The position numbers were made by a program, and so were the translations under genes. Below the pieces are notes generated by a model. The model was given only the letters and a program-made list of their open reading frames with translations. It did not search any database and was not told the DNA's origin. DNA of 64,000 nt from Gemmatimonas phototrophica (lineage in GTDB: Bacteria > Gemmatimonadota > Gemmatimonadetes > Gemmatimonadales > Gemmatimonadaceae): contig NZ_CP011454.1 of the NCBI RefSeq assembly GCF_000695095.2, positions 4,402,001-4,466,000 of the forward strand, written 5' to 3'. Positions 1 through 64,000 of the stretch are shown piece by piece. How positions within the stretch are numbered: the stretch's first letter is position 1; each line of letters opens with the position of its first letter.

Positions 1-1660
1 CTCACCGCGCCGGTTCACCTGCACGCTCCCGCTCGACACCGTCGTTTCGGCGCCATCACGGGTGAGACTGATGATGACCCCCAGCTGGTTGAACCGCGCC
101 ATCTGCTCGGCGTGTCGCCTTCCTGCGCCCGGCAAAGCGGCCGCCGTAAACGACGGATGCATGGGTGGCGTCTCAATCCAGAAGCCGTAGTCGGTGCCCT
201 GCCACCGCAGGAATTGATCACACATGGTGGTGAGCGGAATCCCTGTGCTGGTGGCAATGTCGTGGTCGTAGCGGGCATACACGGCGGTCGTGGGGTGCAA
301 CCGCAACCATTGCCCCACGCCGCCCCCGCCCAGCCCCGACTGCTGCAGCAAGACAGGAGTGCCCACCGCACCGCCAGCGACGACCACAATGGGCGCGTCG
401 ATGGTGAGCGTGTGCGACGTGCCCTGCTGCCGGTTGCGCACGGTGGCCTGTACCCGCTTGAGCGGCGGGGTACCGGAGCCGGTGTCACGCTCACGCAGCT
501 CAATGCGTTCCGCCCGCGCGTCCGTGTACAACTGCGCGTTGGCCGCCAGCGCGCGCGGAATGTAGGTGAGCAGCGTGCTCTGTTTGGCGTTGTGCCGGCA
601 CCCGGTCCCGCAAAAACCGCAGCGCACGCACTGCAGCGCATTGATGCGTCCACGTTCCACCCGCCACCCCAACCGCCGCGCACCATCGAGCAGCAGGCGG
701 TTGTTGGCCGAGTGCGCGTCTTCCGGCACTTCGGCGGCGTGCACTTCCCGTTCGATACGCTCGAACACCGGCGCCATTTCACGTGGCGACATGCCGGCCA
801 CCCCACTCTCCCGTGCCCATTGCTCCAGCACATGGTCGGGGGTGCGCAGCATGATCATCCAGTTCACCGTCGTGCTGCCGCCGGCGGTATCGCCCTGCAC
901 CAGCGCAATGGAGCCGTCGTCGGTGGTGCGCAGGCAGCCGTCGGCGTACAGCCGCTCAGTGAGTGCGGCTTCGTCGTCGGTGAAATCACTGCGGGTATGC
1001 CACCCGCCCGATTCCAGCATCACCACCTGATAGCCCGCCTCGGCCAGCCGGGCGGCGGTCACCGCGCCGCCGGCGCGCGGTACCAATGACCACCACATCG
1101 GCGGTGCGCTGTACGTTGCCGGTGACCTGGTGGCCCGGCACCACGCCCACCGGCACGGGGTCCGGGTCGATGATGTTGGGGAGGATGACCCGTCCGCGGG
1201 CGACCGGCTCACCGGGCACCGGGGAAGTGCCTTCGGGGAGCGCGCCTTCCCACGGGTGCAGCGACTGCCGCAGCCGAAACGGGCCCCCGTAGCCAATGGC
1301 CGCTGCCACTTCGGGGCGGGCATAGTGCACCGACAGCACCAGCCGCCGTACGGATTGCCACGCCGACCGGATGGGCGGCAGCGAAGAGTCGGCCCAGGCG
1401 GCGACGCAGCGCGCCTGATCAACGGGCGCGAGCTGGGCAAAGGGGCGGACCCGCTGAATGGCGAGGGCGACTGTGGCACCAGAGCCCAGTACGGAGAGCG
1501 CCGTACCGACCAGCTGGCGCCGATGCGGCGGCAGCGACCCCAAACGGGCTTCGCAGCGCGCCGCCAGCTCCGGGATGGACTCGGCGGCCGGAGGCGCCCC
1601 ATCAATAATGGCCGTGGCCAGGGCGGCCAGTGCGTCGCGTTGGGCGGGAGAGAAGGACAC
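1..1660 (-). pseudogene. GMC-family (long-chain alcohol oxidase-like) FAD oxidoreductase, frameshifted and cut by the window edge
   Basis: The frame from 1660 encodes an N-terminal helical domain (residues 1-150), as in long-chain alcohol oxidase-type GMC proteins. It then enters the FAD-binding Rossmann strand TADVVVIGT (residues 186-194) and derails into an Arg-rich tail at about 1074-1079. Reading on in the shifted frame restores a normal GMC protein to base 1: AARLAEAGYQVVMLESGG, then TAGGSTTVNWMIMLRTPDH, then a Cys cluster of CxxCGxCxxxC type followed by RHNAKQST at about 595-634. The fix needs one base removed (or two added) in a run of G/C, exactly where GxGxxG should lie. The C-terminal catalytic part is outside the window. 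Members oxidise alcohols with FAD. It may be a sequencing error or a true inactivation; the sequence alone cannot tell. The family call is firm. Confidence 0.5.
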
Positions 1661-1764
1661 CCCCCAACACTACGCCCCAAACACCAGCGCGGGCAACGCT
1701 GCATCATGCAACGTTGCCCGCGCGTGGTCCTGACAGGGTCGCCCGCGTGGCGACCCGAGCCGCG

Positions 1765-2127
1765 TCAGGAGTTGGCGTTGAACAGGTCCTTGGTTTCCTG
1801 GTGGGTAAGCACCCAAATGGAATAGCCACCAAAAAGCGTGCCCCACGGCCACCGGAAGAGACGCAGCGCCGAGACGACCAGCACGACATAGCGGGCCCAA
1901 TTCTGGTGGTTCAGCAGCGCGACACCGGCAATGAGGCCGAAGATACTCATGGCGCCAATCACAATGCCCATAACCACCCCGGCCACACTCCCCACCACCA
2001 TGGCGACGGGATTGAGCGTGGCAAGCGATCCGAACACGGTGCCAAAGAGCGCTCCCAAGGCGGCGAGAACGCCCAGAGCACTGTAAAGCAGATTGACCAG
2101 GCCAACGACTTTGATATGCGTGCGCAC
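1765..2127 (-). CDS. small multi-pass membrane protein, function unknown
   Basis: A 120-residue protein with little but hydrophobic segments: about residues 7-30, 40-72 (long and Gly/Ala/Val-rich, possibly two passes) and 80-105. It ends in a short polar tail. I recognise no family motif or catalytic residue. It lies between the GMC oxidoreductase gene and the EamA exporter on the same strand, with about 100 bp on each side, so it may be transcribed alone. I chose the ATG at 2127 because it opens straight into the first membrane segment; two overlapping frames here give poor, Arg/Pro-rich translations and were dropped. It is probably an inner-membrane protein of unknown role. Confidence 0.5.
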   Translation of the reverse strand: MRTHIKVVGLVNLLYSALGVLAALGALFGTVFGSLATLNPVAMVVGSVAGVVMGIVIGAMSIFGLIAGVALLNHQNWARYVVLVVSALRLFRWPWGTLFGGYSIWVLTHQETKDLFNANS

Positions 2128-2226
2128 TGACGGACTCCGTGAAGTAAGGGGACACTATCCCGTACGGGTGGGGGTCCGGCGCGTTTCAACAGGGCGTGTG
2201 TGGGTGCATTCGACACACGGGCGGGG

Positions 2227-3192
2227 TCAGCTGGCGATGGCTTTCCGACGAGCGTCCACCAGGCTCACCAGCGCCACGCCGCCCACAATGACGGTCATGG
2301 CCACCCAGGCCATTCGGGGTAATCGCTCGCCCCCCAGCGCCACGCCCAGCAGGACCGCAACCAGCGGATTCACGTAGGCGTAGGTACCTACAGCGGCCGG
2401 GCTCGCCACCTTGAGCAACCACATATAGGTGGAGAAGCCAATCAGTGACCCGAAAGTGATCAGATACAGTAGCGACAGTAGCGAAGTAAGCGACACCGTA
2501 GACGGGTGCACGCGGCTCCATTCGCCCATCACCAGCGACAGTACCGAAAGCAGTGTGCCACCGGTCAGCATCTGCATGGAGATGGCCAGCGCGGCCGGTT
2601 TGGCCTGGTGGGCGGTGCGGGAATAGAGCGACCCCACCGTCCAGCTGAGGGAGCCCAGGGCCAGCACGGCGGCGCCCATGGGGTCAACGGCAGCGGTGCG
2701 ACCGGCGGCCGAGGCGGCCGAACTCGCGGCGGGGAGCACCAGCAGCCCCACACCAACCAGTCCAATGAGCACCCCCACCACCTGCATCACCCGTGGCCGT
2801 TTTCCCTGATAGGCTTCGCACAGCACCAGCCAGAGCGGCACGGTGGCCACCAGAACGGAGGTGAGCCCGGAGTTCACCCGCTGGCTGGCCCACGACACGG
2901 CGCCATTGCCCACGAACAGCAGCAGCGTGCCTACGATGGCCGAGTCGCGCCACTCGGCGCGGGTGGGTTTGGCCGCCCCGCGCCAGCGCGTGAAGGCGTA
3001 CAGCGCACTACCGGCAATGAGAAAACGCACCGCGCCCATGAAGAAGGGCGGGATGGTTTGCACCCCCCACTTGATGGCGAGGTACGTGGAGCCCCACACC
3101 ACATAGATGATGAGAAACGCACCCAGCAGCTGCCACCGGGGGACCGCAGACGGCACAGTGTTGGCGGTGGAAGAAGCGGCGTTCGGGCTCAC
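2227..3192 (-). CDS. EamA / drug-metabolite transporter superfamily exporter
   Basis: About 321 residues with ten hydrophobic segments arranged as two repeated EamA units, including the typical first-helix motif VVWGSTYLAIKWG and, in the second half, the GTYAYVNPLVAVLLG motif. DMT proteins of this type export amino acids or small metabolites across the inner membrane; the substrate cannot be read from sequence. I place the start at the GTG at 3192, which forms a GTGA overlap with the stop of the upstream flippase-like gene. That suggests translational coupling. An upstream start at 3300 in the same frame is unlikely, since the added residues are Arg/His/Pro-rich and overlap the neighbour. Confidence 0.5.
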   Translation of the reverse strand: MSPNAASSTANTVPSAVPRWQLLGAFLIIYVVWGSTYLAIKWGVQTIPPFFMGAVRFLIAGSALYAFTRWRGAAKPTRAEWRDSAIVGTLLLFVGNGAVSWASQRVNSGLTSVLVATVPLWLVLCEAYQGKRPRVMQVVGVLIGLVGVGLLVLPAASSAASAAGRTAAVDPMGAAVLALGSLSWTVGSLYSRTAHQAKPAALAISMQMLTGGTLLSVLSLVMGEWSRVHPSTVSLTSLLSLLYLITFGSLIGFSTYMWLLKVASPAAVGTYAYVNPLVAVLLGVALGGERLPRMAWVAMTVIVGGVALVSLVDARRKAIAS

Positions 3193-4208
3193 GACGTCGG
3201 GCTGGTGTGGACGGCGTCGGGGCGAATGGCCCGGAGCGCGGCGTTCCCGGCGGCGATGCCGCCAATGAGGATATAGAGATAGAACGTATAGAAGCGCCAC
3301 CAGAGTAGTGCGGCGGCAAAGATGCCCGCCGGAATGGCGCTGGCGAGCGTGGCGGCAAAGGCCCCTTCAATGAACCCGCCGCCGCCGGGGGCCGGTACGA
3401 CCACCCCGCCGTAGAAGAGCGCGAGCGGCCAGAGGACGAGCGGCGCCAGCGTGTCCATGGACAGGGCAAAGGTGGGGTCGCCGAGAAACACCAGCAGTGG
3501 CAGCGTGGCCACCTTGAAGAGCACATGCAGCACCGAGCCGCCAAAGGCGGCCAGCATGAGCCCCGGGTTGGCCCGGCGCAGCGACTGCACGGCGTCGCGC
3601 AACGAGCGCAGCAACCGCTGCACCGCCCGCCAGCGACCGGCGTGCACTCCCAGTTTGGCGAGCCACTGAGGCGCCGGGCCGTTGGCGTTGCGGCGCGACA
3701 AGAACCATCCCGCGGCCCCGGCCCCCAGCACCACGGTGCTGTACCCGCCCACCAGGGCCAGCAAGCCGCTCACGCTCGCGCCGCGTCCGCGAAAGGCCAC
3801 CGCCAGCACCGTGCACACCAGCACCAGCGACCACATCTCGAGAAAGAGCTCGAGAAAAAGCACCAGCACTCGCGCTGCCGCCCCGGTACCGCTTTCAGCG
3901 AGCACCAGAAAGCGCGCCGGCTCGGCCCCCGACCGCGCGGGGGTAATGGCAGCGGCAAAGTCGCCGGCCAGGCAGACGCGTAGCGCGGTGCCGAAGCTCA
4001 GCGGAATGGCACAGGCCCGAGCCGACAGCTGAATTTTGAGCGCCCGCGTGACGATTTCGGCCGTTACCGTGGCCAACGCCGCGACGTGCACCGGCCAGGC
4101 CAGCCAGGGCATGCCCTGCGAAGGCCAGTAGCCCGACACCACCCAGGCGGAGGTGCCGAACATCAGGCTGAATGAAAGAATGGTCACGAGCCAGCGGCGC
4201 CAGAACAT
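3189..4208 (-). CDS. flippase-like / lysylphosphatidylglycerol synthase transmembrane family protein
   Basis: A 339-residue polytopic membrane protein with about eight hydrophobic helices. It carries two motifs typical of the UPF0104/LPG-synthase membrane domain: TPARSGAEPARFLVL near residue 90, and PAPGGGGFIEGAF near residue 285. It lacks the soluble aminoacyl-transferase domain of full MprF, so it is the membrane half only. Family members are linked to lipid flipping or lipid glycan transfer, but function here is open. The start at the ATG at 4208 (MFWRRW) gives a normal first helix; extension to 4421 would run through the inverted repeat and adds no family-like sequence. The stop overlaps the start of the EamA gene by 4 bp. 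Confidence 0.5.
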   Translation of the reverse strand: MFWRRWLVTILSFSLMFGTSAWVVSGYWPSQGMPWLAWPVHVAALATVTAEIVTRALKIQLSARACAIPLSFGTALRVCLAGDFAAAITPARSGAEPARFLVLAESGTGAAARVLVLFLELFLEMWSLVLVCTVLAVAFRGRGASVSGLLALVGGYSTVVLGAGAAGWFLSRRNANGPAPQWLAKLGVHAGRWRAVQRLLRSLRDAVQSLRRANPGLMLAAFGGSVLHVLFKVATLPLLVFLGDPTFALSMDTLAPLVLWPLALFYGGVVVPAPGGGGFIEGAFAATLASAIPAGIFAAALLWWRFYTFYLYILIGGIAAGNAALRAIRPDAVHTSPTS

Positions 4209-4586
4209 GGGGGCAAGATAGTTCAGGGGAACTTCATGACGAGGACGGCTCCGTGGACTGGCTTGGGTTGGAACTGCATTACGAGGACTGCTCCGATGTT
4301 GCGGACAGGGCGTGCAAGCGAGGACTGGCTCCGGCAAGGGCTGGCGTCGTACTGCTGCCGCCAGACATCTCATTTTTGATTTTTGGATCTCGAAGTAGTG
4401 GAGAGTGCCTGTCGCATTCACCGTCGCAGTCCTCGACTGGACGCCCTGTCACAACACACGGGCCAGTCCTCGTAATGCCGTTGCAGTTCCCCAGCCAGTA
4501 GTTGGAACAGACTGGCGCCATCGCGTTCTGCATGGTCCATTCATGAGGATTGCTGTACCGAACCTTCCAATAGCCTCGAGGTTCCC
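4209..4586. repeat. divergent intergenic region holding a nested inverted repeat with direct repeats
   Basis: 378 bp between divergent genes with no credible ORF. Arms at about 4257-4330 and 4425-4496 form an imperfect inverted repeat. Perfect blocks are GGAACTGCA (4270-4278 against 4482-4490), a 14-bp block (4277-4290 against 4464-4477) and GACAGGGCGT (4304-4313 against 4441-4450). Within and beside the left arm the word CGAGGAC..CTCCG occurs three times in direct order (4240, 4282, 4319), and its inverse CAGTCCTCG is at 4427 and 4464. The loop (about 4360-4390) is T-rich. Promoters for both neighbours must lie here or very near. The repeat is plain to see; its role is unknown. Confidence 0.5.
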
Positions 4587-5756
4587 GTGAGCACCCTGTC
4601 CCGTCGTGAGTGGCTTCGTACAACCGGTGTGGGACTGGGCGCCAGTGTGGCGCTCCCCGGTCTGCTCCCCGCGTCCGAGATGTCACGCGTACTGGGTGGC
4701 GGGCTGCCGTATTCGGCGCTGCTCAATCAGATGGAGCGCGACGTGACCACCGCGCGTCGGGCGGCCGGGCCGATACGGCTGAACTTCAACGAAAACCCGT
4801 TCGGCATGTCGCCCAAGGCCAAGGATGCGCTCATGGGCAACTGGGCGCAGCACACCTGGTACGTGCCGCCCATCCGCGAAGAGGTCGCGGCCACGTTCGC
4901 GAAGCATGTGGGCGTCCCGGTTGATCACGTGCTGGTCACGCAGGGCTCGAGCGAAGTGCTCTCCATTCTCGCGCTGGCCTACAACATGAATGGCGGCGAG
5001 ATCGTGGCGCCGTGGCCCACGTTCGAAGATCTGCCGCGCTGGGGCGAAACACTCGGCGCCAAGGTGCACAAGGTGCCGCTCGATCACCGTCTGGATCATG
5101 ACCTCTACCAGATGGACCAGAAGATCAGCGGCAACACCAAGCTGGTGTTCGTGTGCAACCCCAATAACCCCACGTCCAACCTGGCCGACGACCAGGCGCT
5201 GCGCGACTTCGTGTCCAACGCCGCCAAACGTACGACCGTGATCGTGGACGAAGCGTATTACGACTTCGTGGATATGCCGGGGTACAAGAGCATGACCGAT
5301 CTCGTGCTCAAGGGCGAGAACATCATCGTGTCGCGCACCGCGAGCAAGATTCACGGCCTCGCCGGTCTGCGCGTGGGCTTTGCCGTGGCGCGCCCCGACA
5401 TCATCAAGAAGCTGGGGCAGTACGTGAGTGGCGACCCCAACGTGTTCGGCCTCACCGCCGCCAACGCCTCGCTCATGGACACGGAATATCAGGCGTTCGT
5501 GAAAGCCAAGAACACGCAGGGGCGGCAGATGCTGCTCGACGCCGTGGCCAAGCTGGGCAAGAAGGCCGCGCCGTCGCAGACGAACTTCGTGTTCTTCGAA
5601 GCTGGCAAGCCCGTGGAGCAGATGCAGAAGCACTTCGCGAGCAAAGGCTTCACGATTGGCCGTGCCTTCCCGCCGTACACCGACTGGTGCCGCGTCTCCA
5701 TCGGCACGCCGGATGAGATGAAGCAGTTCGTAGAGGTGCTGCCGGGGGCGTTTTAG
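4587..5756 (+). CDS. Tat-signal aminotransferase of the histidinol-phosphate aminotransferase (HisC) family
   Basis: A 389-residue fold-type I PLP aminotransferase. Visible motifs: NFNENPFG (66-73), TQGSSE (118-123), NPNNPT (191-196), DEAYYDF with the PLP-ring Asp (221-227), SRTASKIHG with the Schiff-base Lys 254, and GLRVGF with the PLP-phosphate Arg 262. It starts with SRREWLRTTGVGLGASVALPG, a twin-arginine signal followed by a hydrophobic stretch, so it is probably exported folded with its cofactor or anchored at the membrane. The GTG start at 4587 gives this signal. No his genes are nearby, so a role in histidine biosynthesis is doubtful and the substrate is unknown. Long inverted repeats lie on both sides of the gene. 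Confidence 0.5.
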   Translation: MSTLSRREWLRTTGVGLGASVALPGLLPASEMSRVLGGGLPYSALLNQMERDVTTARRAAGPIRLNFNENPFGMSPKAKDALMGNWAQHTWYVPPIREEVAATFAKHVGVPVDHVLVTQGSSEVLSILALAYNMNGGEIVAPWPTFEDLPRWGETLGAKVHKVPLDHRLDHDLYQMDQKISGNTKLVFVCNPNNPTSNLADDQALRDFVSNAAKRTTVIVDEAYYDFVDMPGYKSMTDLVLKGENIIVSRTASKIHGLAGLRVGFAVARPDIIKKLGQYVSGDPNVFGLTAANASLMDTEYQAFVKAKNTQGRQMLLDAVAKLGKKAAPSQTNFVFFEAGKPVEQMQKHFASKGFTIGRAFPPYTDWCRVSIGTPDEMKQFVEVLPGAF

Positions 5757-5758
5757 CT

Positions 5759-6082
5759 GAGATCTGAGGTCTCAGAGTCCCGATTCGGAAGTGCGAGCGT
5801 TGGGACGATCGAGGTGCGATGGATATCGATGTCGGACATCCGATGACAGCGAGTTGAGAGGTCCGAGCACTTCGTCCGCGCGTATGTGCCCCATACGGGC
5901 CTCGTTAGGCAGCGGGGACGACCGCTGTTCCAGCGGCGTCCGTGCGGGGCACTCACGTGCCGACGCCAGCACTCGGACCTCTCAACTCGCTGTCATCGGG
6001 CCTCTCACACTCGATATCCATCGCAACTCGATCGTCGCAACGCTCTCACCTCAGAGTCGCGATTCTGGGAACTCAGATCTCC
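5759..6082. repeat. 324-bp imperfect inverted repeat between convergent genes
   Basis: Starts 3 bp after the stop of the aminotransferase gene and ends 12 bp before the stop of hrpB. The outer ends are GAGATCTGAG (5759-5768) and CTCAGATCTC (6072-6081). Arms of about 110 bp (5759-5870 and 5969-6082) match at roughly four of five positions by eye, and contain a perfect 28-bp match (5840-5867 against 5972-5999). Pairing appears to continue inward (GTGCCCC near 5888 against GGGGCAC near 5947), leaving a loop with its own small hairpin (CCGCTGTTCCAGCGG near 5930). It covers the whole gap and could fold as one giant hairpin. A bidirectional transcription stop is the simplest role; a mobile palindromic element is the alternative. 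No ORF here looks real. Confidence 0.5.
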
Positions 6083-6093
6083 CACCGCGGGCA

Positions 6094-8625
6094 CTAGGTG
6101 CCTCGCGGTTTCGCCCGTCTCGTCGCCGTTGCCGTGAGCGGGTCGTCTGGCCACGGGTGCCTCGGGTACCGTCCGCGCAGTTCCTTGCGCACCTCGAAGT
6201 AGCTCGACTTCCAGAAGCCCGCGAGGTCTCGCGTCACCTGAACCGGTCGCTGCGCCGGTGAGAGCAGATGCAGTGTGAGCGGTACGCGCCCGTCAAAGAG
6301 CATGGGGGTGCTGGTCCAGCCGAAGACTTCCTGCAGCTTCACCGCCAACACCGGCGCGGTGGGGTCGGTGTAGTCGAGCGTGATGCGCGAACCGCTGGGC
6401 ACTTCCATGTGCGTGGGCGCCAAGCGGTCCAGCGCAGCCCGCTGATTCCACGGCACGAGGCTGAGCAGCGCCTCGTGCCAGTCCACCTGCTCCAGCTGCG
6501 CCCATGTGCGCACACCATCGAGATACGGCGCCAGCCACTCGGGCAGTGTGGCCACCAGTGCCTCGCTGGACACATTGGGCCACGACGCATCCTGCGCGTG
6601 CAGAAACGCCAGGCGCTCCCGCAGGTGCAACGCGCCTTCGCGCCACGGCCATGTGTCGGCGCCGAGGCGCACCAACTGCGCACACAGCGCGGCACGCACG
6701 CTCTCCGCATCAGGGGTCCGCTGCGGCTTTTCTTCCAGCGTAATCGCGCCCAGCGACACCCGCTGCACCGCCTTCACACTGCGTGTACGCTCGTCCCACT
6801 CTACCACATCCGCACGCACGATCTGCTCACCGAAGTCTGTGCGAATGTCCTCCAGCGACAACGGCGCCCCGCGCACGATGCGATACTCCGGCGGTTGCCC
6901 TTCCAGCTCCGCCACGGCCAGATACGGCTCGTCGTACAGACTGTCGCCCTTCACCAGCGCCGCCCCGCTGCCGTTGCGCAGCAGATAGCGCCCCTCGCTC
7001 CCCGCACGGCGTTGTGCCACACGATCGGGAAAGGCCAACGCCAGCAGCGCGCCCACATCGTCGGTTGGCTCGCGGCCAGCGGCAGCCTGCACACCCGCGC
7101 CGGCCACGCGTCGCTCAATATCGATGGCGCTCTGCTTCACCCGCCGCACACCGTCACGATCGGCGCGCGCACCGTACATGCCCAGCGCTCCGCCATCGCC
7201 CCCGCGTTGCAGCAGCTCGGTGCGCAGACGCAAATCGGCCGGTGGACGCGCGAACCCTTCGGCGCGAATCACATCACGCTCCTCCAGCAATGCGGCAATG
7301 GCCGCCCCCATGCTCAGCGCACCACGCTCGGCGGCCACCAACACCAGATGCGCCAACCGCGGCGCCAGCGGCAGCGCCGCCATCCGGCGTCCGTGCGCCG
7401 TAATGCGGCCGGTGGCATCCAGAGCGCCCAACTGCAAGAGCAACGTACGCGCCTGCGCAAAAGGCCCGGCGCGCGGCACATCGAGCCATCGCAGGACGGT
7501 CGGGTCGCTGATGCCGGCGTCGGCCAGCTCCAGCGCCAACCCCGACAGGTCGGCATCAATGATCTCGGGACGCGAACTGGCCAGAAAACCATGTTCTTCG
7601 TGTACATCCCACAGTCGGTAGCACACCCCCGGCGCCACACGTCCGGCACGTCCGCGGCGCTGATCAGCCGAGGCACGACTCACGCGAAGGGTGTGCAACC
7701 GCGTGAGCCCGGCGGTGACATCATGGCGAGGTACACGCGACAGGCCGCCATCGACCACGACGCGCACGCCTTCCACCGTGAGGCTCGTTTCGGCCACACT
7801 GGTACTGAGCACCACTTTGCGCATCCCTGGCGGGGCAGCCGCGAGCGCTGCGTCCTGCTCAGCCAACGGCATGGTACCGTGTAACACATGTACGCGCACA
7901 TTGCCGGCCACAGAGCCAACAAGACGCTCCTCCACGCGACGCTGTTCCCCCATGCCGGGGAGAAACACCAGCACATCCCCTTCGCATTCGGTGAGCGCAT
8001 CGCGCACCACCCGACTCACGGTGGCTTCCAGCTTCTCGTCACTTCGTGGTGGCCGGTGATGCGTGACGATGGGGAACATGCGCCCACTGCTGCGCACCAC
8101 CGGTGCAGGGCCCGCCTCGGTGCGCAGCAGCTCGGCCACGGCATCGCCATCCAGCGTGGCCGACATGACCAGCACACGCAGGTCATCGCGCACCTGCTGC
8201 GTTTCCAGCACCAGCGCCAACCCCAGATCGCCCTGCAGTGAGCGCTCGTGATACTCGTCAAAGAGCACGGCGCCGTAGCCGTCGAGTGTGGCGTCGGCCG
8301 ACAGCAGGCGTGACAACACCCCTTCGGTTACCACTTCAATGCGCGTGCGGGCACTCACCCGCGTCTCGCCGCGCACGCGATAGCCTACGGTGCCACCCAC
8401 CTGCTCGCCCAGCTGTTGCGCCATGTAGTGCGCGGCGGCGCGCGCCGCCAGACGGCGCGGTTCCAGCATGACCACGCGCTGCCCGTCCATCCACGGCTCC
8501 TGGAGCAGCGCGAGCGGCACACGCGTGGTTTTACCGGCACCCGGTGGCGCTTCCAGCACCGCCGACGAGCACGTACGCAACGCCTCCCGCAGCGCGGGAA
8601 GCGCGTCATCTATTGGCAACACCAT
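6094..8625 (-). CDS. hrpB: ATP-dependent helicase HrpB
   Basis: About 843 residues, the usual length for HrpB. A DEAH/RHA-type superfamily 2 helicase with Walker A APPGAGKTT (26-34), Walker B DEYHER (123-128, the HrpB form of DEAH), motif III VMSATLDG, and motif VI in QRRGRAGRVAPGVCYRL. The long C-terminal HrpB-specific part follows, with a typical end in which the residues HLLSPAQRPVQVTRDLAGFWK are followed by SSYFEVRKELRGRYPRHPWP. It is a cytoplasmic, probably RNA-acting helicase; in enterobacteria the exact role of HrpB is poorly known. I chose the ATG at 8625 over a TTG five codons upstream. It is convergent with the aminotransferase gene. Confidence 0.5.
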   Translation of the reverse strand: MVLPIDDALPALREALRTCSSAVLEAPPGAGKTTRVPLALLQEPWMDGQRVVMLEPRRLAARAAAHYMAQQLGEQVGGTVGYRVRGETRVSARTRIEVVTEGVLSRLLSADATLDGYGAVLFDEYHERSLQGDLGLALVLETQQVRDDLRVLVMSATLDGDAVAELLRTEAGPAPVVRSSGRMFPIVTHHRPPRSDEKLEATVSRVVRDALTECEGDVLVFLPGMGEQRRVEERLVGSVAGNVRVHVLHGTMPLAEQDAALAAAPPGMRKVVLSTSVAETSLTVEGVRVVVDGGLSRVPRHDVTAGLTRLHTLRVSRASADQRRGRAGRVAPGVCYRLWDVHEEHGFLASSRPEIIDADLSGLALELADAGISDPTVLRWLDVPRAGPFAQARTLLLQLGALDATGRITAHGRRMAALPLAPRLAHLVLVAAERGALSMGAAIAALLEERDVIRAEGFARPPADLRLRTELLQRGGDGGALGMYGARADRDGVRRVKQSAIDIERRVAGAGVQAAAGREPTDDVGALLALAFPDRVAQRRAGSEGRYLLRNGSGAALVKGDSLYDEPYLAVAELEGQPPEYRIVRGAPLSLEDIRTDFGEQIVRADVVEWDERTRSVKAVQRVSLGAITLEEKPQRTPDAESVRAALCAQLVRLGADTWPWREGALHLRERLAFLHAQDASWPNVSSEALVATLPEWLAPYLDGVRTWAQLEQVDWHEALLSLVPWNQRAALDRLAPTHMEVPSGSRITLDYTDPTAPVLAVKLQEVFGWTSTPMLFDGRVPLTLHLLSPAQRPVQVTRDLAGFWKSSYFEVRKELRGRYPRHPWPDDPLTATATRRAKPRGT

Positions 8626-8652
8626 CGAAGTACGGACCAACAGTCGTGCCGG

Positions 8653-11073
8653 TTAGCGCCGACGTGACGCGCGCCCATCCAACTGCTGCGCCAGCCACTC
8701 CTGCGCGCGCTGCAACACTTCGTCGGTACCGTTGCGATAGCTGCGCAGCGTGAGGCGCGCGTCAATGAGTGGGGTGAGCCCCACCCGCTGCCACTGCGAG
8801 CCATCGCTGCGCCGCAGCTCGGCAGCCGGCACCGTGACCGTCAATCCACCCGGCAACGGAATACTCACGGCTTCGGCCGGTGAGCCGGCCGATGTGCTGC
8901 CCACGAACGTGACGTCGGTGGTGGCTTCCAGCGTGAGCGCCAGCCGTTCCATGGCCCCACTCGTCCGCTCATCAACCAATGCCACCAAACGGCCGGTGTA
9001 GCGACCGGTGGTATCCCCTCGCGACACACGTGAGCGCACCTCACGCTCATCGGGACACTGCTGCGCGGCATCGCGCAACGTTTCCACCAGACACGGCGCC
9101 GACTGGTAGCGGTGCAACTCACGTGCCACCACCGCCACCGCCCGCGCACGGACCGTACGCAACACGGTGGCTCCCACGACGCCGCTATCTGACAGCGAGC
9201 CACGCAAATCAAGCACCCACGCGCGCGCGCTGCGATGCTTCTGCAGCTCGGCGTCTACCGTTTGATCGGTGAGGCGATTGAGATCGAGGTAGGCTATTCC
9301 GTTGGGTAGCGACAGCGATGCCGACTGCCACGGCCGCTCCGCCTGCGGTTGCAGCGCGACGTACGCCGCCGAGCGCGGCACATTGAGCTGACGCTCCCGA
9401 TTGGTCACGTCGCGCAACCGGAACAACGAACTACCCGGTGTACCACGCGCCATGAGCATCGCCAACTGTTGCTGCCGCGACCAATCGTTGGGCGCCGAGA
9501 TACTGCGCCGATGTTCCTGCATCCAGGCTGGAATGGGATAGCCATCGGCGGCCACGACTTCCTGCCCCGCGACAATGCCCAACGCGCGCGTCGTGGAATC
9601 GGCAATGACATCGGTGATGATGGCACGCCCGTCCGCCCAGCGCACCCGAAATGGCACCGTGGCCATGCCTCGCACGGTGTCCACCGTCGCTCCCTGCAGC
9701 GACACCTGGGCGTCGTCGAAGGAGCTGGCAAAGCTGAGCATCGTGGATGCGTATTCGGTGGCGTAGCGCGCGGACTCCAGTCGCGGCAACGCCCGCTCGA
9801 AGACGGCGTCTATGTCATCGTCGTACAAATCCCGGTGCGCGTGCCGCGCCCGCATGGCGCTCCATAGCCGTGCGCCGCCCAGTACCCGTGATCCCATGTA
9901 GGGATACGGATCCGCGTCGTAGTACCCGGGCAATACCGCCCGCGCCCGCACCGGCGCCAGCCGCGAGGCGCGCACGAAGCGCGAGGTCCGCAGCATGGCG
10001 AGCGCCGCCTTCACGGCCGGTGCACTGTCGGCGGGAGTGGCGGCACGTGACACCAGCGTGTCAATCACAATGCCGCTACTGCCGTCGGCGTGCAGCAGTT
10101 CGCCGGTGCGCAGTCGCACGAAGAGTCCTTCGCCCACCGCAATGCGCACGCTGGGCACTAGCGCATCATCAGGCACCACCTGTTCCGCCACCAGCGTGGC
10201 GCGGCCACTGGCCAGCAGCCCCAGTACGCCACGCGGCAATACCGTGTTGGCGTTGGCCAGCACCACCACGCGGCGCGGCGCCGCATTGATGGGCGCCACC
10301 AGCGCCCCATCGCGCCCGAGCCAGCTGTCATCGTAGCGCCAGGCGCCAGCCAATTCGCGTGCGCCACCCACCCGTCGTACGCGCACACCACTGAGCGTAA
10401 AGGGCACCGACGCCAGTCGCTCCACCAGCTGCGTGCGTGCCACAAAGGCATCTACGCTGTCGGCCAACGCACCGGGAGCACTGGTACGCAGGTCGAGCAC
10501 CACGCGCGCCGGCACGGCAGCGAGCGCCTGTCGTACGCCCACCGCCGCGCTTTCCTCGTAGCGCGTGGCCGAGGGGACCTGCAGCACCAGAATGCTGTCG
10601 CGGGTGCGTTCGGCGTTGATGGTGGTCACCGCCGGGAGCGACGCGCCGCTTGTGGTATCGCCCCGCTCCACGCGGGTGAGCGGATCGTTGAGCGCCGCCA
10701 GGAAGCGCGCATACGCCACATCCAGATCGGCGGGGGTGGTGGCACGGCGTACCAGCGTGACCGCGCGGATGAACGCCGAATCGAGGGGCGCGCCGCGGAC
10801 CGCCACCGCCGGGTGATGCAACGACGCGAGGTGCCACACGTACGACAGCCGCAGCAGGCGGGACACGCCCGCCGAGTCGGAGGCCTCGGGCGGCGGCTCG
10901 GAATCGGCGGGTGCCGGCGGCATGGCGACTACCGCACGGGGGGCATCCACTTCCCGCACCGACGGGCCCAAGGGCACCGGCGCCGGCGCAACCGGCACGC
11001 AGGAGGCCAGCAGCGCTGCCACGGCGGTGGCCGCCAGCAACGGCGGCAGAACTCGCGTCATATTAGACGTCAT
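8653..11073 (-). CDS. lipoprotein with S41 (tail-specific/IRBP-like) peptidase domain, apparently two tandem S41-like folds and a PDZ-like segment
   Basis: About 806 residues beginning MTSNMTRVLPP with a signal peptide and lipobox LLASC, so probably a lipid-anchored envelope protein. Near residues 240-430 a first S41-like fold is suggested by VVLDLRTSAPG and by VVVLANANTVLPRGVLG, which lacks a serine where catalysis is expected. A PDZ-like segment follows (ITDVIADSTTRALGIVAGQEV). The C-terminal fold has ARAWVLDLRGS, ALVDERTSGAMERLALTLE and VGSTSAGSP, then DGSQWQRVGLTPLID, matching the IRBP/tricorn-type S41 pattern with a possible Ser in TSGAME. The ATG at 11061 is an equally possible start; extension to 11502 would run through the divergent alaX gene. 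Whether it is an active protease is uncertain. Confidence 0.5.
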   Translation of the reverse strand: MTSNMTRVLPPLLAATAVAALLASCVPVAPAPVPLGPSVREVDAPRAVVAMPPAPADSEPPPEASDSAGVSRLLRLSYVWHLASLHHPAVAVRGAPLDSAFIRAVTLVRRATTPADLDVAYARFLAALNDPLTRVERGDTTSGASLPAVTTINAERTRDSILVLQVPSATRYEESAAVGVRQALAAVPARVVLDLRTSAPGALADSVDAFVARTQLVERLASVPFTLSGVRVRRVGGARELAGAWRYDDSWLGRDGALVAPINAAPRRVVVLANANTVLPRGVLGLLASGRATLVAEQVVPDDALVPSVRIAVGEGLFVRLRTGELLHADGSSGIVIDTLVSRAATPADSAPAVKAALAMLRTSRFVRASRLAPVRARAVLPGYYDADPYPYMGSRVLGGARLWSAMRARHAHRDLYDDDIDAVFERALPRLESARYATEYASTMLSFASSFDDAQVSLQGATVDTVRGMATVPFRVRWADGRAIITDVIADSTTRALGIVAGQEVVAADGYPIPAWMQEHRRSISAPNDWSRQQQLAMLMARGTPGSSLFRLRDVTNRERQLNVPRSAAYVALQPQAERPWQSASLSLPNGIAYLDLNRLTDQTVDAELQKHRSARAWVLDLRGSLSDSGVVGATVLRTVRARAVAVVARELHRYQSAPCLVETLRDAAQQCPDEREVRSRVSRGDTTGRYTGRLVALVDERTSGAMERLALTLEATTDVTFVGSTSAGSPAEAVSIPLPGGLTVTVPAAELRRSDGSQWQRVGLTPLIDARLTLRSYRNGTDEVLQRAQEWLAQQLDGRASRRR

Positions 11074-11121
11074 GGCGCACAAGATAGCCACGATTCCCCT
11101 CTCCACCGAGTCTGGTCTGGC

Positions 11122-12315
11122 ATGAACAGCAATTATTCCGGCGACGACACCGATCGGCTGTACTACGACGACGCCACGTTGGCCCGGTTCAGCGCCACCG
11201 TGACCGAGGTCGCCAATGACGGGCGGGTGGTGTATCTCGACCGGTCTGCCTTTTACCCCACCTCTGGCGGACAGCCGCACGACCTGGGGACCATCGCCGA
11301 CGTCGCCATTACCGATGTGGTGGACGAAGAGGTGCGCATTGCCCATCACCTTGCCCAACCGCTGGGCTTGCCCGCCGGGGCCATGGTGGTGGGACAGGTG
11401 GACATGACCCGCCGCGTCGATCACATGCAGCAGCACACCGGCCAGCATCTGCTCTCGGCGCTGCTCGCCGATGAATACGGCTGGCCCACCGTGAGTGTGC
11501 ATTTTGGCGACGAGAGCAGCACGGTAGACGTGACTGCCGAGGGTGTATCACCCGAACAGCTGGAAGCGATAGAACATCGCGCGAACATGGTGGCGTTGCA
11601 GAATCACGCCGTGACCGTGAGCTACGAGGACGCCGCCAGCGCCACGGATTTGCGCAAAGCGAGTGATCGCGACGGTACGTTGCGCATCGTGACCATTGCC
11701 GGCCTGGATCGCAGCGCCTGTGGCGGCACTCATGTCTCGCATACCGCCCAGATTGGTGCGGTGTTGCTGCGACGCGCTGAAAAGACCCGTGGTAACGTGC
11801 GCATTGAATTTCTGTGCGGGCATCGTGCCGTGACCCGCGCACGCATTGATGCGGATCTTTTATCGCGTACCGCGCGACCGCTGTCGGCAGCACCGGCTGA
11901 CTTGCCCGTGTTGGTGGAGCAGCAACAGTCGCGACTGGTGGAGCTTGAACGTGAGCGCAAACGGTTGCAGAACGAACTGGCACAGTACGAAGCGCAGCAG
12001 CTGTGGCAGGCAGCGCCGGTCGACAGTGCGGGAATTCGCCGCATCACCACGAGCGTGAATAGTCCCGTGAAAGAGGCGGAGGCGCTGGCGCAGCACCTGA
12101 TGAAGCTCGGCGAATGCGCGGTGCTTGTGACAAATGCCGCCAACGGGGGAGTACTGCTCGCAACGGCCCCTGATACGGGACTTGATGCCGGTCAGCTTTT
12201 GCGCGCGGCACTGCACGCAGTGGGTGGCCGCGGCGGAGGTGCACCGCGTCTCGCGCAAGGGGCCGTGTCCACTCCCTCATCGCTCGGTGCACTCGCCGTC
12301 GCACTGGGGTTCTGA
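11122..12315 (+). CDS. alanyl-tRNA editing protein (AlaX-type, with C-terminal DHHA1-like domain)
   Basis: A 397-residue relative of the C-terminal half of alanyl-tRNA synthetase without the aminoacylation domain. The N-terminal part has YPTSGGQPHDLG (45-56). The zinc ligands of the editing site are clear: HTGQH (H105, H109) and CGGTH (C200, H204). After a charged coiled-coil-like stretch (about 255-285), a DHHA1-like end has AVLVTNAANGG, DAGQLLRAALHAVGGRGGG and a final SLGALAVALG. AlaX proteins hydrolyse Ser- or Gly-mischarged tRNA-Ala in the cytoplasm. The length and DHHA1 end place it with the longer AlaX-L type. The ATG at 11122 is the first start that does not run into the divergent lipoprotein gene. 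Confidence 0.5.
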   Translation: MNSNYSGDDTDRLYYDDATLARFSATVTEVANDGRVVYLDRSAFYPTSGGQPHDLGTIADVAITDVVDEEVRIAHHLAQPLGLPAGAMVVGQVDMTRRVDHMQQHTGQHLLSALLADEYGWPTVSVHFGDESSTVDVTAEGVSPEQLEAIEHRANMVALQNHAVTVSYEDAASATDLRKASDRDGTLRIVTIAGLDRSACGGTHVSHTAQIGAVLLRRAEKTRGNVRIEFLCGHRAVTRARIDADLLSRTARPLSAAPADLPVLVEQQQSRLVELERERKRLQNELAQYEAQQLWQAAPVDSAGIRRITTSVNSPVKEAEALAQHLMKLGECAVLVTNAANGGVLLATAPDTGLDAGQLLRAALHAVGGRGGGAPRLAQGAVSTPSSLGALAVALGF

Positions 12316-12340
12316 GGCTCGCCCGAACCCGTGTTGCAAT

Positions 12341-12344
12341 GGAG
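12341..12344 (+). promoter_or_regulatory. ribosome binding site of the beta-barrel gene
   Basis: GGAG lies 5 nt before the ATG at 12350. It decides this start over in-frame upstream codons that would overlap alaX. Confidence 0.5.
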
Positions 12345-12349
12345 TTCCT

Positions 12350-13081
12350 ATGCGTCGTCATGCTGTTGTTGCCGGTATTGCGCTGTTGCTCGCCACTTCC
12401 GCTGGCGCGCAGGGGCGCGGGCCGATTCGTTTTGGCTTCCTTGCCGGCGCCAATCTCAGTTCCGTTTCGGATATCGATCAGGGCCTCGACGAGGGACTGG
12501 GGAACACGCTGCTGGAGACTCAGCACCGCGGTGGGGCGCAGGCGGCGCTCTACGCCACCATTCCCATTACCTCGCGCTTTTCGCTGCAGCCCGAATTGCA
12601 CTACACGCAAAAGGGCGGCAAAGCCTCATTTTCCGTGGAAGGCGATCCGGAGTCGTTGGCCCTGTTCGCCTCCGATCGCATGACGCTTGGCCTGCGTCTG
12701 TCCTACGTGGAAATTCCGGCGCTGGCCCGCATGGATCTGGGCAGCCGCAACTGGCGTCCGTTTGTTCTGGCCGGTCCGTCGCTGGCCCTGCGTACGTCCT
12801 GCAAGGCCTCCACCAGCATTGGTGATCTGTCCATTTCTGGCAGCTGCATTAGCGAGTCGTTTCTCCCCGACGAAGATGGGCCCACGGCGGGAGAAGATCC
12901 CTTGAACAAAACCGATGTGAGCGCCATTGGCGGCGTGGGTATAGCCGGGGCCTTTGTGGGACGTGCGTTCTCCGCGCAGCTGCGCTACAGTCAGGGACTC
13001 ACCACCATTGCTCGTGAAGCCACCCCGGGCGTTTCACCCAAGAACCGCGGCTTTTCGCTAGTGCTGGGGCTCGGGTTCTAA
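12350..13081 (+). CDS. outer-membrane beta-barrel protein (PorT-like)
   Basis: About 243 residues. A signal peptide (MRRHAVVAGIALLLATSAGAQ) is followed by repeated short amphipathic strands: FGFLAGANLSS near the start, SRFSLQPELHYTQKGG, LRLSYVEIPALARMDLG, RPFVLAGPSLALR and a final FSLVLGLGF ending in an aromatic residue, the usual signal for barrel assembly. The pattern fits small porin-like barrels of the PorT/OMP_b-brl type. A Cys pair (in TSCKAS and SGSCIS) could form a disulfide in a surface loop. It is 34 bp downstream of alaX on the same strand. Its ligand is unknown. Confidence 0.5.
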   Translation: MRRHAVVAGIALLLATSAGAQGRGPIRFGFLAGANLSSVSDIDQGLDEGLGNTLLETQHRGGAQAALYATIPITSRFSLQPELHYTQKGGKASFSVEGDPESLALFASDRMTLGLRLSYVEIPALARMDLGSRNWRPFVLAGPSLALRTSCKASTSIGDLSISGSCISESFLPDEDGPTAGEDPLNKTDVSAIGGVGIAGAFVGRAFSAQLRYSQGLTTIAREATPGVSPKNRGFSLVLGLGF

Positions 13082-13102
13082 GTCACTTTTTCAATCAGGG
13101 TC

Positions 13103-13642
13103 ATGTCCATTCGCCGCCCCCTTCCTGATGAACACGCGCCCTACGCGCTGACCTACATCAACGCCACCGATGCCGCGCTCACGGCGCACGGCACAACGGA
13201 CCTGGTGCAGCTGCTCGCGGCCCAGCGCGGCGAATGGCAGCTGCTGCTGACCAACGTGCCGCAAGCGACCGCGTCGTTCAGGTACGCCCCCGGCAAGTGG
13301 ACGCTGGCCGAACAGCTGGTGCACGTGAGCGACACGGAGCGGGTCTTTGCCTACCGCCTGCTGCGCGTCGCCCGCGGTGACCGGACCCCGATGCCGGGCT
13401 TCGAGCAGGATGATTGGGTCCCCCAAAGCCGCACGTCGCGGCGCAGCCTATCGGACATTTTGTCCGAAATGCTGGCCATTCGGGAGGCCACCCTCACGCT
13501 GGTCTCCTCGCTCGACGACGAAGCCCTCGCCCAGCGTGGGGTCGCCAGCGGCGTGGAAGTCTCGGCCCGGGCCCTGATCTGGATGATTGCCGGTCACATG
13601 GCCCACCACCTGACGCTGACGCGTGAGAAGTACCTCGGCTGA
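13103..13642 (+). CDS. DinB-like four-helix metal-binding protein
   Basis: A 179-residue protein of the DinB/YfiT-like fold. Features are KWTLAEQLVHVSDTERVF with a probable metal-ligand His 74, and near the end a GHMAHH segment supplying H165 and H169 as HxxxH. These three His match the usual metal triad of DinB-type proteins. Family members include metal-dependent thiol transferases and proteins of unknown role; nothing here picks out one. The start at 13103 follows the barrel gene stop by 21 bp, so the two may share a transcript. It precedes transketolase by about 90 bp. Confidence 0.5.
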   Translation: MSIRRPLPDEHAPYALTYINATDAALTAHGTTDLVQLLAAQRGEWQLLLTNVPQATASFRYAPGKWTLAEQLVHVSDTERVFAYRLLRVARGDRTPMPGFEQDDWVPQSRTSRRSLSDILSEMLAIREATLTLVSSLDDEALAQRGVASGVEVSARALIWMIAGHMAHHLTLTREKYLG

Positions 13643-13719
13643 GGCCCCGATTCGCACGGATTTCGGCTAGATTTCAGGGCTGTGGCGCGCCGATCGCGCC
13701 CGCCCTTGCCGACCCTCCC

Positions 13720-13723
13720 GGAG
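13720..13723 (+). promoter_or_regulatory. ribosome binding site that sets the transketolase start
   Basis: GGAG followed 6 nt later by the GTG at 13730. A GTG 48 bp upstream (13682) has no comparable site and adds an Arg/Pro-rich leader, so I prefer 13730. Confidence 0.5.
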
Positions 13724-13729
13724 CGTTTC

Positions 13730-15757
13730 GTGTCCGCTGCGTCACCCCTTGCTGGTTCCGCGTCGCCCGAGACCGTGCGTCTCGCGATTGATACCGTTCG
13801 TACCCTCGCCATGGACGCGGTGCAGGCCGCGGAGTCGGGACACCCCGGCACTCCCATGGCGCTCGCCCCGCTGGCGTACGCGCTGTACACCAAGCACCTG
13901 CGCCACGACCCGGCCGCCCCCGATTGGGCCGACCGCGATCGCTTTGTGCTGAGCGTTGGGCACGCGTCCATGCTGCTGTACGGGACGCTGCACTTGGCTG
14001 GCTACGATCTCCCGCTCGAAGAGATCAAGAACTTCCGCCAGTGGGAGAGCCTCACGCCGGGGCACCCGGAAGTGCACCACACCAAGGGCGTGGAAACGAC
14101 CACTGGCCCGCTGGGTCAGGGTGTGGCCAATGCGGTGGGCTTTGCGGTGGCCGAGGCGCATCTCGCCGCCACGTTCAACCGCGACGGGCACAACATCGTC
14201 GATCACTACACGTACTTCGTCGCCGGCGACGGCTGCCTCATGGAAGGCATCTCGCACGAAGCGGCGAGCTACGCCGGGCACATGAAGCTCGGCAAGCTCA
14301 TCGGCTTCTTCGACGACAACGGCATCACGATTGACGGCAGCACCGCGCTCACCTGCAGCGACGACGCCACCAGGCGCTTTGAAGCGTATGGCTGGCAGGT
14401 GCTGCATGTGCACGACGTGAACGACATCGCCGCTATCGACGCCGCAATTGCCGAAGCCAAGGCGGATACCGCGCGTCCCACGATGATTGTGACCAAGACG
14501 CACATCGGGTTTGGTTCGCCGAACCGGCAGGACACCGCCAAGGCGCACGGCGAACCATTGGGCAAGGACGAGATTGCGCTCACCAAGCAGTCGTACGGGT
14601 GGCCGTCCACCGAACCGTTCTTCGTGCCCGACGCCGCGCTGGCGCATTGGCGCGAGCGCACGGCGCAGCGTGCGCAGTCGCACACGGAATGGAACAGCAA
14701 GTGGCAGGCGTACGCGAGCGCGCACCCCGAGCTGGCCGCTGAATTCGAGCGGCGCATGAAGGGCGAACTGCCCGCTTCGCTCGACGCAGCGTTCCCGGTG
14801 TTCGATGCCAAGAGCGGCAACGTGGCCAGCCGCGCGGCCAGCGGTGTGGTGATCAATGCCATCGCCAACACGGTGCCCGAACTGCTGGGCGGCAGCGCTG
14901 ACCTCACCGGCAGCAACCTCACCAACGTGAAGGGCGCGTCGGGCTTTGGTGCCGACAATCGCACTGGTCGCAATTTCCACTTTGGTATTCGTGAACACGC
15001 CATGGGCGCGATCATGAATGGCATGGGGTTGCACGGCGGTGTCATTCCGTATGGCGGCACCTTCCTGGTGTTCAGCGACTACATGCGTCCCGCGGTGCGC
15101 CTCGCGGCGCTCATGGGCGTGCAGGCCATTTACGTGTTCACGCACGACTCCATTGGCCTGGGCGAAGACGGTCCCACGCACCAGCCGGTAGAACACTTGG
15201 CGGCATTGCGTTGCATTCCCAACCTGCTTGTGCTTCGCCCCGCCGATGCCGACGAAGTGAGCGAGGCCTGGCGCGTGGCGCTCAGGCATCGCCGTGGGCC
15301 GAGTGCCATTGTGCTCACGCGTCAAAAGCTGTCGTACTACAACGAGCCCGCGCGTGCGCGCGAGGGCGTGAAGCATGGCGCGTACATCGTGGCCGATGCG
15401 GCCGGTCACGTGCCCAACGTGGTGCTCCTGGCCAGCGGCTCTGAGGTGGAAATTGCGTTGGCCGCCCGCGAGCAGCTGAGTGGTCATGGTATTCACGCGC
15501 GTGTGGTGAGCTGCCCCAGCCTCGAGCTGTTTGCGCAGCAGCCGGTGGAATACCGCAACCACATTCTGCCCGCCGGTGTGCCGCGCGTTGCGGTCGAAGC
15601 GGCGCACCCCATGTCGTGGTATCGCTGGGTGGGTGAGCACGGCGCCATTGTGGGTATTGAGACCTTCGGTGCGAGTGCGCCGGCACCGGTGCTGTACGAA
15701 AAGTTCGGCATCACCGCCGACAAGGTAGCCAAGGCGGCGAAGGGGCTGCTGCAGTAA
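13730..15757 (+). CDS. tkt: transketolase
   Basis: About 675 residues, the usual length. The thiamine-diphosphate enzyme moves two-carbon ketol units between sugar phosphates in the pentose phosphate pathway and, where present, the Calvin cycle. Motifs from the GTG at 13730: SGHPGTPM with H38, the GDG...N cofactor motif at 166-168 with N197, and DLTGSNLT. The pyrimidine domain follows, with FGIREHAMGAIMNG and the catalytic Glu, then THDSIGLGEDGPTHQPVEH. A C-terminal domain with PSLELF closes the protein. It is cytoplasmic. A strong terminator hairpin follows at 15787-15826. No other carbon-fixation gene is nearby. Confidence 0.5.
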   Translation: MSAASPLAGSASPETVRLAIDTVRTLAMDAVQAAESGHPGTPMALAPLAYALYTKHLRHDPAAPDWADRDRFVLSVGHASMLLYGTLHLAGYDLPLEEIKNFRQWESLTPGHPEVHHTKGVETTTGPLGQGVANAVGFAVAEAHLAATFNRDGHNIVDHYTYFVAGDGCLMEGISHEAASYAGHMKLGKLIGFFDDNGITIDGSTALTCSDDATRRFEAYGWQVLHVHDVNDIAAIDAAIAEAKADTARPTMIVTKTHIGFGSPNRQDTAKAHGEPLGKDEIALTKQSYGWPSTEPFFVPDAALAHWRERTAQRAQSHTEWNSKWQAYASAHPELAAEFERRMKGELPASLDAAFPVFDAKSGNVASRAASGVVINAIANTVPELLGGSADLTGSNLTNVKGASGFGADNRTGRNFHFGIREHAMGAIMNGMGLHGGVIPYGGTFLVFSDYMRPAVRLAALMGVQAIYVFTHDSIGLGEDGPTHQPVEHLAALRCIPNLLVLRPADADEVSEAWRVALRHRRGPSAIVLTRQKLSYYNEPARAREGVKHGAYIVADAAGHVPNVVLLASGSEVEIALAAREQLSGHGIHARVVSCPSLELFAQQPVEYRNHILPAGVPRVAVEAAHPMSWYRWVGEHGAIVGIETFGASAPAPVLYEKFGITADKVAKAAKGLLQ

Positions 15758-15786
15758 TCGCTCCCTCGCCACTCAGGGCGTTACCA

Positions 15787-15826
15787 AACAGAGCGGGCCC
15801 CGGCAACTGCCGGGGCCCGCTCTGTT
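15787..15826. terminator. bidirectional rho-independent-like terminator between tkt and susD
   Basis: A perfect 19-bp stem, AACAGAGCGGGCCCCGGCA (15787-15805) against its complement (15808-15826). The last pairs near the centre probably open to form the loop. The right side runs into TTTT on the plus strand and the left side is preceded by AAA, so it can stop transcription from both tkt and the convergent susD gene. Confidence 0.5.
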
Positions 15827-15853
15827 TTCACTACCGCCACTGTGTCGAACCGA

Positions 15854-17059
15854 TCACAGGTTCGGGTTCGCGCCAATCTCTTCGAGGCTGATCGGGACAC
15901 AGGTGCTGCGCCCCTGCAGTGTGGTGTTGCGTCCACTGGCGAGCCAGCGGCGAAGATCCCACAACCGACGCCCTTCCAGCCACAGCACCGCCCCACGCTC
16001 ACGCATGAGGATGGTCCACGCGGCATCAACCGTGGTGGCGGTCAATGCCGGCAACGTTGACACCGCGCGCGCCTGATTGATGAACAGCATGGCGTTCGTC
16101 ACGTCGTTGTTGCGCAGCGCCGCCTCGGCACGGAGCAACAGCATCTCGCTCCCACGGGCCAACGCCACCGGATCGCCCAGCGTGGTGTACTTGCGCTGGC
16201 GGAAGAAGCGCGTGGCGCCGTCCTGACCGGTCTGGAAACCACCCGACGAGGTACGTACCGTGTCATAGGGTACCCGCGGATCCCGGTCAGCCACCCACAC
16301 CGTATTGAACACGGTAACTTCACGGCGATTGATCGTCTGGTTGGCCAGATCGAGGTTTTCGCGTGTTGTGTTGATGGAGAATACCGCGTTATGGCGGAAG
16401 GCTGCCGGCACGAGCGCCGCATCAGCTACCGCGGCATCCCACTTGTTCTGCCACGCCAAGACCTGCGCTCGGCCAGCCAGTGCGGCGTTTGTCAACGCCG
16501 TGTTGTTCTGCGCCCGCGCCAGCGTGAGTGCACGCGTGAACAAACTCTCGGCGCGCACAAAGTGCTCCGAGTTGGGCTGTTTGGCACCGCCATCAATGGT
16601 GGTTTCGCACAGATTCTCACCGAGGAAGCGGTTGGCAAACCCTGCATAGAGATACGCCCGGATGGTGAGCGGGTTGGTTTCAAATCCTGCGCCCAACACC
16701 GACTTCATGCGCACCAATCCGTTTTCGGCGACCCACCGGGAGGTGTGCATCCGGGCCCAATCGCCATTTACATCTTCCGGGCGGATGACGCCCGTGGCGA
16801 ACTGACGTTCGGCGGCAAAGTTCCCCGAATGCCGGACCTCAAACGCGGCCAGAGCGCCACGGGTGAGATAGGTACCCATGGCGTTGGAGAGATCGCCACC
16901 CATGCCGTTCACCAGTGCGGGCATGGCCGACACGCTATTCAGGTCTTCGTCGAGCAGCGGTCCCGGATTGGTGACCGTGAAGTCGCAGGCACCCAGCACG
17001 AGGCTGGCACCTACGGCCGCGCCAATGGCACGTCGGGTTTTCGTGAGGAGTGTAGGCAT
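15854..17059 (-). CDS. SusD/RagB-type outer-membrane nutrient-binding lipoprotein
   Basis: A 401-residue lipoprotein: signal peptide with lipobox LVLGAC (MPTLLTKTRR start), then CDFTVTNPGPLLDEDLNSVSA, a typical SusD mature N terminus. The middle holds TPR-like helices (AESLFTRALTLARAQN, ALAGRAQVLAWQNKWDAAVADA). The C-terminal SusD features are EMLLLRAEAALRNND, MLFINQARA and GRRLWDLRRWL. It would sit on the cell surface as the lid of the SusC channel. It is somewhat short for the family (often 450-550). The ATG at 17059 shares one base with the susC stop (TGATG), so the two are coupled. The substrate may be an amino-acid or peptide compound given the upstream genes (inference). Confidence 0.5.
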   Translation of the reverse strand: MPTLLTKTRRAIGAAVGASLVLGACDFTVTNPGPLLDEDLNSVSAMPALVNGMGGDLSNAMGTYLTRGALAAFEVRHSGNFAAERQFATGVIRPEDVNGDWARMHTSRWVAENGLVRMKSVLGAGFETNPLTIRAYLYAGFANRFLGENLCETTIDGGAKQPNSEHFVRAESLFTRALTLARAQNNTALTNAALAGRAQVLAWQNKWDAAVADAALVPAAFRHNAVFSINTTRENLDLANQTINRREVTVFNTVWVADRDPRVPYDTVRTSSGGFQTGQDGATRFFRQRKYTTLGDPVALARGSEMLLLRAEAALRNNDVTNAMLFINQARAVSTLPALTATTVDAAWTILMRERGAVLWLEGRRLWDLRRWLASGRNTTLQGRSTCVPISLEEIGANPNL

Positions 17060-20016
17060 CAGAAGTTCGTCCTCACACTGAAGAGGAACGTGCGGTAGGG
17101 CGGAAAGTTGTAGTAGTCGCGACGCGAGAACGTGCTGGTGGCCTGGTCGGCGACTTCCGGATCGGTGCCGGTGTAGTTCGTGCTGCGGAACAGGTTGCGA
17201 CCGGCGAAGGTGACAGTCATGCTGCGGGCACCGGGCGTAAAGCGCTTCGGCACGTCGTAGGCAACGGAGATATTGCGCACCTTGAAGAAGTCGGCGCTTT
17301 CCACCCAATAGCTGTAGTCGCGTTGCGAAGCGACGATGGAGCAACGCATGCGATCCCTGGCGTTCACCGTGGCCAGCGCCGAGGCGTCACCATTGGCGGC
17401 GGCGCGCAGCGCCTTCTGGGCGGCAAAGCACGGCTGCCAGATCCCCAAGCCGGCGTTCTGGAAACCGTTGGCATTCAGCAGATGTCCACCGCGCTGAAAC
17501 TCACCAACCACTTCGAACGACAGATTGTTGAACAGCGACAGCGTCAGCGAGGGGTTGATGATCTTGTCGGCGAACGTCTGGCCGAGGAACTCCCCTTCCA
17601 CGATCACCGGTGTTTCAAAGGCGTCCGGGTTCTGCACCTTGCGACCCACGTAGGCGGGCAGCGGCAGCCCTTCCTGCACATAGCTGCGAGACAGCGCGTC
17701 GATGGTAATGATGCGTCCACCCAGATCCACAGCTTCGCCCTGCATCTTGGTGAATTGCACACGCGCTTCCAGCTTGGCCCAGCTCGTCAGGTCAAGGTTC
17801 GTCGTGGCCTGCACTTCAAAGCCGGTGTTCTTGATCGACCCGACGTTCTCGGGCTGATTGGCGCTAAAGCCATTCGACGGCGGATAGGCGACGTTGATGA
17901 TCGCGTCGTTGGTCCGCGCGTTGAAGTAGGTGAAGACGAGGCCGAACCGGCCGTTGAGCAGACCGGCATCGAAACCCACTTCCGTTTCGCGTGTGCGCTC
18001 GGGGCCGAGGTTGGCGTTGCCCAGCTGTCCCGGCGTGAACGCCGACAGCCCGCCTTCGGCGGCAATCGGGTTCCAGGTCCGGGTCGCGTCGAAGGCGCCT
18101 GGCGCCTTGCCCGACTCACCAATCGCGCCGCGCAACTTGAACGTTTCAATGAGCGACGTGGGCCAGAACGATTCTTCGGAGAGCACCCAGGAACCGCTCA
18201 CCTTGGGATACGTCTGCAACCCGAAGCTCTGTCCGAACGCGCTGTTGCCGTCCACGCGGGCGCCGGCGGTGATGAACACCCGATCGCGCCAGCCGATCAT
18301 CTGCTGGGCAAACAGACCGGCGTTGATCACGCGCTGCTGATTGACGTCGGTGATCTGACGCAGTGACGCTGACACGAGCGTGGGGATGCCCGGTCCGGCA
18401 AAGTTGTCGCCGCGCAACTCGGTGGAGTTGAGACGGCTGTCGAACAGCTGGGCGCCGAACGACGTGGTGCCGACGAAGTTCTTCGAGTACGTCTGCTTCC
18501 ACGTGGTCGCGTAGTCCACCGTGATGAGCTGACGATTCCACAACGTTTGGAAGTACTGCCCGGTGGGCGTGCGCGGATACCCGAACGGGTTGACCGTGCG
18601 CTGGTCGGTGCTGTTGTAGTCAATACCGATGGCGAGACGATTGGTCAGCTTCTCGAACGGCGTCCACGTGGCGGTGCCGCCCACAATGAAGTGATCGCCG
18701 CCAATGGTGTTGGCCTTGGAGAACATCGTGTCGTTCACCACGCAGGTCACCGTGGTGGTGCTGCAGCCACTGCCGCGGAAGTTCGATCCGGGGCCGCGCG
18801 AGATGTTGAGCAGAATGGCATCGGCGCTGTTGCCGTCGGAGATCATCGCCGTGTTGCGACGCTGCCAGCTGCTGTTGAGGGCCAGCGTGATGGTCTTGGA
18901 CGGGGCGAACCCGATATTGGTACGGAGGCCACCCGTGCGGTTGCTGCCCACGCGGAGCACACCTTCTTCATTTTCGAGATTGCCCGAAATGGCGTAGTTG
19001 ATGCCACCGCTGGCGCCGCGCACACCCAGGGAGTAGCGGCCCAGGAAGCCGTTCTGCAACCACGAGCCGCTTTCCGGGCAGGTGGCATCTTCGAAGGGCA
19101 CACCGGCCGCGTCCACCATGTTGGGGCCACGGCACTGCTTGAGGAACATGCCGGTGGGGTCCGACGCCGGGCCGAACTCGCCCATGCTGTTGATACCGCC
19201 CGAGGCATCGAGCGTCCACGACGCCGCGCCATCACGGCCGCGCTTGGTGAAGATCTGGATCACACCACCGGAGGCTTCCGTGCCGTACAGCGTGGTCGCC
19301 GCCGGCCCCTTTACCACTTCAATGCGCTCGATGTCCGAGGCCGGGATGTCGTTCAGTGGCGAGACCGACTGACGCGAGGACACGCCCGTGGGAGAATTGC
19401 CATTGAAGATACGAATGCCGTCGACGTAGATGAGCGGACGATTGCCCTGCGTAATGGAGTTCACACCACGCAGACGAATCGTGCCGCCGGCGCCCGGTGT
19501 GCCGCCGTTCTGCAGCACGGTGACGCCCGTCGAGCGTCCCTGCAGAATCTGCTGCGTGTTGCCAGCGCCCGCCTTTTCGAAATCGGCCGCGCTCACCGTG
19601 GTTACCGCATTGCCCACTTCCTTCTTGCGCTCTTCACCGGTTGCCGTCACCACGACACCCGCCAGCGACACGCTGCTGGTGGCCAAGGAGAAGTTCACCG
19701 TGACCGGTGCGCTGGCCGACACCGCCACGCTGCGCGATTGCTGCTGATACCCGATGCGGCGGACCACCAGGACCTGTGTCCCCGTCGGGATGGCGGTCAG
19801 GGTGAAGCGACCATCTTCACCAGTTGCACGGCCCAGGGTGGTGCCGTTCACGGTGATCTGGGCGGCGGCGATGGGCTGGCCGTTGACGGCGTCGACGACG
19901 CGGCCCGTGACCGTGCCGGTCGCCTGCGCGTGCAGAGCAGACGCACTGCTGGTCAGTAAGACGATCGCCGGCACCACAGCATGGGCCAACGATCGCCACG
20001 CGCCAGGGCGGCGCAT
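17059..20016 (-). CDS. SusC/RagA-type TonB-linked outer-membrane transporter
   Basis: About 985 residues. A signal peptide ends near ALHAQ. A carboxypeptidase-like beta domain follows (GTVTGRVVDAVNGQPIAAAQI), then a TonB-box-like VVVTATGEERKKEVG, a plug domain with ILQGRSTGVTVLQNGG and IRLRGVNSITQGNRPLIYVDG, and a 22-strand barrel ending in FLFSVRTNF. SusC proteins import oligomers (glycans or peptides) with energy from TonB. The start is uncertain: ATG at 20016 (MRRPGAW) gives a clean signal peptide, while ATG at 20070 is also in frame; neither has a clear Shine-Dalgarno. susD follows with a 1-bp overlap. Upstream on the same strand lies a histidine kinase gene 148 bp away. Confidence 0.5.
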   Translation of the reverse strand: MRRPGAWRSLAHAVVPAIVLLTSSASALHAQATGTVTGRVVDAVNGQPIAAAQITVNGTTLGRATGEDGRFTLTAIPTGTQVLVVRRIGYQQQSRSVAVSASAPVTVNFSLATSSVSLAGVVVTATGEERKKEVGNAVTTVSAADFEKAGAGNTQQILQGRSTGVTVLQNGGTPGAGGTIRLRGVNSITQGNRPLIYVDGIRIFNGNSPTGVSSRQSVSPLNDIPASDIERIEVVKGPAATTLYGTEASGGVIQIFTKRGRDGAASWTLDASGGINSMGEFGPASDPTGMFLKQCRGPNMVDAAGVPFEDATCPESGSWLQNGFLGRYSLGVRGASGGINYAISGNLENEEGVLRVGSNRTGGLRTNIGFAPSKTITLALNSSWQRRNTAMISDGNSADAILLNISRGPGSNFRGSGCSTTTVTCVVNDTMFSKANTIGGDHFIVGGTATWTPFEKLTNRLAIGIDYNSTDQRTVNPFGYPRTPTGQYFQTLWNRQLITVDYATTWKQTYSKNFVGTTSFGAQLFDSRLNSTELRGDNFAGPGIPTLVSASLRQITDVNQQRVINAGLFAQQMIGWRDRVFITAGARVDGNSAFGQSFGLQTYPKVSGSWVLSEESFWPTSLIETFKLRGAIGESGKAPGAFDATRTWNPIAAEGGLSAFTPGQLGNANLGPERTRETEVGFDAGLLNGRFGLVFTYFNARTNDAIINVAYPPSNGFSANQPENVGSIKNTGFEVQATTNLDLTSWAKLEARVQFTKMQGEAVDLGGRIITIDALSRSYVQEGLPLPAYVGRKVQNPDAFETPVIVEGEFLGQTFADKIINPSLTLSLFNNLSFEVVGEFQRGGHLLNANGFQNAGLGIWQPCFAAQKALRAAANGDASALATVNARDRMRCSIVASQRDYSYWVESADFFKVRNISVAYDVPKRFTPGARSMTVTFAGRNLFRSTNYTGTDPEVADQATSTFSRRDYYNFPPYRTFLFSVRTNF

Positions 20017-20164
20017 GAACGATGGGATCACAGGAGGAGGGATTGAGAGAAGGGAGGACAGGCTCAACATCAGAGAATCACGCCATACTACCAATGTTGA
20101 CGTCTCCCGAGCGCGAAGTGAAGCGGCGACCCTAGAATCCATTCAGGCCCCCGTGATGACCGTG

Positions 20165-22042
20165 TCAGTCGCTGGGGGAGGTCGACCGGACCGATGTCAG
20201 GGCCTGGCGGATCGCCACGATGAGCTGGGCTTCACTAAATGGCTTGGCCACAAAGGGCCCTTCCGGGGCATCGGGTTCGTCCGTAAAGGCATCAGCCTCG
20301 TACCCCGACATATAGACCACGGCCAGTTGGGGATCCCGGGCGCGGAGCAATCGGGCGAGGGTCCGGCCATTGTCCCCGGGCATCACGATATCCGTCAGCA
20401 ATAGCTGCACCGGCATGGCTTGCGAGGCATGGAGGCTCAAGGCCTCTTCAACATCCCCGGCGTCCACCACCTTACAGCCGGCCTTTTGCAGCAGACGGAC
20501 CGCGACTCGGCGAACGAGAGGATCGTCATCAACGACCAGCACACTGATGTTGGCAAAAGACGCCGTCGGGAACAGCACCACGGGATGCTCCGCGGTTTCG
20601 CCCGGGTCAACCAGCGGCAATTGCAGCTCAAAACGCGACCCCTTCCCGGGAACGCTGTGGACCTCAATCTCCCCCTGGGCCTGGGTCACAGCACCATACA
20701 GGATGGAAAGCCCCAGTCCGGTCCCTTGGTCGGGCCCCTTGGTGGTAAAGAAGGGTTCGAAAATGCGCCCGCGAACGGCATCGTCCATCCCCACCCCGTC
20801 GTCCTCCACCGTCAAACGCACCGCCGCTCGGCCGGACAGCAGGACCGGCGATCGCGCCACGGACAACCGAATGCCCCCATCGTCAGGCCGAACGGCGTCG
20901 CGGGCGTTGAACACCAGATTGATCACCGCCTGATCCATGCGATCCGGATCTGCCCGGATGAACAACGCCTCGGTGGGGAGTTGCACCTCGAACCGGATGG
21001 AAGGGTCCAGCTCGCGGCGCAGATACTCGCTCACCTTGCGCACTCGGGCCACAAGGTCAAAGCGTACGGGCTGGACCCGCTCGCGGCGCGCAATCGCCAG
21101 CAATTGTTTGGTCAGTGCCGACGCCCGCGTCGCGGTCGTCTCAATTTCATCGAGTTCTTCGACGGGATCTTCCGCATCGTGTACGCGCATGCGGGCCAGC
21201 TGCGCGTTGCCGAGAATGCTGGTAAGCATGTTGTTGAAATCGTGCGCCACTCCACCAGCCAGACGCCCCAGACTATCCAGATGGTCCCGCGCCTGAAGCT
21301 CCGCCTCCAGCCGCCGCTGTTCGCGCTCGGCAAGCACCGAGCGCTGGCGGAGTCGATCAAACAGGAGCACAATCGAGCTCATGGCCACCAGAACGAGCAC
21401 AATGTTCTCGGTGACGGCAGACGCGGCGGCCTCGGGGGGGCCCTCCCGCACGAAGGCCGTAAGGTTCCAGACCTGTTTTATGGCGTAGGCGCCAAACCCC
21501 ACCGCCGCCAATTGCCGTGCGGACGTGACGTCGTCGGCAGGAAGGCGGACGAGCCGCCAGGCGATGTACCCGAACACCAGGGCAAAGGATACGGTGCTGG
21601 AGAAGAGCAACACCGCCAGACGAAGAATGTCTGGTGCACCCGGGGTGGTTGCCAGCAACGACAGCACCATGAAGAGACTGGCGAGACCAAGACTCCAGCG
21701 GCTGGGAGAGGCTCCCGCATCTTCGCCTTTTGCCAGTCGAATGGTACCAGCCAATAGGTACGGCAACGTCCCCAAGGCCAACCCAACGCCCATCATGGTC
21801 AACAGTCGGCGCTGCGGGGACCCCGGCGGCTCGCCCATCGTTCGTAGGGCCGCGGAGTAGCTCACCACCACCATGCGCATGGTCCACAACCCCCATCCGA
21901 CGGCCAGATCCCGCATGGCCTGCAACCGGTAGGTACGCCACAGCCGGTAAAGAATGAGTGCCATGAGCGCCGTAAACGGCGCCTGCAGCTGCAGCGTCGT
22001 CACGACTGTTGCGAAAAAGGAGGGCATAATAGGAAGTGACAC
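20165..22042 (-). CDS. membrane-bound hybrid histidine kinase with C-terminal receiver domain
   Basis: 625 residues. About six or seven hydrophobic helices (10-230) form a membrane sensor with no large periplasmic loop. The dimerisation/phosphoacceptor helix has GGVAHDFNN with His 267. The ATPase domain has N380 (FNARDAV), DDGVGMDD and GTGLGLS. A receiver domain (about 501-625) carries acidic DDDP (506-508) and the phospho-Asp 552 in TDIVMPG. The GTG at 22042 lies 3 nt past the stop of the amidohydrolase gene, with GGAAG upstream. This close spacing puts a signalling protein inside a catabolic operon ahead of susCD. No DNA-binding output domain is attached, so its partner is unknown. Confidence 0.5.
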   Translation of the reverse strand: MSLPIMPSFFATVVTTLQLQAPFTALMALILYRLWRTYRLQAMRDLAVGWGLWTMRMVVVSYSAALRTMGEPPGSPQRRLLTMMGVGLALGTLPYLLAGTIRLAKGEDAGASPSRWSLGLASLFMVLSLLATTPGAPDILRLAVLLFSSTVSFALVFGYIAWRLVRLPADDVTSARQLAAVGFGAYAIKQVWNLTAFVREGPPEAAASAVTENIVLVLVAMSSIVLLFDRLRQRSVLAEREQRRLEAELQARDHLDSLGRLAGGVAHDFNNMLTSILGNAQLARMRVHDAEDPVEELDEIETTATRASALTKQLLAIARRERVQPVRFDLVARVRKVSEYLRRELDPSIRFEVQLPTEALFIRADPDRMDQAVINLVFNARDAVRPDDGGIRLSVARSPVLLSGRAAVRLTVEDDGVGMDDAVRGRIFEPFFTTKGPDQGTGLGLSILYGAVTQAQGEIEVHSVPGKGSRFELQLPLVDPGETAEHPVVLFPTASFANISVLVVDDDPLVRRVAVRLLQKAGCKVVDAGDVEEALSLHASQAMPVQLLLTDIVMPGDNGRTLARLLRARDPQLAVVYMSGYEADAFTDEPDAPEGPFVAKPFSEAQLIVAIRQALTSVRSTSPSD

Positions 22043-22045
22043 CCG

Positions 22046-23626
22046 TTATCGCTTCCGCAACGCCTTGCCCGCCATTGCGTTGGTGGCGACCCCCTCTTGC
22101 ACCGCCGGCACGCCATTCACCAACACCCAGCGCATGCCGCTGGCCAGCTTCCGTGGCTCGGTATAGGTGGCCTCCTCGCGCAGTGCCTGCGGATCAAATA
22201 CCAGCACATCGGCAAAGGCACCGGCGCGCAGTTCACCACGGTCCACCAGTCCATACGTGGCCGCGACCTGACCGCTTGCTGAGGCAATCATGCGCTCCAT
22301 GCTGATCACTGGCTTGTCCAACACATAGCGCCGAATTTTGCGCGGATACGTCGCGTACAAGCGTGGATGTCCATCCGACCCGTCGCTGCTGGTCATGATG
22401 AACGGGTCACGCATGAACCGTTCAATGTCGGCTTCAATCATGTTGAAGCTGGCCACGCCCATATCAATGCCGCGCAGCACCAGATCGAGGGCCGCATCCA
22501 CCGCCGGCGTTCCGGCGGCCTGTGCCACCTGCTTGAGCGTCTTGCCAATGTAGGGCGCCGCTTCGGCGTTGCCGTTAATGAGCAACAGCGTGGAGTCTCC
22601 CCCGCGACGACGCAGATTTTCGCGCATGTCGGCCAGCAGGCGCGCCCGCTGCACCGGGTCCGCGGCCCTCAGGCGTAGCGAGTCCCGCCCGCCCGCCTGC
22701 GCCCAGCGTGGCATGAGTGCGGCACTCAGCCCCGTCCCGCTGGCTGTCCACGGATACTGGTCGCCCACCACCGTACACCCGCGCGCCCGCGCCTCGCGCA
22801 TGATGTTCAGCACACTGTCCGCCTTGCCCCACATATCCACACCGAGCGCCTTGATGTGGCCAATGTTGGTCGTCAGCCCCGATTCGCAGCCAATACGAAT
22901 GGCCTCGCGCGTGGACGCGAACAGCCCAATGGAGTAGCTGCTTTCATCACGCTGGTGCGTATCGTACACGCCGCCAAACGGCTTCGCGGCCGACACCACC
23001 TGCAACACCTCATCGGTGGTGGCGTACGTCTGCGGCACGTAGAACAACCCGGACCCCACACCAAAGGCCCCTTCTTCCATCGCCTTGGCAATCAGTGCCC
23101 GCATCGTCGTAATCTGCTCGGCCGATGCCGGCGCCGACGAGTTGCCCATCACCTTGCTGCGCACCGTGCCAAAGCCGGTAAGGGCGTAGGTGTTGGTGCC
23201 CAGTCCTGCCGCCTGCGAGGCCTCCAGCACCGCCTTCACCTCCAGCGGACCGCGACCGTCAGCGCCGAGCACCACGGTGGTGATTCCCTGCATGAGCGAC
23301 GACAGATTGCGGCGCCGCTCGGTATTGAGTCGCGGCAACCCTTCGTAGGCGTGCGTGTGGGGATCGATGAACCCCGGCGTGACAATCTGCCCGCGCGCAT
23401 CAATGCGTTGCCGCGCCACGGTGCCCGCCGGCACCTCGCCCACAAACACAATGCGATCGCCGCGAATCCCCACCGCGGCGTCGCGCGGTGTGCCGCCGCG
23501 GCCGTCGTACACCCGACCGCCGGTAATGAGCACATCGAGTGAGTCCTGTGCCGTCAGCGCAGGCGCGCAGCAAACCGCGCACAGGAGGCCAGTCATGGCC
23601 ATGGCGCCGCGCCAGGCTGTCATCAT
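22046..23626 (-). CDS. N-acyl-D-amino-acid deacylase-like amidohydrolase, exported
   Basis: 526 residues. A signal peptide (MMTAWRGAMAMTGLLCAVCCAPALTAQ) indicates export. The amidohydrolase features of the D-aminoacylase group are LDVLITGGRVYDG (30-42), the metal-binding GFIDPHTHAYEG with H90 and H92, GGVYDTHQRDES, NIGHIKALG, and a late MTSSDGSDGHPRLY with the catalytic Asp. The end has ELRAGAFADVLVFDP. Family enzymes cut N-acyl-D-amino acids to free D-amino acids plus an acid. The start ATG at 23626 shares one base with the stop of the upstream cyclodeaminase-like gene. The D-stereospecificity is a family expectation, not visible; related dihydroorotase-like amidohydrolases are the alternative. 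Confidence 0.5.
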   Translation of the reverse strand: MMTAWRGAMAMTGLLCAVCCAPALTAQDSLDVLITGGRVYDGRGGTPRDAAVGIRGDRIVFVGEVPAGTVARQRIDARGQIVTPGFIDPHTHAYEGLPRLNTERRRNLSSLMQGITTVVLGADGRGPLEVKAVLEASQAAGLGTNTYALTGFGTVRSKVMGNSSAPASAEQITTMRALIAKAMEEGAFGVGSGLFYVPQTYATTDEVLQVVSAAKPFGGVYDTHQRDESSYSIGLFASTREAIRIGCESGLTTNIGHIKALGVDMWGKADSVLNIMREARARGCTVVGDQYPWTASGTGLSAALMPRWAQAGGRDSLRLRAADPVQRARLLADMRENLRRRGGDSTLLLINGNAEAAPYIGKTLKQVAQAAGTPAVDAALDLVLRGIDMGVASFNMIEADIERFMRDPFIMTSSDGSDGHPRLYATYPRKIRRYVLDKPVISMERMIASASGQVAATYGLVDRGELRAGAFADVLVFDPQALREEATYTEPRKLASGMRWVLVNGVPAVQEGVATNAMAGKALRKR

Positions 23627-24630
23627 CAGGACGTTCCGGAAGAAGCGTGAGAGGTGTCGTGTATGGACAGCGCGAGCAGCGCGCCGGCCAGATCTTCCAG
23701 CGCGTGTCCCACCGACTTGAACAGCGTGATATCGCGGGGGTCCTGTCGCGCCATGATTTCGCCGCGCAACAGCGCCCCCAGTTCGCCCACCACCGCCTCG
23801 CGGGTAATCACCCCGTCTGCCAGCGGCTGCACCAGATCGCCCGCCTCCTTGAGCGCGCTGTCCAGCGAATCCACCACAATACGCGAACGGGCCGCCGCCT
23901 CGTTGTCCACTTCGCGCATGCCGGGGGTAAACCCGCCCACCAGATCCACATGCACCCCCTCCTGCAACCAGTCCCCGAACACCACCGGGGTACTGGCCGT
24001 GGTTACGCAGGACACGATATCGGCGGACTGGACCGCGCCCCGCAGCGCCTCGCCGGGGGAGAATGGCTCACCAAGTACCGGGCTGGCCGGAATGCCCTCC
24101 GCGAGCAACGCACCCGCCACACGCGTCGCCAGAAGCGGGTCCCGCCCCCAAATGAGCACGCGCTGCAACGACGGAAACAACGCGCAATACGCCCGGGCCA
24201 TCCATGGCGCGAGTCGCCCGGTCCCGACCACCAGCAGCGTCGTGGGATTGGCGTTGGCCATCGCCCGCGCCGCCAACGCTGACGTGGCGGCCGTGCGCCG
24301 CACGGTAAGCGCTTCGCCGTCCAGCAGCGCGCGCGGTGCACCTGTCTGGCGGTCCATGAGGAGATACGACGCATCCACCGTATGCCCGCCATGGGCGATG
24401 GCCGTGGGAATGACGGTGACCAGCTTGATGCCAATGGCGGTGGCGTTCCACGCCGGCATGAGCAGCAGCGTATCGGCCGCCGACATGGCATGGGCGGTGC
24501 GCACCGGCGCCACCGGAGGCACGGTAAAGGCCGCGGTGAGCGCCTCAAAAAGGGCCGGCCACGGCAGCGCCGCGTGCACCTGTTCAGCCGAGAGTTGAGG
24601 AAGCACGTTTGTCAGCACGGTAAAGGACAC
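23626..24630 (-). CDS. ornithine cyclodeaminase / mu-crystallin family protein
   Basis: About 334 residues. Motifs are GIKLVTVIP with the conserved Lys 69, RRTAATSALAARAM (111-124), the NAD(P)-binding VVGTGRLAPWMARA (135-148), and VDLVGGFTPGMREVD. Relatives convert ornithine to proline, or reduce or oxidise imino and amino acids with NAD(P). In the nucleotide motif GTGRLA replaces the usual GxGxQA, which is a small departure. The GTG at 24630 precedes the conserved N terminus; a GTG at 24618 is also possible. It is the first gene of a tightly packed minus-strand operon with a D-aminoacylase-like enzyme, which suggests amino acid catabolism rather than proline synthesis (inference). It is probably cytoplasmic. 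Confidence 0.5.
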   Translation of the reverse strand: MSFTVLTNVLPQLSAEQVHAALPWPALFEALTAAFTVPPVAPVRTAHAMSAADTLLLMPAWNATAIGIKLVTVIPTAIAHGGHTVDASYLLMDRQTGAPRALLDGEALTVRRTAATSALAARAMANANPTTLLVVGTGRLAPWMARAYCALFPSLQRVLIWGRDPLLATRVAGALLAEGIPASPVLGEPFSPGEALRGAVQSADIVSCVTTASTPVVFGDWLQEGVHVDLVGGFTPGMREVDNEAAARSRIVVDSLDSALKEAGDLVQPLADGVITREAVVGELGALLRGEIMARQDPRDITLFKSVGHALEDLAGALLALSIHDTSHASSGTS

Positions 24631-24755
24631 GGTTTTCCGACGCGGGCAGCACGGGTGTGCCCCTGCGCAGATTTTACCACCCTCTTGGCAGCTACGCAGG
24701 ACTCTCTCGCATGCACAGCAGGCAATCGTGGGAAACACGGGAATGGCAGCGGCCC

Positions 24756-25961
24756 ATGCACGTGGTCATTGTGGGGGGTGGCGTCATGGGCGCCGCCACC
24801 GCGTGGTTCCTCACCCGCGAGCACGGGGTGCAGGTCACCGTGCTGGAACGCGACGCCTCGTACGCCACGGCATCCAGCGCCCTGTCGGCCTGCGCCATTC
24901 GGCAGCAGTTCTCCACGGCCATCAATATCCGCATTTCGCAGGACAGCCTGGCGTTCTATCGGGCCATCGGCACCGAGCTCGCCGTCGGTGACGAGGTGCC
25001 GAACATCGGCCTCGTCGAGCCGGGCTACCTCTATCTCGCGGGGACCCCCGCCGGCGCCGCAGTACTGCGCGATCAGCACACGCTGCAGGAAAGCCACGCG
25101 GTCCATACGGCGCTGCTGTCGCCCGACGAGCTGACAAAACGCTTTCCCTGGATCAACACCGACGGACTCACCCTCGGCTCACTTGGCCTGTCGACCCCGA
25201 CCAGCGGCGAAGGGTGGTTTGATGGTTACGCCGCAATGCAGGCGTTCCGCAAAGCCGCCACCGCCATTGGCGTGCGCTTCCTCGAAGAAGAAGCGATCGA
25301 CTTTGTGGTGGAGCACCACGACGGCCCGCCGCAGGTGCGCGCCGTGCACACGGCCAGTGGGCAATCCATTGCCGCCGATGCCGTGGTCATTGCCGCGGGG
25401 GCGTGGTCCGCACGGGTGGCCGACAAACTGGGCATCGCGCTTCCCGTGCACGCGCGCAAGCGGGATGTGTTTGCCATTGAGGCCAACGTGGATGCCGAGA
25501 GCGCGCTGCAACAGGCTCCGCTGGTCATCGATACCACAGGCGTCTGGTTCCGGCCAGAGCTGGCCGCCGGCCAGTTCTTGTGTGGGGCACCGCCGCGTGG
25601 TGAAGACCGTGACGATGTCCCCCTCGATCAGGTGGACCACGGACTCTTCGAAGAAGTCATCTGGCCGGCGCTCGCCGCGCGTGTGCCGGCCTTTGATGCG
25701 CTGCGCGTGACGTCCAGCTGGGCGGGCTACTACGAGATGAACAGCTTTGATCACAATGGCCTTGTGGGGCCGTTGGGCGCGTACACCAACGCCTACACTG
25801 CGTGCGGCTTCTCCGGCCATGGCCTGCAGCAGGCGCCGGCGGTGGGACGCGGACTGGCTGAGTACATCGCCACGGGCGAGTACCTCACACTGGATCTGTC
25901 GCCGCTGCGAGTGAGCCGGATTGATGAGGGGCGGCCCCTCCTCGAAAAGAACGTCATCTGA
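24756..25961 (+). CDS. FAD-dependent amino acid oxidase/dehydrogenase, DadA/sarcosine oxidase-like
   Basis: 401 residues. The dinucleotide-binding fold is at the extreme N terminus: VVIVGGGVMGAATAWFL (3-19) and E31 in VLERDAS. Later features are ADAVVIAAGAWSARVADKLG, the D-amino-acid oxidase-type VHARKRDVFAIE, RPELAAGQFLCGAPPRG and the C-terminal ACGFSGHGLQQAPAVGRGLAEY. These enzymes oxidise amines of amino acids, passing electrons to oxygen or the quinone pool. I chose the ATG at 24756 because the FAD motif starts 3 residues later; an ATG at 24711 is in frame. It is divergent from the cyclodeaminase-like gene, with 125 bp between, so one control region may serve both. The DadA role is a good guess, the substrate is not known. 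Confidence 0.5.
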   Translation: MHVVIVGGGVMGAATAWFLTREHGVQVTVLERDASYATASSALSACAIRQQFSTAINIRISQDSLAFYRAIGTELAVGDEVPNIGLVEPGYLYLAGTPAGAAVLRDQHTLQESHAVHTALLSPDELTKRFPWINTDGLTLGSLGLSTPTSGEGWFDGYAAMQAFRKAATAIGVRFLEEEAIDFVVEHHDGPPQVRAVHTASGQSIAADAVVIAAGAWSARVADKLGIALPVHARKRDVFAIEANVDAESALQQAPLVIDTTGVWFRPELAAGQFLCGAPPRGEDRDDVPLDQVDHGLFEEVIWPALAARVPAFDALRVTSSWAGYYEMNSFDHNGLVGPLGAYTNAYTACGFSGHGLQQAPAVGRGLAEYIATGEYLTLDLSPLRVSRIDEGRPLLEKNVI

Positions 25962-25978
25962 GGGAAGGGAGCAGGTGG

Positions 25979-26024
25979 CAGAAAGCAGGGGGCAGTGGGA
26001 GCGCTTCCTGCTCCCTGCTTCCTG
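25979..26024. terminator. imperfect inverted repeat between convergent genes
   Basis: CAGAAAGCAGGGGGCAG (25979-25995) pairs with CTGCTCCCTGCTTCCTG (26008-26024) at 15 of 17 positions, around a 12-nt loop. It lies between the convergent FAD oxidoreductase and MFS genes and probably ends both transcripts. The repeated GCAGG words give it several possible registers. Confidence 0.5.
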
Positions 26025-26031
26025 CGTCCCG

Positions 26032-27393
26032 CTACCTCCTCTCGTTTCTCGCCACCACCGCCACCGTCACCGCCCCCGCCACCCCGAGCGCGGCCAGCGT
26101 GAGAAACGCCGCGGCCGAGCTTCCAGTCGCGGTGCGAACGCGCCCAATGAGATCCGGCCCAAAGTGGCCGCCAAGGTTCCCAATGCTGTTGATCCACGCA
26201 ATGCCGGCAGCGGCGGCCGTACCACGCAGATAATTCGTGGGAATGGCCCAGAACGTACTCATGCTGGAGAGTACCCCTGCGGCTACCAGCGAGAGCGCGA
26301 CCAGCGAGGGCACCACCTGGGTGCCCGTCACGGCAAGCAAGCCGAGCCCCACTGTCGTGACGACCATTCCGCCGGTGACATGCCAGCGACGTTCGCCGGT
26401 GCGATCGGAGTGTCCCCCCCACAGCAGCATGGTCACCCCGGCCACTCCCCACGGAATCATGGAGAGCAGGCCGATCTGCAGATACGCGGTGCGGTCGAGC
26501 CCGAGCTCCTGGATGATGGTGGGCATCCAGAAGTTCACGCCGTAGAGGGCGACCGCCATGGTGAAGTACACAAAGGCCAACGCCCACACGGTGCCGTTGA
26601 GCAGCGCCGCGCGCGCGGTGCGTGGTGCAGTACCACCGTGCACCGCCGCCTCACGCTCCCCCTGCAGATCCGCCAGCACCTGCGCACGATCGCTCTCGGA
26701 AAGCCAACGGGCCTGCGCCGGTCCATCGGGGAGAAAGAGCAACACCAGCACCCCCATGACCAGCGACGGCGCGCTCTCCAGCAGAAACAGCCAGCGCCAT
26801 CCGCTCCATCCGCCACTGCCATTGAACGTGTCCATGATCCATCCGGACAGCGGGGCGCCCAACACATTGGCGACCGCCACCGCCGTCATGAACTTGGCAA
26901 AGGCGCGAGCGCGTCGCGTGGAGGGGAACCAGTAGGTGAGATACAGGACGATGCCGGGAAAGAATCCGGCTTCCGCCATCCCCAGCAGCAGACGCAGCGC
27001 ATAGAAGCTGAACTCGGTGCGCTCGAGCCCGAACCACCCCGGTAACGGCCCCACGGGGAGCACATCCACAAACGCAAAGGCCGCCGAGACCAGCGCCCAC
27101 GTGATCATGATCCGCGCAATCCAGCGCCGCGCACCCACCCGTTCGAGCAGCAGGTTGCTGGGCACTTCAAACAGGAAGTAGCCCACGAAAAAAATGCCGG
27201 CCCCAAAGCCGTACGTGGCATCGGACCAACGCAGCTCCGTCACCATCTGCAGTTTGGCGAACCCCACGTTCACGCGGTCGAGATACGCCACGATGTAGCA
27301 CACGAAGAGCAGCGGCAGCAGACGCCACGCAATACGGGCGTAGGCCGCGTCCGTCGAGGGGCTGGAGTGGTGAGGCAACGCCGGTGATGTCAT
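26032..27393 (-). CDS. MFS transporter, anion:cation symporter (ACS/phthalate permease-like) family
   Basis: 453 residues with about twelve hydrophobic helices. The first has LLPLLFVCYIVAYLDRVNVGFAK, the hallmark start of the ACS family, followed by EVPSNLLLERVGARRWIARIM between helices 2 and 3 and GMAEAGFFPGIVLYLTYWFP in helix 4/5. The second half has YLQIGLLSMIPWG and GHSDRTGERR, a second loop motif. ACS members import organic anions such as sugar acids, phthalate or peptides. It lies next to the amino acid catabolic genes, so uptake of a related acid is plausible but unproved. ATG at 27393; it diverges from the rhomboid gene with 74 bp between. Confidence 0.5.
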   Translation of the reverse strand: MTSPALPHHSSPSTDAAYARIAWRLLPLLFVCYIVAYLDRVNVGFAKLQMVTELRWSDATYGFGAGIFFVGYFLFEVPSNLLLERVGARRWIARIMITWALVSAAFAFVDVLPVGPLPGWFGLERTEFSFYALRLLLGMAEAGFFPGIVLYLTYWFPSTRRARAFAKFMTAVAVANVLGAPLSGWIMDTFNGSGGWSGWRWLFLLESAPSLVMGVLVLLFLPDGPAQARWLSESDRAQVLADLQGEREAAVHGGTAPRTARAALLNGTVWALAFVYFTMAVALYGVNFWMPTIIQELGLDRTAYLQIGLLSMIPWGVAGVTMLLWGGHSDRTGERRWHVTGGMVVTTVGLGLLAVTGTQVVPSLVALSLVAAGVLSSMSTFWAIPTNYLRGTAAAAGIAWINSIGNLGGHFGPDLIGRVRTATGSSAAAFLTLAALGVAGAVTVAVVARNERR

Positions 27394-27467
27394 GCGGCGA
27401 AGATACGCCGCGGCCACCTCGCCGGACACCCGTTTCGCGAACTGGCCCCACCTGCCAACTTGCAGTC

Positions 27468-28052
27468 ATGCCGCGCTCCTCCGTGACCAAAACCACCAAA
27501 GCCCTCACGCAATCATTGCGGACCCAGGCCACCACGCTGGGCACCACACTGGGCGCGTTCTGGCTCACCTTCGTGGTCAACAGCGCCCTCGGCGGCGCGC
27601 TCACGTCGTTCGGCATCATTCCGCGCTCCATCACGGGATTGCGCGGCATCGTGTTTGCGCCGTTTCTGCACGGCAATCTCAATCATCTCATTGCCAACAC
27701 CATTCCGTTTGTGGCGTTGGGATGGATGGTCATGCTGCGCGACGCGCGTCACTTTCTGCCGGTCACGCTCTTCTCCATGCTCGGCGCCGGCCTCATGGCC
27801 TGGACATTCGGTGCACCGGGATCCGTGCACATTGGCGCCAGCGGCGTGGTCTTCGGGTATCTCGGGTTCCTGCTGCTCGCCGGCGTGTACACCCGCAGCT
27901 TCGGGAGCATTCTGCTCAGTCTGGTCACCGCCGGCGTCTGGGGCGGCCTCGTGCTCGGCATCGCCCCCGGTCAGGTGGGGATCAGCTGGCAGGCCCACCT
28001 AGGTGGGTTCATCGGGGGCATTCTGGCGGCGCGGTTTTTCCGCAAGCGGTAG
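27468..28052 (+). CDS. rhomboid family intramembrane serine protease
   Basis: 194 residues with six hydrophobic helices. The rhomboid active-site pattern is complete: HGNLNHLIANTIPF (68-81), the nucleophile S125 in HIGASGVVFGY, and H177 in WQAHLGGFIGG. The enzyme cuts other membrane proteins inside or near the bilayer. The length is that of a minimal bacterial rhomboid without an extra cytoplasmic domain. The ATG at 27468 gives a short basic N terminus; starts further upstream would run over the MFS start. The substrate is unknown. Confidence 0.5.
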   Translation: MPRSSVTKTTKALTQSLRTQATTLGTTLGAFWLTFVVNSALGGALTSFGIIPRSITGLRGIVFAPFLHGNLNHLIANTIPFVALGWMVMLRDARHFLPVTLFSMLGAGLMAWTFGAPGSVHIGASGVVFGYLGFLLLAGVYTRSFGSILLSLVTAGVWGGLVLGIAPGQVGISWQAHLGGFIGGILAARFFRKR

Positions 28053-28073
28053 GACTGCCGGAAGAACTCACCA

Positions 28074-28143
28074 CTCACAACTCCAACTCAACACCCGAAA
28101 CCGATCAGTTCCGGGTTCTGAGTGAGAGTTTCGGGGTTGTGAG
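28074..28143. terminator. hairpin between convergent rhomboid and HDOD genes
   Basis: CTCACAAC (28074-28081) pairs with GTTGTGAG (28136-28143). An inner stem pairs ACCCGAAAC (28093-28101) with GTTCCGGGT (28108-28116) with one mismatch; the strand between has unequal arms. It lies in the 100-bp gap between convergent stops. A transcription stop is likely but the T-run is weak. Confidence 0.5.
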
Positions 28144-28152
28144 CTTTTCCGT

Positions 28153-29655
28153 TTACCCGTGCCGCCGCCGCCCAATCGCGTCCACCACCAAGTCGGCAAT
28201 CGACTTGGTAAAACGCACGGTGGCCCGGTCGGGCACGGCCCCACTCAGCCGGTCGCAGTAGAGGCAGCCGACAACCTTGCCCAGCACGATGAGCGGAAAC
28301 ACGCCGAACTGCGGAATGCCCATCTGCTGCGTCCAGCGCAACTCGGCGGTGGTGAAGCTGCGGTCGGCCGGCAGATACGCCGCTTGCCGTTGCTGGGTAA
28401 TGGCGACAATCGGACCACCACGCACACTCACGGGAAACTCGAACTGCGGGATGAGCGCTTCCACGCCCTCCCCCAGTCCGGTACGCGCCACCAGCGATTG
28501 ACGATCGGCGGTGAGAAAGCAGGCCAGCACGCGCTCGTATGGCCCACCACGCACGATCGCTTCCAGTGACTGCAGCAGCACTGCGCCAATGGAAGCGCCC
28601 GACGTCGGATCCACGATCTCTTCCAGTTCGGCCCGCAGCCGCGCCCGTAACGTCATCTCGGTGGGCGCCTGATGTGCCGACTCGGCCTCCGTTTCCTGCG
28701 CCGTCACGCTGTCGCCCAATGCAGAACGCGCGGCGGTCGCCAACTGTCGAAAGCGCAGGCGATCAGTGGCGATGGCAGGATTGACGAACAGCTCTCGCGT
28801 TTCCTCGAGCGCGTCCGTCACCACGCCGCCCACCTGATCGCGTGTCAGCTTCACCTTGGCGCCATGCTGCGCCAGCAGCGTATCGACCGCGGCGTTGATC
28901 TCGGCGGGTGTGGCGTCGAGTTTGTACAGCGCTTGCGTGAGATCATGACTGAAGGCCGTTACCGCTGCCACCTGTGACGCCGACGCGGCAGCACGCGCGC
29001 GCATTCCTTGCACCACCGCATCGGGGAGCCCCCAATGACGAGCCACTTCGGCGCCCAGATCGGTGTAGGGAAAGCCGAGCACCATTTTCACGGCCGCCGT
29101 CTCGCTGCGGCCGTCATCCTTCATGAGCGAACGAATACGGCGGTAGTCGTCGGGAAAGTGTCCGGCGATGAGCACTTCGCCGAGGTTGCGGAACATGCCG
29201 CACAGGTGTGCCTCTTCCGGGTCCTGCAACTGCAATCGCGTGGCCGTGGCGCGCGCGTGATTGGCGGTGAGCAACGACAGCAGCATGAGCTCTTTGAGCT
29301 CCGGCGATTTGCGCGAGTAGTTCTCGAACAGCAGCAAGCTGCCTGCCAGCTGCCGTACGGTGCGGGCGCCCAGCATCATCATGGCGTGGGTGGCGCTCTG
29401 GATGGGGCGCGCCCCGCGACGGTAGTGCACACTGTTGGCGGTCTTCACCACGCTCAACGTGAGACTGTATTCGCGCAGTACCACGTTGGCCAACCGCTGC
29501 AGCGAATTGGCATCATCATCGAGCGCGGACAGCGTGTCGATGATCTGCTTGGAGAGCGCAGGAAACTCCGCCCCTTCCAGGATGCGCGTGAGGCGCGCCC
29601 GGACGGGGGGGACATCGGCTGCGGTCGCCGCTGGCGAGAGGTCGGTGGGAGCCAT
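28153..29655 (-). CDS. HDOD domain signalling protein with C-terminal GAF-like region (copy A)
   Basis: 500 residues. The N-terminal HDOD domain (about 20-220) is clear: ILEGAEFPALSKQIIDTLSAL, LQRLANVVLREYSLTLSVVKTANS, RPIQSATHAMMMLGARTVRQLA and GMFRNLGEVLIAGHFPDDY. HDOD is related to HD phosphohydrolases but usually lacks the metal ligands, so it probably acts by protein contact. The C-terminal part (about 340-500) looks GAF-like: GASIGAVLLQSLEAIVRGGPYERVL, RTGLGEGVEALIP, MGIPQFGVFPLIVLGKVVGCLYCD. It is a close paralogue of the protein at 32753-34303. ATG at 29655 begins MAPTDLS; earlier starts would cross into the divergent ridA region. It belongs to a signalling island with two histidine kinases. 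Confidence 0.5.
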   Translation of the reverse strand: MAPTDLSPAATAADVPPVRARLTRILEGAEFPALSKQIIDTLSALDDDANSLQRLANVVLREYSLTLSVVKTANSVHYRRGARPIQSATHAMMMLGARTVRQLAGSLLLFENYSRKSPELKELMLLSLLTANHARATATRLQLQDPEEAHLCGMFRNLGEVLIAGHFPDDYRRIRSLMKDDGRSETAAVKMVLGFPYTDLGAEVARHWGLPDAVVQGMRARAAASASQVAAVTAFSHDLTQALYKLDATPAEINAAVDTLLAQHGAKVKLTRDQVGGVVTDALEETRELFVNPAIATDRLRFRQLATAARSALGDSVTAQETEAESAHQAPTEMTLRARLRAELEEIVDPTSGASIGAVLLQSLEAIVRGGPYERVLACFLTADRQSLVARTGLGEGVEALIPQFEFPVSVRGGPIVAITQQRQAAYLPADRSFTTAELRWTQQMGIPQFGVFPLIVLGKVVGCLYCDRLSGAVPDRATVRFTKSIADLVVDAIGRRRHG

Positions 29656-29746
29656 CTCTGTGAATATCGGCCGCCCCCGGCGGTATCTTACCGGGGCGCT
29701 GCGCATTTTGGGGCGCCACCACCCTGCCACTCCCACCACACCACAC

Positions 29747-30130
29747 ATGCCGCGTTCCACTGCTGCCAGCCCCAACGCCCCCAAGGCCATCGGTCCGTAT
29801 TCACAGGCCACCTGGGCCGGCGATCTACTCTACTGCTCGGGGCAGACCCCCATTGACCCTGCCGTTGGTCAGTTGATTGATGGCGACGTGGAAGCGCAGA
29901 CGCACCGCTGCTTCGACAACCTGCAGGCGGTGGTGGAAGCCGCCGGGCTGACCATGGACGATGTCATCAAGTGCAACGTGTATCTCACCGACATGGCCAA
30001 TTTTCAGGCAATGAACCGGGCCTACGGGACGCGCTTCAGCGAGCCGTATCCGTCGCGGACCACGGTGGCGGTGGCCGGACTGCCGCTCAACGCCGCAGTG
30101 GAAATTGAACTCATCGCCAAGCGGTCCTGA
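29747..30130 (+). CDS. ridA: RidA/YjgF family enamine/imine deaminase
   Basis: 127 residues, full length for the family. Motifs are AIGPYSQAT (14-22), LYCSGQTPID (28-37), DDVIKCNVYLTDM (71-83), and YPSRTTVAVAGLP with R104, the substrate-carboxylate Arg, ahead of VEIELIA with E119. RidA removes reactive 2-aminoacrylate formed by PLP enzymes, releasing pyruvate and ammonia. It is cytoplasmic, usually a trimer. ATG at 29747. It is transcribed alone, divergent from the HDOD gene and followed by a hairpin at 30140-30177. Confidence 0.5.
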   Translation: MPRSTAASPNAPKAIGPYSQATWAGDLLYCSGQTPIDPAVGQLIDGDVEAQTHRCFDNLQAVVEAAGLTMDDVIKCNVYLTDMANFQAMNRAYGTRFSEPYPSRTTVAVAGLPLNAAVEIELIAKRS

Positions 30131-30139
30131 GCGATTGGC

Positions 30140-30177
30140 GACGGCCGGCGCACGCTGTTGGTGCGCCCGGCCGCGTC
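30140..30177. terminator. GC-rich hairpin between convergent ridA and histidine kinase genes
   Basis: GACGGCCGGCGCAC (30140-30153) pairs with GTGCGCCCGGCCGCGTC (30161-30177) with small bulges and a 7-nt loop. It fills most of the 50-bp gap between the two stops; no long T-run follows. Confidence 0.5.
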
Positions 30178-30180
30178 CAG

Positions 30181-31785
30181 TCAGGGAACACGGGGCGAAG
30201 GATCAACGCTCAACAGCGTTCGTACCGCCGTCAGCAGGCCAGACACGGAAAAAGGCTTGTCCAGAAATCCATCGAGCGGCTCGGCCTTCTCCACCAGATT
30301 GTCCTCGTCGGCGTAGCCGCTCATGTAGAGCACGCGCAGGTCGGGGCGCAGCACCCGGGCCGCGTCGGCCAGTGTGCGACCGCCAAAGTCGGCCATCACG
30401 ACATCGCTCAACAGCAGGTCAATGGGCCCCTCGTGCAGTTCCACCACCGCCAAGGCGTCGGTGCCGCACATCGCTTCCAACACCGTGTACCCGGCATTTT
30501 TGAGAATGCGGGTTACTAACTGACGGACCCCCGTTTCGTCTTCCGCGACCAGGATCACTTCTGTGTTGTGTGTGGCACTCAGTCGTGAGACTACGGCTGG
30601 CTGGGACACTCTCGGCTCGGGCTGATCCACCACGGGCCACAGGATTTGAAAAGTAGAGCCGTGGCCCAGCTCGCTCTCCACGAGGATTTGTCCGGCCCCC
30701 TGCTTCACGATGCCATACACGGTGGACAGCCCCAACCCGGTGCCTTGGTCGGGGAGTTTTGTGGTGAAGAAGGGCTCGAAGATCCGCGCCTGGATCTCGT
30801 CGCTCATCCCTACCCCCGTGTCCGTGACCCGCAGCTCCAACCGCTGGCCTTCTGCATGCTCGACATTGCAGGTGCCGATCGTGAGCACTCCACCGTGCGG
30901 CATGGCATCCCGGGCGTTCACCGCGAGATTGAGCAACACCTGACGCAGCTGCCCCACGTCGGCCCGAATCCAGGGGTGGGCGGCCCGCAGGTCCACCGAG
31001 AGGTGCACCTGCTCTGACAGCAGCCGCTGCAGCATGTTCACGGTCTCACCGATCACCCCGTGCACATCCAGCGGTGCGAGCTCAATGGGGGCGCGCCGGC
31101 TGAACGAGAGCAATTGGCGCGTGAGTCCGGCGGCGCGTTCCGCCGCATCGCGTATGGCCTGCACCGTGTGGCGGCGCTCATCCGTGGCGTCGAACGTGTC
31201 ATGCAGACAGTCGGCGAACCCGCCAATGATGGTGATGAGGTTGTTGAAATCGTGTGCCACCCCACCCGCCAACCGGCCGATCGCTTCCATTTTCTGGGCG
31301 TGCCGCAGCTCGTCTTCCGCCTTCCGCTGCGCCGTGATGTCGAGACCGTAGCCCAGCACATGCTGGACGTTCCCGTTGGCGTCGCAGACCGGGGACACCA
31401 TCCGGCGATAATGTAGGGAAGTCCCGTCGTGAGAACGCAGGGTTTCCTCAAAGGTCAGTGACTCGCCCGACTCGGCAACCTGGCGAATCGTCTGGAGTCG
31501 CTGGCTGGCCACCTCCGGGGGAAAGCCCCGACTTTGTGCATACTCCACGTCGGTCTTCCCCACAATCCATTCGCGCACCGCGGGATTGGCAATGGCGCTG
31601 GGGGTGACATACTCGTAGTGGCCTTCGGGGGAAAATACCGCCAGCTGCGCCGGCATGGCTTCCAGGATGCGCCGAAAAAACGCCTGTACCACCACCAGAT
31701 CATCCGCCCTCAGGGGCGGCGGTTCCGTTGGAGCTGCTGCACCTGAAGGAGGAGTGGACGCGGAAGACTGCGGGGTTTTCGTCAT
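30181..31785 (-). CDS. PAS-domain hybrid histidine kinase with C-terminal receiver
   Basis: About 534 residues, with no membrane segment, so a cytoplasmic sensor. A PAS domain (34-152) runs from FFRRILEAMPAQLAVFSPEG to HVLGYGLDIT. The phosphoacceptor helix has GGVAHDFNN with H178, the ATPase domain has N290 (AVNARDAM), DTGVGMSD and GTGLGLSTVYG. A receiver (about 409-530) has acidic EDE near 415-417 and phospho-Asp 461 in SDVVMADFGG. This architecture often feeds a separate phosphotransfer or response protein; none is obvious nearby except the HDOD proteins. ATG at 31785 begins MTKTPQS. The upstream gap is unusually AT-rich and contains an 8-bp inverted repeat. Confidence 0.5.
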   Translation of the reverse strand: MTKTPQSSASTPPSGAAAPTEPPPLRADDLVVVQAFFRRILEAMPAQLAVFSPEGHYEYVTPSAIANPAVREWIVGKTDVEYAQSRGFPPEVASQRLQTIRQVAESGESLTFEETLRSHDGTSLHYRRMVSPVCDANGNVQHVLGYGLDITAQRKAEDELRHAQKMEAIGRLAGGVAHDFNNLITIIGGFADCLHDTFDATDERRHTVQAIRDAAERAAGLTRQLLSFSRRAPIELAPLDVHGVIGETVNMLQRLLSEQVHLSVDLRAAHPWIRADVGQLRQVLLNLAVNARDAMPHGGVLTIGTCNVEHAEGQRLELRVTDTGVGMSDEIQARIFEPFFTTKLPDQGTGLGLSTVYGIVKQGAGQILVESELGHGSTFQILWPVVDQPEPRVSQPAVVSRLSATHNTEVILVAEDETGVRQLVTRILKNAGYTVLEAMCGTDALAVVELHEGPIDLLLSDVVMADFGGRTLADAARVLRPDLRVLYMSGYADEDNLVEKAEPLDGFLDKPFSVSGLLTAVRTLLSVDPSPRVP

Positions 31786-31871
31786 GGCATCGTCGCCAAA
31801 GAATGAATCAACATGCAGGAGGTTACGGCAGAGCCTGCCGTGCGTCCAGCGATTCCACAATGAAATTCAGT

Positions 31872-31893
31872 TTTCACATTCTCGTATGTGAAA
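31872..31893. promoter_or_regulatory. possible operator: TTTCACAT-N6-ATGTGAAA
   Basis: A perfect 8-bp inverted repeat with a 6-nt spacer, in an AT-rich stretch (about 31840-31920) between the two histidine kinase genes and 87 bp upstream of the PAS kinase start. Its form suits a dimeric regulator; a weak terminator for the upstream short kinase is the alternative. Confidence 0.5.
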
Positions 31894-31919
31894 TACGTAA
31901 ATTATTGCCAATCCACGTG

Positions 31920-32657
31920 TTATTGGATTCCATCGGCGTGGGAAGCCTGACGCGCGAGCGGAAGCCACACGCGAAAGGTGCTCCCGTGGCCAATGGCTGA
32001 CTCAACGGAAATGTGCCCGCCGGCGGCGGCGACCCGGTCGTACACAATCGATAATCCGAGCCCGGACCCCTTCCCCACATCCTTTGTGGTATAAAACGGT
32101 TCGAAGAGCCGCCGTTGCGTTTCTTCGTTCATGCCGGTGCCGGTGTCACCGACGTGCAGCTCCACCCACGCCGGCGAATCTTCAGCGGTATCCCGATGCG
32201 AGTACCGTGTGGCAATGCGCATCTTTCCCCCCGTCGGCATCGCGTCCTGGGCATTGATGATCAGGTTGAACAGCACCTGATCCACCTGCGACGCACTGAG
32301 GGAGACCTCGATCTGTTCCGATTCCAGCGTCAGCTCCACTGCGACATCCGAACGCATGAGACGCTGAGCCAATTGCAGGGTCCGCCTGATGCATTGATGC
32401 AGATCCGCTGAGCGCTGGGTGGCGGTATGGTCCCGGCGCCCCGATGCCAGCAACGACGCACTCAGCGACCGGGCCCTCCCGGTCGCTTCCAGAATCCCGG
32501 CCAGCATGGCCAGGTTCTCCGGGTGCTCGGTGGTCTGCTCCAATTCGGTTACATAGCTCTCAATGACCGTAATGAGATTATTGAAATCGTGCGCCACACT
32601 GCTGGTGGCGAGTGTGGAAGAGGACGACCCCGGCTCGACGGCAGGCTCTTCTGACAT
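31920..32657 (-). CDS. short histidine kinase without sensor domain
   Basis: 245 residues made of only a phosphoacceptor helix and an ATPase domain. H23 lies in SVAHDFNNLITVI near the N terminus. The ATPase domain has the N box NLIINAQDAMPTGGK, DTGTGMNEE, FEPFYTTKDVGKGSGLGLS and a final GHGSTFRVWLPLA. There is no membrane segment, PAS or receiver. Such minimal kinases depend on another protein for input, and the neighbouring PAS hybrid kinase or the HDOD proteins are candidates (inference). The ATG at 32657 follows GGGAAG. Both flanking gaps are AT-rich compared with the surroundings, which may mark a separate promoter or an insertion. Confidence 0.5.
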   Translation of the reverse strand: MSEEPAVEPGSSSSTLATSSVAHDFNNLITVIESYVTELEQTTEHPENLAMLAGILEATGRARSLSASLLASGRRDHTATQRSADLHQCIRRTLQLAQRLMRSDVAVELTLESEQIEVSLSASQVDQVLFNLIINAQDAMPTGGKMRIATRYSHRDTAEDSPAWVELHVGDTGTGMNEETQRRLFEPFYTTKDVGKGSGLGLSIVYDRVAAAGGHISVESAIGHGSTFRVWLPLARQASHADGIQ

Positions 32658-32752
32658 TCACTTCCCGGTGAGGATGTGATTCACTTCATGTAATAGTTCG
32701 CAGCGGCATTGTGATTAGCAACCGAACTTAACTATACGAGACAGTATCAGTT
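32658..32752 (-). promoter_or_regulatory. AT-rich promoter region of the short histidine kinase
   Basis: A 95-bp gap clearly richer in A/T than the rest of the window, with candidate -10 elements on the minus strand (TATAGT near 32733). I could not fit a convincing -35, so the exact promoter is not assigned. Confidence 0.5.
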
Positions 32753-34303
32753 TTATGACGACCGGCGCGCGGTAATGGCGTCCACCACCAGATCCGCCAC
32801 CGACTTCACGTAGCGCACCGTGGCCCGATCGGGGGAGGTGACCGGACCCGTTCGGTCACAGTAGATGGCGCCGAGCAATTTTCCGTGAACAACCAGCGGA
32901 AAGACGCCGAATTGCGAGACCCCGTGTTGTTGCGCCCACCGCAGCTCCTGCGGCAACGGGACCCGGTCGGTGGGGACGTAGATCGGTTGGCGCAGCTGGG
33001 TCAGCGCGACCACAGGCCCACCACGCGATGACACGGGGAAAACGAAACGAGGCAGCAGCGCATCAATCCCCTCCCCCAACCCGGTGCGCGCCACGAGTTG
33101 CTGACGGTCGGCCGTGAAAAAGCACACCAGCACCCGATCAAATGGCCCTCCCCGCACAACGGCCTCGAGGGCGTGCAACAGAAACGCCCCAATGGTCGCC
33201 CCGTGCTGGGGCACCACCATTTCCTGCAGCTCCTGGCGCAATCGTGCCCGCAAGGTGAGATCGAGCGGGGACTCCACCACCGTCACATCGTCGAGGGGGA
33301 GTTCCAGTCGCGTCCCGAAGGTCGTCCGCGCCACCTGCGCCAGATCGCTAAGCCGCAGACGTGTTTCTGCGGTGCCGGCGTGCGACAACAGTTCGCGCAT
33401 TTCCGTCAGGGCGCCCGACACTACCCGCCCCACCACAGGCGCCGTCAGGCGCATGGACGCCGGTGCGGCCGCGAGCAATGCCTCCACCACCTGCCCGGTG
33501 GCCGCGCCTTTGGCGGGAAAGTACAACGCGCTGGTCAACGCGTGGGCAAAATGGGTCGCCTGAACGGTGGGAGCCATCCCGTGGGCGGCCGCCAGCGTGT
33601 CGGCGGGCGTCCCGCCAGCGGTACGCAGCATGGTGTGCACCGTCTCGGGGAGCCCCCAGGCGCTGGCCACTTCCGCACCAAACTCGTCGTAACTGAAGCC
33701 CAACACCATGCGCAGCGCGACTTCCTCGGTGCGTCCATCCTCGGCAATGATGGAGCGGATACGGTCGTAGTCGTCCTGGAAATAGCCGGCCACCAGTACC
33801 TCTCCCAGTGACCGGAACATGCCAGCCAGGTAGGCCGCTTCCGGGTCGTCGCAGCCCAGGTGTTCGGCGGTCACGCTGGCATGGTAGGCGGTCAGCAGCG
33901 ACCGCAGCATGAGCTCGCGTAGCACGGGCGAGCGCTTGCGGAAGTGCTCAAAGAGCACCGTGGCGGCGGCCATCTGCCGCACCACCTGCGCCCCCAGCAT
34001 CATCATGGCGTGGGTGACGCTCTGGGTGGGGGCCGCCCCACGGCGGTATTGGGCACTGTTGGCCAGCCGGAGCACGCGCAACGTGAGGCCGTACTCGCGC
34101 AACACCAGATTGGCCAGTCGCTGCAGCGCGTCCTCATCACCGCTATTGGTGATGGCGTCCACCACGGACTGCGACAAGGCGGGGAAATCGGCCCCGTGCA
34201 TGATGCGCGCGTACCGTGCGCGCAAGGCAAACGCCTTGTCGGTATCGGTCCCTGCGTCAGGGGGCAGGGCCTCAGGTATCGTGGTGAGCTGGAGCAGCGA
34301 CAT
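32753..34303 (-). CDS. HDOD domain signalling protein with C-terminal GAF-like region (copy B)
   Basis: 516 residues, collinear with the HDOD protein at 28153-29655 over nearly its full length. HDOD motifs are IMHGADFPALSQSVVDAI, LQRLANLVLREYGLTLRVLRLANS, THAMMMLGAQVVRQMA and GMFRSLGEVLVAGYFQDDY. The C-terminal GAF-like region has GATIGAFLLHALEAVVRGGPFDRVL, RTGLGEGIDALLP and GVSQFGVFPLVVHGKLLGAIYCD. The two copies read as about half identical by eye, so an old duplication. The gene starts at the ATG at 34303 and lies 95 bp upstream of the short kinase on the same strand. A regulatory, non-catalytic role is likely. Confidence 0.5.
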   Translation of the reverse strand: MSLLQLTTIPEALPPDAGTDTDKAFALRARYARIMHGADFPALSQSVVDAITNSGDEDALQRLANLVLREYGLTLRVLRLANSAQYRRGAAPTQSVTHAMMMLGAQVVRQMAAATVLFEHFRKRSPVLRELMLRSLLTAYHASVTAEHLGCDDPEAAYLAGMFRSLGEVLVAGYFQDDYDRIRSIIAEDGRTEEVALRMVLGFSYDEFGAEVASAWGLPETVHTMLRTAGGTPADTLAAAHGMAPTVQATHFAHALTSALYFPAKGAATGQVVEALLAAAPASMRLTAPVVGRVVSGALTEMRELLSHAGTAETRLRLSDLAQVARTTFGTRLELPLDDVTVVESPLDLTLRARLRQELQEMVVPQHGATIGAFLLHALEAVVRGGPFDRVLVCFFTADRQQLVARTGLGEGIDALLPRFVFPVSSRGGPVVALTQLRQPIYVPTDRVPLPQELRWAQQHGVSQFGVFPLVVHGKLLGAIYCDRTGPVTSPDRATVRYVKSVADLVVDAITARRSS

Positions 34304-34447
34304 GTCGGGGAGTATCGACCGGACTGCCAGCGAAATGAGCCGGACACGCGAAGGCGGTCGGCCGCAGGGAGTGCGCGCCGACCGCCTTGGAGTAACGGGA
34401 GCTTCCGGTGAACGTCAGGTGAAGTTCACATCACCATAAAGGGTCGA

Positions 34448-34921
34448 TCAGATGCTGGCGGGAGGCGCACCGGCCTTCTTGATCCGGTACTCCTTATGTC
34501 CATCGCGCTGCTGCCCCTTCATGGCGTCGTAGATGGCGGCTGCCTCGGCGTTTTTTCCGGCCTTGAGCGCCGCACGCATCTTCTCCACGGTCACCAGAAA
34601 CTCCTTCATCCCCGCCTGGTACCCCGCGATGAACTTGGCCTGCTGCGCAGTCGGCACCTTGGCCTTCTTTTCCGGCTCGAAGGCGAGCGCCGCCTTGGCG
34701 TTGGTCTCAATGGTGGCCAGCTGCTCGAGGGTGTTGGCATTCTTGCTCGGGTCTTCGACCTGACGCCCCACCGCCTTGAAGGCCGTGTTCATGGCGCTCA
34801 TCTTCTTGCCAAGGGGCGTCTTTTCCTCGTCCTGCTGAGCGGACGCGGTGCTTGAAAGAGCAAGCGCCAAGACACACGCGGCACCAAACTGGCGGAGATG
34901 CGGAAACGTACGCAGAGACAT
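34448..34921 (-). CDS. periplasmic cytochrome b562-like protein
   Basis: 157 residues. A signal peptide ends near STASAQQ. The mature protein is all-helical in pattern: LGKKMSAMNTAFKAVGRQVED, LEQLATIETNAKAALAF, AKFIAGYQAGMKEFLVTVEKMRAALKAG, and AAAIYDAMKGQQRDGHKEYRIK. The Met of the first helix and the His of the HKEYR end match the Met/His haem ligands of cytochrome b562, and there is no CxxCH. It would be a small periplasmic electron carrier. It is divergent from the Rieske/cytochrome b genes, which supports a respiratory role. Haem binding is inferred from the pattern only; a cytochrome c'-like fold without haem is possible. Confidence 0.5.
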   Translation of the reverse strand: MSLRTFPHLRQFGAACVLALALSSTASAQQDEEKTPLGKKMSAMNTAFKAVGRQVEDPSKNANTLEQLATIETNAKAALAFEPEKKAKVPTAQQAKFIAGYQAGMKEFLVTVEKMRAALKAGKNAEAAAIYDAMKGQQRDGHKEYRIKKAGAPPASI

Positions 34922-35133
34922 GGGCGGGAAAGGAGCAGGGGTGGGAAAGAAGGCGCACTTCCGGCTGGCTTACGGAGGCACCCTACCATAAGGCTACGCG
35001 AAACGCGGAATGTTCGCTGACATACCACGGAAGAGCCAGCAAAGTGCCGGTCCGGCGCGTACAATCCCCTATCGGCCGTGGCTGCGCGGGGCGGCATCGT
35101 CGCCCCCGGCCCTCGCCCCCCGCCTTTTCGCCC
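34922..35133. promoter_or_regulatory. divergent control region between cytochrome b562-like gene and the bc complex
   Basis: 212 bp without a credible gene. A possible -10 TACAAT (35060-35065) faces the Rieske gene, but I see no good -35 for it. Both transcripts probably start here. Confidence 0.5.
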
Positions 35134-35670
35134 ATGTCAGACACCAACCACGCGCCCGACCGGCGCAACTTCGTCACCAAGGCCGCCGCGGTTGTTGTGG
35201 GCGGCCTCATTTCGGTGGTGGCGCCCGTCGCGGGACTGTTTACCGTTTTTGATCCGCTCCGGCGAAAATCCGATACCCGCGGCCTCGTGCGCGTCGCGTC
35301 GCTGGCGTCTCTCCCCGAGAGCGGCGAGCCCCGCAAGTTTCCGGTGCTCGACACCCTCATCGACGCCTGGAACAAGACGGAGAACGTGCCCGTGGGGTCG
35401 GTCTACCTGCAGAAAACCGGCGACAATACCGTGCGCGTGCTCAACTCCGTCTGCCCCCATCTGGGGTGCTCGGTGGGGTACAACGCCAGCAGCCACGGCT
35501 ATTTCTGCCCCTGCCACCGCAGCAGCTTCGCCCTCGACGGCGCCATTGCCGACCCCAAGAGCCCCAGCCCGCGGGGCATGGATGAGCTGGAGGCGATCGT
35601 GAAGGACGGCGAGGTCTGGGTGAAGTTCCAGAATTTCCGCAAAGGCTCCCCCGACAAGATCCCCGTCTGA
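35134..35670 (+). CDS. Rieske iron-sulfur subunit of a cytochrome bc complex
   Basis: 178 residues. A Tat-type start (RRNFVTKAAAVVVGGLISVVA) gives one membrane anchor. The Rieske centre is complete: CPHLGCSVG (C107, H109, with disulfide C112) and CPCHRSSF (C125, H128, with disulfide C127). The protein accepts electrons from quinol and passes them to a c-type haem. The start at 35134 puts the twin arginine at residues 10-11. Its TGA shares one base with the ATG of the cytochrome b gene (TGATGG), so the two subunits are translationally coupled. No separate cytochrome c1 gene is present. Confidence 0.5.
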   Translation: MSDTNHAPDRRNFVTKAAAVVVGGLISVVAPVAGLFTVFDPLRRKSDTRGLVRVASLASLPESGEPRKFPVLDTLIDAWNKTENVPVGSVYLQKTGDNTVRVLNSVCPHLGCSVGYNASSHGYFCPCHRSSFALDGAIADPKSPSPRGMDELEAIVKDGEVWVKFQNFRKGSPDKIPV

Positions 35671-37478
35671 TGGCCGAACCGTCGAACAACAGCCGGCCCG
35701 GCCTCGGCGCCTGGCTCGACAACCGGACGGGATACAAGGGGCTGCTGCACGAAGTGCTGTTCGAGAACGTCCCCGGCGGAGCGCGCTGGCGCTACGTGTG
35801 GGGCAGCACCCTCTCGTTCTTCTTTGTCGTGCAGGTCATCACCGGGCTGTTCCTGTGGATGTCCTACAGCCCCAGCTCGCAGACGGCCTGGGAAAGCGTG
35901 TACTACATCCAGCACCAGATGCTGGGTGGCTGGTTCCTGCGCGGCCTGCACCATTTCGTGGCCCAGGCCATGACGGTGTTGCTGGTGCTGCATCTCATGC
36001 AGGTCATCATCGACGGCGCCTATAAAGCGCCGCGCGAAGTGAACTACTGGTTTGGCGTGGTCCTGCTGGTGCTGGTGTTGGCGCTCTCGCTCACCGGCTA
36101 TCTGCTGCCGTGGGATCAGAACGGCTACTGGTCCACCGCCGTCTCCACCAACATCGTGGGCATGAGTCCGGGACTCGGACAGCCCATGCAAACGGTAGTG
36201 GTCGGCGGCGCCAGCTACGGGCACCACACCCTCACCCGCTTCTTTGCGCTGCACGCCGGCATCATTCCGGGGCTCATCATCGTGTTCATCGTGGGACACG
36301 TGTATCTGTTCCGAAAGCACGGCCTTACCCCCAAGCAGCCGCTCAAGGGCCCTGATCAGGGCTTCTGGCCGGAGCAAGTGCTGCGCGACGCGGTGGCCTG
36401 CCTCGCGGTGCTGGTGGTGGTGCTGTTCTTTGTCGTGCGCGAAGGTGGCGCGCCGCTGGGTGCGCCGGCCGATCCGGCCGAACAGTTCTCGGCGGCCCGC
36501 CCCGAGTGGTACTTCCTGTTCCTGTATCAGCTGCTCAAGTACTTCCCCGGCAAAACGGAAATCATTGGCGCCATTGTGCTCCCCACCCTGTGCATGGCGG
36601 TGCTGGTCGCCATCCCGGTATTGGGGCGCTGGAAGCTGGGGCACCGCTTCAACCTCGGCTTTGTCGGCGCGCTGCTGTTTGGCGCCGCGCTGCTCACCTG
36701 GCAGGCCGTGGCCGAAGACAGAAACGACGCCGAGTACCAGGTGGCCAAGGTGGTCTCCAAGCGGGATGCGGAGCGGGCAGTGGTCCTCGCCAATGGCGGC
36801 GTGCCCATTACCGGCGCGCTCACGCTCATGCGCGACGATCCGTACACGCAGGGACCGCGCATCTTCTCACGCAACTGCGCCTCCTGTCATCGCTTTGATG
36901 GCCACGACGGCATGGGCAATGCGCTGCCGGCCGACTCCATCTCCGCCTCCGACCTGAGCGGCTTCGGGTCACGCGAGTGGGTGCAACGCTTCCTCAACGC
37001 CGACTCCATTCTGTCGCGCAAGCATTGGGGCGGCACCATTCACGCCGAAGGCGACATGGCGCTCTGGCTCGCCGATCACATCCCGGAGAGCGACGAAGAA
37101 AAGGTCACGCGCCGCAACGTCGTGCTGGCGCTGTCGTCGCAAGCCAAGCTGGCGGCGCAGGCAGAGCTCGACCGCACGGACAGCGTGCAGATTGCGCTCG
37201 GCATTCAGTACATGCGCAACACCAGCAGCGGCTGCGCGGAGTGCCACAAGTTTCAGGACGTGGGCACCGACAGCCCTGAGCTCACCGACTGGGGCTCGCG
37301 CGAGTGGATGATTGCCTTCGTGAACGACCCCACGCATCCGCGCTTCTTCGGGCGCGACAACGATCGTATGCCCAGCTACGGCACGGAGAAGAGTCTGTCG
37401 CAGCGAGAAATCGAGATGGTCGTGGACTGGATCCGGAAGGAGTGGTACAGACCCAAAGTGAAGGCGGAACAACGGTGA
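35670..37478 (+). CDS. fused cytochrome b - diheme cytochrome c subunit of a bc complex
   Basis: 602 residues. The N-terminal part is a full-length cytochrome b (b6 plus subunit IV). Haem b ligands fit H94/H108 in RGLHHF...LHLM and H195/H210 in FFALHA...VGHVYLF, spacings of 14 and 15 as in b6-type proteins. The quinol-site motif PEWY is at 278-281. After the last membrane helix (about 330-347) a soluble part carries two c-type haem sites, CASCH (403-407) and CAECH (522-526), each followed by a cytochrome c-like helix (SREWVQRFL, SREWMIAFV). The similar flanks suggest internal duplication of the c domain. The diheme part would replace cytochrome c1 on the periplasmic side. Operon with the Rieske gene. 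Confidence 0.5.
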   Translation: MAEPSNNSRPGLGAWLDNRTGYKGLLHEVLFENVPGGARWRYVWGSTLSFFFVVQVITGLFLWMSYSPSSQTAWESVYYIQHQMLGGWFLRGLHHFVAQAMTVLLVLHLMQVIIDGAYKAPREVNYWFGVVLLVLVLALSLTGYLLPWDQNGYWSTAVSTNIVGMSPGLGQPMQTVVVGGASYGHHTLTRFFALHAGIIPGLIIVFIVGHVYLFRKHGLTPKQPLKGPDQGFWPEQVLRDAVACLAVLVVVLFFVVREGGAPLGAPADPAEQFSAARPEWYFLFLYQLLKYFPGKTEIIGAIVLPTLCMAVLVAIPVLGRWKLGHRFNLGFVGALLFGAALLTWQAVAEDRNDAEYQVAKVVSKRDAERAVVLANGGVPITGALTLMRDDPYTQGPRIFSRNCASCHRFDGHDGMGNALPADSISASDLSGFGSREWVQRFLNADSILSRKHWGGTIHAEGDMALWLADHIPESDEEKVTRRNVVLALSSQAKLAAQAELDRTDSVQIALGIQYMRNTSSGCAECHKFQDVGTDSPELTDWGSREWMIAFVNDPTHPRFFGRDNDRMPSYGTEKSLSQREIEMVVDWIRKEWYRPKVKAEQR

Positions 37479-37495
37479 CGGCGTTGCGCAGTTAG

Positions 37496-39928
37496 TCAGA
37501 ACTTCCGGCTGTAACCTACGCGCACCACCTGCGTCTCCAAGTAGTCGGTGCTGACGACGGTGAAGTTGCTCCCGCGAATGGTGCGCTCCACTTGCATGGT
37601 GTTCAGCAGGTCGGTGGCGTTGGCCACGATTTCTCCCTTGCCCTGCTGCACGGACTTCTTGAGTCCAAGGTCGAGGGAGAAGCGGCTCCCAATGAATCCC
37701 TGCGGCAGCAGGTCGCGGGCGAGATAGATATTGGAGATTTGTGCCTGCCACTCGTACGGCAGCCGGAGCGCCGCATTGAGCTTGGCTGATCCTGAGGTGA
37801 GTTGCTGAGGTGCCGCAGTGAAGGTGGTGGGCACCGGGTACTGGTTGACCACCGTGAAGGCATCCTGCGATTTGCGATACACATTGGCGTTCGCGCTGAG
37901 CGAGATGCGCGGAGTCAGGGTCTGCTGCCACACCACTTCGGAACCAGTACTGGCGCTGCGCCCGGCGTTCTGAAACACGTTGTACAGCAGCACGCTCCCC
38001 GGGACCTGCGTGGCAATGCGGGTGATGGTCCCATCCACGACGCGGTGATAGGCCGCTGCGTACAGATTGCCGCTGGACCAGCTGGTCTTGTATCCCACTT
38101 CGGCCGACGTGGAGAATTGGGGCTGCAGCGCCGGATTTCCCACCTTGATGAGCTCCGGTTCGTCGTACTTGGGGAAGATGCGGATATCCACTTCGTTGGG
38201 CCGGTCCACCCGTCGATTGAAGAACAATGACAGTTTGTTGGACTCGTTGAGCTTGAGCGCCGCGCGCACGTTGGGAAATGGACGGATATACGTGTACCCG
38301 TCGCTCTTGTACGTGTTGTGGTCCGGATTGACCTCGTAGTCCACCTGCACACTCTCCAGGCGCATCCCCCCTTCCAGCTCCACCCGCTCCGTCTCGAAGA
38401 CGTAGTTGGTGTAGAGTGCCGGAATGGTTTCGCGGTACGTGGCCCAGCCGCCGGCTCCGGTATCGATGGGGGAGTTCTGCCCCGCGAAGAACTGCATGTT
38501 CACCGGGATTGAGCGATAGCGTCCCTTGAACCCCGCTTCCACACGCCCGTGTCGCAGCGGCTTGGTGTAGTCGGCATTGAGGTCCACGACGTGTTCATCA
38601 GACAGCAGCTTGAACGCATCCTTGCCGGTAAACGCCGGGAGCGTATTGGTGAAAAAGTACTGTTCGTCTTCGCGATGGAACGAGTAGTTGCCGGTAAATG
38701 CCAGGACATGCCCGGGCTGTGAAAACCGATGCGTAAACACGGCGGTGCCAAAGGCCGTGTACTTCACTTCGTCTTCGAGGAACTGCCAGAGCCGATAGCG
38801 ATTCTGCAGCGTGCCATCGAAGTACGGATTGTCGCCGTTATCCAGAATCTTTTCGCGGTTGAAGAGTCCGGAGACATTCAGGGTATTGCGGTCATTGAAC
38901 GCATGGTCTACCCCCGCACTGATGGTGGCATAGTCGGTGCGCCGGTTCCGCTTGACCTGCTGCACAATGACCTGCCCATCGTCGTAGGTTCGGGTGGCAA
39001 ATTCATTCTTGTTGAGCGTGGGTGCGTAGAGCCAGTCGGCTTGCACAAAGCTGTTGGTGGCCCCCTCGCGATAGTTGAGCCCCAATGACGGATTGAACTT
39101 GGGCGTGCCCTGAAATTGCGGACGAATCGTCGGCAAATTCTCTCGGCGCTCCCATAGTGCGCCTGCTCCGCCCATCAGCCCGACTTTGCCGTTGAAGCCG
39201 TTCTGCTCCTGTTTCTTGAACACCAGATTGATGATGCCGGCACTGGCGTTGGCATCAAAGCGGGCCGAGGGATTGTTGATGATTTCAATACGCTCGAGCG
39301 CCGACGCGGGCAGGTTATCCAATCCGTTCTGTGAGCCGTAGCCCGTCAGCGCGGTCTGCTTGCCGTCAATCAGAACGACCACCTTGTCGCTGCCCCGCAC
39401 GAGCACCTTGCCGTCCTGCGACACGGTCACCCCGGGTACGGTGGACATCGCCTGCAGCACCGACCCGCCGGTCTGACTGATGTTGTCCGCCACGGCGAAG
39501 GTCTTCTTGTCCAACGTTGCAGCCACGGCATCGGTGGCGGCCGTCACGGTGACCTGCCCCAAGGCCTGTGCTTCCTTGACCATGCCAATCGCGCCAAGAT
39601 CAAGGAACGTGCTTAGTTCGCCAATCAGGACCCGTTGGCGATTGGGAGCGTAGCCAACGGCGCGCACCAGCAGGATGTAGACCCCCCTCTTGAGGCCGGT
39701 AAAGGTGAACGCCCCGACCTCGTTGGTCAGTCGCCCGCTCACAAAGGCTCCGTCTTTGTCCGCCAGCAGCTGCACCGTGAGAAACGGCAGCGGCGCTTTG
39801 TTCTGCGCATCCTGTACTCTGCCAAACACGGTTGCACCGGTAGCCGGGGGCTGTGCCGCAGCGACGGCAGCGAGGCACGTCGAGGACACGCACAACAGCA
39901 AAGCACTGGCGAGGAGGCGGAAAATCAC
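37496..39928 (-). CDS. TonB-dependent outer-membrane receptor with carboxypeptidase-like N-terminal domain
   Basis: About 810 residues from a GTG at 39928 that opens a signal peptide (IFRLLASALLLCVSSTCLAAV) ending near AAAQ. A beta-sandwich domain follows (GATVFGRVQDAQNKAPLPFL), then a plug with GQVTVTAATDAVAATLDKK, TGGSVLQAMSTVPGVTVSQDG, VLVRGSDKVVVLIDGKQ and ASALERIEIINNPSARFDA. The C-terminal barrel is of the OMP_b-brl_3 type, ending TQVVRVGYSRKF. It imports an unknown substrate with TonB energy. Earlier in-frame starts (40039, 40102) lack a signal-like sequence and overlap the divergent sulfatase. The sulfatase next door hints at a sulfated substrate, but this is only context. Confidence 0.5.
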   Translation of the reverse strand: MIFRLLASALLLCVSSTCLAAVAAAQPPATGATVFGRVQDAQNKAPLPFLTVQLLADKDGAFVSGRLTNEVGAFTFTGLKRGVYILLVRAVGYAPNRQRVLIGELSTFLDLGAIGMVKEAQALGQVTVTAATDAVAATLDKKTFAVADNISQTGGSVLQAMSTVPGVTVSQDGKVLVRGSDKVVVLIDGKQTALTGYGSQNGLDNLPASALERIEIINNPSARFDANASAGIINLVFKKQEQNGFNGKVGLMGGAGALWERRENLPTIRPQFQGTPKFNPSLGLNYREGATNSFVQADWLYAPTLNKNEFATRTYDDGQVIVQQVKRNRRTDYATISAGVDHAFNDRNTLNVSGLFNREKILDNGDNPYFDGTLQNRYRLWQFLEDEVKYTAFGTAVFTHRFSQPGHVLAFTGNYSFHREDEQYFFTNTLPAFTGKDAFKLLSDEHVVDLNADYTKPLRHGRVEAGFKGRYRSIPVNMQFFAGQNSPIDTGAGGWATYRETIPALYTNYVFETERVELEGGMRLESVQVDYEVNPDHNTYKSDGYTYIRPFPNVRAALKLNESNKLSLFFNRRVDRPNEVDIRIFPKYDEPELIKVGNPALQPQFSTSAEVGYKTSWSSGNLYAAAYHRVVDGTITRIATQVPGSVLLYNVFQNAGRSASTGSEVVWQQTLTPRISLSANANVYRKSQDAFTVVNQYPVPTTFTAAPQQLTSGSAKLNAALRLPYEWQAQISNIYLARDLLPQGFIGSRFSLDLGLKKSVQQGKGEIVANATDLLNTMQVERTIRGSNFTVVSTDYLETQVVRVGYSRKF

Positions 39929-40056
39929 AAGTGGTGATAAGGGGTTGGTAAACGGAGTACTGGGCGCAGCACAAACGTAGCTGCGGAGTATGCTGGTAGG
40001 CTGTATGATGGGACGAGTCGCACGTGGATGGGAAATCATCTTTCGAGAGTCCGGAC

Positions 40057-41484
40057 ATGACAACGACACTTCTGGGCAGACGGCTCGGACTGGCAGGGGC
40101 ACTTGGATTGGTGTTTGCTATGGCAGCCTGCGGCGATGCGCCGCCGGAGGCGGGCAAGCGTGAAGATCCGCGCCCCAACATCGTCTTCGTCCTGCTGGAC
40201 GATGCGCGCTACGACGATCTCATTGATCATCCGTTTGCCGCGCTCCCCAATCTGAAGCAGCTGGCCGCCGAAGGCGCGTCGTTTCAGCACTTCTATACGG
40301 CGGCCCCTCTCTGCTCGCCCAGTCGGGCGGTGTTCATGACCGGGCAGTATCCGTATCACAACGGGATCACCGACAACGGCGAACGGGCCGAGCGCAGTCA
40401 TCAGATTGTTACCTTCCCCAAGTTGCTGCACGATGTGGGGTATCACACCGGCTTCTTCGGGAAGTGGCACATGGGGCACGAAGATGATTCTCCGCGCCCG
40501 GGCTTTGACCGGTGGGTGAGTTTTGTGGGGCAAGGTGTGTACTTCAACCCCGATCTCAACATTGACGGGGTCCCGGCCAAGGCGCAGGGGTACATGACCG
40601 ACATCCTGACCAACGAAGCCGTGTCGTTCATCAAGGCAGCGCCCGACAGTCAGCCGTTTCTGGTGTTCATGGCGCAGAAGGCGGTGCATCCGGAGATTCA
40701 CCCCAACTATGTGCGCTCATTTCCGCCGGCGCCGGGTGATGAGCAATTGTATGCGCAGGACACCGTACCGCATGGCCCCAGCTGGCGTGCCCCAACCACC
40801 GGCAAGCCGGCGCTCCAGCGACCCCATGATGCCAGCGACCCGCGCAGCCCCAAAGGCGGTCTCCCCGATAGTGTGGTGAAAGATCGCCTGCGCATGCTGA
40901 GTGCGATTGATCGCAGTCTGGGCGTACTCATTGCCGCCCTCAAAGCGCGCGGCGTCTACGACCAGACGGTGTTCGTGGTGACAAGTGATCAGGGGTTCTT
41001 TTACGGAGAGTTTGGCCTCGCCCAGGAACGCCGGCTGGCGTACGAACCCAGCATTCACATCCCGCTGATTGTCCGACATCCAGCGCTGGCCAAGGCGGGA
41101 GCGACACCACGCGCGCTCTCCAGCAACGTGGACATTGCTCCCACCCTGCTGGCCATTGGCGGCGCCGCCATCCCCGCGAGCATGGACGGTCGCTCTCTCC
41201 TCCCTGCCCTCGCCGCCGATACCGCCACCATCCGGCAGGACATGCTCATTGAGTATTACTCCGACAAGGAGTTCCCGCGTCTGCAGGGCATGGGCTATCA
41301 GGCCGTGCGCACCGATCGCTACAAGTTCATTCGCTACAAGGAACTGCAGGGAATGGACGAACTGTACGACCTGCAGAACGATCCGCATGAACTGGACAAC
41401 CTACTCCCAAACCGCGCGCCAACCGCAGTACTGCGCGAGATGACGGTCCGGTTGAATGCGCTCACATCGGGGAAACAGCAGTAA
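40057..41484 (+). CDS. lipoprotein sulfatase (formylglycine-dependent, type I)
   Basis: About 475 residues from the ATG at 40057. Signal peptide with lipobox MAAC (Cys 25), so membrane-anchored outside the cytoplasm. Sulfatase motifs are RPNIVFVLLDDARYDD with the metal-binding Asp pair (39-54), and the active-site CSPSR (86-90), where Cys is expected to be converted to formylglycine. Then come HTGFFGKWHMGHEDD and VVTSDQGFFYGEFGL with a metal-binding Asp. The end has DELYDLQNDPHELDNL. It cleaves sulfate esters from an unknown substrate. No formylglycine-generating enzyme is in the window. Its stop codon lies inside the palindrome at 41481-41588. Confidence 0.5.
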   Translation: MTTTLLGRRLGLAGALGLVFAMAACGDAPPEAGKREDPRPNIVFVLLDDARYDDLIDHPFAALPNLKQLAAEGASFQHFYTAAPLCSPSRAVFMTGQYPYHNGITDNGERAERSHQIVTFPKLLHDVGYHTGFFGKWHMGHEDDSPRPGFDRWVSFVGQGVYFNPDLNIDGVPAKAQGYMTDILTNEAVSFIKAAPDSQPFLVFMAQKAVHPEIHPNYVRSFPPAPGDEQLYAQDTVPHGPSWRAPTTGKPALQRPHDASDPRSPKGGLPDSVVKDRLRMLSAIDRSLGVLIAALKARGVYDQTVFVVTSDQGFFYGEFGLAQERRLAYEPSIHIPLIVRHPALAKAGATPRALSSNVDIAPTLLAIGGAAIPASMDGRSLLPALAADTATIRQDMLIEYYSDKEFPRLQGMGYQAVRTDRYKFIRYKELQGMDELYDLQNDPHELDNLLPNRAPTAVLREMTVRLNALTSGKQQ

Positions 41485-41588
41485 CGGCGTTATGGGTCAT
41501 GGGTTATCGGGTGACCGAGTAACTGCGGTAGCTGCAGTTACCGCAGTTACGGGATAACCCGGTAACCCATAACCCATAACGCCTTTAC
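41481..41588. repeat. ~108-bp near-perfect palindrome between sulfatase and phhA (copy 1)
   Basis: A palindrome without loop, centred on CTGCAG at 41532-41537. The left half starts GTAACGGCGTTATGGGTCAT and the right half is its near-complement ending in AACGCCTTTAC. About nine of ten positions pair by eye. The TAA stops of both convergent genes (41482-41484 and 41585-41587) are part of the palindrome. A second, more diverged copy is at 42560-42664. It may end transcription in both directions; its duplication around phhA argues for a mobile palindromic repeat as well. Confidence 0.5.
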
Positions 41589-42532
41589 AAAAGAATCCGC
41601 CCCTCTGTGCTCGCCGCCAAAAAGCTGTCCACGTCCGCCTCGCTCATGTCGCGCCAGCCTGGGGTCACGTTATCCAGCTTGCCGGCTTTCATCCACGCTT
41701 CGAGTGTGCCCACCTGCTCGTACAATTGCTCGAAGTCGTCCACAATGAACAGCAGTGGCTGGTAGTGATCAATTTCGAAGTGCTGATTGATGACCCACTC
41801 CAATTGCAGCGGATAGCGCTGCACACTGTCGCTGGTCACGCTGTGCACGATCTCGCCATAGCTGGAGAGCAGTCCTGAGCCGTAGACGGTGATGTCATCA
41901 TGGGTGCCGCCGCGCATGAGCCCGAATTCCACGGTGAACCAGAAGTAGCGCTGCAGCGCGTTCTGAATGCTCGACAATCGGCGCCGCTGTTCGGCCCGGT
42001 CGGTCATGCCACTCACCATCTCGGCGGCCAGATGCGCGCACGCCCCAAAGCGCACCAGCGTTTCGGCAAAGGCCGGGTCGGTGTGCATGGGCACGTGCCC
42101 GGCAATGTCGTGAAAGATGTCCGGCTCGGGGAGATAGTCGAGCGACTGCCCGTCACGAATGGTGATCGTGGTGGGAAACTCGCGACGGCTCAGGCAATCG
42201 AAGAAGTTGAACGCCGGCACGAACCCACTCACGGCCTTGGCGCGAAAGCCCGTGCGCGGCGCCATGAATCGGTTCACGTCTTCCAAACGCGGCACCTTGG
42301 TGGCCTCGAAGCACAACGTATCCAGCCCATCGAGAAAACGGCGATTGGCGTGCCGCTGCCACAACCCCTGCATGCGCGCATACAGCCGCTGCCACGTGTC
42401 GTGGTTCTCCGCCGAATACAGCTCGTACGGCTGCGTGATATACATCTCGCCATTGGCCACCGCCTGCTCAATGTACGGAGCCTTGGTCGTAGTGAGCCCG
42501 ATGCCATCCGCAAGAACCTGAGATACCGCCAT
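41585..42532 (-). CDS. phhA: phenylalanine 4-monooxygenase
   Basis: 315 residues, a single aromatic amino acid hydroxylase catalytic domain of the short bacterial type without the animal regulatory domain. The iron ligands are H141 and H146 in PEPDIFHDIAGHVPMHTDP, and E202 in WFTVEFGL. Other family residues are RTGFRAKAVSGFVP (93-106) and LQLEWVINQHFEIDHYQP. The enzyme makes tyrosine from phenylalanine with tetrahydropterin and oxygen, in the cytoplasm. ATG at 42532. No pterin dehydratase (phhB) gene is in the window. The gene sits alone between two copies of a long palindrome. Confidence 0.5.
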   Translation of the reverse strand: MAVSQVLADGIGLTTTKAPYIEQAVANGEMYITQPYELYSAENHDTWQRLYARMQGLWQRHANRRFLDGLDTLCFEATKVPRLEDVNRFMAPRTGFRAKAVSGFVPAFNFFDCLSRREFPTTITIRDGQSLDYLPEPDIFHDIAGHVPMHTDPAFAETLVRFGACAHLAAEMVSGMTDRAEQRRRLSSIQNALQRYFWFTVEFGLMRGGTHDDITVYGSGLLSSYGEIVHSVTSDSVQRYPLQLEWVINQHFEIDHYQPLLFIVDDFEQLYEQVGTLEAWMKAGKLDNVTPGWRDMSEADVDSFLAASTEGRILL

Positions 42533-42808
42533 AAACCTGCCCTCAATGCAAGGAAAAGCGTAACCGCGTCATGAGTCATGGGCTATCGGCGTACCGAGTA
42601 ACCGCGGGAACTGCTACCGCAGTTACGGGATGACCCGATAACCCAGGATCCATAACGCCGTTACGCCGTTCCGCCGTTCCAAATGTGATCTCTCCCCGTC
42701 ACAGCGCCGGTGCGGGTAAACACACTGTGCGAGGACTGCGCACGCCGGGCCTTTGCTGCCGCATCATGCGCGGCACACCATGCCATTCCAACCTCATCGG
42801 ATTCGTGA
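42533..42808. repeat. intergenic region with palindrome copy 2 (42560-42664)
   Basis: 276 bp between phhA and the divergent barrel gene. The palindrome at 42560-42664 starts GTAACCGCGTCATGAGTCAT and ends in ATAACGCCGTTAC. Its halves pair at roughly four of five positions by eye, with the centre near 42612. It shares its outer and inner words with the copy at 41481-41588 (TTATGG, ATCGG, CCGAGTAAC, CCGCAGTTACGGG). The stretch 42665-42808 has no ORF of merit; promoters of both neighbours probably lie in it or beside the palindrome. Confidence 0.5.
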
Positions 42809-43459
42809 ATGGCATTCGTCTTGTCCCTCGCTCGCGCGTCGTTTGCGGGCGCGCTGCTGCTGGCGCCGCTGGTCTCCGCCGGTGCGCAATCCCCCCCGTC
42901 CGCGCGTTCGTCCGCTCCCGCAGAGCCCACGGTGCGCGGGGCCGTTGCCCATCTCGCCACCAAGCATGGCGCGTGGCTCTCGCTCGGCGGCAGTCGCGGT
43001 GGTGCCGACTTGTTCTGCGACGTCTGCACGCAGGACCCGACCTACGCGTGGGGACTCGACGCCGCGGTTGGCGTGCGACTCACGCCGTCGCTGTTGCTGG
43101 GCGTGGAGACCGTGGGCTGGTTTGACGTGTTTGGTGACGCCAACCGCACCATGCGCAGCACCACCCTTTTGCTTCGCAGCTACGCCTTTGGGCGATCGCG
43201 CCTGTTCGTGCAAGGCGGCGCCGGTCTGGCGCGTTATCGCGTGCGTGACGGAAACGCCGGTTTCCAGACGCAATCGCCAGCGCTCTCCTTTGGCGTCGGA
43301 CAGGACCTGCGCATTGGTTCGGCCACCGTCACCCCCAACGTGCACGCCGTCGTCGCCGTGGGTGGCAAGCTGCAAAGCCAGCGCACCGACAATGCCATTG
43401 ATCCCAACGCGCAGGTGGCCATGGTGCGCACCGGGCTCACCCTGTCGTGGTTCCGATGA
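42809..43459 (+). CDS. small outer-membrane beta-barrel protein, function unknown
   Basis: 216 residues. A signal peptide (about 1-27) is followed by strands alternating polar and hydrophobic residues: GAWLSLGGSRGGADLFC, LDAAVGVRLTPSLLLGVETVGWF, LLLRSYAFGRSRLFVQGGAGLARYR, and a final VRTGLTLSWFR. The Cys pair CDVC near residue 71 lies in a predicted loop and could be a disulfide or a metal site. The barrel call rests on pattern, not on a recognised family. Its stop forms an ATGA overlap with the next gene, so the two are probably made together. Confidence 0.5.
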   Translation: MAFVLSLARASFAGALLLAPLVSAGAQSPPSARSSAPAEPTVRGAVAHLATKHGAWLSLGGSRGGADLFCDVCTQDPTYAWGLDAAVGVRLTPSLLLGVETVGWFDVFGDANRTMRSTTLLLRSYAFGRSRLFVQGGAGLARYRVRDGNAGFQTQSPALSFGVGQDLRIGSATVTPNVHAVVAVGGKLQSQRTDNAIDPNAQVAMVRTGLTLSWFR

Positions 43460-44730
43460 CCCTCGCCCGAGACCTGTCCATGCGCGCATCCGCAACGGCC
43501 CTGCTCTTCTCCTTCGCTACGGTGCTGGGCGCGTGTCAGAGCACCACCGATGGCCCCACGCAACCCTCCCGAGACGCCATTGCCGCGGCGGCGCCAGCCA
43601 AGGCCTATGGCATCTGGACACCGTCGCGCTCCGATACCTGCTCCCCCGACGTACACAACGCCTTCGCCACGCTGGGGCCGGACGGCAAGAAGTATCCCAC
43701 CTGGCATCCGCCGGTGGACCCGGTGAGTGGGTGCACCTTTGGCCACGAACACGGCCGAGATCCGCGGGGCTCGGCGCTGTACAAGGAGGTGGGCGATCTT
43801 CCGTTCGGGTACGCCAACGAGCAACTCGATGGTGCCAATCTTGGCATGCAGCGCCACGAAGACCATGTGGGGCACAAGGTCGAGTGGGAAAACGACATCC
43901 GCATCGTTCCCGGTGGCAGCGGGGGCGTGCTGGAGGTGAGCTGCGATGTGCTGGTGAAGCTGCATCAGGGCACGCATTCGCGTGATGCGTTCACCAACAA
44001 TCTGCACGAACTCAATTATCACATTCGCTGCAACGATCGTACGGAGATGCATGTCACCATGCTCAGTGCAATCGGACGGGCCGGGGAGTTCCAGAGTACC
44101 TGCGGCGGCACCGTGCTCGCTGGCGTGGGCAATCCCGCCAACGCACCGGCCGGTGGCGGACACCGTCGCATTCCCGACGCGGCATGCGTGCTCAATCGCA
44201 TTCTGGTCGACCCGTCGCGCGGCTCCGACTTTGGCAGTCTGCACGAAAGCTGGGAAACGTCCAACGAAATCAAAACGGCCAATGGCAAACGGTTGGCGTT
44301 CTTTAATCCGTACTTCCAGGTCTTCCGCCCGAGCCGCTTCTTCGATCCTGCCAACCCCGCCGTGGTGGGCCGTCCGGTGGCCCTCTGCGCCACCAGTCTG
44401 GGCGATCGCCGCGCCCGCGGCAACGAATGCGCCGGTCTCACCAGCACCGTGAACGGCACGCTGCTCAGCGTGGACTTTGATGACCCGCGTTCGCCGTTCA
44501 ACGGCGCGCGCCGGCAGGTGGATATCAACGACAACATCATCAGCAATACCGGCGGCCCCGAGGTCTGGTACACCGATCCCTTCGGGCGGAACGGTCGCTC
44601 TGCTCCGTTTCCCGGCAGCATCAGACAGGTCATTGCCACGATCAACAACAACTACGGGGTAGGGGTGAACGGCCCGGTCATCGGCGGAAACCGGAGCTAC
44701 GGCGGCACCGGGACGCGCGCGCCCAACTGA
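43456..44730 (+). CDS. large lipoprotein of unknown function
   Basis: 424 residues from the ATG at 43456, which overlaps the preceding stop as ATGA (a second ATG at 43480 is possible). A signal peptide leads to lipobox VLGAC. The mature part is soluble and rich in His, Cys and Asp in its first half: SDTCSPDVHNAF, TWHPPVDPVSGCTFGHEHGRDP, NLGMQRHEDHVGHKVEWENDI and LHELNYHIRCNDRTEMHV. The clusters could bind metal, and about eight Cys may form disulfides. The end is Gly/Asn-rich. I do not recognise a family. A barrel gene and an OB-like lipoprotein gene on the same strand suggest a shared envelope role. Confidence 0.5.
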   Translation: MTLARDLSMRASATALLFSFATVLGACQSTTDGPTQPSRDAIAAAAPAKAYGIWTPSRSDTCSPDVHNAFATLGPDGKKYPTWHPPVDPVSGCTFGHEHGRDPRGSALYKEVGDLPFGYANEQLDGANLGMQRHEDHVGHKVEWENDIRIVPGGSGGVLEVSCDVLVKLHQGTHSRDAFTNNLHELNYHIRCNDRTEMHVTMLSAIGRAGEFQSTCGGTVLAGVGNPANAPAGGGHRRIPDAACVLNRILVDPSRGSDFGSLHESWETSNEIKTANGKRLAFFNPYFQVFRPSRFFDPANPAVVGRPVALCATSLGDRRARGNECAGLTSTVNGTLLSVDFDDPRSPFNGARRQVDINDNIISNTGGPEVWYTDPFGRNGRSAPFPGSIRQVIATINNNYGVGVNGPVIGGNRSYGGTGTRAPN

Positions 44731-44816
44731 CCACGGCGGGAACCGCCTCGACCGCACCGCCCGTTTCGCTAGCGTACGTGCGGTGCGTGTCGTTTGGCCC
44801 TTTCTCGCGAGTCCCT

Positions 44817-45569
44817 ATGCGTTCCCCCGTTGTGCTGGGTTTGGTGGTGCTGTGTGCCGTTGGCTGTGCCGACAAGACTCCGTCGGCCCAGAAGCCCGTG
44901 GGCAAAGCCGGCCTCGTGGCCGTGGCGCCAGGCGGCACAATCACGGGGACGTTGCTCGAGCAGATTCCGGTGGACCCGTACAGCTACGTGCGTCTGGAGA
45001 CTCCGGGCGGTGAGGTGTGGGCGGCGGTGAATCAGGACTCGCTGACGGTGGGCCAGTCGGTCACGGTGTACAACGTCATGCTCATGGAGCAGTTCGAGTC
45101 CAAGACGCTCAAGCGCACCTTCGGGCGCATTTACTTTGGCGCGCTGGAACCCCCTGCCTCCGCGCCTACGGGCCCGGGCGACGCACCGCCCGCTGGTCGT
45201 GGCGGCGAATCGGTGGGCGCGCCGCCAGCGTCTGACGCCAACGTGGGCACGGTGGCGCGCGCCACGGGCGCCAACGCCTTCGCCATTGGCGAACTGTGGG
45301 CGCAGCAGGCGCAGCGTACCGGCACCACCGTGTCCGTTCGCGGGGTGGTAGTGAAATACAACGCCGGCGTCATGGGGAAGAACTGGATTCACCTGCAGGA
45401 CGGTACCGGTAGCGCGGCCAGCGGCACGCACGATCTCACAGCCACCTCCATGGGCACCGCCGCGGTAGGTGACACCGTCACCGTGACAGGCGTGGTGCGC
45501 CGCAACCGCGACTTCGGCGCGGGTTACACGTACGCGCTGCTGCTCGAAGACGCGACGGTGGTGAAGTAG
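44817..45569 (+). CDS. OB-fold-like lipoprotein, function unknown
   Basis: About 250 residues. A lipobox CAVGC follows a short signal peptide (MRSPVVLGLVVL). A first domain (GGTITGTLLEQIPVDPYSYVRL, GEVWAAVNQDSLTVGQSVTV) and a second (SVRGVVVKYNAGVMGKNWIHL, DGTGS, VGDTVTVTGVVRRNRDFG) both look like OB-type barrels. They are joined by a Pro/Ala/Gly linker (about 105-145). Such duplicated nucleotide-binding-like domains occur in exported proteins of unknown role. The ATG at 44817 is favoured over 44778, because it opens directly on the signal. It follows the 424-residue lipoprotein gene by 86 bp and is followed by a terminator hairpin. Confidence 0.5.
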   Translation: MRSPVVLGLVVLCAVGCADKTPSAQKPVGKAGLVAVAPGGTITGTLLEQIPVDPYSYVRLETPGGEVWAAVNQDSLTVGQSVTVYNVMLMEQFESKTLKRTFGRIYFGALEPPASAPTGPGDAPPAGRGGESVGAPPASDANVGTVARATGANAFAIGELWAQQAQRTGTTVSVRGVVVKYNAGVMGKNWIHLQDGTGSAASGTHDLTATSMGTAAVGDTVTVTGVVRRNRDFGAGYTYALLLEDATVVK

Positions 45570-45573
45570 CACG

Positions 45574-45610
45574 TACGTGGCGGGGCCTCGCGCAGCGGCC
45601 CTGCCACGTA
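45574..45610. terminator. hairpin terminator between convergent genes
   Basis: TACGTGGCGGGGCC (45574-45587) pairs with GGCCCTGCCACGTA (45597-45610) along 14 bp with one G-T wobble and a 9-nt loop. It fills the gap between the OB-like lipoprotein gene and the convergent flippase gene. Confidence 0.5.
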
Positions 45611-45619
45611 GTCCTCTAC

Positions 45620-47068
45620 TTACTCCGCCACGCGCCCGAAGAGCGCGCGCACCGACGAGAGCCGGAGTTCACCCAGCGCAACAATCAGCGCGCCCAGCGC
45701 GGCACTCAACAGCACCAGCTTGGCCACGGTGGGCGCAGCGCCAGTCACCGGCCACTCCCGTGCAACGACGTACGCGACCACGGCGAGCACCGCGCCCACC
45801 AGCATGGAGCGCGTTGGGCAGCGTAGTGCCACCACACGCGTCGTGATGATCATCGACGCCGCGGCCCCACCGGTGGCGGCCACCAGCGCGGCCACCGCCG
45901 CACCCGTACTGCCGTAGCGCGGAATGAGCACGACCGCCAAAAGGACCAGCCCCGCCAGCATTGGGGTGCTGATGGCCACCACCGACCACCCCCGATCGGC
46001 GGCCACCAGAAGCACGGTCGTGACCGACACCACCAGCAACACGCCGGCGCTGACCAGCAACAGGCTGAATGGCACCGCCGCGGCCGCGAAGCCCGTCCCG
46101 TAAATCGTTTGCAGAATTTCCGGCGCCGATCCGGCCGCCAGCGCAGTAAAGGGCAACGCCAGAAACGGCAACCGCAGCGCATCGGCGGACACACGGAGCG
46201 CCCCGGCTTCATCGCCCTGCAGCCGAAGCTTTGACACCGTGGCCAGCACCGCCGGCGACACCGACGACGCGACAATGGACACGATCACCGTGAGATTCTG
46301 CGCCGCACCGTACAGCCCCAGCGACGCCGCATCGGTGCCCATGATCGACAACAGCAGCAAGTCGGCGCGGTCGAAGGTGCGCAGTCCAATCGCCGCCAAC
46401 GCCACCGGTGCCACCACCGTGAACAGCGCTCGACGAATCCGTGCGGCCTCATCGGCCGACGCCCGCACCAACGCCCCCACCCGCCAGCGCCCCACTACCA
46501 GTTCGGCGACATTCGCCGTCATGATCCCCAACACCGCACCCGTTACCGACCAGCCAAGGCTCACAAACCCCACAATAGCCACCAGTCGTATGATCCATCG
46601 CGCAGCGGTCGCGGCCGCCCAGGTGCCGTACTCATTGCGCCCAATGAGCACATTGCGGTAGGCAGCGGCCAGCGCGAATACCAGCACATCCAGCGCGAGC
46701 AGACGCAGCAAGCCGGTGACCGATGGTTGCTGCAGCACGTGCGCCAGCGGCGAGGCGCCCACGAACAGCGCGGCACCCACCAGCCCGCCCACCTGCACAT
46801 GCAAGCGCACCACTTCGGCCGCCACCGGGCGCCACGTCGCGGCCCCCGCCACCTGCCGGTGCGCCGCCCGCGCCAGCATGGAGTTGGTAACCCACTGCAA
46901 CCACCCCACCACGGTGGCGAGCAGCGTAAACACCCCGTACCCTTCGGCGCCCAACTGCCGCGTGAGGAACCCGGCCGTAATCAGCCCGGTGGGCACCAAC
47001 AGCAGTTCGGCGGCGAACACCAGCGACGAACCAGTCCACACGCGGGGCAGTGACGGGCGCGCGTTCAT
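45620..47068 (-). CDS. polysaccharide flippase (Wzx-like, MOP superfamily)
   Basis: About 482 residues with roughly fourteen hydrophobic helices, the usual count for MOP-type flippases. The N-terminal motif FLTRQLGAEGYGVFTLLATV (in helix 1/2) is typical of polysaccharide biosynthesis exporters, as are YRNVLIGRNEYGTWA and DAASLGLYGAAQNLTVIV. It would move a lipid-linked oligosaccharide across the inner membrane. It is last in a minus-strand run with three glycosyltransferases. ATG at 47068; a GTG two codons upstream is possible. No polymerase (Wzy) gene is beside it in the window. Confidence 0.5.
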   Translation of the reverse strand: MNARPSLPRVWTGSSLVFAAELLLVPTGLITAGFLTRQLGAEGYGVFTLLATVVGWLQWVTNSMLARAAHRQVAGAATWRPVAAEVVRLHVQVGGLVGAALFVGASPLAHVLQQPSVTGLLRLLALDVLVFALAAAYRNVLIGRNEYGTWAAATAARWIIRLVAIVGFVSLGWSVTGAVLGIMTANVAELVVGRWRVGALVRASADEAARIRRALFTVVAPVALAAIGLRTFDRADLLLLSIMGTDAASLGLYGAAQNLTVIVSIVASSVSPAVLATVSKLRLQGDEAGALRVSADALRLPFLALPFTALAAGSAPEILQTIYGTGFAAAAVPFSLLLVSAGVLLVVSVTTVLLVAADRGWSVVAISTPMLAGLVLLAVVLIPRYGSTGAAVAALVAATGGAAASMIITTRVVALRCPTRSMLVGAVLAVVAYVVAREWPVTGAAPTVAKLVLLSAALGALIVALGELRLSSVRALFGRVAE

Positions 47069-47102
47069 TGACACGCGCCAGGGAACAGGCCGATCACGCC
47101 GA

Positions 47103-48026
47103 TCACGCCGTGGGCGCCGGAATCACGCGCCGTGCCAGACGGCCGGCCAGCCGTCGGGCCACCCACGGGCCAATCATGGGCGACAGCAGCACGGTAGGTG
47201 CCAGACACAACGCGTGAACCAGCGGCGCAATGGCCCGCAGCGGCGAACCGGTGGTGCACTGGTCTTCTGCGTCATCCACCAACCGGACCATGTGCCGGAT
47301 ACGCAACGCCCGCCGCCACGAAGACCGGGGGAGCTCGCGAATGGCACGACGCGCCACCGCATCGCGCAGTCGCCGAATGTTGGGCGGACGCCACTGCGCC
47401 GGGGTAATGCGGTAGATCACCACTGTCTCCGGACAAAGCACCACCGGACCGTGCTGCGTGACGCGATGCATGAAGTCACGGTCGTCGCAGGGCACCATGT
47501 CAGGATGATAGCCATCCACCGCTCGCACGACTGCGGCCCGGAACAACGTCTGGCTGGGAATCGCCGACCATCCCGCCAGCAACGCATCGGTCACATCACG
47601 CACGCGGGTGACCCGCGGGTGCACATCGCGCCGCCGATACCCCTGCGCGGTAAACCAGTCCTCACGTGCGCCAACTGCCGCCACGGCCTGCGGCGCCGCA
47701 TCCAACGCCGCACTCAGCAGCGCGAGCGCGCGTGGGGTCATCTGATCGTCGTCGTCGAGGAACAGCAGGTAGCGGCCACGGGCGAGGGGCACCGCGCGAT
47801 TGCGCGCCACCGCCTGTCGCTGCGACTGCTCCTGATGCAACGCCGTCACCCGCGGGTCGTTGAGTTGCTGCAGCCATGGCCACGTATCGTCGGTGGACGC
47901 ATCGTCCACCACGATCGCTTCCCACGTTATCCCTTCCTGCCGCCGCAGACTCTCCAGACACTCGTCCAGCAGCGCTCGCCGGTTATGCGTGGGGATGATG
48001 ATCGTGACATCGGGCGTACGGTTCAC
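47103..48026 (-). CDS. family 2 glycosyltransferase
   Basis: 307 residues, GT-A fold. Motifs are VTIIIPTHNRRALLDECLESL at the N terminus, VDDASTDDT with the nucleotide-binding Asp, ARGRYLLFLDDDDQM with the metal-binding DxD, and PCDDRDFMHRV with the probable catalytic acid. A C-terminal stretch (about 260-295) is hydrophobic and may bind the membrane. It adds a sugar to a growing lipid-linked glycan. It starts with a GTG that overlaps the upstream gene stop as GTGA. Donor and acceptor cannot be told. Confidence 0.5.
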   Translation of the reverse strand: MNRTPDVTIIIPTHNRRALLDECLESLRRQEGITWEAIVVDDASTDDTWPWLQQLNDPRVTALHQEQSQRQAVARNRAVPLARGRYLLFLDDDDQMTPRALALLSAALDAAPQAVAAVGAREDWFTAQGYRRRDVHPRVTRVRDVTDALLAGWSAIPSQTLFRAAVVRAVDGYHPDMVPCDDRDFMHRVTQHGPVVLCPETVVIYRITPAQWRPPNIRRLRDAVARRAIRELPRSSWRRALRIRHMVRLVDDAEDQCTTGSPLRAIAPLVHALCLAPTVLLSPMIGPWVARRLAGRLARRVIPAPTA

Positions 48027-49144
48027 CGCACTGCCCTCGCCAGTCGGGCGTCCGCTTGCGCCATTGCTGTGGCATAGGCGGCCAGATGGGCCTGCATTGC
48101 CGGTTCAACGGCAAACCGTTCCGCGACATAGGCGTACCCGGCCTCACCACGAGCACGCCAACGCTCGTCGGCGAGCAACCACGCCAACGCCGATTGCATC
48201 TGCCCTTCCTCCGCCCGCGCCCCATAGGCACTGGCAAAGTGGTCAGGGTCCGTGACACTCAGCACGGCCGTGCGATGGGCCGCCGCTTCCAGGAAGGTGG
48301 TGGGGAGCCCTTCGCGCAACGAGGTGTTCACCAGCACCCAGCTCTCCCCCATCACCCGGCTCCACGCCGGATTGCTGAACTGATCAAGTACGCCGGGCAT
48401 CTGCAGGTTGGGCAAACCGCCGTACTGGGCCCGCAATGCCGCATCACGCTGCGCATCGCGCGCACCACCCACCGCAATACAGGTGACGTGCGGGTTGGCA
48501 GCCGCGAGTTCGAAGAACTGCTCGATACGCTTGCGCCCTTCCCACCGCCCGACCCAGCAGACCGTGGGACACGAGGCCTTGGGTACGACCACCGGTGGCA
48601 AATCCACCGGCGACGGGAGCAATGCCGGTGTGTCAGGCAGCCCGAAAATGACCTGCGCCTTGGGGCCAATGAACTCGGCGGCGCCATAGCGTCCATCAGC
48701 CTTCCGCACGGCTCGCGTAACCAACGGATTGCCAATGAACTGTTTGTACGTCCACCACCCGGCTTTCGGCATGCCGGCATGATCCGTTTCAATCTGCCAA
48801 TCCAGCCGATCCATGGGATCGCGAAACGTCACCACATGCGCGGCCCGGGGACACGCGAGACGTGCCAGCGCCGTCAGCATCGACGTGTCCTGCGAGTGGT
48901 AGACATCCGCGCGAATGGTGCGAAAAAGACGGAGCGCCTGGTCCGCGCGGGACGGTGCCACCTGATGCACCGTCATCCCATCCAGCTCATAGCAGTCCGG
49001 CCGGTCGGGGGAGCGACGAGACACCACGACCGACACCTGCACGCCACGACGCGCCAGCTCGCGCCCAATGAAGCGCGTCGCGCGCCCGAATCCACCGTAA
49101 ATCGAATCACCGAAAAACTCGATGCACATAAGACAGATGTGCAT
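48023..49144 (-). CDS. family 4 glycosyltransferase (GT-B)
   Basis: 373 residues. The N terminus has a glycine-rich loop (MCIEFFGDSIYGGFGRATRFIG), typical of GT4 proteins. The C-terminal domain has VCWVGRWEGRKRIEQFFELAA and the donor-binding NTSLREGLPTTFLEAAAH, an E-x7-E signature. It has no membrane helix; it probably acts at the inner face of the membrane. It lies 2 bp downstream of the first glycosyltransferase and overlaps the next by 4 bp, so the three are co-translated. The sugar is unknown. Confidence 0.5.
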   Translation of the reverse strand: MHICLMCIEFFGDSIYGGFGRATRFIGRELARRGVQVSVVVSRRSPDRPDCYELDGMTVHQVAPSRADQALRLFRTIRADVYHSQDTSMLTALARLACPRAAHVVTFRDPMDRLDWQIETDHAGMPKAGWWTYKQFIGNPLVTRAVRKADGRYGAAEFIGPKAQVIFGLPDTPALLPSPVDLPPVVVPKASCPTVCWVGRWEGRKRIEQFFELAAANPHVTCIAVGGARDAQRDAALRAQYGGLPNLQMPGVLDQFSNPAWSRVMGESWVLVNTSLREGLPTTFLEAAAHRTAVLSVTDPDHFASAYGARAEEGQMQSALAWLLADERWRARGEAGYAYVAERFAVEPAMQAHLAAYATAMAQADARLARAVR

Positions 49145-49146
49145 CG

Positions 49147-50106
49147 TCAGCGCTCACTGGTGTTCGAAGACGACAGCGTCTCGACGACGGCCTGCCAGGC
49201 AAAGCCCACGGCATTGGCCAGCTGCCATACCCCAAGCAGCGCCACGACCGGCACCCACTCGGTGAATGGCACGCGCGCGAGGGGCGCGCGCACATAGCGT
49301 GGCAACCCCGTGTGCAACCGAAGATCGTCTGCCATGCGTCCGCTGCCACGCGCGCGTCGCAGGCGATGATAGCGCCAGGCGCCGCGCCCGTAATTCACAT
49401 ACTGACGCACAAAACCGCGCAGCGAACTGCGGTGATCGTGATGCACGTACGTGCGTGCCACGTATACCAGCGTACCGCCAGCGACCTGCCACCGGTCCAC
49501 GAAGTCGCGGTCTTCGGCCGCCAGACGACCATAGCGAGCATCGCAGCCACCAAGGGCCAGATACGCCTGTCGGTTGAGGGCGAAATTGAGTCCCGGCAGA
49601 AAGCGCGGCGTACTGTGGGGCGCGTTGAAGAATGCATCAACCGCTTCGGTAATCACCTGCCCCGCGGTGGCCACGACCGTGTCTGGCGCCTCGTGTACCA
49701 CGCGCGCCGCCACCAGTGCGTCAGGGCGCTGCTCCACCACATCCGTGAGCGCCGCCAGCCACTCGTGGTCCGCTCGGCAATCGTCGTCCAAAAACGCCAG
49801 CACCGTACCGCGCGCCCGGGCGGCGCCCGCATTGCGATTGGCGGCAACACCGCCATTCGGCACCACGACATGCACGATCTGCAGCTGTGCCGCGAACTCC
49901 GCCAGGACATCGGTTACTGGCGGCGTGGATACATCCACGACCACCACTTCGAAGGCGTTCGTGGACAACGTTTGGGCTGCCAGGGAGACCAGACACCGCC
50001 GCAATGCCGCCGGTCGGTTGAACGTCATGGTCACAACCGAGACACGCGGCGCTTGTGTACCATCAGCGTCCTGGTCGTGTTGCTCGGTGTCGTTCCCAGC
50101 GAACAT
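49147..50106 (-). CDS. family 2 glycosyltransferase (first gene of the polysaccharide run)
   Basis: 319 residues. RVSVVTMTFNRPAALRRCLVSL opens the GT-A fold; FEVVVVDVSTPPVTD, NRNAGAARARGTVLAFLDDDC with the DxD, and RYGRLAAEDRDFVDRW with the acidic ED follow. In VDVSTPP the usual Asp-Asp-Gly-Ser pattern is altered, but the core acidic residues are kept. A hydrophobic stretch near 285-305 may attach it to the membrane. ATG at 50106. The promoter for the four-gene run should lie in the 80 bp up to the divergent esterase gene at 50187. Confidence 0.5.
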   Translation of the reverse strand: MFAGNDTEQHDQDADGTQAPRVSVVTMTFNRPAALRRCLVSLAAQTLSTNAFEVVVVDVSTPPVTDVLAEFAAQLQIVHVVVPNGGVAANRNAGAARARGTVLAFLDDDCRADHEWLAALTDVVEQRPDALVAARVVHEAPDTVVATAGQVITEAVDAFFNAPHSTPRFLPGLNFALNRQAYLALGGCDARYGRLAAEDRDFVDRWQVAGGTLVYVARTYVHHDHRSSLRGFVRQYVNYGRGAWRYHRLRRARGSGRMADDLRLHTGLPRYVRAPLARVPFTEWVPVVALLGVWQLANAVGFAWQAVVETLSSSNTSER

Positions 50107-50186
50107 CAGGATCAGGAAAGCGGTCGTGAGATGAGGTCGCCGGTTATCGTGGCTGAAGTATAGAGGCCCGGCCCTATATTTCCACC

Positions 50187-51392
50187 ATGCCTATCTCACT
50201 TGGAATGGGTCGTTCCACGCGCACGCTGCGTGTCGCCCTTGCCGCCGCCAGTCTTTCTGCCGCCGCCACATTATCCGCGCAGAATGCTCCGGCACCGGTA
50301 AGCCGAGCGGATCTCGCGTGGCGTTACCTGCTCATGGACGCCAACTACGCAACGGCCGACTCGGCTGGCCGACTCAGCGACAGCACGCGCGCGGCGCTCA
50401 ACCGCATCTTCGATCGCTCCACGCTGAGTTTCTTTGGTGGGCGGTTTACGATGACGGCGGCCATGATGGATACCGCCATCACCATGGCGTCGCCCTCGTA
50501 TCGCTACGAGCGACGCGTGCTGCCGGCCGCCGTCATGATCGACCGGCGGCCGGCGCGTGCGGTGCGCGAAGGGCTGACCGCACGACTGAGCCGCCTGGAT
50601 AGCGCCGGTCCGCTGGCCCAAGCCATTGTCTCCGCAAAGGCGCGCGCCGCGCTCCTGGTGGACACCGTTTCGGCTGAACGCAGCGCCGAGTTTCTTACCG
50701 AACCCGCGGCCCTGGCCAAGGCCGTGGGTGCCGAGGTGGCGGCCCTCGAAAAGGGGCGCAATCCGTACGCCAAGGCGGTTGGCGATCTGTGGCGCACGTA
50801 CAGGGGCGCCAACGGGTCGCTGGTGCCCCTCCGCGTCATTGCGCCGCGCGCGGCCGCAACACAGCCGGTGGGGGTGCTCATTGCGCTCCACGGCGCCGGT
50901 GGAGACGAGAACATGTTTGCCAGCGGCTACGGGCAGGGAATCGCCGCACGGCTGGCGCGGGAGAACGATCTGCTGTTCGTGTCACTGGCCACCACGCCAT
51001 TCATGACGAGCGCGGTGCAGTTCGATTCGCTCATGGCGGTTCTGGGGCGCGACTACCAGCTTGACGCATCACGCGTATACGTCATTGGGCACTCCATGGG
51101 TGCCGGCGCCGCGGCGCGACTGGCGCAGGAGCGGCCGCAGGCACTCGCGGCGGTAGTCTGCCTCGCTGGCGGGGCACCGGTCACGGTTGCCGGAGCACCG
51201 CCGGTGCTGTTCATTGGCGCGCAACTCGATCCCATTATTCCGGCGGCACGCGTAAAAGCGGCGGCCGCCGCCACGCCAACGGGCAGCTACGAAGAGCGGG
51301 CCAACGAAGGACACACGCTCATGGTGCGCGGTGGGGTATTGCGTGGAGTCCCGTGGATGGTGCTCAAGCGACGCCTGCCATCTTCCCCATGA
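50187..51392 (+). CDS. exported alpha/beta hydrolase, PHB-depolymerase/esterase-like
   Basis: 401 residues. A signal peptide ends near TLSAQ. An N-terminal helical region of about 200 residues, which I do not recognise, precedes the hydrolase domain. The catalytic triad is readable: Ser in VIGHSMGAGAAARL, Asp in FIGAQLDPIIP and His in NEGHTLMVRGG. The oxyanion region is VLIALHGAGGDENMF. Related enzymes cut esters or short polymers. It acts outside the cytoplasm. Its 3' end overlaps the convergent antiporter gene by 29 bp. The substrate is not evident. Confidence 0.5.
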   Translation: MPISLGMGRSTRTLRVALAAASLSAAATLSAQNAPAPVSRADLAWRYLLMDANYATADSAGRLSDSTRAALNRIFDRSTLSFFGGRFTMTAAMMDTAITMASPSYRYERRVLPAAVMIDRRPARAVREGLTARLSRLDSAGPLAQAIVSAKARAALLVDTVSAERSAEFLTEPAALAKAVGAEVAALEKGRNPYAKAVGDLWRTYRGANGSLVPLRVIAPRAAATQPVGVLIALHGAGGDENMFASGYGQGIAARLARENDLLFVSLATTPFMTSAVQFDSLMAVLGRDYQLDASRVYVIGHSMGAGAAARLAQERPQALAAVVCLAGGAPVTVAGAPPVLFIGAQLDPIIPAARVKAAAAATPTGSYEERANEGHTLMVRGGVLRGVPWMVLKRRLPSSP

Positions 51393-52317
51393 ACAACAGA
51401 AAGAGCACGAGAAAGAGTAATCCTTCCCAGCGTGATACCCGCTTGTCTTGCGTGAGCAGGTAGAAAAGCAACGAGCTCGCCGCCACGAATGGCAGCGCAA
51501 AATTGCGCAGGTCAGGCGGTACCAGAATCCCGCCCGCTACCGCTCCCGCACCCGTAACCGTGAGCGCATTGAACACGCAAGAGCCCAGAATGTTGCCCAC
51601 CGCCAGCGACGCCATGCCACGACGCGCCGCGGTGACACTCACCGCCAGCTCCGGCAAGGTCGTACCGATGGCCAGAATGGTCACCGAGGCCACGGCGGGG
51701 GATATGGCGAGATCGCTGGCGACCCGTTCAAGTGCCGATATGGTTTGATCGCCCGCCAGATAGATGGCGACACCGCCAGCGGCAAGCACCAGCAGATCGC
51801 GCCAGATCCTGGTACTCTCATCAGGGAGCCCCTTCTCCACGGCGCTCTCCGCCGTTCCGGTACGGCCTTCAGCCAGCAGATAGGCCACATATACCGCATA
51901 GGCCAGCAGGAGCAGCACCCCTTCCACACGCGTGACTTCACCGTCGGCCATGGCGGTCCCCAACGCGAGTGTGGCGCCAAGCAGGAAATGCAGATCAATG
52001 AACAGGTATTGTTCACCCAGCAGGAGGCGCCCCGAGGGCACCACCACACTGACGGCGCCCAGGATGAGCAACAGATTGGCGGCATTGGCGCCCAGCACAT
52101 TGCCCGCCACGATTTCGGACGTGCCATTGGAGACGGCAATCAGCGAGGCCACCAGCTCCGGCAGCGACGTGCCGATCGCGACAATGAAGACCCCAACGAC
52201 AAATGGGGACATCCCAAACGCGAGACCTAGCCGCTCGGCGGCACCGCTGAAGTAGTGTGCCGCCACCAGCAGGGCAGCGAGAGCAAGGGCAAAGAGCAGG
52301 AGCGGAGGGAAAGCCAT
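51364..52317 (-). CDS. calcium/sodium antiporter (CaCA family, YrbG-like)
   Basis: 317 residues with about ten hydrophobic helices in two inverted repeats. The alpha repeats are visible: VVGVFIVAIGTSLPELVASL then EIVAGNVLGANAANLLLI in the first half, and SVTILAIGTTLPELAVSV then MASLAVGNILGSCVFNALTV in the second. Their acidic and Asn/Ser residues bind the cation. The protein exchanges Ca2+ for Na+ or H+ across the inner membrane. ATG at 52317. The start is divergent from the M24 peptidase gene. The convergent overlap with the esterase gene leaves no room for a terminator. Confidence 0.5.
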   Translation of the reverse strand: MAFPPLLLFALALAALLVAAHYFSGAAERLGLAFGMSPFVVGVFIVAIGTSLPELVASLIAVSNGTSEIVAGNVLGANAANLLLILGAVSVVVPSGRLLLGEQYLFIDLHFLLGATLALGTAMADGEVTRVEGVLLLLAYAVYVAYLLAEGRTGTAESAVEKGLPDESTRIWRDLLVLAAGGVAIYLAGDQTISALERVASDLAISPAVASVTILAIGTTLPELAVSVTAARRGMASLAVGNILGSCVFNALTVTGAGAVAGGILVPPDLRNFALPFVAASSLLFYLLTQDKRVSRWEGLLFLVLFLLFMGKMAGVA

Positions 52318-52424
52318 GGAAGTACAAGATGGGGACGCGGTACACTGGCGGCGATTCCTGCTGGCGCCGTATGCTATCCCAATTCGCGCTCAAAGCACAC
52401 CTCACCGCGCCCACCCGCCGCCTC

Positions 52425-53909
52425 ATGCGCTCTCTTCGTTCGTGGTGTCTCGTTACTGGACTGCTGGTGGCGATGCCTTTGGCTGCGCAGAAGCAAGACA
52501 AGCACTACTACCAGACCGACTTTGCGGCACAAGAGTTCATGGCCCGCCGCTCACAGGTGTACGACGCCATTGGTCGGCAGAGCATTGCCGTGATGCAAGG
52601 TGCCAGCGGAGTACCCGGGTTCAGTGTATTCCGACAGTCCAATGATTTCTACTATCTCACCGGCGTTGAGTCGGCCCACGCGTATCTCCTGCTCAATGGG
52701 CGTACCCGGTCGGCCACGCTGTACCTGCCGCACCGCGACGAAGGGCGTGAGCGCAATGAAGGCAAAACCCTGTCTGCCGAAGACTCCACACTGGTCAAGC
52801 AACTTACCGGGATAGAGCAGGTCCGCGGCATTGAGCATCTCTCCAGCGACTTGATCGGGGCCGATCTCATTCGCCCACCCGCGCTGGCGTTGTACACGCC
52901 GCTCAGCCCCATGGAGACAGGCAACGACAGTCGCGACGAACTGCTGGCCGCTCAGGCACGCCGTGCCAGTGACCCGTGGGATGGTCGTCCGTCGCGGGAA
53001 GCGGAGCTGGTCCGGCACATTCAGGAACGCTTTCCGCAGTTCGAAGTGCGCGATCTTTCGCCCACGCTCGATGCGATGCGCACCATCAAGAGCCCGGCCG
53101 AAATTGCCCTCATCCGCGAAGCCACTCGGCTCGCCGGGCTGGGCATCATGGAGGCCATGCGCTCCACGCGCCCCGGCGTGTACGAGTATCAGCTCGACGC
53201 CGCGGCCAAATACGTGTTCTACGTGAACGGTGCGCGCGGTGATGGCTACGCGTCGATTATCGGAGGCGGCACGAACGCCTTTTTGGGGCACTACTTCCGC
53301 AAAACCGATGCGCTGCGCAGCGGCGATCTGGTGCTCATGGATTACGCCCCGGACTACCGCTATTACACCAGCGATGTCACGCGCATCTGGCCCGTGAACG
53401 GCACGTTCACTCCGGCACAAACCGCCCTGTATGCGTTCATTGTGGCGTACCGTGACGCGCTCTTTCGGTACATCAAGCCGGGTGTGACCGCCGACGAGGT
53501 ATTGGATCGCGCGGCCGCCGACATGAAGCAGTATCTGATCGGCAAGACATTTGCATCCCCGGCGCATCTGCAGGCGGTCCAAGAGGGGCTGGCTTTCCGC
53601 GGCCACTTCCAGCATCCCGTGGGCATGGCCGTGCACGATGTGGGGCGCGTCCGCGGTGTGCCGCTCAAGGCCGGCATGGTGTTTACCATCGACCCCATGA
53701 TCTGGATTCCCGAGGAACGGCTCTACATTCGCATTGAAGACATGGCGCTGGTCACGGAAACCGGCGTGGAGAATCTCAGCGGCTTTGTACCGTCGGCGGT
53801 GGCCGATGTGGAGCGCGTCATTGGCAAGAGTGGCGTTGTGCAATTCCGCCCCCCCGTATCGATCACCCCAACGGTGCCACCGCGCGCGCCGGGAGGCCTC
53901 CGTCAATGA
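52425..53909 (+). CDS. exported Xaa-Pro aminopeptidase (M24 family)
   Basis: About 494 residues. A signal peptide (MRSLRSWCLVTGLLVAMPLAAQ) places it outside the cytoplasm, unlike typical PepP. An N-terminal creatinase-like domain (VFRQSNDFYYLTGVESAHAYLL) precedes the pita-bread domain. There the metal ligands are Asp in VLMDYAPDYRYYTSDVTR (two), His in FQHPVGMAVHDVGRV, Glu in PMIWIPEERLYIRIED (two Glu in the usual positions). It removes N-terminal residues before proline. The ATG at 52371 is also in frame. The stop overlaps the M1 peptidase start as ATGA, tying the two together. Confidence 0.5.
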   Translation: MRSLRSWCLVTGLLVAMPLAAQKQDKHYYQTDFAAQEFMARRSQVYDAIGRQSIAVMQGASGVPGFSVFRQSNDFYYLTGVESAHAYLLLNGRTRSATLYLPHRDEGRERNEGKTLSAEDSTLVKQLTGIEQVRGIEHLSSDLIGADLIRPPALALYTPLSPMETGNDSRDELLAAQARRASDPWDGRPSREAELVRHIQERFPQFEVRDLSPTLDAMRTIKSPAEIALIREATRLAGLGIMEAMRSTRPGVYEYQLDAAAKYVFYVNGARGDGYASIIGGGTNAFLGHYFRKTDALRSGDLVLMDYAPDYRYYTSDVTRIWPVNGTFTPAQTALYAFIVAYRDALFRYIKPGVTADEVLDRAAADMKQYLIGKTFASPAHLQAVQEGLAFRGHFQHPVGMAVHDVGRVRGVPLKAGMVFTIDPMIWIPEERLYIRIEDMALVTETGVENLSGFVPSAVADVERVIGKSGVVQFRPPVSITPTVPPRAPGGLRQ

Positions 53910-55555
53910 AATCGCCATTCCTCACGGCTGCGCTGGTTTGGGGCGGCGCCGTCATGTCGTCGTCCTCGGCGGCTGCGGATACCTACCCCAAGAACCCCAA
54001 CATCGACGCACTCAACTACGCCTTCACGCTGGAGCTGAGTGATACCACAGACCGTATTGCCGGCGAGCTCGCGCTCGATGTGCGCTTTGTGGGGCCCGGT
54101 GTGCGCGCGGTGCGTCTCGATCTCATGGGAGCCACTTCCGCGCTGGCCGGGAAAGGCATGACCGTGTCGGCCGTGACCGTCAACGGCGGCGCCGTGGCAT
54201 ACACGCACACCGACAACGAGTTGCTGGTCCCACTGGCATCGACGCCGGCGGTCAATACGCGGGCCCGCGTGGTGGTACGCTACAGTGGCATTCCGGCCAC
54301 GGGGCTCAAGATTGGCAATAACCGGTACGGGGAGCGCACCTTCTTCAGCGACAACTGGCCGGACAAGGCGCGGCACTGGCTCCCCACCATCGATCATGTT
54401 GGCGACAAGGCCACCAGCGAGTTCATTGTGTCGGCGCCGGCGCACTATCAGGTGGTGTCCAACGGTCTGCAACTGGAGAGCACCGACCTGCCCGGCGGAC
54501 GCCGCCGCACGCACTGGAAGAACTCGGTGCCCATCTCACCGTGGCTTTATGTACTGGGCGTAGCCCGCTTTGCCATGCAGCGCGTGGACACCTTTGAGGG
54601 CAAGCCCATTGAAACGTGGGTCTACGCGAAAGACCGTGACGCCGGCTTTGCCGACTTTGCCACCCCCACCAAAGATGTGTTGGCGTACTACAGCGACTAT
54701 GTCGGGCCCTTTGCCTACGAGCGACTGGCCAACATTCAGTCCAACAGCGTGAGTGGCGGCATGGAAGCCGCGTCGGCCATTCTCTATAGCGAAGGGTCCG
54801 TGTCGGGCACCGGCAGCGTGCGCTGGCGCAACGTGATCATCCACGAAATTGCCCACCAATGGTTCGGCAACGCCGTCACCGAGGCCGACTGGGATGACGT
54901 GTGGCTCAGCGAGGGTTTTGCGACGTACTTCACGCTGCTCTACATCGAACACGCGTACGGCCGCGATGAGTTTGTGCGCGGTTTGCAGAGCAGTCAGAAC
55001 ACCGTCCGCAGCTTTGCCGCAAAGAACCCGACGTACACCATCATTCACAAGAATCTGAGTCGCATGGAAGATGTGACCAGCTCCCACACGTATCAGAAGG
55101 GGAGCTGGACGTTGCACATGCTGCGCGGTGTGGTGGGCTCGGCGGCGTTTCAGCGTGGCATTCGGGCGTACTATGCCGCGCACTTCAACGGCACCGCCAC
55201 CACCGCCGATTTCCGTCGCGCCATGGAAGAGGCATCGGGGCAGGAGTTGGGCTGGTTCTTTGACCAGTGGCTCTACAAGCCCGGCAATCTCAAGGTCGAC
55301 GGTAGCTGGACCTACGATGCCGCGGCGAAACAGGTCCGCATCACGCTCAACCAGACACAGACCGACGGTAGTCTCTTTGCCATGCCCATTGAGGTGGGCG
55401 TGTACAGCAAGGGGCAGCCAACACCCGTCGTGGAGCGTGTGCGCATCACCGGCAAGACCAATGTGTTTACGATCCCGGCGCCGGTGGCGCCAGATAGCGT
55501 GCGCCTGGACCCGAATATGTGGGTGTTGATGGATGCCACGTTTGCGAAGAAGTAA
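53906..55555 (+). CDS. exported M1 family metallopeptidase
   Basis: 549 residues. A signal peptide ends near SSAAA. The zinc site is HEIAH (313-317) with E336 in WLSEGFATYF. The substrate-recognition motif is SGGMEAAS near residue 283, in place of the usual GAMEN. A C-terminal region (GWFFDQWLYKPGNLKVDGSW) matches the helical/beta end of short M1 enzymes. It is an aminopeptidase working on peptides in the periplasm. The start overlaps the M24 gene by 4 bp, and the next gene follows after 4 bp, so the three form one operon for using external peptides. Confidence 0.5.
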   Translation: MKSPFLTAALVWGGAVMSSSSAAADTYPKNPNIDALNYAFTLELSDTTDRIAGELALDVRFVGPGVRAVRLDLMGATSALAGKGMTVSAVTVNGGAVAYTHTDNELLVPLASTPAVNTRARVVVRYSGIPATGLKIGNNRYGERTFFSDNWPDKARHWLPTIDHVGDKATSEFIVSAPAHYQVVSNGLQLESTDLPGGRRRTHWKNSVPISPWLYVLGVARFAMQRVDTFEGKPIETWVYAKDRDAGFADFATPTKDVLAYYSDYVGPFAYERLANIQSNSVSGGMEAASAILYSEGSVSGTGSVRWRNVIIHEIAHQWFGNAVTEADWDDVWLSEGFATYFTLLYIEHAYGRDEFVRGLQSSQNTVRSFAAKNPTYTIIHKNLSRMEDVTSSHTYQKGSWTLHMLRGVVGSAAFQRGIRAYYAAHFNGTATTADFRRAMEEASGQELGWFFDQWLYKPGNLKVDGSWTYDAAAKQVRITLNQTQTDGSLFAMPIEVGVYSKGQPTPVVERVRITGKTNVFTIPAPVAPDSVRLDPNMWVLMDATFAKK

Positions 55556-55559
55556 CACC

Positions 55560-57314
55560 GTGACCATTCACCGTCTTGTCGTACGGCGTTCGCTGCGCGC
55601 GCTCCTGCCCGGCGTACTGGCCGCCTGCACGACGGTCAGCGACACCACACCGGCCGCGGATCTCATTCTGCACAATGGCCGCGTCTACTCCATGGCGTGG
55701 CCTGAGCCGACCGTGAACGGAGTGCCGTCGGCGCAGGCGCCGTATGATTCCGTCAACGGCTGGCGCCATGACGCAACGGCCGTTGTCGTGCGCGAGGGGC
55801 GCGTGGTGTTTGTGGGCAACGATTCGGCAGCGCTCGCGCTGAAGGGGCCTACCACGCGCGTGCTCGATCTCAAAGAGCACGTGGTGCTCCCCGGCCTCGT
55901 GGATGCCCACACGCATGTGGCCGAACTGGGGCAGTCGCTGGATCGGGTCAATCTCACCGGCGTCGCCACGGAAGCCGAGGCCGTAGCGCTCATTGCCGCA
56001 CGCGCCGCCACCACCCCCAAGGGCGAATGGATTCTGGGGTACGGGTGGGACGAAGGCGCGTGGGCCAATCGCTATCCCGACAAGACGCTGCTCACCGCGC
56101 GCGTCCCCGATCACCCGGTCATCCTGCGCAGCCTGCACGGCTTTGCGGCATGGGCCAACGAGCGGGCGCTCACACTGGCGGGCATTACGCGGAATACCCC
56201 TGTACCCACTGGCGGCGAGATTCGTCTCGACGCGAAGGGTGAGCCTACCGGGCTCGTGCTCAATCGTGCCGTGCCCCTGTTGGACAACGCGGTGCCCCTG
56301 CCAACGCCAGCGCAGCGCGACGCACAGGTGCTGCGCGCGTTGCACGTCATGGCGCATGCTGGCTATACCGGCGTGCACGAAGCGGGGGTGGCCCCCGACG
56401 TCATGGATAGCTTCGAGCGTCTGGCGCTGCGCGATTCCTTGCCGCTGCGCGTGTACGCCATGCTCAGTGCGCGCGATTCATCGCTGATCAGGCAATGGAT
56501 TACCCGCGGCCCGTTCACCAGCGCCAACGGCATGTTGTCGGTGCGAGCCGTGAAGGCCTACTACGATGGTGCCCTTGGTTCACGTGGCGCCCAGTTGCTG
56601 GCGGACTACGCCGATCAACCCGGGCACCGCGGTGTCAGCGGCGGCTCGTACGGTTTTGATCAACGACTGGTCGCCGACATCATGAGCGTCGGTTTCCAGG
56701 TGGGTATTCACGCCATCGGCGACGCCGGCAATCGCGCCACGCTCAACTTTATCGATTCCGTGATGCGTGCCGCCCCCAAAGCGCGTGGGTTGCGCCACCG
56801 GGTGGAGCATGCGCAGGTCGTTTCGCCGCCGGATCTCGCGCGCTTTGCCTCTCTGGGGGTGATTGCCTCGGTGCAACCACCACACGCGGTAGAAGACAAA
56901 GGCTGGGCCGAGACGCGCCTTGGCGCCAATCGTATTGGTGGCGCCTACGCCTGGCGCACCCTGCGGCAGGCCGGTGCCGGCCTGGTCTTTTCGTCTGACC
57001 TGCCCGGGTCTGACTGGAGCCCTTTCTACGGGCTGCACAGCGCCATCACTCGGCAGGACACCAGCGGTACGCCGCCGGGGGGCTGGTATCCGGCGCAGCG
57101 CATGACCCCGGAAGAAGCGGTGCGCGGCTATACCGTGTGGAGCGCGACCGCCGGTTTTGATGAAACGCAGGCCGGGGTCATTGCGGTGGGCAAGCGGGCC
57201 GACCTGACGGTGATGGATGTGGATCCATTTCGGTCGGAGGGACCGGCCTTGCTGAAGGGACGGATCATGACGACCGTGTCGCGCGGGCGGGTGGTGTACC
57301 TTCGGACGCCATAG
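55560..57314 (+). CDS. amidohydrolase_3 (YtcJ-like) lipoprotein
   Basis: About 584 residues from the GTG at 55560. A signal peptide with lipobox LAAC anchors it. The amidohydrolase core is ADLILHNGRVYSM near the start, VVLPGLVDAHTHVAELG with the metal-binding HxH, KAYYDGALGSRGAQLLADY, GIHAIGDAGNRATL, RHRVEHAQVV and VFSSDLPGSDWSP with a late Asp. YtcJ-type proteins hydrolyse amide or related bonds, but few have known substrates. It is 4 bp past the M1 gene. Its 3' end overlaps a convergent reductase gene by 50 bp. Confidence 0.5.
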   Translation: MTIHRLVVRRSLRALLPGVLAACTTVSDTTPAADLILHNGRVYSMAWPEPTVNGVPSAQAPYDSVNGWRHDATAVVVREGRVVFVGNDSAALALKGPTTRVLDLKEHVVLPGLVDAHTHVAELGQSLDRVNLTGVATEAEAVALIAARAATTPKGEWILGYGWDEGAWANRYPDKTLLTARVPDHPVILRSLHGFAAWANERALTLAGITRNTPVPTGGEIRLDAKGEPTGLVLNRAVPLLDNAVPLPTPAQRDAQVLRALHVMAHAGYTGVHEAGVAPDVMDSFERLALRDSLPLRVYAMLSARDSSLIRQWITRGPFTSANGMLSVRAVKAYYDGALGSRGAQLLADYADQPGHRGVSGGSYGFDQRLVADIMSVGFQVGIHAIGDAGNRATLNFIDSVMRAAPKARGLRHRVEHAQVVSPPDLARFASLGVIASVQPPHAVEDKGWAETRLGANRIGGAYAWRTLRQAGAGLVFSSDLPGSDWSPFYGLHSAITRQDTSGTPPGGWYPAQRMTPEEAVRGYTVWSATAGFDETQAGVIAVGKRADLTVMDVDPFRSEGPALLKGRIMTTVSRGRVVYLRTP

Positions 57315-58026
57315 CGTCCATCATCTCCGCATAGTGATACGTCCCGCTTACCGTCGGCTGCGTCTTCGCCGTTGCGATCATGGCCTGCGCGATCTGCTCC
57401 ACCGTAATCGAGCGGTAGCGCGCCGGCGTGATGAACGAGAACAGCGGGAGCAGTTGCGCCAGCAGCCATGGCGTATGCCTGGAGCCGAGAATCATGGCGG
57501 GACGAAACACACTCACGACCGCTGGGCCCTCGGCGCGAACCGCTTCTTCCGATTCGCCCTTCACCCGATTGTAGCGCGGCATGCCGGCGGCGCCGGAACC
57601 GGTGGTTTTTGCCTGCGGGTCCGCACCAGCGGCCGACATGTAGCACAGGTGCCGTACCACGCCCGATGCGCGAAGCCCGCGCGCAAAGGCGGCGTTGAGC
57701 GCAACATCGATGGCGCGGTGTTCTTCAAGTGTGATGTTCGCGGTGCCGGCACTAATACCCAGCACACTGAACCCCACCACGTCACCCTCAAAGCCCTGCA
57801 GCGCCGCAACGGTGGCGGCCTCGAGTGCGGCGGGGGTCATCTGGGCGACCAGCTGCTCGCGCAGCGCACGCCCCTCTTTACGAGCCAGCGTCACTGCGTC
57901 CGGGAGAGAGCGACGGCCGAGGGTGATGACCGTATCAAACGCCGCATCGCACAGCAGCGAATGCAGCAGCGCACCGCCCACTGAGCCGGACGCGCCAAGC
58001 ACAATGGCGGTGCGCGTCGTCGTCAT
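57265..58026 (-). CDS. NAD(P)-binding SDR-like protein (HTATIP2/NmrA-like)
   Basis: 253 residues. The N-terminal Rossmann motif is AIVLGASGSVGGALLHSL. Later parts include VGFSVLGISAGTANI, HLCYMSAAGADPQ, NRVKGESEEAVRAEG with the conserved Lys of the YxxxK type (here NRVKG), and VSVFRPAMILGSR. These fit the TIP30-like atypical SDR group. The tail overlaps the amidohydrolase gene on the other strand for 50 bp. ATG at 58026. Substrate unknown; it might be an oxidoreductase or a regulator that senses NADP(H). Confidence 0.5.
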   Translation of the reverse strand: MTTTRTAIVLGASGSVGGALLHSLLCDAAFDTVITLGRRSLPDAVTLARKEGRALREQLVAQMTPAALEAATVAALQGFEGDVVGFSVLGISAGTANITLEEHRAIDVALNAAFARGLRASGVVRHLCYMSAAGADPQAKTTGSGAAGMPRYNRVKGESEEAVRAEGPAVVSVFRPAMILGSRHTPWLLAQLLPLFSFITPARYRSITVEQIAQAMIATAKTQPTVSGTYHYAEMMDAMASEGTPPARATRSS

Positions 58027-58066
58027 ACGCGCACCCGTTCTTTGCGGAACGCCAGCATGGCCAGGC

Positions 58067-58540
58067 TCAGGAGGCACGCGAAATCGACGCCATGGCCGCG
58101 GCAAGATCCGTCTCATCCGTACTACCCATTACCACTCCACCGCCCTGCAGCAACAGCTCGCTGGCGCGCGAGGTGTGCGGAGCATCGACGAGTGCCACCA
58201 GCATTGACGAATTGGTGGTGAGCCCTTCGCCCATCTGCTTCAGTAATGCATCGGGAAAGCCGAGATCGATGAAGTAGGCGGCCAGCGCTCCACCGGCGGC
58301 AAGCGTCAGGGAACCAACCCCTGGCAAAATCAGGCCGGCCACGGCGCCAACGAGCGCACTCTTGCCCACGCCCCAGTCCTGCGACTCCGTAAAGTCTACG
58401 GTACCGCTTCCATCGCGCGTGATGATGGCGACGTTCCCCAACCCGATAGCGGCGGCCTTGAGCATGTCGGCACCGCTCGTGGCGCCGTTGGGGGTATTGA
58501 AGCTGGCGATCAGTATCTGACGGGCAATCGCGTCTGGCAT
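58067..58540 (-). CDS. DUF1269-like membrane-associated protein
   Basis: 157 residues. The centre (about 55-95) is Gly/Ala-rich and hydrophobic: KSALVGAVAGLILPGVGSLTL and GGALAAYFIDLGFP. The flanks hold an alpha/beta pattern (ILIASFNTPNGATSGADML at the start; NSSMLVALVDAP and VVMGSTDETDLAAAM at the end). This is the layout of the DUF1269 family, whose function is unknown. AGGAG lies 5 nt before the ATG at 58540, which fixes the start. It is 40 bp upstream of the SDR-like gene on the same strand, and divergent from the kinase gene. Confidence 0.5.
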   Translation of the reverse strand: MPDAIARQILIASFNTPNGATSGADMLKAAAIGLGNVAIITRDGSGTVDFTESQDWGVGKSALVGAVAGLILPGVGSLTLAAGGALAAYFIDLGFPDALLKQMGEGLTTNSSMLVALVDAPHTSRASELLLQGGGVVMGSTDETDLAAAMASISRAS

Positions 58541-58545
58541 AACGA

Positions 58546-58550
58546 CTCCT
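58546..58550 (-). promoter_or_regulatory. ribosome binding site of the DUF1269-like gene
   Basis: AGGAG, 5 nt before the ATG at 58540 on the minus strand. It is one of few clear Shine-Dalgarno sequences here and rejects longer upstream starts. Confidence 0.5.
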
Positions 58551-58711
58551 GAGGATTGGGGTGACCCGGAAGAATAGGGGCAAGAACAGCGCCACCGGCA
58601 ATGTGCGCCCGGTTCGCGGGCTTCGACAGGGACTCGCCCGCTGCTCGCGTGGTCGGCGGGCGCATGGTATTCTCCTTTCGTCCCCGAACTCGATTCCTTT
58701 CTATTGCGAAC

Positions 58712-61405
58712 ATGAACGCGAAGAGTGTGCTGGACCGGCTGTCGTCGTCGCTGGCAGAGCGCTATGCGTTGGAGCGCGAGATCGGGCAGGGGGGGATGGC
58801 CACCGTATTTCTCGCGCGCGATCTGCGGCACGAGCGTCGGGTGGCCATCAAGGTGCTCCATCCGGAGCTGTCAGCCATGCTCGGCCCCGATCGCTTCCTC
58901 AGCGAGATCAAGCTCACGGCCAGCCTGCAGCATCCGCACATTCTCCCGTTGTTTGATTCCGGGGTCGCCGACGGGCTGCTGTATTATGTCATGCCCTTCG
59001 TGGAGGGCGAGACACTGCGCGCGCGATTGGAGCGCGAGCGACAGCTCCCCGTCGCCGACGCGATACGGCTGGCCCGGGAGATTGCCGATGCCCTGCATTA
59101 CGCGCACGAGCGTGGCGTGGTGCATCGCGACATCAAGCCGGAGAATGTCTTGCTGCAAAGTGGCCGCGCCGTCGTGGCCGACTTTGGTATTGCGTTGGCG
59201 GTACAGCAGGCCGGCGGCACGCGCATGACGCAGACCGGCATGTCACTGGGCACTCCGAACTACATGGCCCCCGAGCAGGCCATGGGTGAGCGCAACGTGG
59301 ATGCGCGGGCCGATGTCTATGCGCTGGGCGCCATGACGTACGAGATGCTGGCCGGTGAACCGCCGTTTTCCGGACCAACGGCACAGGCCATCGTGGCGCG
59401 CGTCATGACCGAGCGCCCACGGTCATTGCACACCATTCGCGATACGGTGCCGGAGCAGCTGGAGACGGCTGTCAACACGGCGCTGGAAAAACTGCCCGCT
59501 GATCGATTCAGTACCGCCGCGCAGTTTGCCTCGGCGTTGGAAGTGGCCCTGACTGCACCGCACACATCGGGAGCGCGGCAGGCGTCGGTACCGCCATCGC
59601 GTACACGGGGGGCGCGGGTGGCGCTCGTAGGTGCCATGGCCCTGGTGGTGGGTGCATTGCTTGGTGCCTTCGGCATGTCGCAGCGCAGTGGCTCTACCGC
59701 GCGTGACGCTGCCCCGCCGCTCAAGTTTGCCGTGGTGCCGCCAGACTCGGTGGCGCTCCGGCTCATCTGCTGTGGACAGCTCTTTGCCATATCACCCGAT
59801 GGGCGTTGGCTGGTCATGCAAGGCACGCAGCAACAGGCCGGCAGCGACAGCGCGAACGCCGTCAGTCGCTATTCCCTGTATCTGCGTGACCTGACGGAGT
59901 TGAGCACCCGCAAGCTTCCCGATACGGACAGCGCGACCTCGATATTTTTCTCCCCCGCGGGTGATGAGATTGGATTTGTTCGCGGCCGACAGCTGTACCG
60001 GTTAGCGCTGTCGGGCTCAGAAGCACAGCCCGTGGCCGAGGTGCCGGAAGGCTTTGTCGCGGGCGGTAGTTGGGGGAGCGATAACCAGATCGTAGTAGCC
60101 GTCAGCAGTCGCATGCTGCAGGTGCCGGTGTCGGGCGGGACCCCCGCTACGCTGTTCACCTCCGAGTCGCCTGACATACAGCTGGGCGGACCGCAGCGGT
60201 TCTCGCCCGAGAAAGTCCTGCTGTACACGACTGGTGGCTACAGCCACGAGCCGCAGATCGTGTGGCGATCGCTGGCCACAGGCAAGTCACGTGTGGTGGT
60301 CGCTGGCGCGACACCCACCTATCTGCCGGAGCAGCGTGCGCTACTGGCGGTACGGAACGATGGCGCCCTGATGCAGTATCCGTTCAATCTGGCAACGGGC
60401 GACACGACCGGCCCCGGGGTGCGCATTGCCTCCAACGTGACGCGCCGTTCGCCCATTGTGATTCACGGCGAGTACAGCGCATCACGAACCGGCACGGTTA
60501 TCCTGGCCACGCGAGGCGACGAACGGCTCAACGCCGGCGCGATCCTGGTGGATCTGTCACGCGGCGCACCGACCAAACGTATTCTCCCCGAATTCACGGC
60601 ATTTGGGGATGCCTATGTCGATCCGACCGGAAAGCGGGTCCTGGTTACCGCTTCCACGGAACGGGGCGCACCACGGGTCCCCTACGTCTACGACATCCAA
60701 CGTAACGTCGCAACGCGTCTTTCCTTCGAAGGGGCGGTCACATCCATCGCCTGGACGCGTGGCGGTGATTCGGTGTTGTATTCCGCCAGTTCCACGGAGA
60801 TCTTTGCCATGGCGCTCGAAGGCGCTCGTGCTCCGCGATCATTACTGCAATTGCGCGGATGGAGCACGTCCGGGGCGCGCATGAGTGCGTGGGGCCCGTG
60901 GATCGCCTTTACCGGGGCCCAGCAGGGCGATTCCAACCGGGTGACCTCAATTGGCATCGTCCATCGCGATTCGTCCGGCGTAGTGCGCCGCCTCGATCCG
61001 TCACGATTCACTCAGTATGAACCGTCCATCTCACCGGATGGACGGTGGATTACCTACATCTCCAAAGAGAATGGGCGCGACGATATCTTCGTGAGCCGCT
61101 TCCCTGTTGCGGACGGCAAGTATCTGGTCTCGCCACGCGGGGGGACGTACCCCAGCTGGTCCACTGACTCCCGCACGATCTTTTTTCAGTCCGGTACGCA
61201 AATCATGGCCGCGACGGTGGCGGCTCCCAGCACATCGCCCAATGCGGCGCCGGTCATTGACGCACCGCGCGTGCTCTACAGTCGGTCGCCGTGGGCGCTC
61301 TTCGATATCACACCCGACGGCAAGAGCCTGCTCTTTGTCGATCGGGTTCGCGAGGGCGATCCCAAAACGCTGGTGGTTTCGCTGAACGCGGTGGCGCGGC
61401 CGTAG
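58712..61405 (+). CDS. Ser/Thr protein kinase fused to a TolB-like beta-propeller
   Basis: 897 residues. A full PknB-type kinase domain fills about 1-280: IGQGGMATVFLARD, VAIKVLHPE, HRDIKPENVLL, ADFGIALA, TPNYMAPEQAMGE and DVYALGAMTYEMLAGEPPFSG. One membrane helix (about 303-322) follows. The rest is a beta-propeller with repeated TolB/WD40-like words: FAISPDGRWLVMQ, YEPSISPDGRWITYIS, GTYPSWSTDSRTIFFQ and LFDITPDGKSLLFVD. The kinase faces the cytoplasm and the propeller the periplasm, so it may be a one-component sensor kinase. No phosphatase gene is nearby. ATG at 58712 is the first start that gives the family N terminus. Confidence 0.5.
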   Translation: MNAKSVLDRLSSSLAERYALEREIGQGGMATVFLARDLRHERRVAIKVLHPELSAMLGPDRFLSEIKLTASLQHPHILPLFDSGVADGLLYYVMPFVEGETLRARLERERQLPVADAIRLAREIADALHYAHERGVVHRDIKPENVLLQSGRAVVADFGIALAVQQAGGTRMTQTGMSLGTPNYMAPEQAMGERNVDARADVYALGAMTYEMLAGEPPFSGPTAQAIVARVMTERPRSLHTIRDTVPEQLETAVNTALEKLPADRFSTAAQFASALEVALTAPHTSGARQASVPPSRTRGARVALVGAMALVVGALLGAFGMSQRSGSTARDAAPPLKFAVVPPDSVALRLICCGQLFAISPDGRWLVMQGTQQQAGSDSANAVSRYSLYLRDLTELSTRKLPDTDSATSIFFSPAGDEIGFVRGRQLYRLALSGSEAQPVAEVPEGFVAGGSWGSDNQIVVAVSSRMLQVPVSGGTPATLFTSESPDIQLGGPQRFSPEKVLLYTTGGYSHEPQIVWRSLATGKSRVVVAGATPTYLPEQRALLAVRNDGALMQYPFNLATGDTTGPGVRIASNVTRRSPIVIHGEYSASRTGTVILATRGDERLNAGAILVDLSRGAPTKRILPEFTAFGDAYVDPTGKRVLVTASTERGAPRVPYVYDIQRNVATRLSFEGAVTSIAWTRGGDSVLYSASSTEIFAMALEGARAPRSLLQLRGWSTSGARMSAWGPWIAFTGAQQGDSNRVTSIGIVHRDSSGVVRRLDPSRFTQYEPSISPDGRWITYISKENGRDDIFVSRFPVADGKYLVSPRGGTYPSWSTDSRTIFFQSGTQIMAATVAAPSTSPNAAPVIDAPRVLYSRSPWALFDITPDGKSLLFVDRVREGDPKTLVVSLNAVARP

Positions 61406-61476
61406 CACGTAGGGCGCTGGTTGGCGGCCTGGGCAAAGGCGCGCGAGATTGAGGGATCTCCAATCCCAGACATTCC

Positions 61477-61481
61477 AGGAG
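61477..61481 (+). promoter_or_regulatory. ribosome binding site of the creatininase-like gene
   Basis: AGGAG, 5 nt before the ATG at 61487; it selects this start over an in-frame ATG at 61421. Confidence 0.5.
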
Positions 61482-61486
61482 CATCG

Positions 61487-62392
61487 ATGCGCACCACCCT
61501 GATGGCCCTGATCACCATTTCGTTGCTGGCAGCAGGCGCTAACGCCCAGACAACAGGGAGTGGTGGCACTGGCAATGCCGCGCAAGCCGCGCAGCGACAA
61601 GCCAACGCGAACAAGCCGCGCACCATTGAGGGCATCAACACAGTGTGGCTTGAGGAACTCACGCAGCCCGAGTTCCGCGACATGATCAAGGACGGCTACA
61701 CCACCGTACTCATTCTTACCGGAGGCGTCGAGAACAACGACGGCAACCTCCAGATGAACAAGCACAACATCAACAACAAGCTGCTGGGCGAGATGATCGC
61801 GCGCAAAATGGGGAAGACGCTCGTGGCGCCGCTGGTCACGCTGGAACCCGGCAATGCGGGCCCAAACATTCAGCCCGGCCGTGCCGGCCCCATGCTGTCA
61901 CAAGCCACGTATGCCGCGCTGTTGTTCGACATGGGTAATTACCTGCGCAGCATGGGCTTCAAGGAGATCTATTACCTGGGCGACAGCGGCGGCAATGCGC
62001 GCGGCATGCAGAGCGCGTCGGATTCACTCACGAAGCTGTACGCCGAGAGTCCCGACAAGGTGGTCTTCAAGCACATCCCGGAGTACTACAACCACACCAG
62101 CGTGGTGCAACCGTACATCCAGAACGAGCTCAAGATTCCCGAAGGGATCAAAATTGGTGCGAGCTCCGGCACCAGCGGGCTGCACGAAGAGCTGGGCATT
62201 GACGCCACCATGGCGCTCGTCGATCCGCAGTCCATCCGCTTTGCGCAGCGCGTCAAGGCCGGCCAGGCCGAAATCAACGGCATCAAGTTCGAATCACTGG
62301 CATGGCTGCAGGAGCTCGGTCGCAAGGTGGCGGAGCTGCGGATGAATACCACCATCAAGGCGATTGAGGCGTATCGGGCGACCTGGCGTTGA
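61487..62392 (+). CDS. exported creatininase-family protein with altered metal ligands
   Basis: 301 residues. A signal peptide ends near GANAQ, so it is exported, which is unusual for the family. The creatininase fold is suggested by VLILTGGVENNDGNLQMNKHN (75-94), GFKEIYYLGDSGGNARGM (158-174) and SGLHEELGIDATMALVDP. In the classic enzyme the first motif is ExH...D and the second GHGGN. Here E82 is kept, but the ExH His is Asn 84, and GHGGN is GDSGGN with Ser for His. The two-metal site of creatininase is therefore probably not formed in the usual way. It may bind another ion or have lost catalysis. It lies 81 bp after the kinase gene. Confidence 0.5.
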   Translation: MRTTLMALITISLLAAGANAQTTGSGGTGNAAQAAQRQANANKPRTIEGINTVWLEELTQPEFRDMIKDGYTTVLILTGGVENNDGNLQMNKHNINNKLLGEMIARKMGKTLVAPLVTLEPGNAGPNIQPGRAGPMLSQATYAALLFDMGNYLRSMGFKEIYYLGDSGGNARGMQSASDSLTKLYAESPDKVVFKHIPEYYNHTSVVQPYIQNELKIPEGIKIGASSGTSGLHEELGIDATMALVDPQSIRFAQRVKAGQAEINGIKFESLAWLQELGRKVAELRMNTTIKAIEAYRATWR

Positions 62393-62425
62393 GTGCCAAC
62401 GCGTTGACCGACACATACCCGCCCC

Positions 62426-62869
62426 CTATGACGTGGGCGGAATGACGGCCTGTGCCATGCCGACGTTGAACGGATCGCACCAGATGATCACGTGGGTGTA
62501 GCGCACGCCGGCCGGCACCTGGAAGGTATACCGCTGAGCGCCCGTGCGAGCCCGCAAGGCGGCAACGCGCAGCGGCTGTCCACGATTCGGATTGGCATCG
62601 GTGTTGAGATACACAAACGGCCCCGGCGTGCTGGCAATGGTAAAGTCGGGGGAGAAGTCGAGTTGCGCGACGCCTTTGTCAATCACCAGGGTTGCGGTGC
62701 CTGTCACGTTGTAGCCGGTTCGCGTGAAGGACGCCGTGACGCCAGTGCCGTTCGGCAGAGAACCATCGGGTGCAACAGGAGTGGCGTTGGGCGCCATGGG
62801 AGGTTCCGCGTTGCTGCAGGCGGCCACGACACCGAGTGCCAGCGTACCGATGGAGCGAATCAAACGCAT
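62426..62869 (-). CDS. DM13-domain lipoprotein
   Basis: 147 residues. Lipobox VVAAC near residue 18 follows a short signal peptide. The mature part fits a DM13 domain: TGYNVTGTATLVIDKGVAQL, DFSPDFTIASTPGPFVYLNT, RARTGAQRYTFQVPAGVRYT and HVIIWCDPFNVGMAQAVI. The single Cys in IIWCDPF matches the conserved Cys proposed to have a redox role in DM13 domains. It is an exported, membrane-anchored protein. It lies next to a DsbD-like gene on the same strand with 67 bp between, so a shared redox role is possible but unproved. Confidence 0.5.
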   Translation of the reverse strand: MRLIRSIGTLALGVVAACSNAEPPMAPNATPVAPDGSLPNGTGVTASFTRTGYNVTGTATLVIDKGVAQLDFSPDFTIASTPGPFVYLNTDANPNRGQPLRVAALRARTGAQRYTFQVPAGVRYTHVIIWCDPFNVGMAQAVIPPTS

Positions 62870-62936
62870 TGATCATGTCCCCGTGTTGAAGTGAGTGCCG
62901 TGAAACGGTGCCGGTACGACAACAGTGTGCAGCGGG

Positions 62937-64000
62937 TCAGTCGCTGGCGCTCGCGCCAGCCGCAGTGGCCCGGGTTACCGCGTCCATCACCTGCCCCGGC
63001 GTGAGGACCGCCGACAACACCTCCGCCTGGGAATTGGCCGCCGACGGGTACATCACATACAACGGCACGCCACTCCGCCCGAACGTCGCCAGCAGGCGGG
63101 TAATTTCCGCGTTGCGCGAGGTCCAGTCGGCACGCAGCAACACGACCTTCCCATTGGCAAAGGCCTGCTGCACGGCGTCGGTATGCAGTACCACGCGCTC
63201 GTTTACCTGACAGCTCAGGCACCAGGCGGCCGTGAAGTCCACGAACACGGCGCGCCCGGCTGCCCGTGCCTCCGCGACCCGCGCCGCCGACCACGGCTCC
63301 CACCCAACGGGCGTGGGGGCCGCCACCGGGGCGACCACCGGTTGCGAAGCCACCGCAAAGCCACCGCCCGCAATGGCCAGCCCTGCAAACGCCAAGGACA
63401 CCACGCTGCGGCGCGCGTGACCGGCCAACTGAGCGCGCCCAGCCATCCATCCGGCAAACGACACCACTACGCCAACCAGCAGGGCCAGCGACAGCTGGTC
63501 GGTACCCGCCTGTCGCCCGAGCACCCACAGCAGCCACACCACGGTCGCATACAACGGGAAGGCCAACAGCTGCTTGAATGTTTCGAGCCACGGACCCGGG
63601 CGCGGGAGCCGGCGCAGGAGCGATGGATTGCTGGCCAGCACCATGTACGGAGCGGCGAGCCCCAGCCCCAGTGAGGTAAACACGGCAAGACCAATTGCCG
63701 CGTGCTGCGTGAGCGCGTAACCAAGCGCGGCGCCCATGAACGGCGCCGTGCAGGGCGTGGCCACTACCACCGCCAGCAGTCCGGTGAGGAACGAGTCAAC
63801 GTAGCGCTCACCGCCGCCCACAGCGCCCAAACGCGTGAGGCTCATGCCCATGGTGAAGACACCACTCATGTTGAGGGCCAGCGCAAACACGACCAGCGCA
63901 AGCACGGTCACCACCGCCGGTGACTGCAAATGGAACCCCCACCCCAACTGTGCCCCGCCAGCCCGGAGGGCATACAGCGACCCGGCCAACACCCAGAAGG
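62937..64000 (-). CDS. DsbD-like thiol:disulfide interchange protein, 5' end outside the window
   Basis: The last 354 codons of a longer gene. The visible part has six hydrophobic helices of the DsbD/CcdA type with TPCTAPFMGAALGYA, holding one of the two membrane Cys; the other is expected at the equivalent place, possibly outside the window or replaced. A periplasmic thioredoxin domain (about the last 125 residues) has VFVDFTAAWCLSCQVNE with the active-site CLSC. The end has FGRSGVPLYVMYPS with the cis-Pro. DsbD moves electrons from cytoplasmic thioredoxin to the periplasm. The frame is open to the edge at 64000; the N-terminal DsbD-alpha domain may be upstream. Confidence 0.5.
   Translation of the reverse strand, partial: FWVLAGSLYALRAGGAQLGWGFHLQSPAVVTVLALVVFALALNMSGVFTMGMSLTRLGAVGGGERYVDSFLTGLLAVVVATPCTAPFMGAALGYALTQHAAIGLAVFTSLGLGLAAPYMVLASNPSLLRRLPRPGPWLETFKQLLAFPLYATVVWLLWVLGRQAGTDQLSLALLVGVVVSFAGWMAGRAQLAGHARRSVVSLAFAGLAIAGGGFAVASQPVVAPVAAPTPVGWEPWSAARVAEARAAGRAVFVDFTAAWCLSCQVNERVVLHTDAVQQAFANGKVVLLRADWTSRNAEITRLLATFGRSGVPLYVMYPSAANSQAEVLSAVLTPGQVMDAVTRATAAGASASD

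Follow-up and report, generated by a model that had tools for sequence, protein, structure and literature searches.

Several described systems resemble the palindrome analyzed here. The 23S rRNA intervening sequence (IVS) of Coxiella burnetii has a 28-bp inverted-repeat stem and an ORF for the protein S23p (IVP), with tandem heptamers (GACAGAT) ahead of the ORF; RNase III excises it, and a former mobile element has been suggested as its nature (PMC4990558). Where rRNA IVS and IVP proteins come from and what they do is unclear, although they have been known for more than 25 years (PMC4990558). MITE-type elements of 100 to 300 bp include ERIC, YPAL, Nezha, and others (PMC2267715, PMC3733652), and the REPs of the CGTC type have no dedicated transposase (PMC3733652). 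Here, we studied a window (the whole stretch of 64,000 nucleotides that was analyzed) with a long palindrome between two converging genes. It probably belongs to a family of non-autonomous mobile palindromes that is specific to its lineage and lies behind genes; these palindromes could be IVS-like elements outside rRNA. Its parts and its neighbors are as follows.

Left arm, 5759-5867, reverse strand: GA-rich on the forward strand, with the outer heptad CTGAGATCTGAG and the core GATGGATATCGA at 5818-5829
Center, 5868-5971, no strand: about 104 nt, with nested hairpins, including GGGGACGACCGCTGTTCCAGCGGCGTCC; contains the sole asymmetry of the element
Right arm, 5972-6082, forward strand: TC-rich on the forward strand, with the core TCGATATCCATC at 6011-6022 and CTCAGATCTC at the outer end
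Upstream gene, 4587-5756, forward strand: aminotransferase-like by eye, 389 aa, with a stop that adjoins the element
Convergent gene, 6094-8640, reverse strand: HrpB-type helicase by eye, about 840 aa, with a stop about 12 bp from the element

The original prediction described a 324-bp inverted repeat filling this convergent gap, and the repeat is real. Its outer arms (5759-5829 and 6011-6081) are complementary at 86% over 71 nt, the perfect 28-nt block lies at 5840-5867 and 5972-5999, and the termini GAGATCTGAG / CTCAGATCTC are present as claimed. Since the flanking stops are at 5754-5756 (upstream gene) and 6094-6096 (converging gene), the repeat fills the gap of 5757-6093 except for about 14 bp. 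Folding, which had been proposed as a check, gave an end-to-end structure of -251.8 kcal/mol (z = -20.6), where shuffled sequences averaged -143 +/- 5.3. Pairing does continue past the arms, inward to the center, as had been read from the letters. The ORF at 5791-6261, which overlaps the repeat described as devoid of coding content in the original prediction, is mechanical. No family of Rfam 15 matched it above the gathering threshold; a sub-threshold match to Metazoa_SRP (32.9 bits for a threshold of 70) was judged to be a long-hairpin artefact.

A search of the own genome (4.717 Mb, one contig) with the arms, also proposed as a check, revealed many copies and not a single one. BLAST of the window repeat matched about 40 places, and the motif GATGGATATCGA occurs 76 times (reversed control, 0); three of its matches in or near coding sequence (503118, 508689, and 2492371) look like chance and were dropped. 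A one-arm profile search found 83 arms longer than 60 nt. The family amounts to about 50 dispersed loci, with 30 complete palindromes and about 20 loci that are chimeric or have one recognizable arm. The centers of the complete copies span 30 to 157 nt, mostly 81-83 or 104-106 nt. The arms, of about 105 nt and about 73% identity between elements, share invariant columns that include the core TCGATATCCATCGCA and carry TC dinucleotides with a period of 7 nt (z of 48 and 57 relative to mononucleotide shuffles, which preserve base content alone). The elements end in CTCAGATC-type heptads, sometimes in arrays of (TCAGATC)2-4. In 40 of 45 cases, the outer heptads read as CTGAG, and so contain TGA, when followed along the incoming gene's strand. 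Most single arms have their outer end towards the stop codon.

The own genome has a second family, A2, whose palindromes carry GGGTTATGGGTTATCGGGTTACCGAGTAAC. Eleven chimeric copies of the family of the window repeat have half of an A2 element in place of one arm, and most chimeras lie at 0.75-0.94 Mb. Two A2 palindromes are in the window.

A2 palindrome, 41481-41588, no strand: contains GGGTTATGGGTTATCGGGTTACC and fills another convergent gap
Second A2 palindrome, 42552-42672, no strand: lies in a divergent gap

Other palindromes were observed in the course of this work. One at 25960-26043 of the window has heptads of the CCTGCNN type, lies in a convergent gap, and has a relative at L022:3153-3236. 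Palindromes of about 100 bp, GCTGCCGTCTG...CAGACGGCAGC, are dispersed in the congeners G015, G019, and G025 (loci L087, which is G015:C18, L088, and L089), with tandem copies of 119 bp in G015, and one was found in a fetched locus of the own genome (L036:3863-3964). In the region 1.05-1.45 Mb of G001 (L170, L182, L171, and L174), palindromes 120-155 bp long have cores such as CCTGCAGGAT, which suggests further families in that genome. The pattern GASTCNNGASTCNNGASTC, the reversed control for the heptads, is very frequent in G045, G062, G034, and G084 (463, 85, 56, and 17 per strand, respectively); these are heptad arrays with a different 5-bp core in other genera.

The comparison with relatives shows that the family is specific to its lineage. 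BLAST of the own family against 29 congeners gave no match. Four of them (G015, G019, G025, and G020) have the same two flanking genes with 11 to 13 unaligned bp in between, and the window copy is therefore an insertion. At this site the nearest relatives have ...GCGTAAGCTCAGGTGCC..., i.e., TAA-GC-TCA, where the own genome has 337 bp. The near-empty site itself contains CTCAG, the core of the heptad. Three of these congeners, the closest ones (G015, G019, and G025), have a sister family, with dozens of matches in each, arms of about 93 nt, a 20-nt center, a CTCGACTCTCACGCCTATCC core, and CTSAG heptads; no sequence of this family was found in the own genome. The two families have unrelated sequences and a common plan: TC/GA arms with a 7-nt period, (CTSAGNN)n ends, and a short center. 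Within the sister clade, elements at the same site are 83-94% identical, which shows that the sister family was inherited there. Of the 25 elements of G015 that were sampled, 9 lie in an orthologous gap where the own genome also has an element; with an assumed 2000 available gaps (the assumption ranges over 1000-3000), P is about 4e-9. At these shared gaps the own and sister sequences are no more alike than elsewhere (22.4 versus 21.5). A point against mobile elements is that the use of identical gaps by two lineages could also stem from an ancestral element turning over in sequence at its place.

The plan extends further. Triple CTSAG heptads occur in 22 of the 118 genomes of the taxonomic family, several of the heptad loci in G074, G013, G020, G002, and G067 are long palindromes, many of them directly behind genes, and heptad-ended palindromes are present in two other genera. 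The core motif gave four single matches to unrelated phyla among about 85,000 genomes, which we attribute to chance. The own family had no matches in plasmids, phages, or viral contigs, and such an origin was rejected. Among the natures first suggested for the repeat, that of a non-autonomous palindromic element is supported by its many dispersed copies, the near-empty sites in relatives, and the lineage-specific families.

If these are mobile palindromes, they could be a family of MITEs unrelated to IVS and moved by a conventional transposase that is now lost or unrecognized. In favor of this are the small size of the elements and the number of their copies, the long terminal inverted arms that share a conserved core, the near-empty sites, and a placement in transcription-prone positions. 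However, the junctions of the window site show no clear target-site duplication, no transposase is flanked by arms among the arms located in the own genome, and no mobilizing enzyme of any other kind was identified for the own palindromes. The absence of a duplication and of such an enzyme also counts against the preferred reading. The ends are fuzzy heptads where those of a MITE would be sharp, and solo arms, chimeras, and half-exchanges occur. We regard this explanation as possible, though doubtful. The preferred reading, of mobile palindromes that may be IVS-like, has to be weighed next against explanations in which the elements serve the host.

For their placement, genes were predicted from hexamers by a gene finder that had been trained on the window. 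Of the complete own copies, 14 are in convergent gaps, 16 in tandem gaps, and 0 in divergent gaps, for a background of 29, 77, and 29 such gaps at the same loci (p = 0.0016 for the absence from divergent gaps); they lie at a median of 20 nt from a stop and 97 nt from a start. The sister-family elements (n = 46) are alike, with 18 convergent, 28 tandem, and 0 divergent gaps (p = 8e-5), at 17 nt from a stop and 94 nt from a start. Copies directly behind stops and in convergent gaps are what one would expect of bidirectional terminators or 3' mRNA stabilizers, with selection keeping the stem at the ends of genes. In line with this, double (compensatory) changes affect 14 of 68 consensus pairs, and two arms from the same element resemble each other more than arms from different elements do (0.771 versus 0.733, permutation p < 1e-4). 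Yet most copies have no U-tract within or next to them, the feature that follows the GC-rich hairpin in an intrinsic terminator; a U-tract hairpin was found at 1 of 50 element-adjacent 3' ends, versus 9 of 103 controls. Copies in tandem context, transcribed one way, show no preference for G-U over A-C mismatches (101 versus 122), and columns 14-33 of the arm, the middle module, show no within-element matching. The likeness of the arms within an element is explained as well by arm-to-arm copying at the DNA level as by selection on RNA. The idea of a structured RNA, part of the original prediction, is weak: the compensatory changes are in its favor, but the G-U counts and the unmatched middle module of the stem are not. 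Since single arms also occur and four congeners do without the element at the gap of the window, a host function in terminating or stabilizing transcripts seems unlikely to account for the family.

The palindromes could also be oversized REP/REPIN-like repeats of the CGTC type. As in REPs, BIMEs, and REPINs, they are dispersed and extragenic, they lie mostly behind genes or in convergent gaps, and they exist as monomers and as inverted pairs; a short hairpin stands beside a CGTC in the center of the element. But the arms have about 105 nt where the REP unit, tagged GTAG or CGTC, has 20-40, and, as judged by eye, an arm on its own does not form a hairpin. The CGTC is found only beside the central hairpin, the arms are heptad-periodic, and one copy has an IVP gene (see below). 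The own genome lacks a RAYT, with 0 matches to Y1_Tnp (PF01797). We therefore consider this explanation improbable.

The strong TC period of 7 might instead mark arrays of binding sites for a nucleoid or segregation protein that are kept off the replication terminus: dnaA is near coordinate 1, and no element was observed opposite to it, between 1.85 and 3.17 Mb. This gap is strong in raw counts, but after the merging of clusters, avoidance of the terminus becomes marginal (p of about 0.03-0.06; p = 0.05 for the largest gap), and the sequences turn over between close species, which makes such arrays very improbable. Finally, the C-rich and G-poor arms, with regularly spaced YC dinucleotides (TC period of 7-9, with C over G on one arm strand), recall the rut sites of Rho-dependent terminators, a reading to which we give hardly any credit: in complete copies the stem ties up the C-rich arm and, because most single arms have the outer end facing the stop, the transcript of the adjacent gene meets the GA-rich strand first.

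The reading that we prefer, of mobile palindromes possibly related to IVS, draws on one particular copy. At 1231113-1231979 of the own genome, two inverted arms that retain their inner GTGCTTCGTCCGCAC / GTGCCGACGAAGCAC ends surround a gene of 133 aa in place of the usual center. Its product matches PF05635, 23S_rRNA_IVP (23S rRNA-intervening sequence protein), with E = 2.7e-16, and has weak sequence similarity to XCC0516 of Xanthomonas; its predicted fold is a low-confidence model and was given no weight. G015 and G019 have the gene at this site too, and there it adjoins arms of the sister family. The dN/dS, about 0.23 when the lineages are compared and 0.04 inside the sister clade, indicates a protein maintained by purifying selection. 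The position of the gene exactly in the loop, together with the match between this plan and that of the Coxiella IVS, is why IVS-like elements located outside rRNA seem the best description of the palindromes: both have an inverted-repeat stem, an IVP/S23p ORF in the loop (here in one copy), tandem heptamers, and copies lacking the ORF. They differ in that the palindromes lie at about 50 dispersed sites behind protein genes and not inside 23S rRNA, have arms of 105 nt instead of 28 bp, and form lineage-specific families. The weak point of this reading is that each genome examined has a single copy of the IVP gene, with one IVP-bearing palindrome known in the own genome, and the fetched palindromes of other genera have no IVP gene nearby. 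Since this single copy is at a shared gap, the gene could also be a neighbor rather than the element's own.

From the sequences, we infer how the element may move, how its RNA may be processed, and what the IVP may do. The mobilizing enzyme of the element would recognize the arms and heptads. By supplying a TGA on the strand of the incoming gene, the outer heptads could make insertion at the end of a gene harmless. Read-through transcripts would form a stem of more than 100 bp, which RNase III probably cuts and which may set or protect the 3' end of the mRNA. Most palindromes would have lost the IVP gene or never had it. More tentatively, and with real doubt on our part, the 23S rRNA IVS might belong to a far larger class of mobile palindromes whose normal place is behind protein genes, as those of its members that are bound to rRNA. 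The IVP, a four-helix-bundle protein, would then spread the IVP-less palindromes in trans by way of the heptad arms, and lineage-specific families would repeatedly replace each other at the same landing sites.

Compared with REPs and MITEs, the family is new in its size, plan, and turnover. A search of the open-access literature yielded no account of such repeats. The occurrence of different sequences in shared gaps of sister clades is unusual for bacterial repeats and bears on the origin and the replacement of palindrome families. If the dispersed IVP-bearing palindromes are relatives of IVS, mobility becomes directly testable. Furthermore, the ends of mRNAs in this little-studied family of bacteria could be influenced by the long stems that follow dozens of genes.
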